64,000 nt of DNA, taken from NCBI RefSeq assembly GCF_001898315.1, contig NZ_MKTQ01000008.1, forward strand, positions 62,001-126,000, in the 5' to 3' direction. The notes under the pieces are model-generated. The model had not been told where the DNA came from, did not search any database, and was given only the letters and a program-made list of their open reading frames with translations. Within the stretch, counting starts at the first letter, position 1. Every line of letters begins with the position of its first letter. Below, piece by piece: positions 1 through 64,000 of this stretch. The translations under genes and the position numbers were made by a program. The DNA is from Microbacterium sp. 70-16 (GTDB lineage: Bacteria; Actinomycetota; Actinomycetes; Actinomycetales; Microbacteriaceae).

Positions 1-2
1 CG

Positions 3-1220
3 GGAGCCACCGGCATCGTCTCGCCCACCAGCGGCAGCCTCGACCCGGTCGTCGGCGAGCCCGAGACCACCGGTGTCGCCACCGAGGTCGTGCACCAGAT
101 CGGCGACGCGTTCGTCAACAAACCCGAGGGCTTCACGGTGCACAGCAAGCTGCAGCAGCTGCTCGAGAAGCGCCTCGACATGAGCCGCAACGGCCTCATC
201 GACTGGGGCTTCGGCGAACTGCTCGCGTTCGGCTCGCTGCTCATGGAGGGCACCAACGTGCGCCTCGCCGGTCAGGATGCCCGACGCGGCACGTTCGTGC
301 AGCGCCACGCCGTGCTGCATGACCGCGCGAACGGCCAGGAGTGGCTGCCGCTGGCGAACCTGTCCGAGAGCCAGGGGCGCTTCTATGTCTACGACTCGCT
401 GCTGAGCGAGTACGCGGCGATGGCGTTCGAGTACGGCTACTCGGTCGAGCGTGCCGACACCCTCACCCTGTGGGAGGCCCAGTTCGGCGACTTCGCCAAC
501 GGCGCCCAGTCGGTCATCGACGAGTACATCTCGGCGGCCGACCAGAAGTGGGGTCAGCAGTCGAGCGTCGTGCTGCTGCTGCCGCACGGCTACGAGGGCC
601 AGGGCCCCGACCACTCGTCTGCGCGCATCGAGCGCTACCTGCAGCTGTGCGCGCAGGAGAACATGACGGTCGCCCGCCCGTCGACGCCGGCGTCGTACTT
701 CCACCTGCTGCGTCGCCAGGCCTATGCGCGGCCGCGCCGTCCGCTGATCGTCTTCACGCCGAAAGCCATGCTGCGTCTGCGCGGCGCGACCAGCAACGTG
801 CAGGACTTCACGACCGGCCGCTTCGAGCCCGTGCTCGACGACGAGCGCGGCATCGACGCGTCGGCCGTGACGCGCGTGCTGCTGCACTCGGGCAAGATCC
901 ACTGGGATCTGAAGGCAGAGCTCGAGAAGAAGCCGAACCCGCAGATCGCCCTCGTGCGCCTCGAGCAGCTGTACCCGGCGCCCGTCGACGAGCTCAACGC
1001 GATCATCGACCGCTACCCGAACGCCGAGCTGGTCTGGGTGCAGGACGAGCCCGAGAACCAGGGTGCGTGGCCGTTCATCGCACTCGAGGTCGTCAAGCAC
1101 CTGCACGGGCGCACGATCCGCCGCATCTCGCGGGCTGCTGCCGCCTCGACGGCGGCCGGATCGCCCAAGGTGCACGCCCGCGAGCAGGCCGCGATCCTCG
1201 AGACGGCGCTCGCGGTCTGA
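3..1220 (+). CDS. kgd: 2-oxoglutarate dehydrogenase E1 / multifunctional 2-oxoglutarate metabolism enzyme, C-terminal part (5' truncated by window)
   Basis: Open frame from window edge; protein LDMSRNGLIDWGFGELLAFGSLL..GQDARRGTFVQRHAVLHD..LLPHGYEGQGPDHSSARIERYLQ typical of SucA/Kgd C-terminus. Confidence 0.93.
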   Translation, partial: GATGIVSPTSGSLDPVVGEPETTGVATEVVHQIGDAFVNKPEGFTVHSKLQQLLEKRLDMSRNGLIDWGFGELLAFGSLLMEGTNVRLAGQDARRGTFVQRHAVLHDRANGQEWLPLANLSESQGRFYVYDSLLSEYAAMAFEYGYSVERADTLTLWEAQFGDFANGAQSVIDEYISAADQKWGQQSSVVLLLPHGYEGQGPDHSSARIERYLQLCAQENMTVARPSTPASYFHLLRRQAYARPRRPLIVFTPKAMLRLRGATSNVQDFTTGRFEPVLDDERGIDASAVTRVLLHSGKIHWDLKAELEKKPNPQIALVRLEQLYPAPVDELNAIIDRYPNAELVWVQDEPENQGAWPFIALEVVKHLHGRTIRRISRAAAASTAAGSPKVHAREQAAILETALAV

Positions 1221-1227
1221 CCAGGAT

Positions 1228-1269
1228 TGCGAGTGGGGGCGGGTGCCATGGCATCCGCCCCCACTCGCA
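1228..1269. terminator. Hairpin terminator downstream of kgd
   Basis: TGCGAGTGGGGGCGGGTGCC-AT-GGCATCCGCCCCCACTCGCA, 20-bp stem with one G.T position. Confidence 0.75.
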
Positions 1270-1302
1270 TCCCCTCCTGCCTCTCCACCCCTGAAGGACG
1301 AC

Positions 1303-2202
1303 ATGGACGTCGCGCTGTTGCTGAACCCGGCGGCACGCTCGGGCGCGCACACGGGCGTCGCGACGCGCGCCGCGGAACGCCTGCGCGCGGCGGGCATCCG
1401 CGTGACAACAGTGTCGGGCGGCAGCGCCGCAGAGTCGTCGCGTCTGCTGCGCACGGCGCTGACGCTCGGAGCGGATGCCGTCGTCGTCGCCGGCGGTGAC
1501 GGCACGGTCTCGCTCGCCATCCAGGAGCTCGCCGGCACGGGCACCCCGCTCGGGATCGTGCCCGCCGGCACCGGCAACGACTTGGCGACCTCGCTCGGAC
1601 TGCGCGACCTCGACGCCGGTGCGGCGGCGGACGCCGTCATCGCGGGCCGCACCCGGACGATCGACCTGGCCCGCGTGACCCGCGCCGACGGCACGACGAC
1701 GCTGTACGGGACGGTGCTGGCGGCGGGGTTCGACTCGAAGGTCAACGACCGTGCGAACCGCATGCGATGGCCGCGCGGCGCGATGCGCTACAACATCGCG
1801 ATCCTCGTGGAGTTCCTGCGGCTGCGTGGCATCCCGTTCGAGGTCGAGCTGACCCTGGCCGACGGAAGCACCACCCGCGTCGCGCGCGATCTGATCATGG
1901 CCACGGTGGGCAACGGCCGCACCTACGGCGGTGGCATCCCCATCTGCCCCGACGCCGATCTCGAAGACGGACTGCTCGATGTGACGCTCGTGCTGCCCGT
2001 CAGCAGAGCCAGACTGCTGCGACTGCTGCCGCGTGCATACCGTGGCACGCATACGTCGCTCGATGACGTGTCGACGTTCCGCGTGCGCTCAGCGCGCCTT
2101 ACGGCCGCGGACGTCACGGCGTACGCTGACGGCGACCCGATCGGGGCGCTGCCGCTGCAGGTCGATGTCGTGCCGAGCGCGCTCGTGGTCTTCGCGCCGT
2201 AG
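1303..2202 (+). CDS. Diacylglycerol/lipid kinase family protein
   Basis: MDVALLLNPAARSG..VVAGGDGTVSLAIQEL..LGIVPAGTGNDLATSLG: DAGK catalytic motifs. Confidence 0.92.
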   Translation: MDVALLLNPAARSGAHTGVATRAAERLRAAGIRVTTVSGGSAAESSRLLRTALTLGADAVVVAGGDGTVSLAIQELAGTGTPLGIVPAGTGNDLATSLGLRDLDAGAAADAVIAGRTRTIDLARVTRADGTTTLYGTVLAAGFDSKVNDRANRMRWPRGAMRYNIAILVEFLRLRGIPFEVELTLADGSTTRVARDLIMATVGNGRTYGGGIPICPDADLEDGLLDVTLVLPVSRARLLRLLPRAYRGTHTSLDDVSTFRVRSARLTAADVTAYADGDPIGALPLQVDVVPSALVVFAP

Positions 2203-2210
2203 GCTCGCCC

Positions 2211-2456
2211 TCAGTGGTGGGTGGCTTGCTCGCTGCGCAGACGCGCGAGCACCTGGTCACGCAGCTGCTCGGGGGCGGTCTCCTTGCAGGCACGGGCGAT
2301 CACGGCCGTCAGGGTCGTCGCAACGAGGGCCTCATCCCGGCAGGCGGGGCAGTTCTCGAGGTGCTCGGTGATGTCCGAGTGCTCGGTCTTGCAGACCTCG
2401 TGGCGAAGGTACTCTTCCAGGTCCTTCCGGGCTTTGGTACAGCCGCAGTCGCTCAT
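2211..2456 (-). CDS. rsrA: Mycothiol-system zinc-binding anti-sigma factor (RsrA/RshA family)
   Basis: [36 protein letters not shown], overlaps 3' end of the SigR-like gene. Confidence 0.9.
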
Positions 2457-3130
2457 TTCTTGCTCCTTGAGGGGGCGGCAGCCGGCACCTTGATGCCGCG
2501 CTCCCGCGCGTAGTCGGCCAGCAGGTCACGCAGCATCCGCCTGCCGCGATGCAGACGGCTCATGACCGTGCCGATGGGGGTTTTCATGATGTCCGCGATC
2601 TCTTGATACGCGAAGCCTTCGACGTCGGCGAGGTACACCGCGAGGCGGAAGTCCTCGGGCAGCGACTGCAGGGCATCCTTGACGACGGATGCCGGCATGT
2701 GGTCGATCGCTTCGGCTTCGGCCGAGCGGGTGCTCGTCGCGGTCGTCGACTCGGCGCCGCCGAGCTGCCAGTCCTCGAGGTCGTCGATCGTGCCCTGGTA
2801 GGGCTCACGCTGCTTCTTGCGATACGTGTTGATGTACGTGTTGGTCAGAATCCGGTACAGCCACGCCTTGAGGTTCGTGCCCTGGGTGAAGGATGCCCAC
2901 GAGGCGAACGCCTTCACGAAGGTCTCCTGCACGAGGTCGGCGGCATCGGCCGGGTTGCGGGTCATCCGCATCGCGGCGGCGTACAGCTGGTCCATGAACG
3001 GCAACGCCTGCTGCTCGAACTGGACGCGCGGATCCTGCGTGGTCTGCGGCTCTGCGGCCGCCTGCTCTTCCATCGCGGCCCAGTCTACTTCTGAGAGGTC
3101 CGCGGGAACGGGGGCGAGTGTCGCTGTCAC
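2453..3130 (-). CDS. sigR: ECF-type sigma-70 factor SigR/SigH family (GTG start proposed; ORF extends to 3220)
   Basis: [57 protein letters not shown], adjacent rsrA. Confidence 0.92.
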
Positions 3131-3177
3131 CGGGGGATGCCTTCTTTTCTGCGCGTCGGACGGGTTCGTTAGGGTAG

Positions 3178-3204
3178 AACCCGATGACCACGTCCGGGTA
3201 TTCC
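3178..3204 (-). promoter_or_regulatory. Candidate SigR-type promoter GGAAT-N19-GTT upstream of sigR
   Basis: On the - strand GGAAT (3204-3200), 19 nt, GTT (3180-3178), about 50 nt upstream of the sigR start. Confidence 0.6.
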
Positions 3205-4527
3205 CTTCCGCAGTCCGCATCGTCGTCGCCGTGGCCGGCGCCCCGGCTCGAGACGCCCGTGCAGGCGACGGTCGTCGTGCCCGGATCGAAGTCGCTGACC
3301 AACCGCAAGCTCGTGCTCGCCGCCCTCTCCGATGCGCCGAGCACGCTGAGCGCTCCCCTGCACTCCGAGGATTCGGCGCGCATGGTCGACGCGCTGCGGG
3401 CGCTCGGTGCGACGATCGACGAGGTGCCCGGTGACGGCGCCTTCGGGCCCGACCTGCACGTGACGCCGCCGGCGGCGTTCCACGGCGATGTCACGATCGA
3501 CTGCGGGCAGGCGGGCACCGTCATGCGGTTCATCGCGCCGCTCGCGGGCCTTGCGACCGGCGATGTGACGATCACGGCGCACGCCAGCGCCCTGCACCGC
3601 CCGATGGGCGAGATGATCAAGGCGCTGCGCGAGATCGGCGCCGACATCGACGACGGCGGGCACTGGGCGCTGCCGTTCACGGTGCGCGGGCGCGGGCACA
3701 TCCGCGGCGGCGAGGTCACGATCGACGCGAGCGCATCGAGCCAGTTCGTGTCGGGACTGCTGCTGGCCGCTCCCCGCTTCGACGTGGGACTGCACCTGAT
3801 CCACTCCGGAGAGCGCCTGCCGTCGATCCCGCACATCGACATGACGGTCGAGACGCTCGCGCGCCGGGGCATCCAGGTCGAACGCCCGAACGCCAACGAG
3901 TGGCTCGTCCCCGCCGGTGTGCCGCGCGGGCGCGACACCGCGATCGAGCCCGATCTGTCCAACGCCGCACCGTTCCTGGCCGCGGCGCTGTTGACCGGCG
4001 GGTCGGTCACGATCCCCGGCTGGCCGCCCACTTCGACACAGCCCGGGGCGCTACTGCCCGAGATTCTGGCGTTGCTGGGTGCGCGCACGGGCCGCCGCGG
4101 CGGCGCGCTCACCGTCACAGGCACGGGCCGCGTCGCCGGCGTCGACCTCGACCTCACGGCGGCGAGCGAGCTCACGCCCACCCTGTTCGCACTCGCGGCC
4201 TTCGCCGACGCGCCCACGACGCTGCACGGCATCGGTCACATCCGTGGGCACGAGACCAACCGGATCGACGCGCTCGTCACCAATCTGCAGCGCCTCGGCG
4301 GAACGGCCGAAGAGCTACCCGATGGCATCCGGATCACGCCCGTGCCCCTGCACGGGGGCCTCTGGCGCGCGCACCACGACCACCGCATCGCGACGGCTGG
4401 GGCCCTCATCGGTCTGCGCGTGCCCGGTGTCGAGGTCGATGACATCGGCACGACGGCAAAGACGATGCCCGAGTTCCCGCAGTTGTGGCACGACATGATC
4501 GTCGCCGACGGAGTGGGCACCCCGTGA
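3184..4527 (+). CDS. aroA: 3-phosphoshikimate 1-carboxyvinyltransferase
   Basis: [56 protein letters not shown]. Confidence 0.97.
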
Positions 4528-4539
4528 GCCTGGTCTGAC

Positions 4540-5577
4540 ATGAGCTGGCTGGACGACCTCGACGACGACGAGCCTGAGTTCGACGAGTCGGACGTGCGTG
4601 TGCGGCCGAACCCGAAGGCCAACCGCCCGCGCACCAAGCGTCGCCCCGCCCACGCCGACGCGCGCATCGCACGAGTCCTGGGCGTCGACCGCGGTCGCTA
4701 CACCGTGCTGATCGACGAAGACGGCCCCGACGAGCACACGGCGCTCGCGACGCGTGCGCGCGAGCTGCGCAAGCAGCCGATCGTCACGGGCGACCGCGCC
4801 CGCGTCGTCGGCGATGCAACCGGAGACGAGGGAACGCTCGCGCGCATCGTCGGCATCGAGGAGCGCACGTCACTGCTGCGCCGCAGCGCCGACGACACCG
4901 ACCAGGTCGAGCGCATCATCGTCGCCAACGCCGACCAGATGCTCATCGTCGTCGCAGCCGCCGACCCCGAGCCGCGCCCGCGGCTGGTCGACCGCTACCT
5001 GATCGCGGCGCTGGATGCCGGCATCCACCCCCTTCTCGTCGTGACGAAGACCGACCTCGCCGACCCGACCGACTTCCTCGCCCATTTCGAGGGTGTCGAC
5101 GACCTGCGCGTGTTCCGCAGCGGGTCGGGCGACATGCCGGTCGACGAGATCGGCGCGCACCTCGTCGGCCACTCCACCGTCTTCGTCGGGCACTCCGGCG
5201 TCGGCAAATCGACGCTCGTCAACGCGCTCGTGCCGACCGCGGGCCGCGCCACGGGACATGTCAACGAGGTCACCGGCCGCGGCCGGCACACGTCGAGCTC
5301 GACGGTGTCGCTGCGCTACCTCGGTGCGAGCGGCCGAGGCTGGGTCATCGACACACCAGGCGTGCGCTCGTTCGGCCTCGGGCACGTCGACCCGGCCAAC
5401 ATCCTGAAGGCCTTCAGCGACTTGGCGGCTGTTGCGGAAGACTGCCCGCGCGGGTGCACGCATCTGCCGGATGCCCCGGACTGCGCCATCATCGAAGCCG
5501 TGGCCGAAGGCCGCCTCGGCGAGCGCGGCGCGGCGCGCCTCGACTCGCTGCAGCGCCTGCTCGAGACCTTCTCCTGA
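4540..5577 (+). CDS. rsgA: Ribosome small subunit-dependent GTPase A
   Basis: FVGHSGVGKSTLVNALVPTAGRATGHVNEVTGRGRHTSSS..VIDTPGVRSFGL circularly permuted GTPase motifs. Confidence 0.95.
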   Translation: MSWLDDLDDDEPEFDESDVRVRPNPKANRPRTKRRPAHADARIARVLGVDRGRYTVLIDEDGPDEHTALATRARELRKQPIVTGDRARVVGDATGDEGTLARIVGIEERTSLLRRSADDTDQVERIIVANADQMLIVVAAADPEPRPRLVDRYLIAALDAGIHPLLVVTKTDLADPTDFLAHFEGVDDLRVFRSGSGDMPVDEIGAHLVGHSTVFVGHSGVGKSTLVNALVPTAGRATGHVNEVTGRGRHTSSSTVSLRYLGASGRGWVIDTPGVRSFGLGHVDPANILKAFSDLAAVAEDCPRGCTHLPDAPDCAIIEAVAEGRLGERGAARLDSLQRLLETFS

Positions 5578-5612
5578 GGGCCGACGCTCGGGAGCTCGGC
5601 CCTTGAGACCCG

Positions 5613-7313
5613 TCAGCCCTTGAGGCCCGCGAAGTCGCTCTCGCGGAACTCCGTATCGATGCGGGTGCCCGCCCGTTCGACTTCGCGCTCGCGCAACTCG
5701 ACCCGACGGATCTTCCCCGAGATCGTCTTGGGCAGCTCGAAGAACTCGACGCGGCGCACCCGCATGTACGGCGGCATATGCTCTCGCGCGTGCGCGAGGA
5801 TCGAGCGCGCCGTCTCGGCATCCGGCGTCGCACTGGATGCCAGGTGCACGTAGGCCTTCACGACGTTCAGGCGCACCTCGTCAGGCGCGCCCACGACGCC
5901 GGCCTCGGCGACGGCGGGATGCGTCAGCAGGATCGACTCGACCTCGAACGGCGAGACCTTGAAATCGCTCGCCTTGAAGACATCGTCGGTGCGGCCGACG
6001 AACGTGAGGAACCCCTCGGCGTCACGGACGGCGACGTCGCTCGTGTGGAAGTAGCCGTCATGCTCGACCTTCGCCGTGCGCTCGGGCTCGCCGAGATACC
6101 CCGGCATCAGGTTGAGGGGGCGCACCGGCACCGTCGGCAGGCAGATCTCGCCTTCGTCGGAGACCTCACCGGTCACCGGGTCGAGCAGCACGACGTCGTT
6201 GCCCGGCAGGGCATGTCCCATCGCGCCCGGCTTGAGACGGATGCCCGGCGGGTTGCCGATGACGGCGGTGAGCTCAGTCTGTCCGTACCCGTCGCGGATC
6301 TGGATGTCCCACCAGCGCTCGATCGTCGCGATCACCTCGGGGTTCAGCGGCTCGCCCGCCGACAGCAGCTCGCGCAGCCCGTGCGGGCGGGTGTCGAGGT
6401 CGGCCTGGATGAGCATGCGCCACACCGTCGGCGGAGCACAGAACGTGTTCACGCCGGCGCGGTCGAGCTGGTCGACGAGCGCGACGGGATCGAACCGGCG
6501 GTAGTTGTAGACGAAGATCGTCGCCTCGGCGATCCACGGCGCGAAGAACAGGCTCCACGCGTGCTTGCCCCAGCCGGGCGCACTGATTGTCATGTGCACA
6601 TCGCCCGGGCGCACGCCGATCCAGTACATCGTCGACAGGTGGCCGACCGGGTAGGAGATGTGCGTGTGCTCGACCATCTTCGGCCGTGAGGTCGTGCCGC
6701 TCGTGAAGTAGACGATCGCGGCGTCGGTCGAGTCGACGACGATGCCGGGTGCCTCCTCGCTCGCTGCGAGCGAGTCGTCGAATGCGTGCCAGCCCGGCCG
6801 CGTGCCGCCGACGACGATGCGGATCAGCTCGCCCGCGACGCCGTCGAGCTTCACGGCATCCGCCGGGTCGGCGATCACGGCGCGCACGCCGGCCCGCTCG
6901 ATGCGCTCGGCGAGGTCGTCGACGCCGAGCACGACCGACGTCGGCAGGATGACGGCGCCGATCTTCATGATCGCGAGCATCGCCTCCCACAGTTCGACGC
7001 GGTTGTCGATCATGAGCATGATGCCGTCGCCGCGGCGCACGCCGCGCGCGGTCAACCAGTTCGCGACCTGGTTCGACCGGCGGCGCATCTGGTCGTATGT
7101 GATGGCCGTCTCGGCGCCGTCCTCCTCAACGACACGCAGCGCGAGGCGCTCGTTGCCTGTCGCGATGGCGTCGAACCAGTCGACGGCCCAGTTGAAGTGG
7201 TCGCCCACGTCAGGCCACGCGAACGCGGCACGGGCCGCCGCGAGATCGTGCGAGTGGGTCAGAAGCAGGTCGCGGGCCGCGCGGAACGCGTCGCCGGCGG
7301 AAGTGGAAGCCAT
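5613..7313 (-). CDS. AMP-binding acyl-CoA synthetase
   Basis: IVYFTSGTTSRPKMVEHTH..DGYGQTE..GYFHTSDVAVRDAEGFLTFVGRTDDVFKASDFKVSPFEVE..KTISGKIRR. Confidence 0.93.
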   Translation of the reverse strand: MASTSAGDAFRAARDLLLTHSHDLAAARAAFAWPDVGDHFNWAVDWFDAIATGNERLALRVVEEDGAETAITYDQMRRRSNQVANWLTARGVRRGDGIMLMIDNRVELWEAMLAIMKIGAVILPTSVVLGVDDLAERIERAGVRAVIADPADAVKLDGVAGELIRIVVGGTRPGWHAFDDSLAASEEAPGIVVDSTDAAIVYFTSGTTSRPKMVEHTHISYPVGHLSTMYWIGVRPGDVHMTISAPGWGKHAWSLFFAPWIAEATIFVYNYRRFDPVALVDQLDRAGVNTFCAPPTVWRMLIQADLDTRPHGLRELLSAGEPLNPEVIATIERWWDIQIRDGYGQTELTAVIGNPPGIRLKPGAMGHALPGNDVVLLDPVTGEVSDEGEICLPTVPVRPLNLMPGYLGEPERTAKVEHDGYFHTSDVAVRDAEGFLTFVGRTDDVFKASDFKVSPFEVESILLTHPAVAEAGVVGAPDEVRLNVVKAYVHLASSATPDAETARSILAHAREHMPPYMRVRRVEFFELPKTISGKIRRVELREREVERAGTRIDTEFRESDFAGLKG

Positions 7314-7395
7314 GGTGTCTCGATCTGCGCACCGTCCGCGGCACGCTGGCTCAGTCTACGACCGCCGCGCCGCCTCGCCGCCTGCCTCCGCCGCC

Positions 7396-7409
7396 TAGGC
7401 TGGATGCCA
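7396..7409 (+). promoter_or_regulatory. Candidate leaderless -10 (TAGGCT) followed by GGATGCC and ATG
   Basis: TAGGCT-GGATGCC-ATG; same architecture at 33330-33343. Confidence 0.5.
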
Positions 7410-7876
7410 TGACGCTGCCCGAGACCGGATCAATTGCGCCCGACTTCACCCTCGTCGACCAGGACGAGAAGCCGGTCACGCTGAGCGACCTGCGCGGCGG
7501 CGGCGTGATCCTGTTCTTCTATCCGGCGGCGATGACTCCGGGGTGCACGAAAGAGGCGTGCGACTTCCGCGACAGCCTCGCTCCCCTGCAGGCGGCCGGG
7601 TACACCGTGCTGGGGATCTCGCGCGACCTGCCCGCGAAGCTGCGCGAGTTCCGCGAGCGCGACGGGCTGACCTACGCCCTGCTGAGCGATCCCGACCACG
7701 TCGTGCACGCCACCTACGGCGCGTGGGGCGCGAAGATGAACTACGGCAAGCTCATCGAGGGTGTCATCCGCTCGACGTTCGTGATCGATGCCGACGGGCA
7801 GGTCACCCACGCGCTGCGCAACGTGCGCGCGACCGGGCACGTCGCGCGGCTACGCAAGCTGCTCGGGCTCGGCTGA
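7409..7876 (+). CDS. bcp: Thioredoxin-dependent thiol peroxidase (Bcp)
   Basis: GSIAPDFTLVDQDEKPVTLSDLRGGGVILFFYPAAMTPGCTKEACDFRD. Confidence 0.95.
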   Translation: MTLPETGSIAPDFTLVDQDEKPVTLSDLRGGGVILFFYPAAMTPGCTKEACDFRDSLAPLQAAGYTVLGISRDLPAKLREFRERDGLTYALLSDPDHVVHATYGAWGAKMNYGKLIEGVIRSTFVIDADGQVTHALRNVRATGHVARLRKLLGLG

Positions 7877-7911
7877 GACCGGCATTCCGGCAGCCTGCCC
7901 GGTTCCGCCGA

Positions 7912-8310
7912 TCAGCCCTCCGGCGACTCCTGCTTGCGCCGCACGCCCGCGCGGCGGGCGGCGCTGAACAGCGCCACGAGCCCGAGCACGGCCGGCGCCG
8001 CCACGACGAGCGCGAACCCGGGCGCGGGCGCGGGCCCGGTGACCGCGCCGAGCGCGACGGCGAGCATGAGCAACTGCGTCACGATGCCGCCCGAGCGCCC
8101 CCACGACTGCCCGCGCGAGACCGCGACAGCGAACGCGACCACCGCGGCGGCACCGATCACCGTCAGCACGATCAGCGCGATCGAACTGGTCGGGTCATCC
8201 GTGTCACCACCGACGAGCGCGACGACCTCCCACCCCGCGACACACAGCAGGGCAAGCCCCTCCAGCGCCAGCAGAGCCGTGGCCAGTCGCTCGGGAACGG
8301 TGATCGACAT
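7912..8310 (-). CDS. Small membrane protein, hypothetical
   Basis: MSITVPERLATALLALEGLALLCVAGWEVVALV..; four hydrophobic segments; start chosen at 8310. Confidence 0.7.
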   Translation of the reverse strand: MSITVPERLATALLALEGLALLCVAGWEVVALVGGDTDDPTSSIALIVLTVIGAAAVVAFAVAVSRGQSWGRSGGIVTQLLMLAVALGAVTGPAPAPGFALVVAAPAVLGLVALFSAARRAGVRRKQESPEG

Positions 8311-8570
8311 GGGCGGGAATCTCCTCGAATACGGCCGGGACAGGCGCTGCGGATGCCACGAGATCACCCGGTCATGCGGCGGATCCACAGCATCCCCGCG
8401 TGAAATTGCCGAGTTCACCCTTGATTCATCTGAATCTGCATGGGACCATGGATAAAGCAATGTGCTCCCACAGCGAAGTGGGGCGAGCTTATGCCCGCGC
8501 ACCCACCAGGGTATCGGACGCCCGAGTCCGCACCCACCCACTTCTCAATCCCGCATCAAGGAGCACCCCT

Positions 8571-8819
8571 ATGGATTGGCGTGACAAGTCCGCCTGCCTG
8601 ACCGTCGACCCCGAGCTGTTCTTCCCCGTGGGGAACACCGGGCCCGCCGTGGAACAGATCGAAAAGGCCAAGGCCGTGTGCGCACGCTGCACGGTCACCG
8701 AGGTCTGCCTGCAGTACGCCCTTGAGACCGGTCAGGACTCGGGCGTATGGGGTGGCCTCTCTGAAGACGAGCGTCGCGCCCTCAAGCGTCGCGCCGCGCG
8801 CGCACGCCGCGCCAGCTGA
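8571..8819 (+). CDS. whiB1: WhiB-family iron-sulfur transcription factor (WhiB1-like)
   Basis: MDWRDKSACLTVDPELFFPVG..CARCTVTEVCLQYALETGQDSGVWGGLSEDERRALKRR; RBS aaggag. Confidence 0.95.
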   Translation: MDWRDKSACLTVDPELFFPVGNTGPAVEQIEKAKAVCARCTVTEVCLQYALETGQDSGVWGGLSEDERRALKRRAARARRAS

Positions 8820-8832
8820 CGCGCGTCGCCGA

Positions 8833-10332
8833 CTAACCGCGCACTTCGCCGCGGTCCAGGTAGCGCATCGGGATCTCGATCGTCACTTCGGTGCCCGAGC
8901 CCACAAGGGTGTGCCAGTCGATCGTCCCGCTGAGCTCGCCCTGGATCAGGGTGCGCACGATCTGCGTGCCCAGGCCCCGACCGACCTGCCCCTCAGGCAG
9001 TCCGACGCCGGTATCGCGCACCTTGACGCCGAGCTGGTCCTCGGTGCGCTCGGCGATGATCTCGACCTCGCCCTCCTGATCGGCCAGCCCGTGCTCGACG
9101 GCGTTGGTGACGAGCTCGGTCAGGGCGAGCGCGAGTGGCGTCGCGTACTCGCTCGGCAGCGTGCCGAACGTGCCCGTCTTCGACGTGCGCGCCCGCGTGT
9201 TGGGTGAGGCCGCGACCTCTGCGACGAGCTTGAGCACGCGGGCGAACACCTCGTCGAAGTCGACGTTCTGCGCGAGCCCCTCAGAGAGCGTGTCGTGCAC
9301 GACGGCGATCGCCGACACGCGCCGCATCGCCTGGATGAGCGCGTCGCGCGCTTCGTCCGAGCGCGTGCGCCGCGACTGGATGCGCAGCAGCGACGCGACC
9401 GTCTGCAGGTTGTTCTTCACGCGGTGGTGGATCTCACGGATCGTGGCATCCTTCGTGATGAGCTCTTGCTCCTGATGCCGGATCTCGGTCACATCGCGGC
9501 ACAGCACGATCGCGCCGATGCGGTGACCGTGGTCTTTGAGCGGAATCGTGCGCAGCGACACCGTCACCCCGCGTGCCTCGATGTCGGTGCGCCAGGGGGC
9601 GCGGCCGGCCATCACGATCGGCAGCGACTCGTCGAACTGGCGCCCCTTGGGCAGGATGCCCGTCGACACCTCCAGCAGCGACTCGCCCTCGAGCTCGTCT
9701 TCGAAGCCGAGACGGTTGAACGCCGACAGCGCGTTGGGGCTTGCGAAGGTCGTGACACCGTCGACGTCGATGCGGATGAGCCCGTCGGATGCCCGGGGCG
9801 CGCCGCGCCGGGGCGAGGTCGGCGCCGCCAGATCGGGGAAGTCTGCCGAGGCGATCATGCCGAAGACGTCGTCGGCGCAGTCGTTGAACGTGATCTGCTG
9901 GCGCGACGGCGTGCGCGCCTCACCGAGATTGGTGTGCCGGGTCAGAACGCCCACGACGGTCGCCGGTCGGTCAGCGGTGCCGTGCTCGCGCACGATCGGC
10001 ACCGCCCGCACGCGCGTGGGGGTCTCCTCGAACCAGTCCGGTGACGCCGAATCGACGATCTCGGCGCGCGTGAAGGCATCCCGCACCTGCGTCCGCCACT
10101 GCGGACGCACCCGGTCGCCGACGATGTCGCGATAGAACAGCGTCGCCGCACCGCTCGGGCGCGTGTGCGCGACGGCGATGAACGAGTCATCGGCCGTCGG
10201 CACCCAGATCACGATGTCGGCGAAGGCCAGGTCGGCCAACAGCTGCCCGTCGCCGGCGAGGCGATGCAGCCACTCGACATCCGCCGCCGTAGAGCGGCCC
10301 TGGGCGTAGACGAGATCGCTGAGTGTCGACAC
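8833..10332 (-). CDS. pdtaS: Sensor histidine kinase, PdtaS-like (GAF/PAS, HisKA_2)
   Basis: IREIHHRVKNNLQTVASLLRIQSRR..ALTELVTNAVEHGL..VRDTGVGLPEGQVGRGLGTQIVRTLI. Confidence 0.92.
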   Translation of the reverse strand: MSTLSDLVYAQGRSTAADVEWLHRLAGDGQLLADLAFADIVIWVPTADDSFIAVAHTRPSGAATLFYRDIVGDRVRPQWRTQVRDAFTRAEIVDSASPDWFEETPTRVRAVPIVREHGTADRPATVVGVLTRHTNLGEARTPSRQQITFNDCADDVFGMIASADFPDLAAPTSPRRGAPRASDGLIRIDVDGVTTFASPNALSAFNRLGFEDELEGESLLEVSTGILPKGRQFDESLPIVMAGRAPWRTDIEARGVTVSLRTIPLKDHGHRIGAIVLCRDVTEIRHQEQELITKDATIREIHHRVKNNLQTVASLLRIQSRRTRSDEARDALIQAMRRVSAIAVVHDTLSEGLAQNVDFDEVFARVLKLVAEVAASPNTRARTSKTGTFGTLPSEYATPLALALTELVTNAVEHGLADQEGEVEIIAERTEDQLGVKVRDTGVGLPEGQVGRGLGTQIVRTLIQGELSGTIDWHTLVGSGTEVTIEIPMRYLDRGEVRG

Positions 10333-10366
10333 TCCCCCAGCCTAGGGCGCCCGGCGCACGCGCGCG

Positions 10367-11650
10367 CTATGCCGTGCGCGCCCGACGCACGCCGGCGCGG
10401 CGCACACGCGCGGTCTCGCGCTGCGCGCTGCGTGCCGGCGCGGGCGGCTCGATCGCCTCGCCGACGAACCGGCGGATCGCCGCCGCCAGCGGCGACCGGC
10501 CCGCGACGTGCGCGACCGGCTGCGCGGCGAGGGTCGCGGCATCGGCCGCCTTGGCATCCCACGGCGCGAACCACATGTCGCGCGCACCGGCGTAGCGCTC
10601 GAGCGTGCGCCGCACCTGCCCACGCGCGTCGAGGCCGAGCGTCGAAGTGCGGGTCTTGTTGACGAGGATCCGCACCGGCGTCGCGCCGATCACGGCCCGC
10701 AAGTCGGGGTGCGCCCGCACGAACCGCGACACACCGACGGGGTCGGCGGCGACGACCGCGACGACGAGATCGGCGGATGCCAGTGCCGCCAGCGTCGCCG
10801 CATTGCGGCGCGGCCCCTCGAGATCGCTCACGATCTCTTCGTCGCGTTCGAGAGGCGCAGCGACGTCGACGACGATGTCATCGGCCCAATCACGGCAGCG
10901 CTCCAGCGCGCTCGCGACGCGCGCCTGCCCGAGCTCGGGCCAACGGCTCGGGCGGTTGATGCCGGTCAGCACGTCGACGGGACCCAGCCGCACCGCGATG
11001 CGCGTGAGCTCAGCGGTCGTCAGGGTGCCGCGCTCGGCCTGGCGGCACGCCGCCGCAAAGCCGGGCCCCTCGTCCGCGAGTCCCGTGGCCATCGCGAGCG
11101 AGGGCGCGTGCGCGTCGGCGTCGACGAGCGCGACCCGGCGTCCGTCACGCGCGAGCTCGCAGGCGAGCTCGATCGCCATCGTCGTGCGCCCGGGAGCGCC
11201 GGCGGCACCCCAGACCGCGATCACCCGCCCGCGCGTTGCGGGCGCGGCCGGGGCGTCGTTCCACGCGGGTGCGAGCAGCTCGTCCGCCGTCGCGTCGAGG
11301 CCGCAGGCGACGACGCCGAATGCCTCGGCGACGCGCCGCTGCGCGGCACCCTCGCACAGGGCGACGATGCGCACGCCGAACCGGTCGCAGGCCGAGACGA
11401 GCTGAGGCGTCAGCGCGCCCCGGTCACCGGTCGTCACGAGCACGTCGAGGCGCGTCAACTCGCCGCGCAGCTCGATGACCCCGGGGAGGTCGACCTCGGG
11501 AACGGCATCGATGACGGCGGATGCCGGTGCGTCGGCATCCACGACGAGACGGACGTCGGCACCCGCCGCGCGCAACTCGACTGCGAGATCGTCGCCGCGG
11601 GCGCCGCCCACCGCCACGACAACGCGCGTGCGGGCCGACACGCCGGTCAC
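10367..11650 (-). CDS. CpaE/MinD-like P-loop ATPase
   Basis: GRVIAVWGAAGAPGRTTMAIELACELARDGRRVALVDADAHAPSLA deviant Walker A. Confidence 0.85.
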   Translation of the reverse strand: MTGVSARTRVVVAVGGARGDDLAVELRAAGADVRLVVDADAPASAVIDAVPEVDLPGVIELRGELTRLDVLVTTGDRGALTPQLVSACDRFGVRIVALCEGAAQRRVAEAFGVVACGLDATADELLAPAWNDAPAAPATRGRVIAVWGAAGAPGRTTMAIELACELARDGRRVALVDADAHAPSLAMATGLADEGPGFAAACRQAERGTLTTAELTRIAVRLGPVDVLTGINRPSRWPELGQARVASALERCRDWADDIVVDVAAPLERDEEIVSDLEGPRRNAATLAALASADLVVAVVAADPVGVSRFVRAHPDLRAVIGATPVRILVNKTRTSTLGLDARGQVRRTLERYAGARDMWFAPWDAKAADAATLAAQPVAHVAGRSPLAAAIRRFVGEAIEPPAPARSAQRETARVRRAGVRRARTA

Positions 11651-12279
11651 CGGGTGCCGCCCGCCGTCGGGACGATCGACAGACTCGCGCCGCCCGAGAT
11701 CGCCGCGAGCGTGTCGGCGACGTCGGCCCGCTCGATGACGAGTTCGACGGCTGAACCTGCGGTGCCCATGATCGAGTCATCCTCCGCAACCGCGACGACC
11801 GTCGCGGCGGGCACGAGGATGCGCGGCGTGTCGAACACGCCGCGCTCGAGCTGCGGCGCGGCCCACACTTCGACGACCGAGCCAGATGCGACCGCCGCCG
11901 GAAGCTCGGTCGCGCTGTGCACGACGACCGTCGTGGTGCGCAGGCCCGCCGCGTCGCCGATCGCGTCGCGCGGCACAAGCTCACCCGCGGGGATCGTGCG
12001 GACGGCGACAGCTCCCGGCTCGAGCGTCGCGGGTGAGGCATACGCCTCTTCGATCTGGCCGAGGCTGACCTCGACGACGCGCAGATCCGCCGAGCCGACG
12101 GTCTCGCCCGGCACGATCGTGCGTGCGGCGGCGAAGACCGGCACGGTCTGCCGGGCCGCGGCGACGACGAGCCAGACGCCCGCGACGGATGCCACGATGA
12201 GCGCGACCCCGAGCAGAAACCGGATGTCGGTCCAGAAGGCGCGGGGCCGCGGGCGCGCGGCGGAGTGATCGGTCGTCAT
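11647..12279 (-). CDS. SAF-domain (CpaB/RcpC-like) membrane-anchored protein
   Basis: TM anchor then VPVFAAARTIVPGETVGSADLRVVEV..VAVRTIPAGELVPRDAIGD SAF signature; overlaps downstream CpaE-like gene by 4 nt. Confidence 0.85.
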   Translation of the reverse strand: MTTDHSAARPRPRAFWTDIRFLLGVALIVASVAGVWLVVAAARQTVPVFAAARTIVPGETVGSADLRVVEVSLGQIEEAYASPATLEPGAVAVRTIPAGELVPRDAIGDAAGLRTTTVVVHSATELPAAVASGSVVEVWAAPQLERGVFDTPRILVPAATVVAVAEDDSIMGTAGSAVELVIERADVADTLAAISGGASLSIVPTAGGTR

Positions 12280-12376
12280 GCCAATATCGTGACGCGCGAC
12301 GGCGGTCGCGTGCCGATGTTATCCACAGGCGAGAGTTCAGCGGCTTGCGCGAGGGATCGCAGACCATAATTGCCTC

Positions 12377-12658
12377 ATGCCCGAAACCCCCGATTCGAGG
12401 GCTCGACTGTTCACGCCCGCGCAAGTCGCGGAGATGCTGCAGCTGCCCGTCGACGAAGTGATCGCGCTGGTGCTCGACGGGCAGCTGCGCGGCATGAAGG
12501 TCGGCTCCCCCGCGCGCTGGCGGATCGAGGCGGACAGCGTCGAGGGATACCTCGACGACCAGGCTGAGGAGGCTCGCCGCATGGCGCTGTGGCGCGAGTC
12601 GCAGGCCGCGAGCTTCCCCGAGCTGTGGGGCCGGGGCCCCGTGCGCGGCGCGGACTGA
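12377..12658 (+). CDS. Helix-turn-helix (excisionase/MerR-like) DNA-binding protein
   Basis: LFTPAQVAEMLQLPVDEVIALVLDGQLRGMKVGSPARWRIEADSVEGYLDDQ; CATAAT-N6-ATG upstream. Confidence 0.85.
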   Translation: MPETPDSRARLFTPAQVAEMLQLPVDEVIALVLDGQLRGMKVGSPARWRIEADSVEGYLDDQAEEARRMALWRESQAASFPELWGRGPVRGAD

Positions 12659-12663
12659 GACGC

Positions 12664-12709
12664 GGGGCGGGGCCGCGGGCAGCGCCGGGGCGGGGCCACG
12701 GGCAGCGCC
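12664..12709. repeat. Two tandem copies of a 23-bp G-rich repeat
   Basis: GGGGCGGGGCCGCGGGCAGCGCC / GGGGCGGGGCCACGGGCAGCGCC. Confidence 0.8.
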
Positions 12710-12718
12710 GCGCCCGCT

Positions 12719-13321
12719 TCAGACCAGGTCGCCGCCTGCCGACAGGCGCACCGCCACGACGGCCGTGAACGGGACGAGCCGGTAGCCCGTCACGTTCTCG
12801 GCGCGCCGGGGTGCACCTGGATCGTGCAGGGCGAGATCGAGGTGATCCACGCCCGCCCGGTCGATCGTGCCGCTGAGCGTGCGGCCGCTGTGCAGCTGCA
12901 CGCCGACCGCGAGACGCCGACGGACAAGATCGCGCACGATGAACCCGAAGCCCATGCGCTGCTCGATCGCGGGGCCGGCCTGCGCATCGCGGACGCTCGC
13001 GAGCACGGCGTCCGCCGTCGTCGCAATGCCGACGATGCCCCACAGCGGCACGACCACGATGCCGCCAGCGCCGTCCGCACCTTCCGCCGTGACCGCGAGC
13101 CAGTCGGCCCCGACGCGGGAGAGCCGACCGACGAGCGTCGTGTCGTCGGTCAGCTGCACACTGACCGGGCGCGGATCGCGCGCGAGCGCGACGAGCCGCT
13201 CGCGCAGGCTGACGCGTGAGAGCCGCAGCCGTTCGGCCTCGGTGTCCAGCGCGGCACGCTCGGCCTCCCATTCGGAGTCGAGTTGATCTTCGAGGTCTTC
13301 AAAGAACCGGTCCCAGCGCAC
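12719..13321 (-). CDS. Conserved hypothetical protein (actinobacterial)
   Basis: MRWDRFFEDLEDQLDSEWEAERAALDTEAERLRLSRVSLRERLVALA..VSVQLTDDTTLVGRLSRVG. Confidence 0.75.
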   Translation of the reverse strand: MRWDRFFEDLEDQLDSEWEAERAALDTEAERLRLSRVSLRERLVALARDPRPVSVQLTDDTTLVGRLSRVGADWLAVTAEGADGAGGIVVVPLWGIVGIATTADAVLASVRDAQAGPAIEQRMGFGFIVRDLVRRRLAVGVQLHSGRTLSGTIDRAGVDHLDLALHDPGAPRRAENVTGYRLVPFTAVVAVRLSAGGDLV

Positions 13322-13357
13322 GTCGCGAGGGTACGCGGCTGGCGGGATGCCACGCGA

Positions 13358-13394
13358 GAACTATCCACAGCCGGAGCGGCCGAACTATCCACAG
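13358..13394. repeat. Direct repeat GAACTATCCACAG, period 24 bp
   Basis: Copies at 13358-13370 and 13382-13394; DnaA-box-like core cTATCCACA. Confidence 0.7.
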
Positions 13395-13433
13395 GTGAGG
13401 GGATTCTCATCCCACGTGCTGCGGCGCTGTGTT

Positions 13434-13473
13434 GTACTCGGTCCCACGTCGCTGTACTCGGTCCCACGTCGCC
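13434..13473. repeat. Two tandem 20-bp copies GTACTCGGTCCCACGTCGC[T/C]
   Basis: Contiguous copies 13434-13453 and 13454-13473 just upstream of the RBS of the 13492 gene. Confidence 0.85.
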
Positions 13474-13491
13474 CGGCTCCAGGAGGTCACC

Positions 13492-13932
13492 ATGGCTCGC
13501 TCAGCATCCGAGGCTGCGCACCCCGCCGGGCGACCGGGTTCGGCGCTCGACGTCGCCGAGTACTTCGCCCCGCAGCCCACCCCCACGACCGACCTTCCCG
13601 CGCCCGAGCCTCTGCTCGTGAACCTCACGGTCGGCGTCCTCGAGGTGCTCGCGGGCGTCCGCGAGGCCGACCAGCTCGCGCGCTGGCTCGGCGAGGACGC
13701 CTTCCGCGCGCTCGTGACCCGCGCGAACCTCTCCGCTCGCGCACGCAACGCGCGGGGCGTCGCTCCCGCACGGCCGGCGTTCCGCATCCTCTCGACGCAC
13801 TGCTCCTCCCCCGCCGACGGCGTCGTCGAGGGTGTCGTGATCACCGCGGGCGCGGCGCGCACGCGCGCCGTCGCCGTCCGCCTCGAGGGCTGGGACGGCC
13901 GCTGGCGCGCGACGTCGCTCAGCATCCTGTGA
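13492..13932 (+). CDS. Rv3235-like family protein
   Basis: VNLTVGVLEVLAGVREADQLARWLGEDAFRALVTRA; RBS aggaggt; located near secA as in Actinobacteria. Confidence 0.8.
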   Translation: MARSASEAAHPAGRPGSALDVAEYFAPQPTPTTDLPAPEPLLVNLTVGVLEVLAGVREADQLARWLGEDAFRALVTRANLSARARNARGVAPARPAFRILSTHCSSPADGVVEGVVITAGAARTRAVAVRLEGWDGRWRATSLSIL

Positions 13933-13960
13933 GCCGGGATGCCGCGCGGCATCCCGGCTC
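13931..13960. terminator. 30-bp perfect palindrome between convergent genes, bidirectional terminator candidate
   Basis: GAGCCGGGATGCCGC|GCGGCATCCCGGCTC. Confidence 0.75.
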
Positions 13961-13963
13961 GGC

Positions 13964-15187
13964 TTACTGCCGGTACGAGGAAAGGAAGTTGCCGAGCCGT
14001 TCGATCGCCTCGGTGAGCACGCGGGCCTCGGGCAGCGTCACGATACGGAAGTGATCGGGCGTCGGCCAGTTGAAGCCCGTGCCCTGCACCAGCAGCACGT
14101 GCTCGGCGATGAGGAAGTCGTAGACGAACTTCGCGTCGTCGTGGATCTCGTACACCTCGGGATCGAGCCGGGGGAAGGCGTACAGTGCGCCGCGCGGCTT
14201 CGAGCACTGGACGCCCGGGATCGCCAGCAGGCCCTCGTACGCGGCATCCCGCTGCTCGTGCAGACGCCCGGTCGGCGCGATCAGCGCATCGATCGACTGC
14301 ACGCCCGACAGCGCCGCCTGCACCGCGTGCTGCGCGGGGACGTTCGGACACAGGCGCGTCGAGGCCAGCAGCTGGATGCCCTCGAGGAACCCGCTCGCGT
14401 GCTTCTTCGGCCCCGTGATGACCATCCAGCCCGAGCGGTACCCTGCGACGCGGTACGTCTTGGACAGACCGTTGTAGGTGAGGCACAGCAGGTCGGGTGC
14501 AAGGGTCGCGAGCGGGATGTGCTGCGCGTCGTCGAACAGGATCCGGTCGTAGATCTCGTCCGACAGCAGCAGTAGCGAGTTCTCACGCGCGATCTGGACG
14601 ATGCCCTCGAGCGTCTCGCGCGAGTACACGGCGCCGGTCGGGTTGTTCGGGTTGATGACGACGATCGCCTTCGTGCGCGGCGTGATCTTCTCGCGGATGT
14701 CGTCGAGGTCGGGCTGCCAGTCGTTGTCGTTGTCGCAGCGGTAATGCACCGGTGTGCCGCCGGACAGGCTCGTCATCGCCGTCCACAGCGGGTAGTCGGG
14801 TGACGGGATCAGGACTTCGTCGCCCTCGTCCAGCAGCGCCTGCATCGTCATCGTGATGAGCTCGGACACCCCGTTGCCCAGGTAGACGTCATCGGGATCG
14901 ACGTGCGGGAAGCCGGGGGTCTGCTCGTAGCGGCTCACGACGGCGCGGCGAGCGGACATGATGCCGCGGCTGTCGCTGTAGCCGTGCGCGTGCGGGATCG
15001 CCTCGATCATGTCGCGCACGATCTGGTAGGGCGCCTCGAAGCCGAAGACGGCGGGGTTGCCGGTGTTCAGCTTCAGGATCCGGTGGCCGTCGGCCTCGAG
15101 GCGATCGGCCTCGACCAGGGCGGCACCACGGATCTCGTAGAGGACGTCTTTCAGCTTCGATGACTGGTCCAGGATGCGCGGGCTCAT
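13964..15187 (-). CDS. Pyridoxal phosphate-dependent aminotransferase (AlaA-like)
   Basis: LKLNTGNPAVFGFEAP..HGYSDSRGIMSARRAV..INPNNPTGAVYSRE..LSKTYRVAGYRSGW. Confidence 0.93.
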   Translation of the reverse strand: MSPRILDQSSKLKDVLYEIRGAALVEADRLEADGHRILKLNTGNPAVFGFEAPYQIVRDMIEAIPHAHGYSDSRGIMSARRAVVSRYEQTPGFPHVDPDDVYLGNGVSELITMTMQALLDEGDEVLIPSPDYPLWTAMTSLSGGTPVHYRCDNDNDWQPDLDDIREKITPRTKAIVVINPNNPTGAVYSRETLEGIVQIARENSLLLLSDEIYDRILFDDAQHIPLATLAPDLLCLTYNGLSKTYRVAGYRSGWMVITGPKKHASGFLEGIQLLASTRLCPNVPAQHAVQAALSGVQSIDALIAPTGRLHEQRDAAYEGLLAIPGVQCSKPRGALYAFPRLDPEVYEIHDDAKFVYDFLIAEHVLLVQGTGFNWPTPDHFRIVTLPEARVLTEAIERLGNFLSSYRQ

Positions 15188-15266
15188 CGACTCAGGATAT
15201 CCCCGCCGCCCAGGTGCCAATCGCCGCCCCGTGGCCCCCGCCTCATGGCGAGTGCGGGCGGCGGGG

Positions 15267-18074
<2,808 letters not shown>

Positions 18075-18292
18075 GGAGGATCTCCATACTTTCGGGTGCG
18101 GGTGGTGCGGAGACCACCCGTGGCGCGCACGGGTGGCGACACACCGTCCCTATGTTATGCGGTTGTGACCTTGAAGCGGGCTGTGTCCGTTTTGGCACGG
18201 CGCATTTCCACGGTCATCCGGACGCCTCGGCCGCACCGAGCGGGGTACCGTCGCGATCAGCGCGACCGGGCGGCCGCGCGGGAGAGGAAGTC

Positions 18293-18610
18293 ATGGCCAG
18301 CATCGACCTGCATTCCAATCGTGAGGATGCCCTCGCACACGCGTCCACGGGCGGCTGCGCTTGCGGCGGGCACGACGAAGCTCTGCCGGAGCTCGATGTG
18401 CAGACCATCCCGCACGCGGTGCGACACGCGGCGATCTTCGGCGCCCTCGACGGGCTGCGCCCGGGCAGCGGCCTCGTGCTCTCGGCGACCCACGACCCCG
18501 TGCCGCTGCTGACCCAGCTCGAGGAGCGCCGGGCCGGCCTCTTCAGCGTCGAGTACCTCGAGCGCGGCCCCGAGCGCTGGCGGATCAAGCTCGTCCGCGC
18601 CGCGGGCTGA
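18293..18610 (+). CDS. DUF2249 domain protein
   Basis: LPELDVQTIPHAVRHAAIFGALDGLRPGSGLVLSATHDPVPLLTQLEERRAGLFSVEYLERGPERWRIKL. Confidence 0.85.
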   Translation: MASIDLHSNREDALAHASTGGCACGGHDEALPELDVQTIPHAVRHAAIFGALDGLRPGSGLVLSATHDPVPLLTQLEERRAGLFSVEYLERGPERWRIKLVRAAG

Positions 18611-18703
18611 CCGCTGCCCCGCGTTCGCGAGCGTTCGCGACGAGCGGAGCGTTCCGGGCATCCGCCCGGCTTACGCAGAGGGCCGCCGCTCTAGGATCGT
18701 CGT

Positions 18704-20032
18704 ATGGCCGGATTCTGGGGCGCACGCAAGAAGGAACGCGAACAGCTCGCCGCGCAGGATGCCGAGTTGGGGCGCCGCGCCGATGCCGCGCTCGTCGCCG
18801 CCGACGAGCGCGTGCGCACGACGACCGACGAGCTGATGTTCGCCGAGCTCGAGCTCGGCACCGAGGCCACGCGCGACCTGCGGCAGGCCGTGACGGCCGT
18901 CCGCACGCACCTGGGTGAGGCGTTCCAGCTCAATCAGCTCAATCACGACGAGATTCCCGACACGCCCGAAGACGCGCGCACGCGCAACGCGCGCATCATC
19001 CAGTTGTGCGATTGGGCGCAGGATCTGCTCGACGACCGGTTGCAGGCGCTCGCGGCGCCCGTCGAGCGCGCGCGGCGCGCGCCGGAGATCATCGCGGGCA
19101 TCCGCGCTTCGGTCGAGCGCGACGAGGCCCGCGTGCCCCGCGTCGAAGCGGTGCTGGAGCGCCTGTCGACACGCTACTCGCCCGAGGCGATGCGCAAGAT
19201 CCTCGGCAACACCCGTGAAGCGACGCAGCTGCTCGAGTTCGCGACGCACGGTGCCGACGTGTCGGCGCAGCGCCGCGAGTCCGGCCAGCGCGAGCAGGCG
19301 AACCTGGCGCTGGAGACCGCGATCGAGGCGGGACGCCGCGCAACGGCGCTGCTGGATGCCGTCGACACATTCGAGATCGAGGCGCTGCGCGCCGAGTCGA
19401 CGCTCGACGCGATCATCGACGACTCACGCGAAGACCTCGCCGCGGCGCGCGATCTGCGCGCGGTTCCCGCCGTCGCCTCCGCGATGACCGAGCTCGAGCG
19501 GGAGCTGTCGGCGCTCACGCCCGCCGACCAGAAGCCCGACCCGTTCGCCGAGCTCACGCGCCTGCGCGCGGCGAATGCGGCGCTGGATGCCGCGGTCGCC
19601 GCCGCCCGGCACCGTGCCGCGCACCCTGCTCCTCCCGAGGCGCACGTGCGTCACGCGATCGACGACGCCGACCGACAGCTCGGCGTCGCGCGCAGCGTCA
19701 TCTCGGGTCACCGCGGCTGGATCGGCGCCGACGCGCGCACGCGTCTGGCCGAGGCGGAGCGGCTGCGGCTCGACCTTGCGGCACTCGCGGCAGTGCCGAT
19801 CGCGGAAGACGACCGCGAGAAGGCCCTCGCCGACGCCCGACGCTGCGGACAGCTCGCCTCGGAGGCGCTGCAGCTCGCGCAGCGCGACATCGACTCCTCC
19901 CGCCCGAACGACGGCGGGTGGGGCGGCCCGGGAGCGGGCGGAGGCGGCCGCCGCGGCGGCGGGAACGATGTCGTCAGTGGCATCCTCGGCGGTCTCGTCA
20001 TCGGCAGCATCCTCGACGGCATCTTCGACTAG
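18704..20032 (+). CDS. Hypothetical coiled-coil protein with Gly-rich linker and C-terminal glycine-zipper-like tail
   Basis: Long Ala/Arg/Glu-rich helical body; C-term GGPGAGGGGRRGGGNDVVSGILGGLVIGSILDGIFD; TAGGAT-N6-ATG upstream. Confidence 0.75.
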   Translation: MAGFWGARKKEREQLAAQDAELGRRADAALVAADERVRTTTDELMFAELELGTEATRDLRQAVTAVRTHLGEAFQLNQLNHDEIPDTPEDARTRNARIIQLCDWAQDLLDDRLQALAAPVERARRAPEIIAGIRASVERDEARVPRVEAVLERLSTRYSPEAMRKILGNTREATQLLEFATHGADVSAQRRESGQREQANLALETAIEAGRRATALLDAVDTFEIEALRAESTLDAIIDDSREDLAAARDLRAVPAVASAMTELERELSALTPADQKPDPFAELTRLRAANAALDAAVAAARHRAAHPAPPEAHVRHAIDDADRQLGVARSVISGHRGWIGADARTRLAEAERLRLDLAALAAVPIAEDDREKALADARRCGQLASEALQLAQRDIDSSRPNDGGWGGPGAGGGGRRGGGNDVVSGILGGLVIGSILDGIFD

Positions 20033-20048
20033 CGCCGCCTCCCCCCAC

Positions 20049-20143
20049 CGGTCGTTGAGCGAAGCCGCCGCAGGCGGCGCAGACGAAACGCCGCCACCTC
20101 GACGAGGGACGTTTCGTCTCGCTGCGCTCGCGGGGCGACCGGG
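20049..20143. repeat. REP-like imperfect palindrome GGTCGTTGAGCGAAG..GACGAAACG / CGTTTCGTCTCGCTGCGCTCGCGGGGCGACC
   Basis: Left arm 20050-20090, right arm 20110-20140 are imperfect reverse complements. Confidence 0.65.
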
Positions 20144-20220
20144 TAGCGGGATGCGCTCGCGGGGTGACCGGAGGGTGCGCGGCCGCGGGGCGACCCGCCG
20201 CACGCGGCCGCGGGAACGCA

Positions 20221-20250
20221 AGAGGGGGGATGCCGCGGCATCCCCCCTCT
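20221..20250. terminator. 30-bp perfect palindrome between convergent genes
   Basis: AGAGGGGGGATGCCG|CGGCATCCCCCCTCT. Confidence 0.85.
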
Positions 20251-20263
20251 GTTCCTCAGCGTG

Positions 20264-20926
20264 TCAGGACGCCAGCTCCTCCGCTGCGGGCGGCGCGCTC
20301 GCCGTCAGCGAGATCACGCCGTAGTCCCAGCCCTTGCGGCGGTAGACGACGCTCGGGTGATCGGTGCGCGCGTCGATGAACAGGAAGAAGTCGTGGCCGA
20401 CCAGCTCCATGCGGTCGACGGCGTCTTCGACGGTCATCCACTCCGCGTCGAAGTTCTTCGTGCGGATGACGACGGGCGTGTACTCCTCTTCCGCGTCGTC
20501 CCCGATCACGGGGACTTCACCCGTGGCGACGGCGCGCAGCGTGTCGACCGACGCCGGCTGCACATCGATGCCCTGCAGCGCACCGCTGCCCTTGTCGAGC
20601 TTCGCGCCGCGCGGGTGGTTGCGCGCGTCGACCCGCTTGTCCTTCGCGCGGCGCAGCTGCTCGGCGAGCTTGTCGACCGCCAGGTCGAGCGCCACGAACT
20701 TGTCACCGTCGGTCGCTTCTGCGCGAACGACGGGCCCCTTTCCGGTGATGGTGAGCTCGACCGTCTCATCTTCGCGACCACCGTTGTGGTACGTGCGGTG
20801 TGTGACTTTCACATCGAGACGCTGCGCCCGCGGGGCGAGGGTCTCGATGCGCAGGGACTTGTCATCCACGACGGTGCGGAACCGATCGGAAACACTCACG
20901 CCGACCCCGACAATGCTGGTATCCAT
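20264..20926 (-). CDS. hpf: Ribosome hibernation promoting factor, long form
   Basis: MDTSIVGVGVSVSDRFRTVVDDK..DKFVALDLAVDKLAEQLRRAKDKR..FFLFIDARTDHPSVVYRRKGWDYGVI; RBS aaggaggtc. Confidence 0.94.
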   Translation of the reverse strand: MDTSIVGVGVSVSDRFRTVVDDKSLRIETLAPRAQRLDVKVTHRTYHNGGREDETVELTITGKGPVVRAEATDGDKFVALDLAVDKLAEQLRRAKDKRVDARNHPRGAKLDKGSGALQGIDVQPASVDTLRAVATGEVPVIGDDAEEEYTPVVIRTKNFDAEWMTVEDAVDRMELVGHDFFLFIDARTDHPSVVYRRKGWDYGVISLTASAPPAAEELAS

Positions 20927-21039
20927 CCCTGACCTCCTTGTTCCGGGTTCGCCCGGTCAAGGGAGAACCCTGAGTTCGCCTTGTCACCCCCACGCTATCT
21001 GGGCGTACGACGCGTGTCACGCTCCATTTGCCGTGTATT

Positions 21040-21723
21040 TCATTGCGGGTGCTGAGCAGTCGCCCCAGAGCGACGCGGGGTGGATGCCACGGTCGCCGCA
21101 CCGACCACCCGCGCGCCCGCCGATTCGCATGCCCGCACCGCTTCGCGCAGGGTCGCACCGGTCGTGACGACGTCATCGACGACGAGCACACGGCGCCCGG
21201 AGAGCGCCGTAGAGCGGGCCCGCATGCTGCCCTGCACGTTGCGCTCACGCTCGTCGATTCCGAGGTGGCGCTGGTCGCCGGCACGACCGGTGGCCTGCAG
21301 CAGGCGCTGGGGATGCAGGCCACCGCGGGCGGCGAGGAGCTCGACCACGCGGTACCCGCGCCGGCGCATCGCGGACGGCGAGGTCGGCACCGGCACGACG
21401 ACGACCGGGCCGGGCTCGGCGCCCTGCAGTGCCGCCGCCGCGGCGGCCGCGAGCGCCGGTGCCAGCGCCCGCACGAGCGACGTGCGACCCTCCTCTTTGC
21501 AGGCCCGCAGCGCGCGGGCGGTGACGCCGGAGAACTCGAGCCCGGCCCAGACGGCGAGGCCGCCGACCGACCTGCTCACGACCGTGGGCTGCAACTGCCG
21601 CCGACAGTCGGTGCACAGCGTCGCGTCGGGCGCATCGCACCCCACGCACCAGACCGGGAACACGACGCTGAGCGCGCCGGCGAGCGCCTCACGGACGGGG
21701 GTTCGTGCGTGCGGGGCATCCAT
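21040..21723 (-). CDS. comF: ComF family amidophosphoribosyltransferase-like protein
   Basis: FPVWCVGCDAPDATLCTDCRRQL..RVLVVDDVVTTGATLREAVRACESAGA. Confidence 0.92.
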   Translation of the reverse strand: MDAPHARTPVREALAGALSVVFPVWCVGCDAPDATLCTDCRRQLQPTVVSRSVGGLAVWAGLEFSGVTARALRACKEEGRTSLVRALAPALAAAAAAALQGAEPGPVVVVPVPTSPSAMRRRGYRVVELLAARGGLHPQRLLQATGRAGDQRHLGIDERERNVQGSMRARSTALSGRRVLVVDDVVTTGATLREAVRACESAGARVVGAATVASTPRRSGATAQHPQ

Positions 21724-21863
21724 CGCCCCACGATGCCGCCGGACGGCCCACCGTGGGGCGGCAGACCGCCGATCTGTGGACAGTTTCGCGGATTCGCCGC
21801 CTGGGGAGGAACTGGCGAGCACCGCGATCACCGGGTGGCCCCGGGCTCACCCGCAAGGGAGCG

Positions 21864-23546
21864 TCAGCGCGGCGACCCCTGCTGGATCGCGAGCACGCGG
21901 ATGCCCGATGCGAGGTGCTGCCAGTTGTTGGAGCTGCGCTGCCCGTACAGCTCGCCCGCCGCGTCGCGCACCCGCACGCCGCCGGACTGCGTGCCGCCGG
22001 CGAGGGCGGTCACCTCATCCGGCGAGCGCTGGAGCGTGCCGAAGCCGCCGATCTGGTGCGTGTACAGGTACAGGTCGCCGTCGTCCTCGGTGACCACCGC
22101 GACGGTCGCCGAGTCGACCCAGGTGAGCGCGGTCGTCTTGCCCGGCAGCGTCGCGAGCACCTTCGGTACGCCGAGCACGGTCGGCACCCCCTCGCGGTCG
22201 CGCTGGATGGCCGCGACCCACAGGGCGTACTCGTCGCCGGTGCGCACGACGGCGGCAAGGCGCGTGCCGTCGCGTGAGACCCGCTGCGCGAGCACTTCGG
22301 AGGCACCCGGCCAGGCATCCGACAGCTCCACCTCGACACCATCGGCGCGCAGCGCCTGCAGACCCGCAGGCTCCGACTGCGGCACCGACCAGACGATGCC
22401 GTACGGGTCGATCGACGGGGCGATGAGCCCGACACGGTCGTCGAGGACCTCATTCGTTCCGTCGCTGTCGACCGCGAGCACCTCGCCGTTCGCGTCGCGC
22501 ACGGCCGCTGTCGTGCGGTCGGCGCCGACCTCGATATCGGTCGCCGTCGTCTCGAGGATCGCGGCGGACAGACCCGTGATCTCCTCGACGGACGTGCCGG
22601 AGAGGAATCCGAAAGCAGTGTCGGTCAACACCAGCGGACGGGTGTCGACCGTCGTCCGCCGCACGGTCACGGCGTCGGCGACCAGCAGCTGTTCGTCGAC
22701 GAGCATGTCCACCTCGCTGACGCCGGCGGTGGCCAGGCTCGCTTCGAGCTGGGTCTGCATGCGATCGAGCACGAGCTGATCGAGGTCGCGCGCACCCTCT
22801 TGCAGCGAGACGGCCGCGACGCCGGACTGCTCGGGCACCGCGACGGTGGCCAACCGCGCGCCGTCCGCGAACGCGGTCGACACGGCTCCCGTGAGCCACG
22901 GGCTCGGGCCGCCGTTGACAAGCGCTTCGGCGATGCTCGTGCGCGCGTAGGTGCGGGGGAACCAGCGATCGTCGGGGACGAGGTAGGTCCAGCTCGGGTC
23001 GAAGAACTGCAGCGCATAGCTGTCGAAGACCGTGCCGAAGGTCGTGCGATCGAGCACGATGCCGTCGGGCGCCTGCGTGATGCGCCATTGCCCGTCGGCC
23101 TGCTGCGCGAGCGTGAACGGCAGCGAGATCTCGCCCGTCTCGGTGGAGGTCGACAGCTCGCCCGTCGCATCGACGGTGGCCGCCGGGGTCACCACGAGGA
23201 TGAACTCGTCCTGAGCGACCTCCTCGAGCTCGCGCTGGCCCGCGCTGTACACCGTGACGCCGGCACGCGGGTTCCACGCCACATCGGGCGCGAGGAACTC
23301 CTTCGCCGTCGCCCAGTTGTCGCGCGGACCGGAACCTGCAGCGATGAATCCCTCCACGATCTGCTGCGGCGTGGCATCCTTCGTCGGCCCGTCCGGAATC
23401 AGGACGAGGTTGTCGTTGGAGTCGTCGTCGGCGATGGGCTGCCCCGCGTTGACGGGCCCCGTCGTCGGCAGACTGCCGCACGCCGCCAGCACGAAGGCGA
23501 GCAGAATCACCGCAGCGGCGGTGCCCCATGAGCGCGCACGCATCAT
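21864..23546 (-). CDS. lpqB: Lipoprotein LpqB
   Basis: Lipobox AFVLAACGSLPTTGPV; LpqB/GerMN region; adjacent mtrB-mtrA. Confidence 0.95.
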   Translation of the reverse strand: MMRARSWGTAAAVILLAFVLAACGSLPTTGPVNAGQPIADDDSNDNLVLIPDGPTKDATPQQIVEGFIAAGSGPRDNWATAKEFLAPDVAWNPRAGVTVYSAGQRELEEVAQDEFILVVTPAATVDATGELSTSTETGEISLPFTLAQQADGQWRITQAPDGIVLDRTTFGTVFDSYALQFFDPSWTYLVPDDRWFPRTYARTSIAEALVNGGPSPWLTGAVSTAFADGARLATVAVPEQSGVAAVSLQEGARDLDQLVLDRMQTQLEASLATAGVSEVDMLVDEQLLVADAVTVRRTTVDTRPLVLTDTAFGFLSGTSVEEITGLSAAILETTATDIEVGADRTTAAVRDANGEVLAVDSDGTNEVLDDRVGLIAPSIDPYGIVWSVPQSEPAGLQALRADGVEVELSDAWPGASEVLAQRVSRDGTRLAAVVRTGDEYALWVAAIQRDREGVPTVLGVPKVLATLPGKTTALTWVDSATVAVVTEDDGDLYLYTHQIGGFGTLQRSPDEVTALAGGTQSGGVRVRDAAGELYGQRSSNNWQHLASGIRVLAIQQGSPR

Positions 23547-25330
23547 GACTGCTCCCCCTTCTCGGCGGCGACCTGCTCGGTGGCGACCTGCGCGACACCG
23601 ACCGGCGCGTTCTCGGTGGCGGCCTGCTCGGCCGCGACCCGCTCGGCCGCGACCCGCGCCGACGGATCCGGCAGGAAGATCGGCTGCGTGAGCCCCAGAT
23701 CGTCCAGCGGCGTGTCATCGCCCGGGTCGAGGGGCACCGGCGCTCCGGCGCCGACGGGATGCCCGTGCCGTGGCAGCGTCAGAACGAAGTTGGTGCCCCG
23801 CCCGAGCTCGGACCACACCGCGAGCGTGCCGCCGTGCAGGCGCGCATCGCCCAGCGCGATCGACAGCCCGAGTCCCGTGCCACCGATCGTGCGCTTGCGT
23901 GACGGGTCGGCGCGCCAGAACCGGTCGAAGACGCGCTCGGCGTCGGCGGCGCGCATGCCGAGACCGAAGTCGCGGACGCCGAGCGCCACGGCATCCGCAT
24001 TGCTGTCGACCGTGACGACGATGGGCCGCCCCTCGCCATGCTCGATCGCGTTGCCGAGCAGATTGCGCACGATGCGGCGCACGCGCCGCGGGTCCATCTC
24101 GACGGGCGAGTAGCCGCCGGGGGCGACCAGCCGCACATCCGTGCCGTGCTGGTCGGCGAGCTGCTGCATCGAGGCGATGACGTCTTCGGCCAGGTGCGCG
24201 AGCGACGTCGGCTCGTTCTCGAGCTGCACCGATCCGGCGTCGTACCGGCTGATCTCGAGCAGATCGGTCAGCAGCACCTCGAAGCGCTCGACCTGCGCGT
24301 GCAGCAGTTCGGCGGCACGTGCCGTGGTCGCGTCGAACGAGTCGCGCTGGTCGTTGAGCATGTCGCTCGCGAGGCGGATCGTCGTCAGCGGCGTGCGCAG
24401 CTCGTGCGAGACATCCGAGACGAACCGCTGCTGCACGAGCGAGAGCTCGGCGAGCTCCTTGATCTGCGCCTCGATCGAGTCGGCCATCGCGTTGAACGAG
24501 CGCCCCAGCGTCGCGAACTCATCGTCGCCGCGCACCGCCAGGCGTACGCCCAGGTCGCCTGCTGCGAGGGTGGCGCTGGTCTCAGCCGCCTCTGCGATCG
24601 GCACGGTCACCGTGCGCAGGACGAACCACGAGATGCCGCCGATCAGCAGGATCAGTCCCGCACCGACGAGCCACAGCGTCACCTGCACGAACCGCAGCGT
24701 CTGCGCTTCGGATTCGAGGTCGTACGCGAAGTAGAACTCGTACGCCCCCACCTCGGGGAAGATCAACTGCTGGCCGACGACGACCCCCGGCACGATGCCG
24801 TCGTCGGTGGGCAACCCGATCGACTGCCACCAGCGCTGATCAGCGTCACGCTGCACCGACTCACGCAGCCCGTCGCTGACCAGACTCGCATCGAGTCCGT
24901 TGCGGCCGAAGTCCTGCGGCGCGATCACCGAGGGCTCGCTCGAGACGCGGAAGCCCGCGATCATGTTGGTGCCCGACTGGCGGGTCATCGCGAGCACCGC
25001 GGCATCCATGAGCGACTGCAGCGCCGCCGAGTCGCCGTCGACCTGTGCGGCATCGAGCGTCTGCTGCGTCGACGCCGTCGCGCGAGCGACAGACTGCTGC
25101 ACCTGGTCGACCCGCGACTCGAACAGGTCGTTCTGGATCGCGAGGGCCATCGTGACGAACGCGCCGAGGATCGCGAAGGCGGTGAGCCCCAGGGTCAGCA
25201 CGAGCGTGCGGAAGCGCAGCGAGCCGCGCCACGCGTGGGTGACGCGCCCGGGCCAGCTGCGCCAGTCGCTCCACCCGGTCCAGCCCCGCCATCCGCTCCG
25301 CACCGGAACGGTCGCCGTCGTCGGCGTCAT
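23543..25330 (-). CDS. mtrB: Two-component sensor histidine kinase MtrB
   Basis: HAMP + QQRFVSDVSHELRTPLTTIRLASDML..GIGGTGLGLSIA-type kinase; next to mtrA/lpqB. Confidence 0.96.
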   Translation of the reverse strand: MTPTTATVPVRSGWRGWTGWSDWRSWPGRVTHAWRGSLRFRTLVLTLGLTAFAILGAFVTMALAIQNDLFESRVDQVQQSVARATASTQQTLDAAQVDGDSAALQSLMDAAVLAMTRQSGTNMIAGFRVSSEPSVIAPQDFGRNGLDASLVSDGLRESVQRDADQRWWQSIGLPTDDGIVPGVVVGQQLIFPEVGAYEFYFAYDLESEAQTLRFVQVTLWLVGAGLILLIGGISWFVLRTVTVPIAEAAETSATLAAGDLGVRLAVRGDDEFATLGRSFNAMADSIEAQIKELAELSLVQQRFVSDVSHELRTPLTTIRLASDMLNDQRDSFDATTARAAELLHAQVERFEVLLTDLLEISRYDAGSVQLENEPTSLAHLAEDVIASMQQLADQHGTDVRLVAPGGYSPVEMDPRRVRRIVRNLLGNAIEHGEGRPIVVTVDSNADAVALGVRDFGLGMRAADAERVFDRFWRADPSRKRTIGGTGLGLSIALGDARLHGGTLAVWSELGRGTNFVLTLPRHGHPVGAGAPVPLDPGDDTPLDDLGLTQPIFLPDPSARVAAERVAAEQAATENAPVGVAQVATEQVAAEKGEQS

Positions 25331-25340
25331 GCCGGTGCGC

Positions 25341-26021
25341 TCACACCACCGCGCCGGCGCGGTAGCCCACTCCGCGAACCGTCATGACGATCTTCGGATT
25401 GTCGGGATCGATCTCGACCTTGGCGCGCAACCGCTGCACGTGCACGTTGACCAGGCGGGTGTCGGCCTTGTAGTGGTAGCCCCACACCTGTTCGAGCAGC
25501 ATCTCGCGCGAGAACACCTGCTGCGGACGGGATGCCAGTGCCACCAGCAGCTCGAACTCGAGCGGCGTCAGGGCGATCGGCTCTTCACCGCGCCGCACCT
25601 CGTGCGCCGCGACGTCGACGACGACGTCGCCGACCCGCAGGGACTCGCTCTCGGGCTGCGCGCCCGGGCGCAGCCGGGTGCGGATGCGCGCGACGAGCTC
25701 TTTCGGGTTGAACGGCTTGACGATGTAGTCGTCGGCCCCCGACTCGAGGCCGCGGACGACGTCGGCGGTGTCGGTGCGGGCGGTCAGCATGATGATCGGC
25801 ACACCCGATTCGGCGCGGATGCGCGTGCAGATCTCGATGCCGTCCATTCCGGGCAGCATGAGGTCGAGGAGCACCAGGTCGGGGCGCTGGGTGCGCCAGG
25901 CATCCACCGCCGCAGCGCCGTCGGCGCAGAACACCGGTTCGAAGCCCTCGGTGCGCAGCACGATGCCGATCATCTCCGCGAGCGCGGTGTCATCGTCGAC
26001 GACGAGGATGCGAGAAGTCAT
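25341..26021 (-). CDS. mtrA: Response regulator MtrA
   Basis: MTSRILVVDDDTALAEMIGIVLRTEGFEPVFCADG..REMLLEQVWGYHYKADTRLVNVHVQRLRAKVE. Confidence 0.97.
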   Translation of the reverse strand: MTSRILVVDDDTALAEMIGIVLRTEGFEPVFCADGAAAVDAWRTQRPDLVLLDLMLPGMDGIEICTRIRAESGVPIIMLTARTDTADVVRGLESGADDYIVKPFNPKELVARIRTRLRPGAQPESESLRVGDVVVDVAAHEVRRGEEPIALTPLEFELLVALASRPQQVFSREMLLEQVWGYHYKADTRLVNVHVQRLRAKVEIDPDNPKIVMTVRGVGYRAGAVV

Positions 26022-26127
26022 AGCGGAGAGTTCGTCCTTCGGGTGGGCGCCCATGCGCGTGCATCATTCGATGCCATCGCTACAGTATCGAACGCCTCGC
26101 TGGAAATGCCCTGCCACTGCGGCCCGG

Positions 26128-26139
26128 GCGGATATCCGC
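26128..26139. promoter_or_regulatory. Perfect 12-bp palindrome GCGGATATCCGC in mtrA-aquaporin intergenic region
   Basis: Read directly; operator role is inference. Confidence 0.4.
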
Positions 26140-26147
26140 GCCCGTGC

Positions 26148-26183
26148 GACACCGCCACGACACCTTCTGACACACCGCGACAC
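26148..26183. promoter_or_regulatory. Four helically phased GACAC pentamers
   Basis: GACAC at 26148, 26159, 26169, 26179 (spacing 11/10/10 bp). Confidence 0.6.
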
Positions 26184-26187
26184 GCGG

Positions 26188-26243
26188 GTACACAATCGCG
26201 CACGCACTGCAGCGGGCGGCGCAAAGGGTGCACAATCGCGAAC
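26188..26243. repeat. Direct repeat ggt[a/g]CACAATCGCG[c/a]ac with 40-bp period
   Basis: CACAATCGCG at 26191-26200 and 26231-26240 with flanking similarity. Confidence 0.7.
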
Positions 26244-26273
26244 AGAGGCAGTCTCTGCGAAAGGACCTCACTC

Positions 26274-27089
26274 ATGAGCACCGACCCCCGCCCCGAAAAG
26301 CGCGTCGCTCCGACGCGACTCGAACACTCTCCCTCGGCCGGAGGCGGCGCACCGGCGCCGGCGACCTCCACGAAACTCGCCGCGGAGGCGGCGGGAACGT
26401 TCCTGCTCGTCTTCGGCGGCGTCGGCACGGCGCTGTTCGCCGCCAACAACGGGCTCGCTGACAACGGCTTCCCCGTCGGCGTCGGCTATGTCGGCGTCGC
26501 GCTCGCCTTCGGCCTCACGGTCGTCGCCGGCGCGTACGCGTGGGGTCCCATCTCGGGTGGCCACTTCAACCCGGCCATCACGCTGGGCTTGGCCGCAGCG
26601 GGCCGCTTCGCGTGGAAGGACACCATCGGCTACATCATCGCGCAGCTGGTCGGCGGCGTGATCGCGACGAGCATCATCGCGCTCGTCGGCGTGTTCGGCC
26701 CGGACGGCTGGCTCGCCACAGCTCAGGACGGCGGCTTCGCGAGCAACGGCTTCGGCGACCACTCGCCGGGCGGGTTCGGACTCGGCTCGGCCATCACGAT
26801 CGAGATCGTGCTGACGGCCGTCTTCGTGCTGGTGATCCTCGGCGTCACGCACGCGACGCGGGGCAACGCGACGATCGCAGGCCTCGTGATCGGTCTGACG
26901 CTGACGCTGATCCACCTCATCTCGATCCCGGTCGACAACACCTCGGTCAACCCGGCCCGATCGCTGGCCGCGGCGATCTACGGCGGCGGCGATGCGCTGG
27001 CGCAGCTGTGGGTGTTCATCGTGTTCCCGATCGTGGGTGGTCTTCTCGCAGGCCTGCTGCACCGCGCGCTGTTCTCCACGAAGGCCTGA
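26274..27089 (+). CDS. aqpZ: MIP-family aquaporin
   Basis: SGGHFNPAITLGLAAAGRF and NTSVNPARSLAAAIYG double NPA motifs. Confidence 0.95.
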   Translation: MSTDPRPEKRVAPTRLEHSPSAGGGAPAPATSTKLAAEAAGTFLLVFGGVGTALFAANNGLADNGFPVGVGYVGVALAFGLTVVAGAYAWGPISGGHFNPAITLGLAAAGRFAWKDTIGYIIAQLVGGVIATSIIALVGVFGPDGWLATAQDGGFASNGFGDHSPGGFGLGSAITIEIVLTAVFVLVILGVTHATRGNATIAGLVIGLTLTLIHLISIPVDNTSVNPARSLAAAIYGGGDALAQLWVFIVFPIVGGLLAGLLHRALFSTKA

Positions 27090-27118
27090 CCGGTCCATTC
27101 GGCATCCGGTCGGATGCC

Positions 27119-27155
27119 ACGAAGGCCCGTTCCCCCGGTGGGAACGGGCCTTCGT
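27119..27155. terminator. Perfect hairpin terminator between aquaporin and katG
   Basis: ACGAAGGCCCGTTCCC-CCGGT-GGGAACGGGCCTTCGT. Confidence 0.9.
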
Positions 27156-27212
27156 GTTGATGCGGTGTTGCGATGTCGCGTTGACGCGGTGCCGCGCCTG
27201 CCCGGGGTTCGC

Positions 27213-29937
<2,725 letters not shown>

Positions 29938-29954
29938 GGCATCCACCCTAGCTT

Positions 29955-29979
29955 CTTCTTTTGAGTCTTTCAAAAGAAG
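29955..29979. promoter_or_regulatory. Candidate FurA operator (autoregulation)
   Basis: Perfect inverted repeat CTTCTTTTGA-GTCTT-TCAAAAGAAG upstream of furA. Confidence 0.75.
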
Positions 29980-30006
29980 TCCTGGTGAACTTTGTCTGCC
30001 CCGGCT

Positions 30007-30280
30007 GGTTTGGGGTCGCGTATTGCCGGGTCATGCGCCGCGAGGCGACGACACGCGACCCCAAACTTCCAGCCAGGCGACCTCCCGCGCCGCGAGGCGA
30101 CTTTTGGGGTCACATGTGGTCGCCTCAGGCGCGGCGAGGCGACCGCACGCGACCCCAAACTTCAGGGCAGGCGACCGCACGCGACCCCAAACTTCAGGGC
30201 AGGCGACCACACGCGACCCCAAACATCAAGGCAGACGACAGCACGCGACCCCACACACGAGGGGATGCCCGGGTCAGCGC
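30007..30280. repeat. Left GTTTGGGGTCGCGT/ACGCGACCCCAAAC repeat array
   Basis: 14-bp perfect palindromic arms (30008-30021/30053-30066), then a diverged hairpin and about 3.5 tandem 32-bp units to ..CACGAGGGGATGCCC. Confidence 0.9.
30139..30260. repeat. Contiguous 32-bp tandem repeats GCGACC[G/A]CACGCGACCCCAAACTTCAGGGCAG
   Basis: Units 30139-30170, 30171-30202, 30203-30234, and partial 30235-30260. Confidence 0.92.
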
Positions 30281-31263
30281 ACCGCGCGTCTCGCGAGAGC
30301 TTCGGCAACGAGCGCGACAACGCGGGGATTCTCGCCCCGAATGTGGCGCGAGGTCACGCGGATGACCTCCCAGCCGGCCGCCGCGAGGGCGGCGTACTTG
30401 TCGAGGTCGCGGTTCCACTGCCGGTCACTCGTCGCGTGATGGCGGCCTTCGACCTCGACGATGACGCGTTGCTCGCGATACACCGCGTCGACGATGCCGA
30501 TCAGCCGGCCCGCATCGTCACGGATCTCGACGTCGAGTTCGGGTTCGGGCAGGCCCGCGCGCGCCGTCACGAGGCGGAAGTCTGTCTCCAGCGGCGACAT
30601 GCTGCCCACTCGGATGAGTTCCAGCGCGGCGAGCAGTCGCTCGCGGCCCCGACGCCACGGCACGAGCGCCGCGGCCCGTAGGGCTTCGATGGTCGCCTTC
30701 TGCTGTGCTGGCCGCGGGCGCCCGCGGTCGTCGCGCGGGATGCGCACGATCGCGTCGCCGAGCACGACGAGTGCGTCGACGTCGAGGTGGTCGGCGCACA
30801 GCGCCCACGCCGTGGCGGGATCCGCGACGCGCAGGCCGTCGACCACGCACGTGCGCACCATCCGCGGCGACACCTTCGTGCCGTGGATGCCACGCGCGCG
30901 AGGCGCGTGCCGCGGCGGGTACGCCGCGACCGTCAGAGCTGCCCCCTCCCACCCGGTGCGCAGCGGCAGATCGTGCGCGGCGAGGGCGACCGGGCCGATG
31001 AAGAACGACCCGGCGGGCGCGACGGCCGCGTACGCGCGCGCTCGACGCAGGATTGCGCGGCGGATCCTGCGGTCGAGCTCGAGGGGCTCATCCGGGGCAT
31101 CCGACGCCGCCGTCTCCGGCTCACGCCGCAGACGGGCACCGCGGAACGGCCGCTCGAGATCGCCCGCGCGCAGCCGTCGCGGGCTGACTCCGGCGCAGCG
31201 GGCCTGCGCGCACGCAAAGCCCTCGCCGAGTGACTCGGGCAGGGGGTGCGGTGGCATGGGCAT
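30274..31263 (-). CDS. DUF559 (Vsr-like PD-(D/E)XK fold) endonuclease-domain protein with AbiEi-antitoxin-like N-terminus; ORF open to 31341
   Basis: C-term SPLETDFRLVTARAGLPEPELDVEIRDDAGRLIGIVDAVYREQRVIVEVEGRHHATSDRQWNRDLDKYAALAAAGWEVIRVTSRHI. Confidence 0.85.
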   Translation of the reverse strand: MPMPPHPLPESLGEGFACAQARCAGVSPRRLRAGDLERPFRGARLRREPETAASDAPDEPLELDRRIRRAILRRARAYAAVAPAGSFFIGPVALAAHDLPLRTGWEGAALTVAAYPPRHAPRARGIHGTKVSPRMVRTCVVDGLRVADPATAWALCADHLDVDALVVLGDAIVRIPRDDRGRPRPAQQKATIEALRAAALVPWRRGRERLLAALELIRVGSMSPLETDFRLVTARAGLPEPELDVEIRDDAGRLIGIVDAVYREQRVIVEVEGRHHATSDRQWNRDLDKYAALAAAGWEVIRVTSRHIRGENPRVVALVAEALARRAVR

Positions 31264-31365
31264 CCCCACACCCTGCTCGATCGCAGCGGCGCGCGGCGGG
31301 CCCAGACCCACATCTGTGGACGCCTGGCCAGAATTCCCCATTGTGGAGGAGCCGATGTCGTCGCA

Positions 31366-31481
31366 GGTTTGGGGTCTCGTGCTGTCGGGTCACGCGTCGC
31401 GAGGCGACCACACGCGACCCCAAACTTCAGGGCAGCCGACGACACGCGACCCCAAACACGAGGGGATGCCCCGGACCAGCG
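31366..31481. repeat. Right copy of the GTTTGGGGTC..GACCCCAAAC repeat array
   Basis: 70 bp about 86% identical (manual) to 30007-30076, then one further unit and the same end ACACGAGGGGATGCCC. Confidence 0.9.
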
Positions 31482-31509
31482 CCAGCAGCCCCGGGCGGCG
31501 ATCAGGCGC

Positions 31510-32988
<1,479 letters not shown>

Positions 32989-33034
32989 CCCGCCATTCTC
33001 CCATCCGGAGGGGCGTGCCACCGAACGCGGGATC

Positions 33035-33241
33035 TCAGACGCGCAGCGTCTCGTGGCGGACGACGAGCCAGCCCTTGGGCACCGACAGCCGGTCGGTGTG
33101 GATCGCGCAGAGGTCGTGCGCGTGCGGGTCGCCTGCTGCACCGAGCGGACCGAGCGCAGCCATCTGGTCGGCGTAATCGTACGTCAGGGTCGTCACAGCC
33201 TCGCGGGCGCAGCCCACCTTCGAGCACAGTCTGGTTCGCAT
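33035..33241 (-). CDS. DUF3499 family protein
   Basis: [50 protein letters not shown]. Confidence 0.9.
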
Positions 33242-33329
33242 CACCGCCACGCTAGTCGCGCCGTGGACGAGGCGCCGGATGCCGCGCCGCCGCGGTGGCA
33301 TCCGGGGCCGATCCCGGCACCCCGCGACC

Positions 33330-33343
33330 TAGACTGGATGCCA
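33330..33343 (+). promoter_or_regulatory. Candidate leaderless -10 (TAGACT) followed by GGATGCC and ATG
   Basis: TAGACT-GGATGCC-ATG. Confidence 0.5.
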
Positions 33344-33777
33344 TGATCAGGCGGCGCCCGGCGCGCACCACAGCGCGCAGGCCCGCGCGGCACGGCCGAC
33401 ACGGTCGCGAAGGCCGCAGCCCCGTCGTGCGCCCGCCGCTGCTGCCGCTCGAAACCCGCGAGGAGCGGTTCGACTTCACCGTCGGCACGGCGGCCGAGTT
33501 CCTGCGCAGCGCGTGGCCCGAACTGCGCGAGGTGCGCTTCGAGGTCGGGCTCATGCCACTCGCGTCCGATGACGACGGCATCCCGCGCTGGAGCGTCCAC
33601 CCCGACGAGCGGCGGATCGTCCTCTACCGCCTGCCCATCGAGCGGCTCGGCGACTTGCACCACGACGACGACCTGCACCGGCGCATGCAGATCGAGAGCT
33701 GCGTGTTCCGGGCGGCGGCCGAATACCTCGACCGCGATCCGTGGGACCTCGGCCCCGAGCGCTTCCGCTACTTCTGA
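33343..33777 (+). CDS. Metallopeptidase (zincin-like) family protein
   Basis: RFDFTVGTAAEFLRSAWPELREVRFEVGLMPL..RRIVLYRLPIERL..IESCVFRAAAEYLDRDPWDLGPERFRYF. Confidence 0.8.
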   Translation: MIRRRPARTTARRPARHGRHGREGRSPVVRPPLLPLETREERFDFTVGTAAEFLRSAWPELREVRFEVGLMPLASDDDGIPRWSVHPDERRIVLYRLPIERLGDLHHDDDLHRRMQIESCVFRAAAEYLDRDPWDLGPERFRYF

Positions 33778-33801
33778 CCCCGCGTCGCGCCGACCCGCGG
33801 G

Positions 33802-35199
33802 TCAGCGCGGGTACACGAGGATGGCGGCCGCCGCGGCATCCCCCGGCTGCACCGGGTATCCGGCGAGCGCCCCGTCGGCCGCGTACGAGATCGCGGCGCG
33901 CACGGCACCCGAGCCCGCGTCGATGCGATAGACGCTACCCGCGGTGACCGACACGTCGACGCTTGCTCCTGACGGCACGACCACGTCGCGCGCGTCGCCG
34001 CCGTCCGCTGCGGTGACCGTGACGGTCTGGTCGTCGCCCTCGTCTGCCGCGAGGGTCAGCACCGGCGACGGCCCGTCGGCGACGGCAACCAGCGCAGGCT
34101 CGGTCAGCAGCGCCGCCCCCGTGAACCAGCCGAAGTCGCTACCGGCGGTGAAACCGGTCGTCGCCCAGACGCCGCCCGTGATCGGCGTCGTCGCCGACAC
34201 ACTGACGGTGTAGGTGCCGACGGCGAGGCCGGTGAGGTCGAGTTGCAGGGGCACTCCCGCCGTCAGCGGCACGACGTGCGGCTCGCCGGCAGCACCGGAG
34301 GCGGAGCGGATCGTGACGGTGGCGGTGCCGTCGGATGCCGGCGCCACCAGCCGCAGCGTCGTCGGGATGTCGCTCGCGTCCGGGTCATCGGGCGCCAGCG
34401 CGACACGCACCCCGGGGATGACCAGGGACGTGTCGGGCGCCCCGACAGCGGCGATCTGATCGACTCCGCCGGGGGTGAGCACGCGCGTGAGGCTCGCCTG
34501 CAGGGATGCCTGCACGGGCGCCTGCGTCGAGGTCACGCGGACGATGGGGTTCTCTTCGCCGAGGGCGAGGGCTGCGAGCGGGATGACCCGCTGCGTGCCA
34601 GGCGCGACGACGATTTCGGCACCGGCGGGCGGAGCGACCAGCCCCGTCGAGCCGTACACGGTGAGGGTCACGAGCGCCGCGACGTCGCCCGGGTTGCCGA
34701 GCACGACGAGGTCGGCGGCGCCTGTCGTCGCGGATCCCGCGACGAGCCACGAGTCCATCGACGAGCGCACGCACGCCGATGCGGCGAACCCGGCGAGATC
34801 GTCGTCGTCGAGCTGCGCGGAGCCGGCCGCAGCGAGGTCGGTGCGTGCGCCGTCGACGGGCTGTGCCGTGACCGCCGAAGGGCCGGCGCCGTCGGTGACG
34901 TTCTGCGGCGAGAGCGTCGCGATGTCGATCGGGGCAGCAGCCGCGCTCGCGGTGACGTTCTGCGCCGCGGCATCCGTCAGCAGCGATGCCTGCGTCGAGT
35001 CGCGTCCGCTCGCGAGCAGCGGCCCGGTGCAGGTGGCGACGGATGCCGTGGCGGGCGGCTGCGCCGACAGCGAGACGGGCTCACGGGTGATGCCCGGGGC
35101 GTCGACCGTGACGAACAGGACGGCGGCGGCTACCAACGCGGCCGCGACGACGACGCCGACCGCGACACTGGCTGTGCGGGCCGCAGACATGGCGCTCAT
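33802..35199 (-). CDS. DUF5719 family membrane-anchored protein
   Basis: N-terminal TM, long Ala/Thr/Val-rich extracellular domain, located beside a large GT2. Confidence 0.75.
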   Translation of the reverse strand: MSAMSAARTASVAVGVVVAAALVAAAVLFVTVDAPGITREPVSLSAQPPATASVATCTGPLLASGRDSTQASLLTDAAAQNVTASAAAAPIDIATLSPQNVTDGAGPSAVTAQPVDGARTDLAAAGSAQLDDDDLAGFAASACVRSSMDSWLVAGSATTGAADLVVLGNPGDVAALVTLTVYGSTGLVAPPAGAEIVVAPGTQRVIPLAALALGEENPIVRVTSTQAPVQASLQASLTRVLTPGGVDQIAAVGAPDTSLVIPGVRVALAPDDPDASDIPTTLRLVAPASDGTATVTIRSASGAAGEPHVVPLTAGVPLQLDLTGLAVGTYTVSVSATTPITGGVWATTGFTAGSDFGWFTGAALLTEPALVAVADGPSPVLTLAADEGDDQTVTVTAADGGDARDVVVPSGASVDVSVTAGSVYRIDAGSGAVRAAISYAADGALAGYPVQPGDAAAAAILVYPR

Positions 35200-38123
35200 G
35201 CGGATCCTCCCTCGGCCGGCGGCCCGGCGGCGGCAGGCGATGCGTCGGCACGCGGCTCGGCGTCGGCACGCGGCTCGGCGGCAGCCGGCGCGGCAGCGGC
35301 CGGCACAGCCCCCGTCGCGGTGGCCGGCACCCGCCGCGACGCGGCGCGGCGCGGCCGCGCGAGCCCCACGACGCGCGGGCGGCGGCGCGCCTGCGCGAGC
35401 GAGAGCCGCGTCGGCAGCGCCAGCAGCAGCGCGGCGAGGATGATCCCGCCCTGCAGCAGCGCGACGCGCCAGATCTCCCCCGCCGGCGTCGCTGGCCGGT
35501 CGGTGACCTCAGACGTCACGCGCCACAGCTTGCCGCGCGCGGTCTCCCCGACGATCTCGAGGTCGGCGCGCTGGTCGAGCGTGCTCTCTGCTTCGCTGCG
35601 GATGCCGTCTGCGGCATCCGTTCCCGGCGCGCTGTCGTCGAGCAGGATGAAGGCGATGCCGTGCGCCGCGAGCTCCTCGATGACGGGGCCATCGGGGTCG
35701 GTGATCAGCTGTGCGGCGTACTGCGCGGTGAGCTCGTCACCGGCATCCGGTGCCGTGCGCGCCGACCGCAGCGTCGTCTGCCCACCCAGTGACGCCGTCT
35801 CGCCCCAGACGACGTCGGTGATGACGGCGCCGTCGCCGGTCGGCGTGAGGATGAACGTCGCCGTCGACAGGCCGTCGCGCCCCTCGGCTTCGACGTAGGC
35901 CGGCAGGGTGCTGCTGGATGCCTCGGTGATGTCGGCGGCGCCGCGCAGCGGCGCGGTCAACGCGGGAACGGCACTCGCCGCGAGGGTCAGCATGACGAGC
36001 GCCGCGAGGTTCGGGCGCAGGTGCACGCGGTCGGGCAGGGCGTCGAGCGCGAGCGCGGCGGCGCAGACCGCGGCGAGCCAGTAGAGGCTGATCGCGGCTC
36101 CCGGCCACAGCGCGACAGGCGTCGCACCGTCGGATGCCACGGTGATCCCGAGCGCGCCGATCGCGGTCGCGAGCCCGGCGAGCCCGGCGATCGCGAGCAC
36201 GGCGGCGGGCACGATGCGTCCGATGATGGGTGCGGCGATCGCGAGGACCAGCAGCGGCGCGACCAGCACGGGCGTCCAGACGGCGATCTCGGTGCCCGAC
36301 AGTGCCGCCCAGCCGTCCGCCTGCGGGAATCCGAGAGCGAGCAGCAGTCGGCGGCCGGCATCGAGTGGGCCGGAATCGGCGAGCGGCACCCCGGGGTCGG
36401 CCAGCAGCGCCCACGCTTCGCCCGCACGCAGCCGCTGCCAGACCAGCGGCGCGAACACGACGGCCGTCGGGATCACGAGCCAGATGACGCGCGCGAGTCC
36501 CGCGCCGCGCCCGACGGTGGCCGTCAGCAGCAGCGCGATGACCCACAGCAGCACGAGTGCCGGCGCGATCGAGGGCGCGCACGCGACGACGGCGACCGCG
36601 ACGATGGATGCCACACCGGCCGCACTCCACGAGCGGTGCGCGACGGCAGCCGTCCACAGCAGCCAGGGCAGCAGCAGGTGCAGGATGACGACCGTCGGGC
36701 GCCCCGTGACGAGCGCGTCGAGCAGAGTGGGGGCGAGCGCCCACGCGACGGCGGCGACAGCGCGGACGATCGCGCGGTCACTGAACCGGGTCGCGGCGAA
36801 CCAGCCGCCGAGGGCGGCCAGCGGCAGGGCGAGCACCCACAGCACGACGATCGCCTTCGACGGTGCGGACGGCGACAGCGAACCGATGACCGCGACGACG
36901 GCACTGAACGGGTCGGCAGCCCCGCTCGTGGCCCAGCCGAGCGGGCGCAGGCCGAACGCGGCATCCTCCCACAGCGCGCCGACGGTCGCCCGCAGCGGGG
37001 CGAGCGCGCCACCGCCGAGCACCGGCCAGGCCAGCAGCGACAGGAACGCGACGACCGAGACCACGAGTGCGGCCAGCACGATCCATGCGCCGCCGCCGCT
37101 GAAGAAGTGCAGTTCGCCGCGGCCGGAGCCCGCCGGGATCTCGTCGTCGAGGCGGTGCCGCAGTTCGGTCGAGCTGACCCGCAGCGGGGCAAGCCGCGCC
37201 CACGAGACGACGCGACCGGTGCGGATGCCTCGGCGCGCGCGCGCGACGCCGCCGAGTCGGAACATCGCGGTCAGCGCCGCGCCCCATTCGGGCAGGATGC
37301 GCGACGGCCGCTTGCCGAGAAGCGCACCGAGCGAGCGCAGCAGCGCGAGTGGTAGAAGTGTCAGCCAGTGCAGCGGGACGGCCACGGCGGGGGCGTAGAC
37401 GAGACGGCGGTGCAGTTGGGCCGTGCGCTGCGCATACGCGGCGCGCAGCGGCGAGGGGTTCGAACCTGCGATCGCGACGAGCGCCGTCGGCGCCAGCACG
37501 ATGCGCCCACCGCGCAGGCGCGCACGGATGCCGAAGTCGAGGCCTTCATCGGCGCCCGCGAGGGCCGCGTCGATGCCGGCGAGCTGTTGCCACGCGTCGG
37601 CACGCACGAGCACGCCGCGGATGTCGGTGCCGAGGACATCCTCGCTGCCGTCGTACTGACCCTGGTCGTGCTCGCCGTCGGCGAGGCCGACCGTCCGACC
37701 GAACCGTGTCATCGACACGCCGAGCGACACGATGCGGTCCTTCTCGTCGGCGCGGACGAGCTTGGGCGCCGCGAACGCGACCGACGGCGCGGTCTCGAGC
37801 GCGCCGGCGAGCCGCGCGAGGGCGTCGGGCTCGGGCGTCGCGTCGTGGGTCAGCAGCCAGATGGCGTCACCCTCGAGGCGGTGCGAACCGAGTGCGACGG
37901 CCTGAGCGAAGCTCGTGCGCCGGTCGGCGGTGATGACGCCTTCGGCGTGGGATGCCGCGGCGACCGCACGCACGGATTCGTCGGCGTCGCACAGCACGAT
38001 CGTCAGCGCGTCGACGGGGCGCGACTGTGCACGGAGCGCAGTGAGCGTCCGTTGCAGATGGATGTCTGCGGCTACGCGCCCCTCGGGGCGGACGACCAGC
38101 AGCGCATGGACTCGGGCGGGCAT
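35196..38123 (-). CDS. Large glycosyltransferase (GT2 N-terminal domain plus multi-TM C-terminal region)
   Basis: VHALLVVRPEGR..WLLTHDATPEPDALARLAGALETAPSVAFAAPKLV; 12 or more hydrophobic segments. Confidence 0.85.
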   Translation of the reverse strand: MPARVHALLVVRPEGRVAADIHLQRTLTALRAQSRPVDALTIVLCDADESVRAVAAASHAEGVITADRRTSFAQAVALGSHRLEGDAIWLLTHDATPEPDALARLAGALETAPSVAFAAPKLVRADEKDRIVSLGVSMTRFGRTVGLADGEHDQGQYDGSEDVLGTDIRGVLVRADAWQQLAGIDAALAGADEGLDFGIRARLRGGRIVLAPTALVAIAGSNPSPLRAAYAQRTAQLHRRLVYAPAVAVPLHWLTLLPLALLRSLGALLGKRPSRILPEWGAALTAMFRLGGVARARRGIRTGRVVSWARLAPLRVSSTELRHRLDDEIPAGSGRGELHFFSGGGAWIVLAALVVSVVAFLSLLAWPVLGGGALAPLRATVGALWEDAAFGLRPLGWATSGAADPFSAVVAVIGSLSPSAPSKAIVVLWVLALPLAALGGWFAATRFSDRAIVRAVAAVAWALAPTLLDALVTGRPTVVILHLLLPWLLWTAAVAHRSWSAAGVASIVAVAVVACAPSIAPALVLLWVIALLLTATVGRGAGLARVIWLVIPTAVVFAPLVWQRLRAGEAWALLADPGVPLADSGPLDAGRRLLLALGFPQADGWAALSGTEIAVWTPVLVAPLLVLAIAAPIIGRIVPAAVLAIAGLAGLATAIGALGITVASDGATPVALWPGAAISLYWLAAVCAAALALDALPDRVHLRPNLAALVMLTLAASAVPALTAPLRGAADITEASSSTLPAYVEAEGRDGLSTATFILTPTGDGAVITDVVWGETASLGGQTTLRSARTAPDAGDELTAQYAAQLITDPDGPVIEELAAHGIAFILLDDSAPGTDAADGIRSEAESTLDQRADLEIVGETARGKLWRVTSEVTDRPATPAGEIWRVALLQGGIILAALLLALPTRLSLAQARRRPRVVGLARPRRAASRRVPATATGAVPAAAAPAAAEPRADAEPRADASPAAAGPPAEGGSA

Positions 38124-38228
38124 GACCTGGTCAGCCTATGCGGCCCCACCGGATCATCCCGCCCGCCACGCCTGATCGCCGTGGTTTGGTCCGTGAGGTT
38201 CGGCGCGCGATCGCGCCGATGCCGCCGC

Positions 38229-38546
38229 TCAGGCGCGGCGCTTGAGCTTGCGGCGCTCGCGCTCGCTGAGACCGCCCCAGATGCCGAAGCGCTCGTCGTT
38301 CTGCAACGCGTACTCGAGGCATTCGCCGCGCACGTCGCACGTCGTGCAGATGCGCTTCGCGTCGCGCGTCGAGCCGCCCTTCTCAGGGAAGAACGCCTCC
38401 GGATCGGTCTGTGCGCACAGCGCGTCGGCCTGCCAGGCCAGAGTGCTGTCGGCTTCTGCCGGTTCTTGGCGTCGCACACCGGGGACGCCCAGGTCCACCG
38501 GATCGACGAACCAGTTCTCAGGAACCCCGGAACGGTAACCCGTCAT
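38229..38546 (-). CDS. whiB2: WhiB-family transcription factor (WhiB2/WhmD-like)
   Basis: WQADALCAQTDPEAFFPEKGGSTRDAKRICTTCDVRGECLEYALQNDERFGIWGGLSERERRKLKRR. Confidence 0.94.
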   Translation of the reverse strand: MTGYRSGVPENWFVDPVDLGVPGVRRQEPAEADSTLAWQADALCAQTDPEAFFPEKGGSTRDAKRICTTCDVRGECLEYALQNDERFGIWGGLSERERRKLKRRA

Positions 38547-38697
38547 AGCGCTCTCCCCCGTCGATTCCCGTCACGCTCGTCCGCGTGTTGGAATAATTAC
38601 ACCGCTGTCATTCGCTGGGGTCAAGTCGCAGATGTTAAACCCTCAAGGCGTGATTGAACCTTCACCCGCGCCACGCCCGGCGTGTCGCGGGTGCGGC

Positions 38698-39846
38698 TCA
38701 CGCCTCGCCGCGCTGGGCGACGAACGCCTCGCCGACGCCGGAGAGGACGACCTCGTCGCTGCCGCCGCCGACGTAGACGGCGCGGCCGGGGGCCAGCGTC
38801 ACGGCATCCGTGCCGTCGGATGCCGTGACCTCGCCGGCGGTCGCCAGCACGATCGCCGGGCCCCGCAGGGCGACGGGCACGGGGGCGCCGGCCGCCGTCA
38901 CGCGCGTGAGCGCGAAGTCGGGGACGGCGACGGCGTACTCGACGACGCCCGGCGCGACCTCGCGAGGGATGACGAGCGGTGCCGGCCCGGCGGTCGCATC
39001 GAGCACGGCGAGCAGTTCGGGCACGTCGACGTGCTTGGGTGTGAGGCCGCCGCGCAGCACGTTGTCGCTGGCCGCCATCAGCTCGACGCCGAGGCCGGAC
39101 TGGTAGGCGTGCAGCACGCCGGCGGGGGCGAACAGCGCGTCGCCGGGGCGAAGCGTCACGAGGTTCATGAGGAGGGCGACGTAGAGGCCGCGGTCGCCGG
39201 GGAAGTCGGATGCCGCGGCGCGCAGCGCCGTGATCTCGGGCGCGAACTCCGCGTCATCCGACGCACCGAGCGCCGCCGTCAGCTCGGCCACGTCGGCGTC
39301 GGTGGCCTGCGACAGGGCCCACTCGAGCGCTGCGCGCAGGCCGTGCTCTTCGTCGGCATCCGCCAGCAGTCCGTCCAGGTGCGCGATCGCGGGGCCGCCC
39401 GCGAGCCGCGCCAGCAGACGTCGGGTCGCGGCGACCGGGCGCAGTCCGACGAGCGCACGGAAGGGGTCGCTCAACGCGACGATGATCTCCGGCTTGTGGT
39501 TGTCGTCGCGGTAGAGGCGGTCGCCGGCGTCGCGCGGCAGACCGGACTGCTCTTCGCGTGCGAAGCCCGCGACGGCCTGTGCCTTGGTCGGGTGGGCCTG
39601 GATCGACAGCGACGACCCGGCGGCGAGGAGCTTCATGAGGAACGGGAGGGCGGGCTCGGCGGCGCTTGTCAGCGCGGCATCCAGCGTCGTCTCGGTGCCC
39701 ACGACCCGCGACGGGCTGCCCGGGTGGTCGCCGTACCAGATCTCCGCTTCCGGAGCACCGGTGGGCGTGCGGCCCTCGAGGCCTGCGATGAGGTCGACGG
39801 AGCCCCAGGAGTAGTCCCGCGGCGTGTTGGTGATCGCGATCAGCAT
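38698..39846 (-). CDS. manA: Mannose-6-phosphate isomerase, class I
   Basis: ITNTPRDYSWGSVDLIAGLEG..EIWYGDHPGSPS..LPFLMKLLAAGSSLSIQAHPTKAQA. Confidence 0.95.
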   Translation of the reverse strand: MLIAITNTPRDYSWGSVDLIAGLEGRTPTGAPEAEIWYGDHPGSPSRVVGTETTLDAALTSAAEPALPFLMKLLAAGSSLSIQAHPTKAQAVAGFAREEQSGLPRDAGDRLYRDDNHKPEIIVALSDPFRALVGLRPVAATRRLLARLAGGPAIAHLDGLLADADEEHGLRAALEWALSQATDADVAELTAALGASDDAEFAPEITALRAAASDFPGDRGLYVALLMNLVTLRPGDALFAPAGVLHAYQSGLGVELMAASDNVLRGGLTPKHVDVPELLAVLDATAGPAPLVIPREVAPGVVEYAVAVPDFALTRVTAAGAPVPVALRGPAIVLATAGEVTASDGTDAVTLAPGRAVYVGGGSDEVVLSGVGEAFVAQRGEA

Positions 39847-39881
39847 GCCCTCAGCTTATGGCTCGCCCGCGATAGCCTGAT

Positions 39882-41291
39882 GTGACCATGGCCGTCCAAA
39901 CCCAGCACCCCGTCTCGGCGCCGCCCACCGCGCCGATCCGGGAGAAGACGGGTCATCTGCTGCTGCGCGGATGGTGCATCTTCGTGATCGCCGCCGCCCT
40001 CGCAGGCACGTCCTGGCTGATGGCGTTCGGGACGATCGGCGCGGGGATCGCGGCGTTCGGCTCAGCCATCGTCTCGATCGTGCTGTGGATCGTGCTGCGC
40101 CCCGAAGTGCAGTGGCCGCGCCTCCCCTGGTTCGCGGCGCTGTACGTCGCGTGGGCGGTGGCATCCCTCACCTGGACGGCGTATCCCTCCGCGACGCTGC
40201 TGACGCTCGGGCTGCTGCTCGCGACGACGGTGCAGGCGATGTTCGTCGGATCCGTGCTCACCTGGCGTGAGCTCGTGCGGGCGATCGCGTCGGCGCTGAA
40301 GTGGATCCTCGCGCTGTCGATCGTCTTCGAGCTGTGGGTGTCACTGGTGTGGGGCGGGCCGGTGCTGCCCGAGTTCGTGCGGCCCGACGGGCCGGTCGAC
40401 GACCCGATCGTGTACTGGTCGCGCGACAACCTCTTCGAGGGCGGGCGCATCCAAGGCCTGTTCGGCAATGCCAACCTGCTGGCCGTCGTGGCGTTGCTGG
40501 GCATGATCATCTTCGCCGTGCGGTGGGCATCGCACGCGCCGCGGCGCCCGCTGCTGGTCGGCTGGTTCGCGCTGGCCGCGGTCCTGTTCGTGCGCGCAGG
40601 GTCGGCGACGGCGTGGCTGACCGCCGGCACTGTCGTGGTCGTGCTCGTCACGGTGCTGCTGATGCGCACCTCGACACGCGCCGGCGGCCGCACGCGCTAC
40701 TACATCGCCTACGCCGTCGTCGGCCTCGGCGGGCTGACGGCGCTGTGGCTCACGCGCGACTCGATCTTCACGCTGCTCGGCCGCTCGTCGGATCTGACCG
40801 GCCGCGAGGGCATCTGGGCGGATGTGTGGGCCAAGGCGATCGAGCATCCCGTGATCGGCTGGGGGTTCTCGACCCCGTGGGTGCCGACCGACGCCTTCTT
40901 CGACGGCTGGATCACCGACCACGGTCAGACCGTCATGCAGGCGCACAACATGTGGCTCGACGTGTTCTTCCAGCTCGGCGCGATCGGGCTCGTGCTCATC
41001 GTGCTCACCGTCGCGGCGTTCGTGTGGCGCTCGTGGTTCTTCGCGGTCGACCGCCCCCGCTGGGACCTCGTCGCCGACCGCCCGTACTCGCCGCTGACGC
41101 TCGTGCCGACGCTCGTCGGCGCCGTCGTGCTCGTGCAGGGCCTCGCCGAGACGGGACCGCTCGTGGGCTGGGGCTGGATGTTCATCGTGATGCTCGCGTT
41201 CAAGATCAAGCAGGCGCCACTGATCGGTCGCGGGCCCTCGGAACAGCGGCTCGTCGGCGAGCAGGGCGAGACGCCACGGGATGGACGATGA
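39882..41291 (+). CDS. O-antigen ligase/polymerase family membrane protein (paralog 1)
   Basis: Multi-TM; GRIQGLFGNANLLAVVALLGMIIFAV..GREGIWADVWAKAIEHPVIGWGFSTPW..AHNMWLDVFFQLG. Confidence 0.85.
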   Translation: MTMAVQTQHPVSAPPTAPIREKTGHLLLRGWCIFVIAAALAGTSWLMAFGTIGAGIAAFGSAIVSIVLWIVLRPEVQWPRLPWFAALYVAWAVASLTWTAYPSATLLTLGLLLATTVQAMFVGSVLTWRELVRAIASALKWILALSIVFELWVSLVWGGPVLPEFVRPDGPVDDPIVYWSRDNLFEGGRIQGLFGNANLLAVVALLGMIIFAVRWASHAPRRPLLVGWFALAAVLFVRAGSATAWLTAGTVVVVLVTVLLMRTSTRAGGRTRYYIAYAVVGLGGLTALWLTRDSIFTLLGRSSDLTGREGIWADVWAKAIEHPVIGWGFSTPWVPTDAFFDGWITDHGQTVMQAHNMWLDVFFQLGAIGLVLIVLTVAAFVWRSWFFAVDRPRWDLVADRPYSPLTLVPTLVGAVVLVQGLAETGPLVGWGWMFIVMLAFKIKQAPLIGRGPSEQRLVGEQGETPRDGR

Positions 41292-41339
41292 CCCCTGCAG
41301 CACCGATGACGACGGAGCGCCGATGACAGCGGAGCGCCG

Positions 41340-42656
41340 ATGACGACGGATGCCCGCAGCGCCGGCGCCCGCGCTCTGTCGCGCCTGCTGGGCTCGGCGG
41401 ATTTCGCGCGGGCGCTCACGCTCGCGATCCTCGCGACGCTCGTCGGCTCGCACCTGATCGAGGCCGTCTCGGGCACCGTCACGCTGCGCACGATCATCGT
41501 GGGGCTGTGCGTGCTCTCGGCGGGCGTGCTCGTGGTGCGCCGTGAGGAGATCTCGCTGCTGCGGCTCGTGCCCACGACGCTGCTGATGGTGCTCGCGTGG
41601 GCGTTCGCGAGCGTGTTCTGGAGCACCGATCCGGCGTCGAGCTTCTGGCGCTGGGTCGCGATGGCTGGCGTCGCGTTCCTGGCCGTCACGATCGGGCACG
41701 TCCGCGACACGCTGCAGACGGTGCGCGCGCTCGGTGACGTGCTGCGGGTCGCGTTGACACTGTCGCTCGTGCTCGAGATCCTCAGCGGGATCATCTTCGA
41801 CCGCGGCATCCGTTTTCTGGGCATCCAGGGCAACATCGCCTCGCTCGGGCCGGTGCAGGGCATCTTCGGCACGCGCAACATGCTGGGCTTCATCGCGGTC
41901 ATCGCCCTCATCACGTTCGCGGTCGAGATGCGCGCCCGCTCGGTGCGCCCGGGGCTCTCGGTGTACTCGCTGTCGCTCGCGACAGGGCTGGGGTTGCTGT
42001 CGGCGTCGCCGACGGTGCTGATCCTCGCGGTCGCCGTCGGGTCGGCGACGGCGGCGCTGTGGCTCGTGCGATCGGTGCCGCCGCAGCGGCGCCCCACGGT
42101 GCAGTGGACGCTGGCGGGCGTCGTCGCCGCCGCATCCATCACCCTCTATCTGCTGCGCACGCGCATCATCGATCTGCTGGGCGCGACCGATGACCTCGCG
42201 ATGCGCAATCAGCTGTGGTCGCTGACGCGCTTCTACGTGGGGCGTCGGCCCGTGCAGGGCTGGGGATGGTTCGGCGCGTGGGATGTCGACGAGCAGCCGT
42301 TCGCGGCGCTGAACCAGCTGCTCGGCGAGCACCACACGACCGCCCTGAACGCGTACGTCGATGCGCTGCTGCAGCTGGGGTGGGCGGGGCTGCTGCTGAT
42401 CTGCGCGCTGGGCGCCGTCGCGCTCGTGCGGTCGTGGGTCGACGCGAGCCAGCGACGATCGGTCGTGTACGCCTGGACGCCGCTGACGCTCGTCGCGCTC
42501 GCGGTGACAAGCGTGTTCGAGTCGTTCACGCTGTACGGCGTGGGGTGGATGCTGCTCGTCCTGTGCGCCGTGCGGGCCGGGCAATCACGCGGTTGGCGCG
42601 AGCGGCTGGGCACCGCGGCTCCCACCGGCACGATTCCCACACTGCCCGCGGGGTAG
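41340..42656 (+). CDS. O-antigen ligase/polymerase family membrane protein (paralog 2)
   Basis: Multi-TM; GPVQGIFGTRNMLGFIAVIALITFAVEM..LGEHHTTALNAYVDALLQLGWAG. Confidence 0.85.
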   Translation: MTTDARSAGARALSRLLGSADFARALTLAILATLVGSHLIEAVSGTVTLRTIIVGLCVLSAGVLVVRREEISLLRLVPTTLLMVLAWAFASVFWSTDPASSFWRWVAMAGVAFLAVTIGHVRDTLQTVRALGDVLRVALTLSLVLEILSGIIFDRGIRFLGIQGNIASLGPVQGIFGTRNMLGFIAVIALITFAVEMRARSVRPGLSVYSLSLATGLGLLSASPTVLILAVAVGSATAALWLVRSVPPQRRPTVQWTLAGVVAAASITLYLLRTRIIDLLGATDDLAMRNQLWSLTRFYVGRRPVQGWGWFGAWDVDEQPFAALNQLLGEHHTTALNAYVDALLQLGWAGLLLICALGAVALVRSWVDASQRRSVVYAWTPLTLVALAVTSVFESFTLYGVGWMLLVLCAVRAGQSRGWRERLGTAAPTGTIPTLPAG

Positions 42657-42668
42657 AATCACCTGGTC

Positions 42669-43664
42669 ATGACGATCCCCACTTCACGCCCCGACGAGGC
42701 GACCGCCGAACGGTTCGAACCGGCGAGTGCGACGATCGCGATCGTCACGTTCAACCGCTCGGGCCTGCTCACGCGCCTGCTCGACAGCATCACCGCGATG
42801 GACCCCAAGCCGGGCCACGTCGTGATCGTCGACAACGCCTCCACCGACGACACCACGGCCGTCGTCGAGTCGTACCGCGAGAAGATCGGCACGCAGCTCG
42901 TCTACCGCCGGCTCGATGAGAACACCGGCGGCTCGGGCGGATTCAGCGAGGGCATGCGCGTCGCGTACGAGCTCGGCTCGACGTGGATGTGGCTCATGGA
43001 CGACGACGTCGAGGTCATGCCCGATGGGCTGGCCCGCATGGGCGCGTGGGCGCCGCGGTTCCGCTCGATCCAGGGGCGCCGCTACGACTTCGACGGCAGC
43101 GAGTTCTACTGGCAGTACCGGATCTCCGAGCCCCTGGGTATCCCGATCCCCTTCGCGCCGAGCACCTTCGACGAGTCGGGCTACAAGGAGATGAACTCGG
43201 GCTGCTTCGAGGGCATGTTCATCCACCGCGACATCGTGGCCCAGATCGGTCTGCCCGACCCGCGCTTCTTCATCTACTGGGACGACCAGACCTACGGCTG
43301 GCTCGCGTCGCGCATCACGACGTCGGTCATCGTGAACGAGTTCGTCCTGCGCCGCACCCGCGAGATCAAGCAGTGGGACATGGGCATCCGCCACATGAAC
43401 GCATCGTCGGATGCCTATCGCTACTACATCATGCGCAACCGCGCGATCATCAAGCGCTACTACCGCTCGCTGGGCGTCTACAACCCCGTGCTGTTCGGCC
43501 TGGGCACCGCCCTGACCTTCGGCAAAGAGCTGATCCGCCTGCTGTTCGTCGAGCGCAAGGTGCGCGGCACGTCGAACCTGTTCCGCGGCCTGCGCGACGG
43601 CCGCGCCATCGCCCGCGACCCGCAGTGGCAGCCGATGCCGCCGCTGGTTGCTGCGGGGGCCTGA
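42669..43664 (+). CDS. Glycosyltransferase family 2
   Basis: ATIAIVTFNRSGLLTRLLDSITAMDPKPGHVVIVDNASTDDT..STWMWLMDDDVEVMPDGLARM. Confidence 0.93.
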   Translation: MTIPTSRPDEATAERFEPASATIAIVTFNRSGLLTRLLDSITAMDPKPGHVVIVDNASTDDTTAVVESYREKIGTQLVYRRLDENTGGSGGFSEGMRVAYELGSTWMWLMDDDVEVMPDGLARMGAWAPRFRSIQGRRYDFDGSEFYWQYRISEPLGIPIPFAPSTFDESGYKEMNSGCFEGMFIHRDIVAQIGLPDPRFFIYWDDQTYGWLASRITTSVIVNEFVLRRTREIKQWDMGIRHMNASSDAYRYYIMRNRAIIKRYYRSLGVYNPVLFGLGTALTFGKELIRLLFVERKVRGTSNLFRGLRDGRAIARDPQWQPMPPLVAAGA

Positions 43665-43665
43665 G

Positions 43666-45099
43666 TCAGTTCCTCGCCTTGCGGTAGCCGGCGTCGACAG
43701 CGGCTTGCTCGGTCGAGAAGCACTCCTCGGGGTTCGTCTTGTCGTACGAGCCGCCGCCGGGCACATGATAGATCCCTGAGCTCGCGTTGCCCTTGATCGG
43801 AGCCCACGACGGGCACGACCCCAGGCTCGGCGTCGTGCGCGACGGGGTGGGCACGGCGCCCGTGCTCGACGACGAGGCCGACGCGGTGACGTAACCGGTG
43901 CGTGACCCCGTCACGTTCACCGCGATGCGCTGGCCCACATGGGCAGCTGTCACCGTGAAGGTCGAACCGCTGCCCGCGGCCGCCCCGTTGACCGTCCATG
44001 CGTAGGTGAACGACGTCCCGGCCGTCCACGCTCCCGCCTGAGCCGTGAGGGTGCTTCCGACGGCGACCGTGCCCGAGATGGACGGTGTGCCCACAGCGAG
44101 GCAGCCGAGCGAGTTGCCGGCATTCGTGCCGACCGACTTCGTGTCGCCCATGACGACCGTGGCCCGCGGAGCGCGCGCACTCAACGACTCTCGGATCGAG
44201 CCGGGCAGGCATTCCTGCAGCGTCGTGTAGATGGGCGCACCGATACGACCGGCGACGGCCGCAGCCGACAGAGCATCGGGGAAGTTTGCGCCCGCCGTGA
44301 TGAAGGCTGTGTCCACCGTGTTCGGGAAGTACGCGTCGTTGATGAGCGCAGCGGTCTCATAGCGGCCGCTTCCGCCGTATCGGGCGACGTCCAGTCCCGC
44401 GCCGCGCAACTGAGACTCGATGCCGGCAGAGACCGACTTGACATCTCCGACGATGCCGACGGATGTCACGCCCAGACGCTTGATCATGTCGAGGGTGCTC
44501 GACGGTGCGGTCGCGGCCGTTCCGTTCACGAGGATGACCGGTGCCTGCCGCGAACCAGCGGCGCCGGTTGCGGCGAGCGCGTCGGGGAAGTTGCCGCCGT
44601 TGGCGATGATCGCGTGGGATGCCGAGGTGAACGCCGTGCCGACGATGAGGCGGCCGGTCTCGTAGCGGTCGATCCCACCCAGTCGCGTGGTCGGCGCGAT
44701 GGCCGACAGCGCGCGCACCACGCCATCGCTGATGGAGCGGGCGTCGCCGGTCACGTAGATCTTCTGCGGCGCGAGTCGGCGTACTTCGGCCGCGGTGTCG
44801 GCACGCAGACCGTCGCCGGGAGTGAGCAGCAGCGGCCCGCCGAGAACGGCCGCAGCTGATGCCGCCGACAGCGCATCGGGGAAGTTGCTGCCGAGCGACA
44901 CGAACAGTACGGGAGCGCCGGGCGCGTAGTTCGCCGAGGTCGCGATCGAGGTCTGGTAGCGATCAACGCCGGCCAGACGCGTCGTCCCCGACGCGAACGA
45001 CGTGATCGTCGTCTGCGCGGCGACGGCAGTCGTGGCGACGCCGCCGGTGAGAACAACGGCGGCGGCGGCGAAGGCCGCGATGATTGGACGAATGCGCAT
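43666..45099 (-). CDS. Secreted cell-wall-binding repeat 2 (CWB2) protein with Ig-like domain and Cys-containing C-terminal domain
   Basis: Signal peptide; three repeats TRLAGVDRYQTS / TRLGGIDRYETG / ARYGGSGRYETA each with NFPDAL; C-term GIYHVPGGGSYDKTNPEECFSTEQAAVDAGYRKARN. Confidence 0.92.
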   Translation of the reverse strand: MRIRPIIAAFAAAAVVLTGGVATTAVAAQTTITSFASGTTRLAGVDRYQTSIATSANYAPGAPVLFVSLGSNFPDALSAASAAAVLGGPLLLTPGDGLRADTAAEVRRLAPQKIYVTGDARSISDGVVRALSAIAPTTRLGGIDRYETGRLIVGTAFTSASHAIIANGGNFPDALAATGAAGSRQAPVILVNGTAATAPSSTLDMIKRLGVTSVGIVGDVKSVSAGIESQLRGAGLDVARYGGSGRYETAALINDAYFPNTVDTAFITAGANFPDALSAAAVAGRIGAPIYTTLQECLPGSIRESLSARAPRATVVMGDTKSVGTNAGNSLGCLAVGTPSISGTVAVGSTLTAQAGAWTAGTSFTYAWTVNGAAAGSGSTFTVTAAHVGQRIAVNVTGSRTGYVTASASSSSTGAVPTPSRTTPSLGSCPSWAPIKGNASSGIYHVPGGGSYDKTNPEECFSTEQAAVDAGYRKARN

Positions 45100-45322
45100 G
45101 CACAGTGCCTCTTCCCCAGGGTGGTGCTTGGTTGCGATCCTATCCAGGTCCATAGACACGCGCAGCGACACGATCGGCGGAAATATCCCGTGTCGTCGGG
45201 GGCCGCTCGGCTGCGGTATCCCCGCGGGGCCGCCTGCGGACCCAGTTAGACTCGGATGGCGCGCTCGACCCCGTGGTCGAGCGCCGACACCGGTGACCAC
45301 GACCATCCAGAAGGGCCGTGTC

Positions 45323-47836
45323 TTGACGACTTCACGCCGTTCCACCCGTTCTCCCCGCCGCGCATTCGCCGCTCTTGCGGCCGCCACCGCTGTGACTCTG
45401 GCATTGGCCGCGTGCACGGGTTCGCCCGAGCCCGTCGACTCGACGACGGCACCTCCCCCGCCGCAGTATCCGGCGCAGCCCGACTTCGCGACCGTCCTCG
45501 ACCCCGCGGCGTTCGCTCCGGCGGAGGAGAGCACCGCGGTGACCTTCACCGGCAGTTACGCTGACAAGGGCACCCCCTATGACGCAGCGCAGATCATGAA
45601 CGCGTCGCAGGGCGGCTACTCGACGATGACCAACTCGCGCTGGTTTGCCGACAAGCTGCCCCAGCTCTCTGAGATGGGGTTCGAGCAGGTTCGCATCGAC
45701 CACGTGCTCGATGACGTGTTCTATCACGTCGTCAACAAGCAGTCCGACGGCTCGATCGCCTATGACTTCACGCGCCTCGACGACCTCGTCCTCTCGATCG
45801 TCGCCCAGGGCTTCCAGCCCCTGCTCGTCCTGTCGTACACGCCCACGGCCTTCGGCAAGTCGGCGAACACGATGCCCTCACTGCCGGAATGGACCGCGGC
45901 GGTGACGGCCGTCGTCTCGCACTATCGCGACCTCGGCTACACCGGCTGGGACTGGGAAGTCTGGAACGAGCCTGACCACGACGCGTGGACCGCCCAGCAG
46001 TACATCTCGCTCTATGAAGCGACCGCACCCGCCGTCAAGGCCGCCGACCCGACGTCGCGTGTCGGCGGCGCGACGGCCGCGTTCCTCACCTCGGACGGCA
46101 ACATCTCGGGGCAATTCATCGACTGGGCGGGGGCGAACCGGGGCATCCCCGTGGATTTCTTCTCAGTGCACAGCTATTTGAGTAGCGATTGGGAGGTGGT
46201 CGCCTCGGCGAAGGGCCTGCTCGCGGCTGCCGGCCTCGATCTGCCGGTGCTCATCACCGAATGGGCGCTCAACCCGACGATGACAGCCGGAGCAGGGCAG
46301 GGCTCAGACACCAACTCAAGTCCGACCGGTGCAGCATATGTCGCCCGACGGCTGGCTGCAGCAGCCACATCGGGCGCCGAGCGGGTGTTCTACTTCTCAC
46401 CTGCTGAGGGCTTCACCTACTCGATGCCCTACAACGGTGATCTCGGCTTGATCACGGTGGACGGCCACCGCAAGTCGATCGGCAACGTATTCGAGATGTA
46501 TGCCGGTCTCGGCGACACGCGCGTCGCGCTGACAGCAACCGGCGCCGCGACGGAGAACCAGAACGTGTCCGGCTTCCTCAGTAAGGACTCGGCCACGTCT
46601 GACGCGACCGTGCTGCTGTGGAACAATACCTCGGCCGACGCCACCGCATCGGTCACGATCGACGACCTGCCCTTCGAGTCGGGCAACGTGCGCATCGCGC
46701 AACGCGTAATCAGCGCGACGCAGGGCAACGGATTCTCCGACGCGTCGACGGTCGTGGCGCCGAGCTATCCGAGCGCGAACGAGAATGTGCCGACCGTGTC
46801 CGACGAGGTCGTCGAGGCCACGTCGACCTACACCGACGAGATCATCATCCCGGCGTATGGCGTCGTGGAAGTTCAGCTCGCAGCCACTGATCTCGACGCC
46901 GGCTCGCAGACCCTGAGCCTAGAACCGACGGCGACCAACCTTGCGGCCGCCGCGTCGGGGGCGGCGGTGTCTGCCACATCGTCTACCGAAGACCCCGCCA
47001 CCGGTTGGGGCCTGGCTGCGGCGAACGACGGCAGGCGGTATTCGGTAGACATCGCCAGCAGCACCGTGCGCGGATGGTCGTCGCAGACGCACCCCGCTGC
47101 CGAGGCGACAGAGTCGCTCACGCTCGACTTGGGGGCTGTCACGCCCGTCGACAGCGTGTCACTGTGGCCGTACACGCCGCGATCCGCGCCGAGCTCTGCG
47201 TTCCCCCTCGATGCGGAGATCAAGGGATCGGTCGACGGTGAGACGTGGACCACCCTGGCCACCGTGCACAACGAGGCCGGCGCCCGTGTCGCTGGCGAGC
47301 AGACGTTCTCATTCGACCCGGCCGAGATTCGCTTCATCACCGTCGAAGCGACGAACCTGGGCGCGGTCGCGGGGCAAGACGGCGCGTTCGCGTTCGCCCT
47401 GGCGGAGATCGAGGCCTACCGCCTCGGCGTCAGCGACGGCGGCTTCGAAGCAGCCGACCTTGCCACATGGGATGTGCGCAAGGATGCCACTGTGCAGGGC
47501 GATGTCGCACATCGGGGGCAGCAGTCGCTCGCGCTCGGCCGAGACGCATCGGCGACCATTGAGATCCGCGGGCTGCGGCCGAACACGACGTACACCGTCG
47601 GCGCCTACGTGAAGGCCTCGGCGGGCTCGACCGCGACGCTGACCACGACGCTTCCGGTCTCGGGTGAGCAGTCGATCTCTTCAGCGAATACAGGCTGGTC
47701 GCATCGCTGGCTGACGTTCACGACCGGTGCGCTGGAGACGAGCGTCGAGATCACTCTCGCCAACACGGCTGGGTCAGCCACCGTCTGGATCGACGACGTG
47801 AGCGTCTCGCAGACGCCGACGGCAGGCGCTGAGTAA
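45323..47836 (+). CDS. Putative lipoprotein glycoside hydrolase (GH39-like) with discoidin/CBM-like C-terminal domains (TTG start proposed)
   Basis: Lipobox ALAACTG; WDWEVWNEPDHDAW and LPVLITEWALNP (acid/base and nucleophile Glu contexts); C-term discoidin-like and GGFEAADLATWDV CBM-like module. Confidence 0.8.
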   Translation: MTTSRRSTRSPRRAFAALAAATAVTLALAACTGSPEPVDSTTAPPPPQYPAQPDFATVLDPAAFAPAEESTAVTFTGSYADKGTPYDAAQIMNASQGGYSTMTNSRWFADKLPQLSEMGFEQVRIDHVLDDVFYHVVNKQSDGSIAYDFTRLDDLVLSIVAQGFQPLLVLSYTPTAFGKSANTMPSLPEWTAAVTAVVSHYRDLGYTGWDWEVWNEPDHDAWTAQQYISLYEATAPAVKAADPTSRVGGATAAFLTSDGNISGQFIDWAGANRGIPVDFFSVHSYLSSDWEVVASAKGLLAAAGLDLPVLITEWALNPTMTAGAGQGSDTNSSPTGAAYVARRLAAAATSGAERVFYFSPAEGFTYSMPYNGDLGLITVDGHRKSIGNVFEMYAGLGDTRVALTATGAATENQNVSGFLSKDSATSDATVLLWNNTSADATASVTIDDLPFESGNVRIAQRVISATQGNGFSDASTVVAPSYPSANENVPTVSDEVVEATSTYTDEIIIPAYGVVEVQLAATDLDAGSQTLSLEPTATNLAAAASGAAVSATSSTEDPATGWGLAAANDGRRYSVDIASSTVRGWSSQTHPAAEATESLTLDLGAVTPVDSVSLWPYTPRSAPSSAFPLDAEIKGSVDGETWTTLATVHNEAGARVAGEQTFSFDPAEIRFITVEATNLGAVAGQDGAFAFALAEIEAYRLGVSDGGFEAADLATWDVRKDATVQGDVAHRGQQSLALGRDASATIEIRGLRPNTTYTVGAYVKASAGSTATLTTTLPVSGEQSISSANTGWSHRWLTFTTGALETSVEITLANTAGSATVWIDDVSVSQTPTAGAE

Positions 47837-47850
47837 CCGGCGCGCCGCAA

Positions 47851-49707
47851 TCAGTTCTGCGGCACTGCGGCGCAGTCGAGTGGCGTCGTTGTCACGGCCG
47901 TCGGCGTGACGAGCGGCGTCACCTGCGCTTCGAAGGCGCGGGCCTCGGTGCCCTCCAGGGTGAAGAAGTACTCCATTGAGAGACTTCCGCCCGGCGGCAC
48001 CTCGATGACAGCCTTGCCGACTGGGTAGTCGGTGTCATGCATGTCGGGCAATGTGACGGCCACGCCGTTGACGGTGGTGCCAGTGATCGTGGATCCCGGG
48101 GGTGCATAGAGCCGTATTGTCATCCGATTGACGCCCGGCGCCGTACCCACCTTGTTCCACTCACCGGTGATATGGAATGGGAGGTCCGCTGCGACCGCCG
48201 GGTCAATCAGGTTCGACAGATTGATCGCGACGCGGTAAGTCGTCGTGCCGTCGTCCGAACATTGCGCCTGGCTCAGTTCGACTGACTGCCGCAGGTAGTA
48301 GCTCAGCTTCGACCCGACGCTGTCCTGGAAGTAGACGCCTGCCCGCACCGTCGTGTCATCGGTGATCGGCAGCTCACCGTTCGGAACGTTGGAGTCGAGC
48401 AGTGCTTGCTCATCCTCGTGGGAGCTCCAGAACAGGATCCGGTGCTCGTTCCACCCCTGCGAGAGCGCACCGATCAGCGTCGATGCATCGAGTGCACCAC
48501 CGGTCAGCCGCGAGAAGACGGCCTGCACGACTTGGGCGTAGACCGCGTCGTGAGCCAGATTGGCCTGTACGACGGGAAGAGATCCGTAACGCAGATACAC
48601 GCCGTTGAGCAACAACGGCACCAACGACGTCTCATCGAGAGTATCGCCGGTAGCAATGGGGATGGGTCCGGTCGCACGTAGCATGTAGCTCAGCGCGACC
48701 GGATCGAGCGAGAGCACGCCATCGAGATGCTCACCGAACTGAAGCTCCCACATCGTGGACACGATCTGGCCCGCCGTAGTGAAGCTCGGACGGGCACTCG
48801 CCTCTGCGATAAAGGTCCCGAACTCGCCGTAGGGGTAGACGTCTTCGGCACCGTCCGGAATTGGGATGACCGACTCGGCATACTTCGAGAAAGACCCGGT
48901 CGATGCAGCAACGGTCTGCCCCAGGGTGATCTTGCCGTTGTCAACCTCGATGCTGGTGAGACTGAGCGTGGCGCCGCCGAGCGCACGGGGCTCAGCCGGG
49001 TTCTGAAACATCAGCACGTAGTGACGTGGTCCGTCGGCACCCATCGCCGAGGGCAGCAGCGGAACGACCACGTCGAGCGTGGAGAGCACCGGCGCGACCT
49101 CTTCGAGCATCCCGACGACCTTCGTGCGAGCATCAGCCACCGCACCGATCGTGAACTGGGTGGGGACGTTGCGCGCCTTGGCGAGAGTATCGACCATATT
49201 CGTGTTGGCAGTGTGCACCGCGTCGCCGGCGGCGATGATCGGCGCGAGGTCAATCGCGCCATCCTTGGGCGCGAGCGACGCGGGATCGATGTTCGTCACC
49301 ACCGACAGGAGCGGTTCTGCAACGCCGGTCATCGTGTTGTCAGCGACTTCGGCGAGTTCGCGGACGGCCGTCAGGTTGGGGCCAAGGAACGGCACGATCT
49401 CGGCGATCCGCCACACAGGGTCGCCCGTCAGCGCAGCTGCCTGCGAGCTGTGCTCTTTCACCGCTGCGAGGGTTTGCTTTGCAGGCTCCACCTCGAGAGC
49501 CAGAGCCTGCTCTTTCAGCGTGCCGATCTGCTGCTGTGCCGCTTCGAGCTCGCCTTTCGCCAACCACCCTCGAACACCGATCCAGACCGACGACAGCACG
49601 ATATATCCCGCGATGGCGATGATCGCCCAGAACCACCAGCGGCGAGTGAGACGCTTATTTGGCCGAACGCGCGCACGAGTTTGGGGGGCAGACACCGCAC
49701 GATTCAA
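47851..49707 (-). CDS. DUF4012 domain membrane protein
   Basis: N-term TM; GPRHYVLMFQNPAEPRALGGATLSLTSIEVDNGKITL; LSLDPVALSYMLRATGPI. Confidence 0.88.
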   Translation of the reverse strand: MNRAVSAPQTRARVRPNKRLTRRWWFWAIIAIAGYIVLSSVWIGVRGWLAKGELEAAQQQIGTLKEQALALEVEPAKQTLAAVKEHSSQAAALTGDPVWRIAEIVPFLGPNLTAVRELAEVADNTMTGVAEPLLSVVTNIDPASLAPKDGAIDLAPIIAAGDAVHTANTNMVDTLAKARNVPTQFTIGAVADARTKVVGMLEEVAPVLSTLDVVVPLLPSAMGADGPRHYVLMFQNPAEPRALGGATLSLTSIEVDNGKITLGQTVAASTGSFSKYAESVIPIPDGAEDVYPYGEFGTFIAEASARPSFTTAGQIVSTMWELQFGEHLDGVLSLDPVALSYMLRATGPIPIATGDTLDETSLVPLLLNGVYLRYGSLPVVQANLAHDAVYAQVVQAVFSRLTGGALDASTLIGALSQGWNEHRILFWSSHEDEQALLDSNVPNGELPITDDTTVRAGVYFQDSVGSKLSYYLRQSVELSQAQCSDDGTTTYRVAINLSNLIDPAVAADLPFHITGEWNKVGTAPGVNRMTIRLYAPPGSTITGTTVNGVAVTLPDMHDTDYPVGKAVIEVPPGGSLSMEYFFTLEGTEARAFEAQVTPLVTPTAVTTTPLDCAAVPQN

Positions 49708-49831
49708 TCACAGCGAGCGTGAGAATCATCTGAGCGCGGCGCGGATCGACTCGTCGTCACCAAGTACGATCGTTATCGCCGCCAGCGCATCACGAGCGCT
49801 ACCATCCAGTCGACATCGCGCGCCGAGGAAC

Positions 49832-51025
49832 ATGAGAACCCTAGCCTTTTACCTGCCGCAATTCCATAGGATCCGCGAGAACGACTCGTGGTGGGGAGAG
49901 GGCTTCACTGAGTGGGTCAACGTCCGTCGCGCAGAGCCGGCGTTCGCGGGACACGCCCACCCGCGCGTGCCGACCGAACTGGGTGAATACGACCTGACTG
50001 ACCCGTTGGTGCACCGACGTCAGACGGAACTGGCGCAAGCGCACGGGATCGACGGCTTCTGCATGTACTTCTACTGGTTCAACGGTGCTCGCCTACTGGA
50101 GCGCCCGACCAATGCGTGGCGCGAGGACTCCACCTTGCTGCCGTACTGCCTATCGTGGGCGAACGAGAGCTGGACGCGACGTTGGGACGGTAAGTCGAAG
50201 AGCGTACTCATGGGTCAGGATTATCTCCCTGGCTTTGTCGACGGCTTGTTCGCCGATCTTCTTCCTCACTTCAAGGCCCCGCACTACCTGACATTGGACG
50301 GCAAGCCCATCCTCCTCGTGCACCGCGCCGAACAGATCCCCGATGCCCCGTCGTTCGCCCGAAAGCTGCGCGAGAAGGCGATATCCTCGGGGTTTCCCGG
50401 TATCCACTTGATCGCAGCCGAGACCACCCCCGGGCTGCGGCCCGCCTCCGTAGGCTTCGATGCAGTGGCTCAGTTCCCGCCCGTAGGAGCGAACACGCTC
50501 GCTTCGGCTCATCTGAGCCCGCTACGCGGTGTTCGCCGTGGTTTCCGAGGCCGCCTGATGTCGTACAGCAAGCTCGCACAACGCGCGACGCGCGACGCTC
50601 AGCGTTCTTCCTACGTAAAGTACCCAGGAGTCGCGCCCGGCTGGGACAACACTGCGCGTCGGCACAACAACGCAACCATTTACGTGGGCTCCAGTCCGGA
50701 GCATTATGCGCGATGGCTGGCGGAGGCACGTTCGTTCGAGCAGGCAAAGCGTGGCGACGACGGTCTCGTCTTCGTGAACGCGTGGAACGAGTGGGCGGAA
50801 GGCGCATACCTCGAACCGGATGAACTGCACGGCGATGATTACCTGCGCGCGACTGCGGATCCGGCTGGCTTCGTTGCGACAAGCGATGCGAACAACCTCA
50901 CACCTGGCCGCTTTCCCGGCACCAGCCAGGTCAACAGCATTGCGCTCGCCGGCATCGGGTCCGCTTTGGCGCTATCTCGTCGGGCACGCAACGTCGTCCG
51001 CCGAAAGGGATCGAGCGCCCGTTGA
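49832..51025 (+). CDS. WbsX-like / GH99-like glycan biosynthesis protein
   Basis: MRTLAFYLPQFHRIRENDSWWGEGFTEWVNVRRAEPAFAGHAHPRVPTELGEYDLTD..VFVNAWNEWAEGAYLEPD. Confidence 0.93.
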   Translation: MRTLAFYLPQFHRIRENDSWWGEGFTEWVNVRRAEPAFAGHAHPRVPTELGEYDLTDPLVHRRQTELAQAHGIDGFCMYFYWFNGARLLERPTNAWREDSTLLPYCLSWANESWTRRWDGKSKSVLMGQDYLPGFVDGLFADLLPHFKAPHYLTLDGKPILLVHRAEQIPDAPSFARKLREKAISSGFPGIHLIAAETTPGLRPASVGFDAVAQFPPVGANTLASAHLSPLRGVRRGFRGRLMSYSKLAQRATRDAQRSSYVKYPGVAPGWDNTARRHNNATIYVGSSPEHYARWLAEARSFEQAKRGDDGLVFVNAWNEWAEGAYLEPDELHGDDYLRATADPAGFVATSDANNLTPGRFPGTSQVNSIALAGIGSALALSRRARNVVRRKGSSAR

Positions 51026-52314
51026 CGCGTCCACTGCGTGACTTTCCGAGTCTGTCCGACCTCGAGATGTCGGGGCGCGCGTTCCCTCAGCAGATCGGCA
51101 ACCTCCTGCGAAGCCCGATGGCGATGATGCCGCTTTGGATCGTAGCGGGGACCGCGCTCTACACCCTCGGATGGTCGCGGCTGTTCGAGCCTTTTCGCTT
51201 GGACACACTCGCGTTCCTCGCCATCGCGGCACTCCTCTTCGTCGCACTTGCGACGACCTCGCGCATGGAAGTCGATGCACGTCCAGGTGCCAGTCTGGAC
51301 CGCTGGGCGCTCACTGTCATCGGCGTGTACTTCGTGGGCGCGTACATCGAGAATGGCGGAATCCCCGTCATCCAGATCGCCACCGGCGACGACTACGACG
51401 TCTACGGTTTCGGCGTCGACGGGCTCCACATCTTCATGCTGTGCTTCACGGGCTTCTACGGTGTGCGTGCCTGGCACGTCTTTCTTACGCGCGGCGGGAT
51501 GTGGAATCTCGCGGCGCTCGCCGGAATCGGCGGGCTGCTCCTTTCGATCGGGAATCGCAGTGCGTTCTCCTTCCTCGTCTTCGCGTGTGCCGTTGTCTTC
51601 GTCCGACTGCGAAGGATCTCGGCGCCTGTCTGGGCTGGCGTAATCCTCGCCGCTATCATCTTTGCTTTCGGTTTCGGAAAGTTCGGCGACTTCCGCCTGA
51701 GCTACCAGATCGAACAGGCGACAGGCGAGCCTGGCGCACCCGATGCCGTTCTTGCCCTGGCTCGAGCGACGGACGGCTTCAGAGAGTCCGGCCTGTCGCC
51801 GTCGTGGCTGTGGACGTACATGTACTTCGCATCACCACTCGCGAACCTCAACTCTGCCTTCAACCTGAGCGGCGGGCGTCCCTGCGGGCAAGAATGTGAT
51901 GTGTCGGCGGCGCTCGTCTACGACGTGCTTCCGGACGTGATCGGCGTGAGGCTCGGGGCGATCCTCGGAATCGCCGATCCCGCGACCACGGACTTTCTCG
52001 TCGCACCCAACTTGACCGCATCTACCGCCTTCGGCACTGCAGTAGTCGCCGCTGGGGCGGTCGGCGGGATGATGACGCTCGCTTTCCTGGCGGCGTTGGG
52101 GGTTATGTCCGCACGTCTACTGCGCGATTCCCCCGCCGGGGAGGTCGGTATGGCAATCCTCGCGACGGTTATCTTCTTCTGCTTCTTCGAAAACATGTTG
52201 GTATATACGCCGCTTTTGGGACAGCTCGCGTTCCCTCTCGCGCTAGCGGGATACTCCCGTGTGCGCCGACGTACCCGCGCCCAACCTCCCGAGAGCGCGC
52301 TTCACCCGAAATGA
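51022..52314 (+). CDS. Oligosaccharide repeat unit polymerase-like membrane protein (TTG start overlapping upstream stop)
   Basis: 10 or more hydrophobic segments; LDRWALTVIGVYFVGAYIENGGIPVI..GDDYDVYGFGVDGLHIFMLC. Confidence 0.75.
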   Translation: MTRPLRDFPSLSDLEMSGRAFPQQIGNLLRSPMAMMPLWIVAGTALYTLGWSRLFEPFRLDTLAFLAIAALLFVALATTSRMEVDARPGASLDRWALTVIGVYFVGAYIENGGIPVIQIATGDDYDVYGFGVDGLHIFMLCFTGFYGVRAWHVFLTRGGMWNLAALAGIGGLLLSIGNRSAFSFLVFACAVVFVRLRRISAPVWAGVILAAIIFAFGFGKFGDFRLSYQIEQATGEPGAPDAVLALARATDGFRESGLSPSWLWTYMYFASPLANLNSAFNLSGGRPCGQECDVSAALVYDVLPDVIGVRLGAILGIADPATTDFLVAPNLTASTAFGTAVVAAGAVGGMMTLAFLAALGVMSARLLRDSPAGEVGMAILATVIFFCFFENMLVYTPLLGQLAFPLALAGYSRVRRRTRAQPPESALHPK

Positions 52315-52374
52315 CCACGGCTCGCCACCCGGAAGGTCGCAGGAGCAGGTCGCAACAAGTTGCTCAGCGCCCCA

Positions 52375-53694
52375 TCAGGACAGCGGCCGCACCATGTACC
52401 TGACAGCGCGAGTTGCGAGCGACATTGGCGAACGCTGGAAGCGATCATGACGTCGTGCACTCGCCTCTCTATTCCGTACCCGGTCGCCCGAGTCGCTGAT
52501 CCCGCTGACGATCGCAGAAATCGCGTCCTGCATGTTGTTTGCAGCCGCATGTGCGAGCTTCACTCCTGTAGAGGCGTCGCGGCTACGCGCTTCGAGCGCA
52601 AGGGCACGGTCGACGGCGCTCGATAGGTCATTGATTCGCACGCGAGTGGGCATCGGATCGGTCCAAGCCGATGCATATCGCGCGACCTTCTCAATCTCGA
52701 GACCAACGTGCGGAACGTCGAACGACATCGAGATGATCATCGCGTGCAGGGACGTCCCGAGAACCAGGCTACTGGTCGCGATCTCCCGGGCCTTCTCGAG
52801 TGCGCTTACAGCCGTGGAAACACTTGCATCCAGCGCCGGGTTTCGGCTCTTCATCGCTTGTATGACCGCGGCATACAACTCGATGGAGTCGTGCCTCGGC
52901 GCAGTCCCGGCAGGGAGAAATCTCAGTTCACGCCCGGCGAGCGCGGGGGCGTCCAGGAGCGCGTTCGCGAGTTCATCGGTTCTCCCTGAGAGCACGGCCT
53001 CGCTCATCTGCACGATGACATGACCGGAGTGCCGCGCGGTCTCTCGTGCCTGCGGAGATGCCCAGGTCTCGTGGTCGAGCCGGAGCGTGTGCACAAGGTC
53101 GGGTGCGAGGCGATGAGGTACACCCAACTCGTCTAGCAGGGCAGACGAGCTCTTGTCGCGGACAGAAACAAAGTCCGCCTCCCGGAGAGCGGTCTCCGCG
53201 CTCGCGCGCATATCGCGCTGCAGAGATCGTATGCCAGAGAGACCGACGGAGTTGACGACCAAGGGCAACGGCCGCAGTACGCCGCGCGAAGACATACGCG
53301 GAAGGTAGGCAAGGTCCGTGAGCCTGGCGCCAGACTCATCACGGATGATCCTGCGACGGACGCGCCTCGGCGCATCACTGAAGCCAGCCGATTGTTGTAG
53401 CGTCCCGAGCATGCCATAGGCCGCGTACATCGCGACGCCGGCAACCTCACCGCCGACTGTCCAGACGCCATCGAGATGTCCGTTTTCCGAGGCTTCAGTC
53501 AACGTATGCGCCGGTCGTCGCGAGAGGAGTTCTGGCGTGCTTTTGAATGGGGTGAGCGGAAGAGCCACCACACCCGAGTGCGCCAGATATCGCTCCGTGC
53601 GCTCAAGGAAAAGAATGTCGCCGAAGTTGTCCCGCTCGTAGGCACCCAGAAGGCCAACAACGCTCATCTCTTTCATAGGTTCGTCCCTGTCCAT
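52375..53694 (-). CDS. Polysaccharide pyruvyl transferase family protein
   Basis: VVGLLGAYERDNFGDILFLERTERYL..ADFVSVRDKSSSALLDELGVPHRLAPDLVHTL..TSLHAMIISMSFDVP. Confidence 0.9.
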   Translation of the reverse strand: MDRDEPMKEMSVVGLLGAYERDNFGDILFLERTERYLAHSGVVALPLTPFKSTPELLSRRPAHTLTEASENGHLDGVWTVGGEVAGVAMYAAYGMLGTLQQSAGFSDAPRRVRRRIIRDESGARLTDLAYLPRMSSRGVLRPLPLVVNSVGLSGIRSLQRDMRASAETALREADFVSVRDKSSSALLDELGVPHRLAPDLVHTLRLDHETWASPQARETARHSGHVIVQMSEAVLSGRTDELANALLDAPALAGRELRFLPAGTAPRHDSIELYAAVIQAMKSRNPALDASVSTAVSALEKAREIATSSLVLGTSLHAMIISMSFDVPHVGLEIEKVARYASAWTDPMPTRVRINDLSSAVDRALALEARSRDASTGVKLAHAAANNMQDAISAIVSGISDSGDRVRNREASARRHDRFQRSPMSLATRAVRYMVRPLS

Positions 53695-53708
53695 CGCTTA
53701 ACCCGCTC

Positions 53709-55169
53709 CTACTTGCGCCCCAAAGCGACGCGGACGGCCCGAACGAGATGACGGTAATCATCCCTCACCGCCGGTATCGCGAGGGCGATGGCGTACCCGC
53801 CGAGGACGCCCAGGAGGGCGGCCCCCGCTTCCGCAAAAGCGCCAGCTTCCGCGACTGCGGCGGCAGTCGCACAGAGCAACCCTATCGCCGCAGAAACCGC
53901 ACCAGTGCCGAGGAGTCGCGCGCCCTGCAGTAGGAGCGGGGCCGGCGGCAGTGCGGCTGCCCTGGTCGACCAGATGAGTGCCACCGGCCAAGCGATCGCG
54001 ACTGCAATGGTGTATCCGAGGGCCACGCCTACCGCACCGAAACTGACGCCGATCAGAACCCCGACCACTTTGAATGTCGATGAAACGATCATGTAGTTCC
54101 GCAACCGGGCCGCGTGCCCCGAGGTCACGAACAGCCAGGATGCGACCGTCGCCAACTGCTGCAGCGCTGCCGCAATAGCCAGAATCGCGACAATCGGGGC
54201 GGCGTCCGACCATTCTGAGCCGAGCAGAAGGCGGACGCCCGCGTCGGCGCCCGCGAACATCGCCGCGGCGATCGGAACGGTCAGGTACCCCAGGAGCAGC
54301 TGTCCCCGCAGGAGAAATCGCATCAGCGCGGATTCATCGTCCCGCACGATCGATAAAGACGGAAGCGCCACCGTAACGGCCGGAGCCTTCACCTGATCTA
54401 GAGTTCCAACTGAGAGTTGAAATGCCCGCGAGTAAACCCCGGTTGCGCGCGGTCCCGCCCACAGGCCCAGCGCGATCGTGTCGACATTGTTCCCCAGATA
54501 TCCGATCAACTGAGAGGCCGCGTAGTCGGCCCCAAACCGGTAATACCTACCCATGCCACTCACGCGCACAGGACGCCGTGGCCTCCACCTTCCAGAGACG
54601 ATCAAGACCGCTGTCGACAAGAGCGCGACGGTCAGCGCCTGCGCCACCAAGCTCCAGTATTCAGCGCCCGCGACTGCGGCGGCGATGGCCGCAATCAGCC
54701 CTCCCACCGCGGCGGCGGCATCCGCAGCGGCCAGGCGCCGGTAACGGCGTTCGCGGGTCAGGCTCGCCCGATACTGTGCCCCTACGCCGTTGATCAGGAA
54801 CACTCCACTCAGGGCGGCTACGACTCCAGCAAGGGCCGGCATGTCGAAGAGCCAAGCGAGCGGCTGCGCGAGAATCAGCGCGAGTGCCGCCAGTAACACC
54901 CCGAGCGCAGTATTCGTCCAGAACAGCGCGTCACGGTGTGTGTCGGGGAGGTCACGTTCGCGTATCGCGGCTACAGACAATCCGAAATCTCGGAAGTACT
55001 CGGCAAGGCCGACAAAAGCGGTGGCAACAGCGAAGACGCCGAATGCTTCAGGCGTCAACAGACGCGAAAGCACGACCAAGCCGACCAGGTACGCGGCGAA
55101 CTTTACGACCTGGGCGATGCCGAGATCCCTCGCGCCCCTCACGGCCTCGCCAGCAAGCCCATTACTCAT
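53709..55169 (-). CDS. Wzx-type polysaccharide flippase
   Basis: AVRGARDLGIAQVVKFAAYLVGLVVLSRLLTPEAFGVFAVATAFVGLAEYFRDFGLSVAAI; 12-14 TM. Confidence 0.9.
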   Translation of the reverse strand: MSNGLAGEAVRGARDLGIAQVVKFAAYLVGLVVLSRLLTPEAFGVFAVATAFVGLAEYFRDFGLSVAAIRERDLPDTHRDALFWTNTALGVLLAALALILAQPLAWLFDMPALAGVVAALSGVFLINGVGAQYRASLTRERRYRRLAAADAAAAVGGLIAAIAAAVAGAEYWSLVAQALTVALLSTAVLIVSGRWRPRRPVRVSGMGRYYRFGADYAASQLIGYLGNNVDTIALGLWAGPRATGVYSRAFQLSVGTLDQVKAPAVTVALPSLSIVRDDESALMRFLLRGQLLLGYLTVPIAAAMFAGADAGVRLLLGSEWSDAAPIVAILAIAAALQQLATVASWLFVTSGHAARLRNYMIVSSTFKVVGVLIGVSFGAVGVALGYTIAVAIAWPVALIWSTRAAALPPAPLLLQGARLLGTGAVSAAIGLLCATAAAVAEAGAFAEAGAALLGVLGGYAIALAIPAVRDDYRHLVRAVRVALGRK

Positions 55170-55214
55170 CGTAATTTCCCTTGAACATGCGCATCTCGTT
55201 GAAACGCGACGGCG

Positions 55215-56180
55215 TCAAGCTTGCGCGCCGCCGACAAGCGCGCCCAGGATGAGAGCACACCCTCTCGCAGCCGGCGCTCGACGAGTTACGACCGCAATCG
55301 TGATGAGCCGCGAAGCACGCAACGCGCGCCCGCGAACTGAGAACGCGTCCATCACCTGTGCTACGGAGGGCGGCATCGTCGAGAGCTTGCTTCGGAGACT
55401 ATGCGCCATGTTGACTCGCCAACCCCAACGATGTATGCGGAGATAGCCGATCATGGCTCGCGGACCGCCGGCGCTCGAACTCATGAGGGCTTGGGAGCGG
55501 GCGACGATGCTTGTGCTCTCCTCCTCGCCGATGACGTTGGCGTCATGCTGGACGTAGTCCTGGACGACGCGTGGGTCGAGGATCACGCCACCGGTCGACG
55601 CGGCCGCAACTCCGAGCCAATGGTCGTGATACGCCACATCGGTCGGCTCCGGGAACGGTAGCGCGATATCCAGCAGATCTCTGCGGAAGACTGCGAGGCT
55701 TCCCGTCACCTGGTTGTCAACCATGAGCGCTGTCAGACCCCGGTACGCGCGAGCCGTAACCCCCGACGAGACCCCGTCCTTGTCCACAACGCGCGCAGCC
55801 CCTGTCACCAACGATGCGTTGACGAGCGCGGGCAGTAAGGTCGCAAGCTTCTCTGGGTACCAGCGATCGTCTTGGTCGGCAAGGGCGATCCACGACGACG
55901 TCGCTTCGACCTCAGAGAGCAACCGTTCGAAGTTGCGGTAGAAGCCCACGTTCTCGTCAAACGCCAACACCGTGAACCTGGAGTCCTCACCAATGGCAGC
56001 ACGCAGCAGCGCGGCGGTGGCAGGATCGGTGCCGTCGATACCGACGAGGCATCGCCAAGTCTTCACGCTCTGAGCTTTTATCGAGTCGAGTTGGACCTTC
56101 AGCAGGTCTGGGTCGGGCCGGTATACAGCCATGCAGATAGTGCCGAAGAAATCGTCTTCGTCTGACTGATGAGGCATCAC
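55215..56180 (-). CDS. Glycosyltransferase family 2 (rhamnosyltransferase-like)
   Basis: FGTICMAVYRPDPDLLKVQLDSIKAQSVKTWRCLVGIDGTDPAT..WIALADQDDRWYPEKL. Confidence 0.92.
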   Translation of the reverse strand: MMPHQSDEDDFFGTICMAVYRPDPDLLKVQLDSIKAQSVKTWRCLVGIDGTDPATAALLRAAIGEDSRFTVLAFDENVGFYRNFERLLSEVEATSSWIALADQDDRWYPEKLATLLPALVNASLVTGAARVVDKDGVSSGVTARAYRGLTALMVDNQVTGSLAVFRRDLLDIALPFPEPTDVAYHDHWLGVAAASTGGVILDPRVVQDYVQHDANVIGEEESTSIVARSQALMSSSAGGPRAMIGYLRIHRWGWRVNMAHSLRSKLSTMPPSVAQVMDAFSVRGRALRASRLITIAVVTRRAPAARGCALILGALVGGAQA

Positions 56181-57034
56181 TGGCCATCCGGAAAAACAGC
56201 GGACTCAACATCAGGGTGCACCCGAGCGCTGATGCGGCGCCCGAGGAGAAACTCGGGGTACCTCCGGTAGAACTTGGCCATGGACGCTAGTTCTCGACGC
56301 CACGGCGCAACACTGAACCGTGTGGTCTCACGCGCCCATCCGTGGACGAATCTCGCACGAGGCGACACCAGTACCTCAAGACCCGCTGCCCACGCTCTCA
56401 GGCAGATGTCCTTGTCCTCGTAGTACAAGAAGAAGTGTGGATCCCACCCCTTCACGCGATCGAACGCCTCAACGGCCCCGAACACCGCAGCTCCCATGAA
56501 CCAGCAGACTGGGCGGGGCTCGGATCCGTGCGCCAAGAGCAAGTAGCGCGGGTCGCCGCCTCGCAGCCGGTTGCGTATCTTCGCGGTCAGCAACGGGTAT
56601 CCGCGTCCGTTCGGCTGCAATGAGCCGTCAGCATTGACCAACTGCGGCGCCACGAGCGCGCCCCGACTGAGGGCGATCTCTCTGAGCTCGCGCAGACCCG
56701 CCTCATCGATGCGCAGATCAGGATTGACAAACCCGACGAACTCGCTCCGCGCCGCTTGGCGACCAATGTTGTTGGCGTAGGAGAACCCTTTGTTGGCCCC
56801 CAGCCGGATGACATGGGCCCCCAGGCGATCAGCGACGTCGGCCGTGTCGTCAGTGGAGGCATTGTCGACCACGATCCACTCGACGCCATCGGGTAACGGT
56901 CGCTGCCAGAACTCGGCGAGAGTAGCCGCGCTGTTATAGGTCACCGTGATGAGCGTGCACCATGGCCGCCCATCCGCCCCCACCTCCTGCAACGTCCTAG
57001 CTCCTCTGCGGCATCTGGCGCCCGCGTTTTGCAA
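56177..57034 (-). CDS. Glycosyltransferase family 2
   Basis: TLITVTYNSAATLAEFW..VEWIVVDNASTDDTADVADRLG..GFVNPDLRIDEAGLREL; start uncertain. Confidence 0.9.
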   Translation of the reverse strand: MQNAGARCRRGARTLQEVGADGRPWCTLITVTYNSAATLAEFWQRPLPDGVEWIVVDNASTDDTADVADRLGAHVIRLGANKGFSYANNIGRQAARSEFVGFVNPDLRIDEAGLRELREIALSRGALVAPQLVNADGSLQPNGRGYPLLTAKIRNRLRGGDPRYLLLAHGSEPRPVCWFMGAAVFGAVEAFDRVKGWDPHFFLYYEDKDICLRAWAAGLEVLVSPRARFVHGWARETTRFSVAPWRRELASMAKFYRRYPEFLLGRRISARVHPDVESAVFPDGQ

Positions 57035-57199
57035 ACCTGAGCAATTCTAGAGTGTTTCCGAGACGGACGCGTGCGCACCAATGCGAGGGCACCGTATACT
57101 CACCCCTCCGCGTCTCGACCCGACACTAGTCGGTCAAGTCTTCCGAGCCCCCGAGACGCGCCCACCGTCGCTTGATTGCGCGATGCCTCAGCGAGGACT

Positions 57200-57931
57200 T
57201 CACTCGCCGTTGTACGCCGCCAGCACCTCGGCGATCGGGGCATCCATCTTCAGCTGCCCCTTGTCGAGATAGAGCCCACGGGTGCAGAAGCGGCGCAGGT
57301 CCTTCTCGTTGTGACTGACGAAGAAGAGCGTCCTGCCGGCAGCTAGCAGCTCATCGATGCGGCGGTAGCACTTGTCGCGAAACGCCTTGTCGCCGACGGC
57401 GAGCACCTCGTCGACGAGCAAGATCGGTTCGTCGAGCTGCGACACGACGGAGAATGCCAGTCGCACCTTCATTCCATTCGAGAGATGCTTGTAGGGCATG
57501 TCGATGAAGTCGGCGATCTCCGCGAACTCGATGATGTCATCGAAGCGGCGCGCGACCTCGGCCCGACTCATGCCGTGCAGACCCGCAGTCAACCGGACGT
57601 TCTCACGCACGGTCAGGTCTCCCACGAAGCCGCCGGTGATCTCGATCAGCGGCGCGACTCCCCCGCGCACATCGACGGTGCCCTCGTCTGCCAGCAGCAC
57701 ACCGGCGACAAGCTTGAGCAGCGTCGACTTGCCCTGCCCGTTGCGACCGACGACACCGATCGCCTCACCCTGGCGCACGTCGAACGACACCTCACGCAGC
57801 GCCCAGAACTCGTCGGGTCGCGTGCGGCGACGTGACCCGCCGAAAAGGTCCTTCAGGCTGCGGCGGCCCCGCCGAATGCGTCGAAAGCGTACCCCGAGGC
57901 CGGCCACGTGAATGGCGATGTCTGCAGCCAC
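57200..57931 (-). CDS. Polysaccharide/teichoic acid ABC exporter ATP-binding protein (Wzt/TagH-like)
   Basis: EAIGVVGRNGQGKSTLLKLVAGVLLADEGTVDVRGGVAPLIEI..LLVDEVLAVGDKAF; GTG start overlapping permease stop. Confidence 0.93.
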   Translation of the reverse strand: MAADIAIHVAGLGVRFRRIRRGRRSLKDLFGGSRRRTRPDEFWALREVSFDVRQGEAIGVVGRNGQGKSTLLKLVAGVLLADEGTVDVRGGVAPLIEITGGFVGDLTVRENVRLTAGLHGMSRAEVARRFDDIIEFAEIADFIDMPYKHLSNGMKVRLAFSVVSQLDEPILLVDEVLAVGDKAFRDKCYRRIDELLAAGRTLFFVSHNEKDLRRFCTRGLYLDKGQLKMDAPIAEVLAAYNGE

Positions 57932-58731
57932 TACAGCTCCTTCAACACGGCCGGCTCGAAGCGTCGGAACACGTAGGCACCCACAGCGAGCAGAACGAGC
58001 GACATCACCGCGGCGAGGCCCGCGGCAGCGGCATCCCACTCACCGGGGAACAGCCCGGCGCGGTACAACGAGAAGATGCCCGACAGCGGATTCAGCAGGG
58101 CGATCTCGCGGAACGGTGAGGGCAGATCGGGCAGTCCGTAGATGATCGGCGACGCATAGAACAACGCCCGCAGCACGAGCCGCGTCGTGCGCTCGAGGTC
58201 GCCCCATAGCGCACACAGCGGGGCGATGAGCAGCCCGAGTCCGACCAGCAGGATCGTCTGCAGCAGCATGCCGAGCGGAAAGAGCAGAACCATCGCGTTG
58301 AGCTCGACGCGCGGCACGGCGAATACCGCGAACAGCACCAGCACCGGAATCGAGAACGCGAACTCGATGCCCTTGCTGAGCACGATCCGATTCACCCAGA
58401 TCGACCGCGGAATGGCCGTCGACCGCACCAACCGGGCATCCTTCTGGAACGCCTTCGTGAAATCCCCCACCGCCGAGTTGAACCACACCCAGGGCAACAG
58501 CCCCGCGATGAGGAACACGATGTACGGCGATGCGCCGATGTCACCGCGCTGGAACACCTGCGTGAAGACGAACCAATAGATGGCACTCATCACGAGCGGG
58601 TCGAGCACTGACCACAGATAGCCCAGCGCGCTCGTCGAGTACCGCACCCGCAGATCACGCGCCGACAGCAACCACAGCGAGTGCAGATAGCGCCGCGGCG
58701 ATCCGGGGGCGCCGACGACGGCGGTGGTCAC
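57931..58731 (-). CDS. Polysaccharide ABC exporter permease (Wzm/TagG-like)
   Basis: LWLLSARDLRVRYSTSALGYLWSVLDPLVMSAIYWFVFTQVF..GLLPWVWFNSAV. Confidence 0.93.
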   Translation of the reverse strand: MTTAVVGAPGSPRRYLHSLWLLSARDLRVRYSTSALGYLWSVLDPLVMSAIYWFVFTQVFQRGDIGASPYIVFLIAGLLPWVWFNSAVGDFTKAFQKDARLVRSTAIPRSIWVNRIVLSKGIEFAFSIPVLVLFAVFAVPRVELNAMVLLFPLGMLLQTILLVGLGLLIAPLCALWGDLERTTRLVLRALFYASPIIYGLPDLPSPFREIALLNPLSGIFSLYRAGLFPGEWDAAAAGLAAVMSLVLLAVGAYVFRRFEPAVLKEL

Positions 58732-58755
58732 GGTGTCGAGTCTAGGCGCGAGCGC

Positions 58756-61745
<2,990 letters not shown>

Positions 61746-61789
61746 TCAGAGTCTGTCATGCGAGCCATCTCGCGTAGCCTGGACAGGCT

Positions 61790-62680
61790 ATGACCATCGA
61801 GATTTTCGTGCCCTTCTGGGGCGACCCCGGGCTCCTCTACGACACCGTGGAGTCGGTGCGCGCCCAGCGCGACGCTGACTGGCGCCTCATCGTCATCGAC
61901 GACTGCTATCCCGATGACAGCGTCCCCGCTCATTTCGCCGCGATCGACGATCCGCGCATCGAGTACGTGCGCAATGAGGTCAACCTCGGGATCACCGAGA
62001 ACTACCGCGAGGCGATCCGCCGGGCAACCACCGAGCACATCGTGATCCTCGGCTGCGATGACCTCCTCCACCCCGACTATCTCGACGTGATCCGCCGGAC
62101 CGTCGCGGCGGTGCCGCACGCCGACGTCATCCAGCCCGGCGTCATCGTCATCGACGAGCACAGCGCCGTCGTGTCACCCCTCGTCGACCGGGTCAAGCAG
62201 CGCCTGCTCGCGCCGCGCCGTGGCACCGGCGTCGCCGTGCTCACAGGCGAGCAGATGGCGACAAGCCTCATCCGCGGCGACTGGCTCTACTGGCCGTCAC
62301 TCACCTTCCGCACCGAGACGCTCAAGCGCATCGACTTCCGCGAGGGTCTTCCGATCATCCAAGACCTCGCCCTGCTGATGGACATCGCGTTCGACGGCGG
62401 CACCCTGGCCTACAACCCGACCGTCGCCTTCTCGTATCGTCGTCACGGCGGCAGCGCCTCACAGAAGACCCTGCTCGACGGCAGACGCTTCCGCGATGAG
62501 CGCAGCTACTACGCGCAGGCCCGGCAGCTCGCCGGCGCGAAGGGATGGCGCCGCACGGCACTGACGGCGCGGATCCGCCTCATGTCGCGTCTGCACGCCG
62601 TCACCGAACTGCCCGGCGTCCTGCGGTCGGGAACACGCGACGGACTAGAATCGACGCTGGCTCACATTTTCGCCCTCTAG
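61790..62680 (+). CDS. Glycosyltransferase family 2
   Basis: IFVPFWGDPGLLYDTVESVRAQRDADWRLIVIDDCYPDDSVPAHF..VILGCDDLLHPDYL. Confidence 0.92.
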   Translation: MTIEIFVPFWGDPGLLYDTVESVRAQRDADWRLIVIDDCYPDDSVPAHFAAIDDPRIEYVRNEVNLGITENYREAIRRATTEHIVILGCDDLLHPDYLDVIRRTVAAVPHADVIQPGVIVIDEHSAVVSPLVDRVKQRLLAPRRGTGVAVLTGEQMATSLIRGDWLYWPSLTFRTETLKRIDFREGLPIIQDLALLMDIAFDGGTLAYNPTVAFSYRRHGGSASQKTLLDGRRFRDERSYYAQARQLAGAKGWRRTALTARIRLMSRLHAVTELPGVLRSGTRDGLESTLAHIFAL

Positions 62681-62725
62681 CCCGGGAGTCTCCCGCGGCG
62701 GCGCACACCACCCAGGAGACCATTC

Positions 62726-63862
62726 ATGCCTGAGCACGTGCTCATCACCGGCGGCGCAGGGTTCATCGGCACTCGACTCGCGCGGCGCTTCGTCGACGCC
62801 GGACACACGGTGACCGTGCTCGACTCGCTCATCCCGCAGGTGCACGGCGACGACCCACAGACCACATCGCCGCTGCTGCGCTCACTCGACGGCATCGCGA
62901 CGGTGATCGAGGGCACCGTCACCTCGGTCGACGACCTGCGCCGCGCACTGCAGGGCGCGCAGATCGTCGTCCACCTGGCCGCCGAGACCGGCACCGGCCA
63001 GTCCATGTACGAGATCGACCGCTACGTCGAAGCCAACGTCGGCGGCACCGCCAAGCTGCTCGACCTGCTCGCGAACGAGTCCCACACCGTGGGGCGCCTC
63101 GTGATCGCCTCGTCGCGGTCGATCTACGGCGAGGGCGCCTACCGCACCGACGACGGCCGCCTCGTGTACCCGTCACATCGCGCCGACGCCGACATGGCCG
63201 CCGGCGACTTCGACGTGCACGCGCCCGGCGAAGGCGAGCTCACGCTCGTCCCGACCGACGAGTCGGCGAAGCTGCACCCGTCGAGCGTGTACGGAATCAC
63301 GAAGCAGATGCAGGAATCGCTCATCATGACCGTCGCGCCGACGATCGGCATCGAACCGGTGTCGCTTCGCTACCAGAACGTGTACGGGCCGGGGCAGTCG
63401 CTGAAGAACCCCTACACCGGCATCCTGTCGATCTTCTCGACCCTCATTCGCCAGGGCAAGCCGATCAACATCTTCGAGGACGGGCTCGAGAGCCGCGACT
63501 TCGTGTACATCGACGACGTCGTCGAGTCCACCTTCCTGGCCTCGACGCTGCCGGCCGCAGCCGGGCGCACGATCAACGTCGGCTCAGGTGTCGCGACGAC
63601 AGTCAACGAGGTCGTGGATGCCCTGTTCACCGCCTTCGGCACCGAGGTCCCGACCACCGTGACCGGCAACTACCGACTCGGCGACATCCGACACAACGTC
63701 GCCGACACCACGGTGCTCGCCGACGCGCTGGGCTACTCGCCGCGCACCGACTTCCGCACGGGCGTCACACGCTTCGTCGAGTGGGTGCTCGAGGAGCCCG
63801 TCGAAGAGAGCGGCTACGAGCGTTCACTCAAAGAGATGGCCGAGCGGAGCCTGCTCAAGTAA
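62726..63862 (+). CDS. NAD-dependent epimerase/dehydratase
   Basis: HVLITGGAGFIGTRLARRFVDAGHTVTVLD..HLAAETGTGQSMYE..SSVYGITKQMQE. Confidence 0.95.
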   Translation: MPEHVLITGGAGFIGTRLARRFVDAGHTVTVLDSLIPQVHGDDPQTTSPLLRSLDGIATVIEGTVTSVDDLRRALQGAQIVVHLAAETGTGQSMYEIDRYVEANVGGTAKLLDLLANESHTVGRLVIASSRSIYGEGAYRTDDGRLVYPSHRADADMAAGDFDVHAPGEGELTLVPTDESAKLHPSSVYGITKQMQESLIMTVAPTIGIEPVSLRYQNVYGPGQSLKNPYTGILSIFSTLIRQGKPINIFEDGLESRDFVYIDDVVESTFLASTLPAAAGRTINVGSGVATTVNEVVDALFTAFGTEVPTTVTGNYRLGDIRHNVADTTVLADALGYSPRTDFRTGVTRFVEWVLEEPVEESGYERSLKEMAERSLLK

Positions 63863-64000
63863 TGGTCACTGCGACGGTCTCCGCCCGCGCCTTCCCCCAT
63901 CGGAACAACAGCCTCAACCTCTTCCGGCTGATCCTCGCGGCGGCGGTGCTGTTCGCGCACGCGTTCTACATCACCGGCAACGGCACCGGGCCGATGCTGC
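63862..64000 (+). CDS. Acyltransferase 3 family protein, N-terminal fragment (truncated by window end)
   Basis: TAATG overlap; MVTATVSARAFPHRNNSLNLFRLILAAAVLFAHAFYITGNGTGPML. Confidence 0.8.
   Translation, partial: MVTATVSARAFPHRNNSLNLFRLILAAAVLFAHAFYITGNGTGPML

Follow-up and report, generated by a model that had tools for sequence, protein, structure and literature searches.

Why should a DUF559 gene be enclosed by two arrays of the same hairpin? DUF559 is a large protein family that is still labelled as of unknown function. One of its members lies between furA and ahcY in the 64,000-nucleotide stretch of Microbacterium sp. 70-16 analyzed here (hereafter the window), with an array of palindromic repeats on each side. 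The first-pass annotation of this DNA proposed a repeat-endonuclease cassette, with the repeats as substrate or operator of the protein or as the ends of a mobile element.

Organization of the DUF559 locus

The features of the locus are collected in Table 1. As initially described, the two arrays lie on either side of the DUF559 gene in identical orientation and end in one and the same closing sequence, CACGAGGGGATGCCC. The repeat consists of an imperfect hairpin of 59 bp, GTTTGGGGTCGCGTGTGGTCGCCTC-N9-GAGGCGACCACACGCGACCCCAAAC, behind which 32-bp right-half units stand in tandem, and CACGAGGGGATGCCC comes last. The 14-mer ACGCGACCCCAAAC, with up to 2 mismatches allowed, occurs 9 times in the window versus 0.79 times expected (0 of 100 shuffles), and the three window hairpins all fold better than shuffled sequence (z from -3.5 to -5.0). 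Rfam gave no match at the gathering threshold, i.e., no known structured RNA was recognized.

Two details of the initial description did not survive. The left array was thought to take in the stop codon of the gene (30274-30276), but it stops 3 bp short of it. The right array was placed where the promoter should be, but 18 bp separate it from a conserved two-box motif further downstream, and this motif is more likely than the array to be the promoter region of the DUF559 gene. As the motif is located upstream of position 31263, it also supports the gene start at that position. The gene is intergenic, between intact furA and ahcY genes.

Table 1. Features of the furA-ahcY region (window positions)
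Feature	Position	Strand	Basis or remark
furA-like gene, left neighbor of the site	29503-29946	-	orthology in relatives
Left array, 59-bp hairpin element 1	30008-30066	+	fold z = -4.8
Left array, 59-bp hairpin element 2, left arm diverged	30102-30160	+	fold z = -5.0
Left array, three tandem 32-bp half-units (right arm + 7-bp linker)	30161-30256	+	repeat search
Left array, closing sequence	30256-30270	+	
DUF559 gene: AbiEi-like N-terminal part, PD-(D/E)XK (Vsr/EDxHD-like) C-terminal domain	30274-31263	-	Pfam, AF2, PDB matches
Conserved two-box upstream motif CTCCMCA-N19-(T)GTCCACA	31315-31348	-	common to other DUF559 genes, recA, comF
Right array, 59-bp hairpin element	31367-31425	+	fold z = -3.5
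Right array, single 32-bp half-unit	31426-31457	+	repeat search
Right array, closing sequence	31457-31471	+	
ahcY, right neighbor of the site	31510-32988	-	orthology in relatives

The DUF559 protein

Pfam PF04480 places the DUF559 domain at the C terminus of the window protein (residues 283-349 of the 355-aa ORF; E = 4.7e-7; 30.1 bits versus a cut-off of 20.6), and NCBIfam returned no family. The AF2 model of the protein is confident (pLDDT 93.8, pTM 0.90), and its most informative PDB matches are the catalytic domain of the homing endonuclease I-Bth0305I (3r3p; TM 0.78), ngo0050 (3hrl; 0.76) and Vsr (1vsr; 0.48). No PDB match reached E <= 0.001, and the fold call rests on fold probability and TM-score. 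Across 55 sequences, residues E226, D244, E270, E272, H276, R285, D286 and R302 do not vary. The domain is thus modeled with a Vsr/homing-endonuclease fold, its catalytic residues are conserved, and a nicking activity is inferred. Family, fold and catalytic residues all agree with the assignment of DUF559 to the Vsr/PD-(D/E)XK group in the first-pass annotation. Similarity to AbiEi was weak and was detected only in relatives of the window protein, namely, in the paralog L188 with PADLOC (E = 0.0028), which gave nothing for the window protein, and in L219 with PF09407 (0.076).

A nuclease of this type might serve in defense or self-recognition against incoming DNA, the hairpins being self marks, decoys or immunity sites. 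PF18741 is named as a restriction-endonuclease-type domain, the weak PADLOC similarity to AbiEi would fit, and the promoter motif is common to recA and comF, which are DNA-handling genes. However, PADLOC found no defense-family match for the window protein, neither a partner methylase nor an AbiEii/DUF1814 toxin lies beside its gene, where furA and ahcY are located, and the 14 hairpin clusters of the genome (see below) are too few to mark all of it. We regard a defense role as very improbable.

The window hairpin is dispersed in the genome

The window hairpin, family F_C8, fulfills the description of a dispersed extragenic palindrome. In the 3.13-Mb genome, the 12-mer GCGACCCCAAAC occurs 46 times and F_C8 sites with at most 3 mismatches number 50, with 0 occurrences in the reversed control in both cases. 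All 20 full-length elements are exactly 59 bp long. On inspection they start with GTTTGGGG, and no GTAG or CGTC tag is present at the palindrome foot. The strict hairpin pattern had no match in 85,462 named genomes, as exact patterns cannot keep up with the fast turnover of the hairpin sequence.

The F_C8 sites are grouped into 14 clusters, 9 of which are found in gaps between convergent genes, compared with 16.6% of all gaps (p = 8e-5). The dispersed clusters are therefore not promoters. This weighs against a role of the hairpins as operator and terminator sites of the DUF559 gene, in which the AbiEi-like domain would autoregulate via the upstream palindrome, transcription would end at the downstream hairpin, and the copies elsewhere would be by-products or form a small regulon. 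In favor of such a role, AbiEi antitoxins autoregulate by binding inverted repeats (PMC7319586), the upstream array adjoins the likely promoter, and the palindromy is conserved. Against it, the copies are expanded in tandem on both sides of the gene, and a terminator does not have to match an operator. Moreover, no T-run follows the hairpins. We consider this explanation unlikely.

Clusters less than 3 kb apart form 4 pairs, versus 0.17 expected (p = 3e-5). One pair flanks the window DUF559 gene, and the others flank a PadR gene with a 455-aa gene, a PadR/FUSC segment, and an oxidoreductase gene. The first of these three segments (L034 5085-7069; C11:91084-93068) is located between murG and murC, and its 455-aa gene has no Pfam match. 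murG and murC are side by side in the relatives G181, G206, G207, G087 and G339, with a gap of roughly 55 to 85 bp, as calculated from sequence matches.

Different DUF559 paralogs are paired with different hairpins

The 7 solitary DUF559 genes of the genome are all bracketed, each by a different sequence, and 2 multi-domain proteins with a related REase domain are not. Within a 928-kb portion of the genome, four different dispersed hairpin families correspond to the DUF559 paralogs C8, C10, C9 and C16. Clusters of each family flank the paralog to which it belongs on either side and also occur elsewhere, and none brackets another paralog. The families comprise 58, 34, 33 and 22 sites, respectively, against 1, 5, 0 and 2 in reversed controls; for three of the four families, only about 30% of the genome was counted. 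The remaining three DUF559 genes, which are divergent (L042, L043 and L044), lie between yet other palindromes of their own, whose dispersal is only suggested, the counts being small or near control. At non-syntenic loci, hairpin similarity followed protein similarity only weakly (Mantel r = 0.08, p = 0.006), which is what a fast-evolving hairpin would give.

The C16 paralog (L211 5992-7086; C16:13090-14184) contains one in-frame TGA in the matched stretch, and its hairpins are still abundant; the gene may be decaying or may start further downstream. An acyl-CoA-synthetase-like gene (C10:184762-186474) lies between hairpins of the C16 family (F_C16), with a flank score of 49.

Bracketing is strongly associated with DUF559 genes

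We scored the sequence shared, in either orientation, between the 500 bp upstream and the 500 bp downstream of a gene, with a threshold score of >= 18. The sample consisted of 84 Microbacterium loci with 6-kb flanks; gene bounds were taken from tblastn, and the helicase-SelT site was left out. The threshold was reached by 48/80 Microbacterium DUF559 genes, as opposed to 3/309 neighboring control genes and 5/315 mismatched pairs of upstream and downstream flanks (MWU, p = 9e-24 and 1e-26). Those p values overstate independence, the loci being related within neighborhoods, and bracketing in 13 of 18 separate gene neighborhoods is the safer figure. The pattern reaches beyond Microbacterium to Leucobacter and an Agrococcus MAG: a second named set that includes them gave 13/28 DUF559 genes versus 0/43 controls. 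Among 532 genes of the source genome, 6 scored >= 25, and 3 of those are DUF559 genes.

DUF559 homologs are present in 335 of 369 Microbacterium genomes. The window repeat occurs in at least 3 copies in all 6 genomes that encode a DUF559 protein >= 58% identical to that of the window, and in 3 of the 363 remaining ones. On a Stenotrophomonas maltophilia contig (L310), a DUF559 gene resembling those of Microbacterium (63% identity) was also found; it is likely a contamination. The association of DUF559 genes with matching flanking hairpins is strong. A repeat common genome-wide without such an association would have refuted the first-pass annotation; the repeat is found genome-wide but not independently of DUF559. 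About 40% of the DUF559 genes have flanks below the similarity threshold, which counts against the explanation that we favor (see below).

Hairpins also flank a few non-DUF559 genes. It may be that they are ordinary REP-like elements spread by other means, gathering where foreign genes land, and that DUF559 is merely a frequent cargo. F_C8 brackets the PadR pair at murG-murC, the PadR/FUSC segment and the oxidoreductase gene, F_C16 flanks the acyl-CoA-synthetase-like gene, and a preference for intergenic sites between convergent genes is typical of REPs. Nevertheless, every DUF559 paralog is found with its own family and not with a random one, neighboring genes in the same regions are bracketed only 1% of the time, and high repeat numbers go with the presence of the matching DUF559 clade. 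In addition, no Y1/RAYT transposase (PF01797, E <= 1) was found in the genome, whereas control genomes gave matches. A cargo role seems to us unlikely.

The furA-ahcY site is polymorphic

The gene and the hairpins are both present at furA-ahcY in G000, G147, G337, G167 and G088. A single BLAST match connects ahcY with the DUF559 gene only in G147 (M. memoriense), G337 and G167 (M. paulum), where a diverged version of the hairpin flanks the gene on both sides. G046 has the gene and the hairpin at this site, with only one side visible as the contig ends at the gene. In five genomes (G117, G075, G339, G087 and G135), ahcY adjoins furA, and both the DUF559 gene and the F_C8-type hairpin are missing. 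This presence/absence polymorphism is what the cassette proposal had predicted. The ahcY-furA gap of G339 contains a different hairpin, GGATGTCCCACTTNCGG..AAAGTGGGACATCC (L119 7229-7374), with no DUF559 gene there. In G013 (L220 7228-7783), the DUF559 gene at furA-ahcY is oppositely oriented and has its own tandem half-units, which suggests repeated insertion or inversion.

The hairpins vary jointly within each species, e.g., GTTCGGGGTCGC in M. paulum and TTTCGGGTCCCG in G147 and G337. In aligned hairpins, 31 cells were changed on both sides of the stem, versus 14.9 (standard deviation, 3.0) in shuffled alignments (0/500) and 8 to 17 cells in slid controls. That F_C8 might be a species-private REP unrelated to DUF559 was ruled out by the bracketed homologs of G147, G337 and G167, together with the positive flank test.

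A two-box motif is shared with recA and comF

The first box of the upstream motif, as TCCTCCMCM, precedes 48/84 DUF559 genes versus 3/309 controls. When the second box, TGTCCAC, is required as well, with the two boxes spanning an almost constant 32 bp, the counts are 23/84 DUF559 genes versus 1/309 controls. With at most 1 mismatch, 928 kb of the source genome contain 10 motif sites, 5 of them at DUF559 genes, including all 4 AbiEi-type paralogs. Four of the other five precede recA, comF, a WXG100 (ESAT-6-like) gene and a small membrane-protein gene (the latter two at C9:291978 and C11:129225), and one has no gene assigned. The comF site is in the window (21775-21808, - strand, upstream of comF at 21040-21723) and exactly matches CTCCMCA-N19-TGTCCACA, the motif that recA and DUF559 genes also have upstream. 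Across the genus, 0 to 7 exact matches to the motif were counted per genome, and the reversed control is almost always zero. Possibly, the motif marks a DNA-damage or competence regulon of Microbacterium. Its distribution suggests that DUF559 genes are controlled together with recombination or DNA-uptake genes.

A putative repeat-nuclease module

The explanation that we favor, and hold to be probable, is that the window contains one copy of a repeat-nuclease module, in which the DUF559 protein would recognize and nick its own hairpin and help the hairpin and the genes that it brackets to spread. Bracketing, paralog-specific pairing, dispersal, conserved palindromy and conserved nuclease residues are observations. 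Recognition, nicking and spread are inferred from the pairing, the dispersal, the palindromes and the nuclease core, and from the behavior of AbiEi- and Vsr-type domains (PMC7319586, PMC12907096). The cassette first proposed is in this sense supported, by the DUF559 association and the polymorphism at furA-ahcY, while binding, cutting and movement remain inferences. Neither target-site duplications nor differences between strains in individual hairpin copies have been demonstrated, and no binding, cleavage or movement has been seen. The weakness of the AbiEi similarity, the weak correlation of hairpin and protein divergence at non-syntenic sites, and the few unrelated genes enclosed by the same hairpins likewise count against our explanation.

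The partners would be a dispersed 59-bp hairpin family and the single DUF559 gene bracketed by it, each paralog having a family of its own. Recognition of the hairpin may fall to the AbiEi-like N-terminal part, its target being either the inverted repeat in double-stranded form or an extruded hairpin of single-stranded DNA, and the Vsr/homing-endonuclease-like C-terminal domain would then make a nick at the hairpin or next to it. In the course of repair or recombination, a copy of the hairpin, and sometimes of the stretch enclosed by two of them, could be placed in a new intergenic site. DUF559 expression is probably tied to that of recA and comF, i.e., to competence or DNA damage, conditions under which RecA and single-stranded DNA would be at hand.

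Whether this can be generalized is, in our judgment, evenly balanced: DUF559 proteins of Microbacteriaceae would be hairpin-specific mobilizing nucleases that spread private repeats and bracketed genes via DNA breaks and recA/comF-linked recombination, with several independent repeat-nuclease lineages per genome. If so, this would account for the scattered hairpins and bracketed gene insertions in these genomes. The paralog-specific pairing also allows a candidate substrate for each DUF559 protein to be read from the genome, and many pairs can be tested together.

Comparison with known systems

No published link of DUF559 to hairpin repeats was found in the open-licence literature. To our knowledge, Vsr-like nucleases and dispersed palindromes are not combined in any system described so far.

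Its parts have known counterparts. AbiEi proteins, the antitoxins of type IV toxin-antitoxin systems, bind inverted repeats (PMC7319586). The likeness to them goes no further than a weak resemblance in N-terminal sequence (in a paralog, PADLOC E = 0.003), and, unlike them, the window protein is fused to a nuclease domain and has no DUF1814/AbiEii toxin adjacent. With Vsr and the EDxHD homing endonucleases (1vsr; I-Bth0305I, 3r3p), the protein shares the predicted C-terminal fold (TM 0.78 to 3r3p) and conserved acidic and His residues. It differs from them in its extra AbiEi-like N-terminal part, and its gene is free-standing, in neither an intron nor an intein, with no paired cytosine methylase at the locus. 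Caulobacter VsrA (CCNA_02930) is likewise a Vsr-like DUF559 protein; in the part of the source available to us, it is studied as a mismatch-repair-type protein with a methylase, and no hairpin repeats are described for it there, unlike the system of the window (PMC12907096).

The closest parallel is with REP/REPIN sequences and their RAYT (TnpA-REP) proteins, in which dispersed extragenic palindromes, often paired or in tandem, are found mostly at gene 3' ends (PMC2817692, PMC3116915, PMC8266576). The analogy drawn by the first-pass annotation holds anatomically, in that the palindromes are dispersed, extragenic, often paired or in tandem and located preferentially at the 3' ends of genes, the nuclease gene is flanked by its own repeat, and the repeat sequence is lineage specific. 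However, RAYT is a Y1 HUH transposase and the DUF559 enzyme belongs to the PD-(D/E)XK Vsr-like group; as the genome has no Y1_Tnp, the module fails the defining feature of REP/RAYT. Also in contrast to REPs, which are 20 to 40 bp long and GTAG/CGTC-tagged, the elements are 59-bp hairpins with tandem 32-bp half-units, and there are several DUF559-hairpin pairs per genome. If mobility is proved, the module would be a convergent analogue of REP/RAYT: its way of life would have a second, unrelated origin, and such repeat-plus-nuclease symbioses would have arisen more than once.
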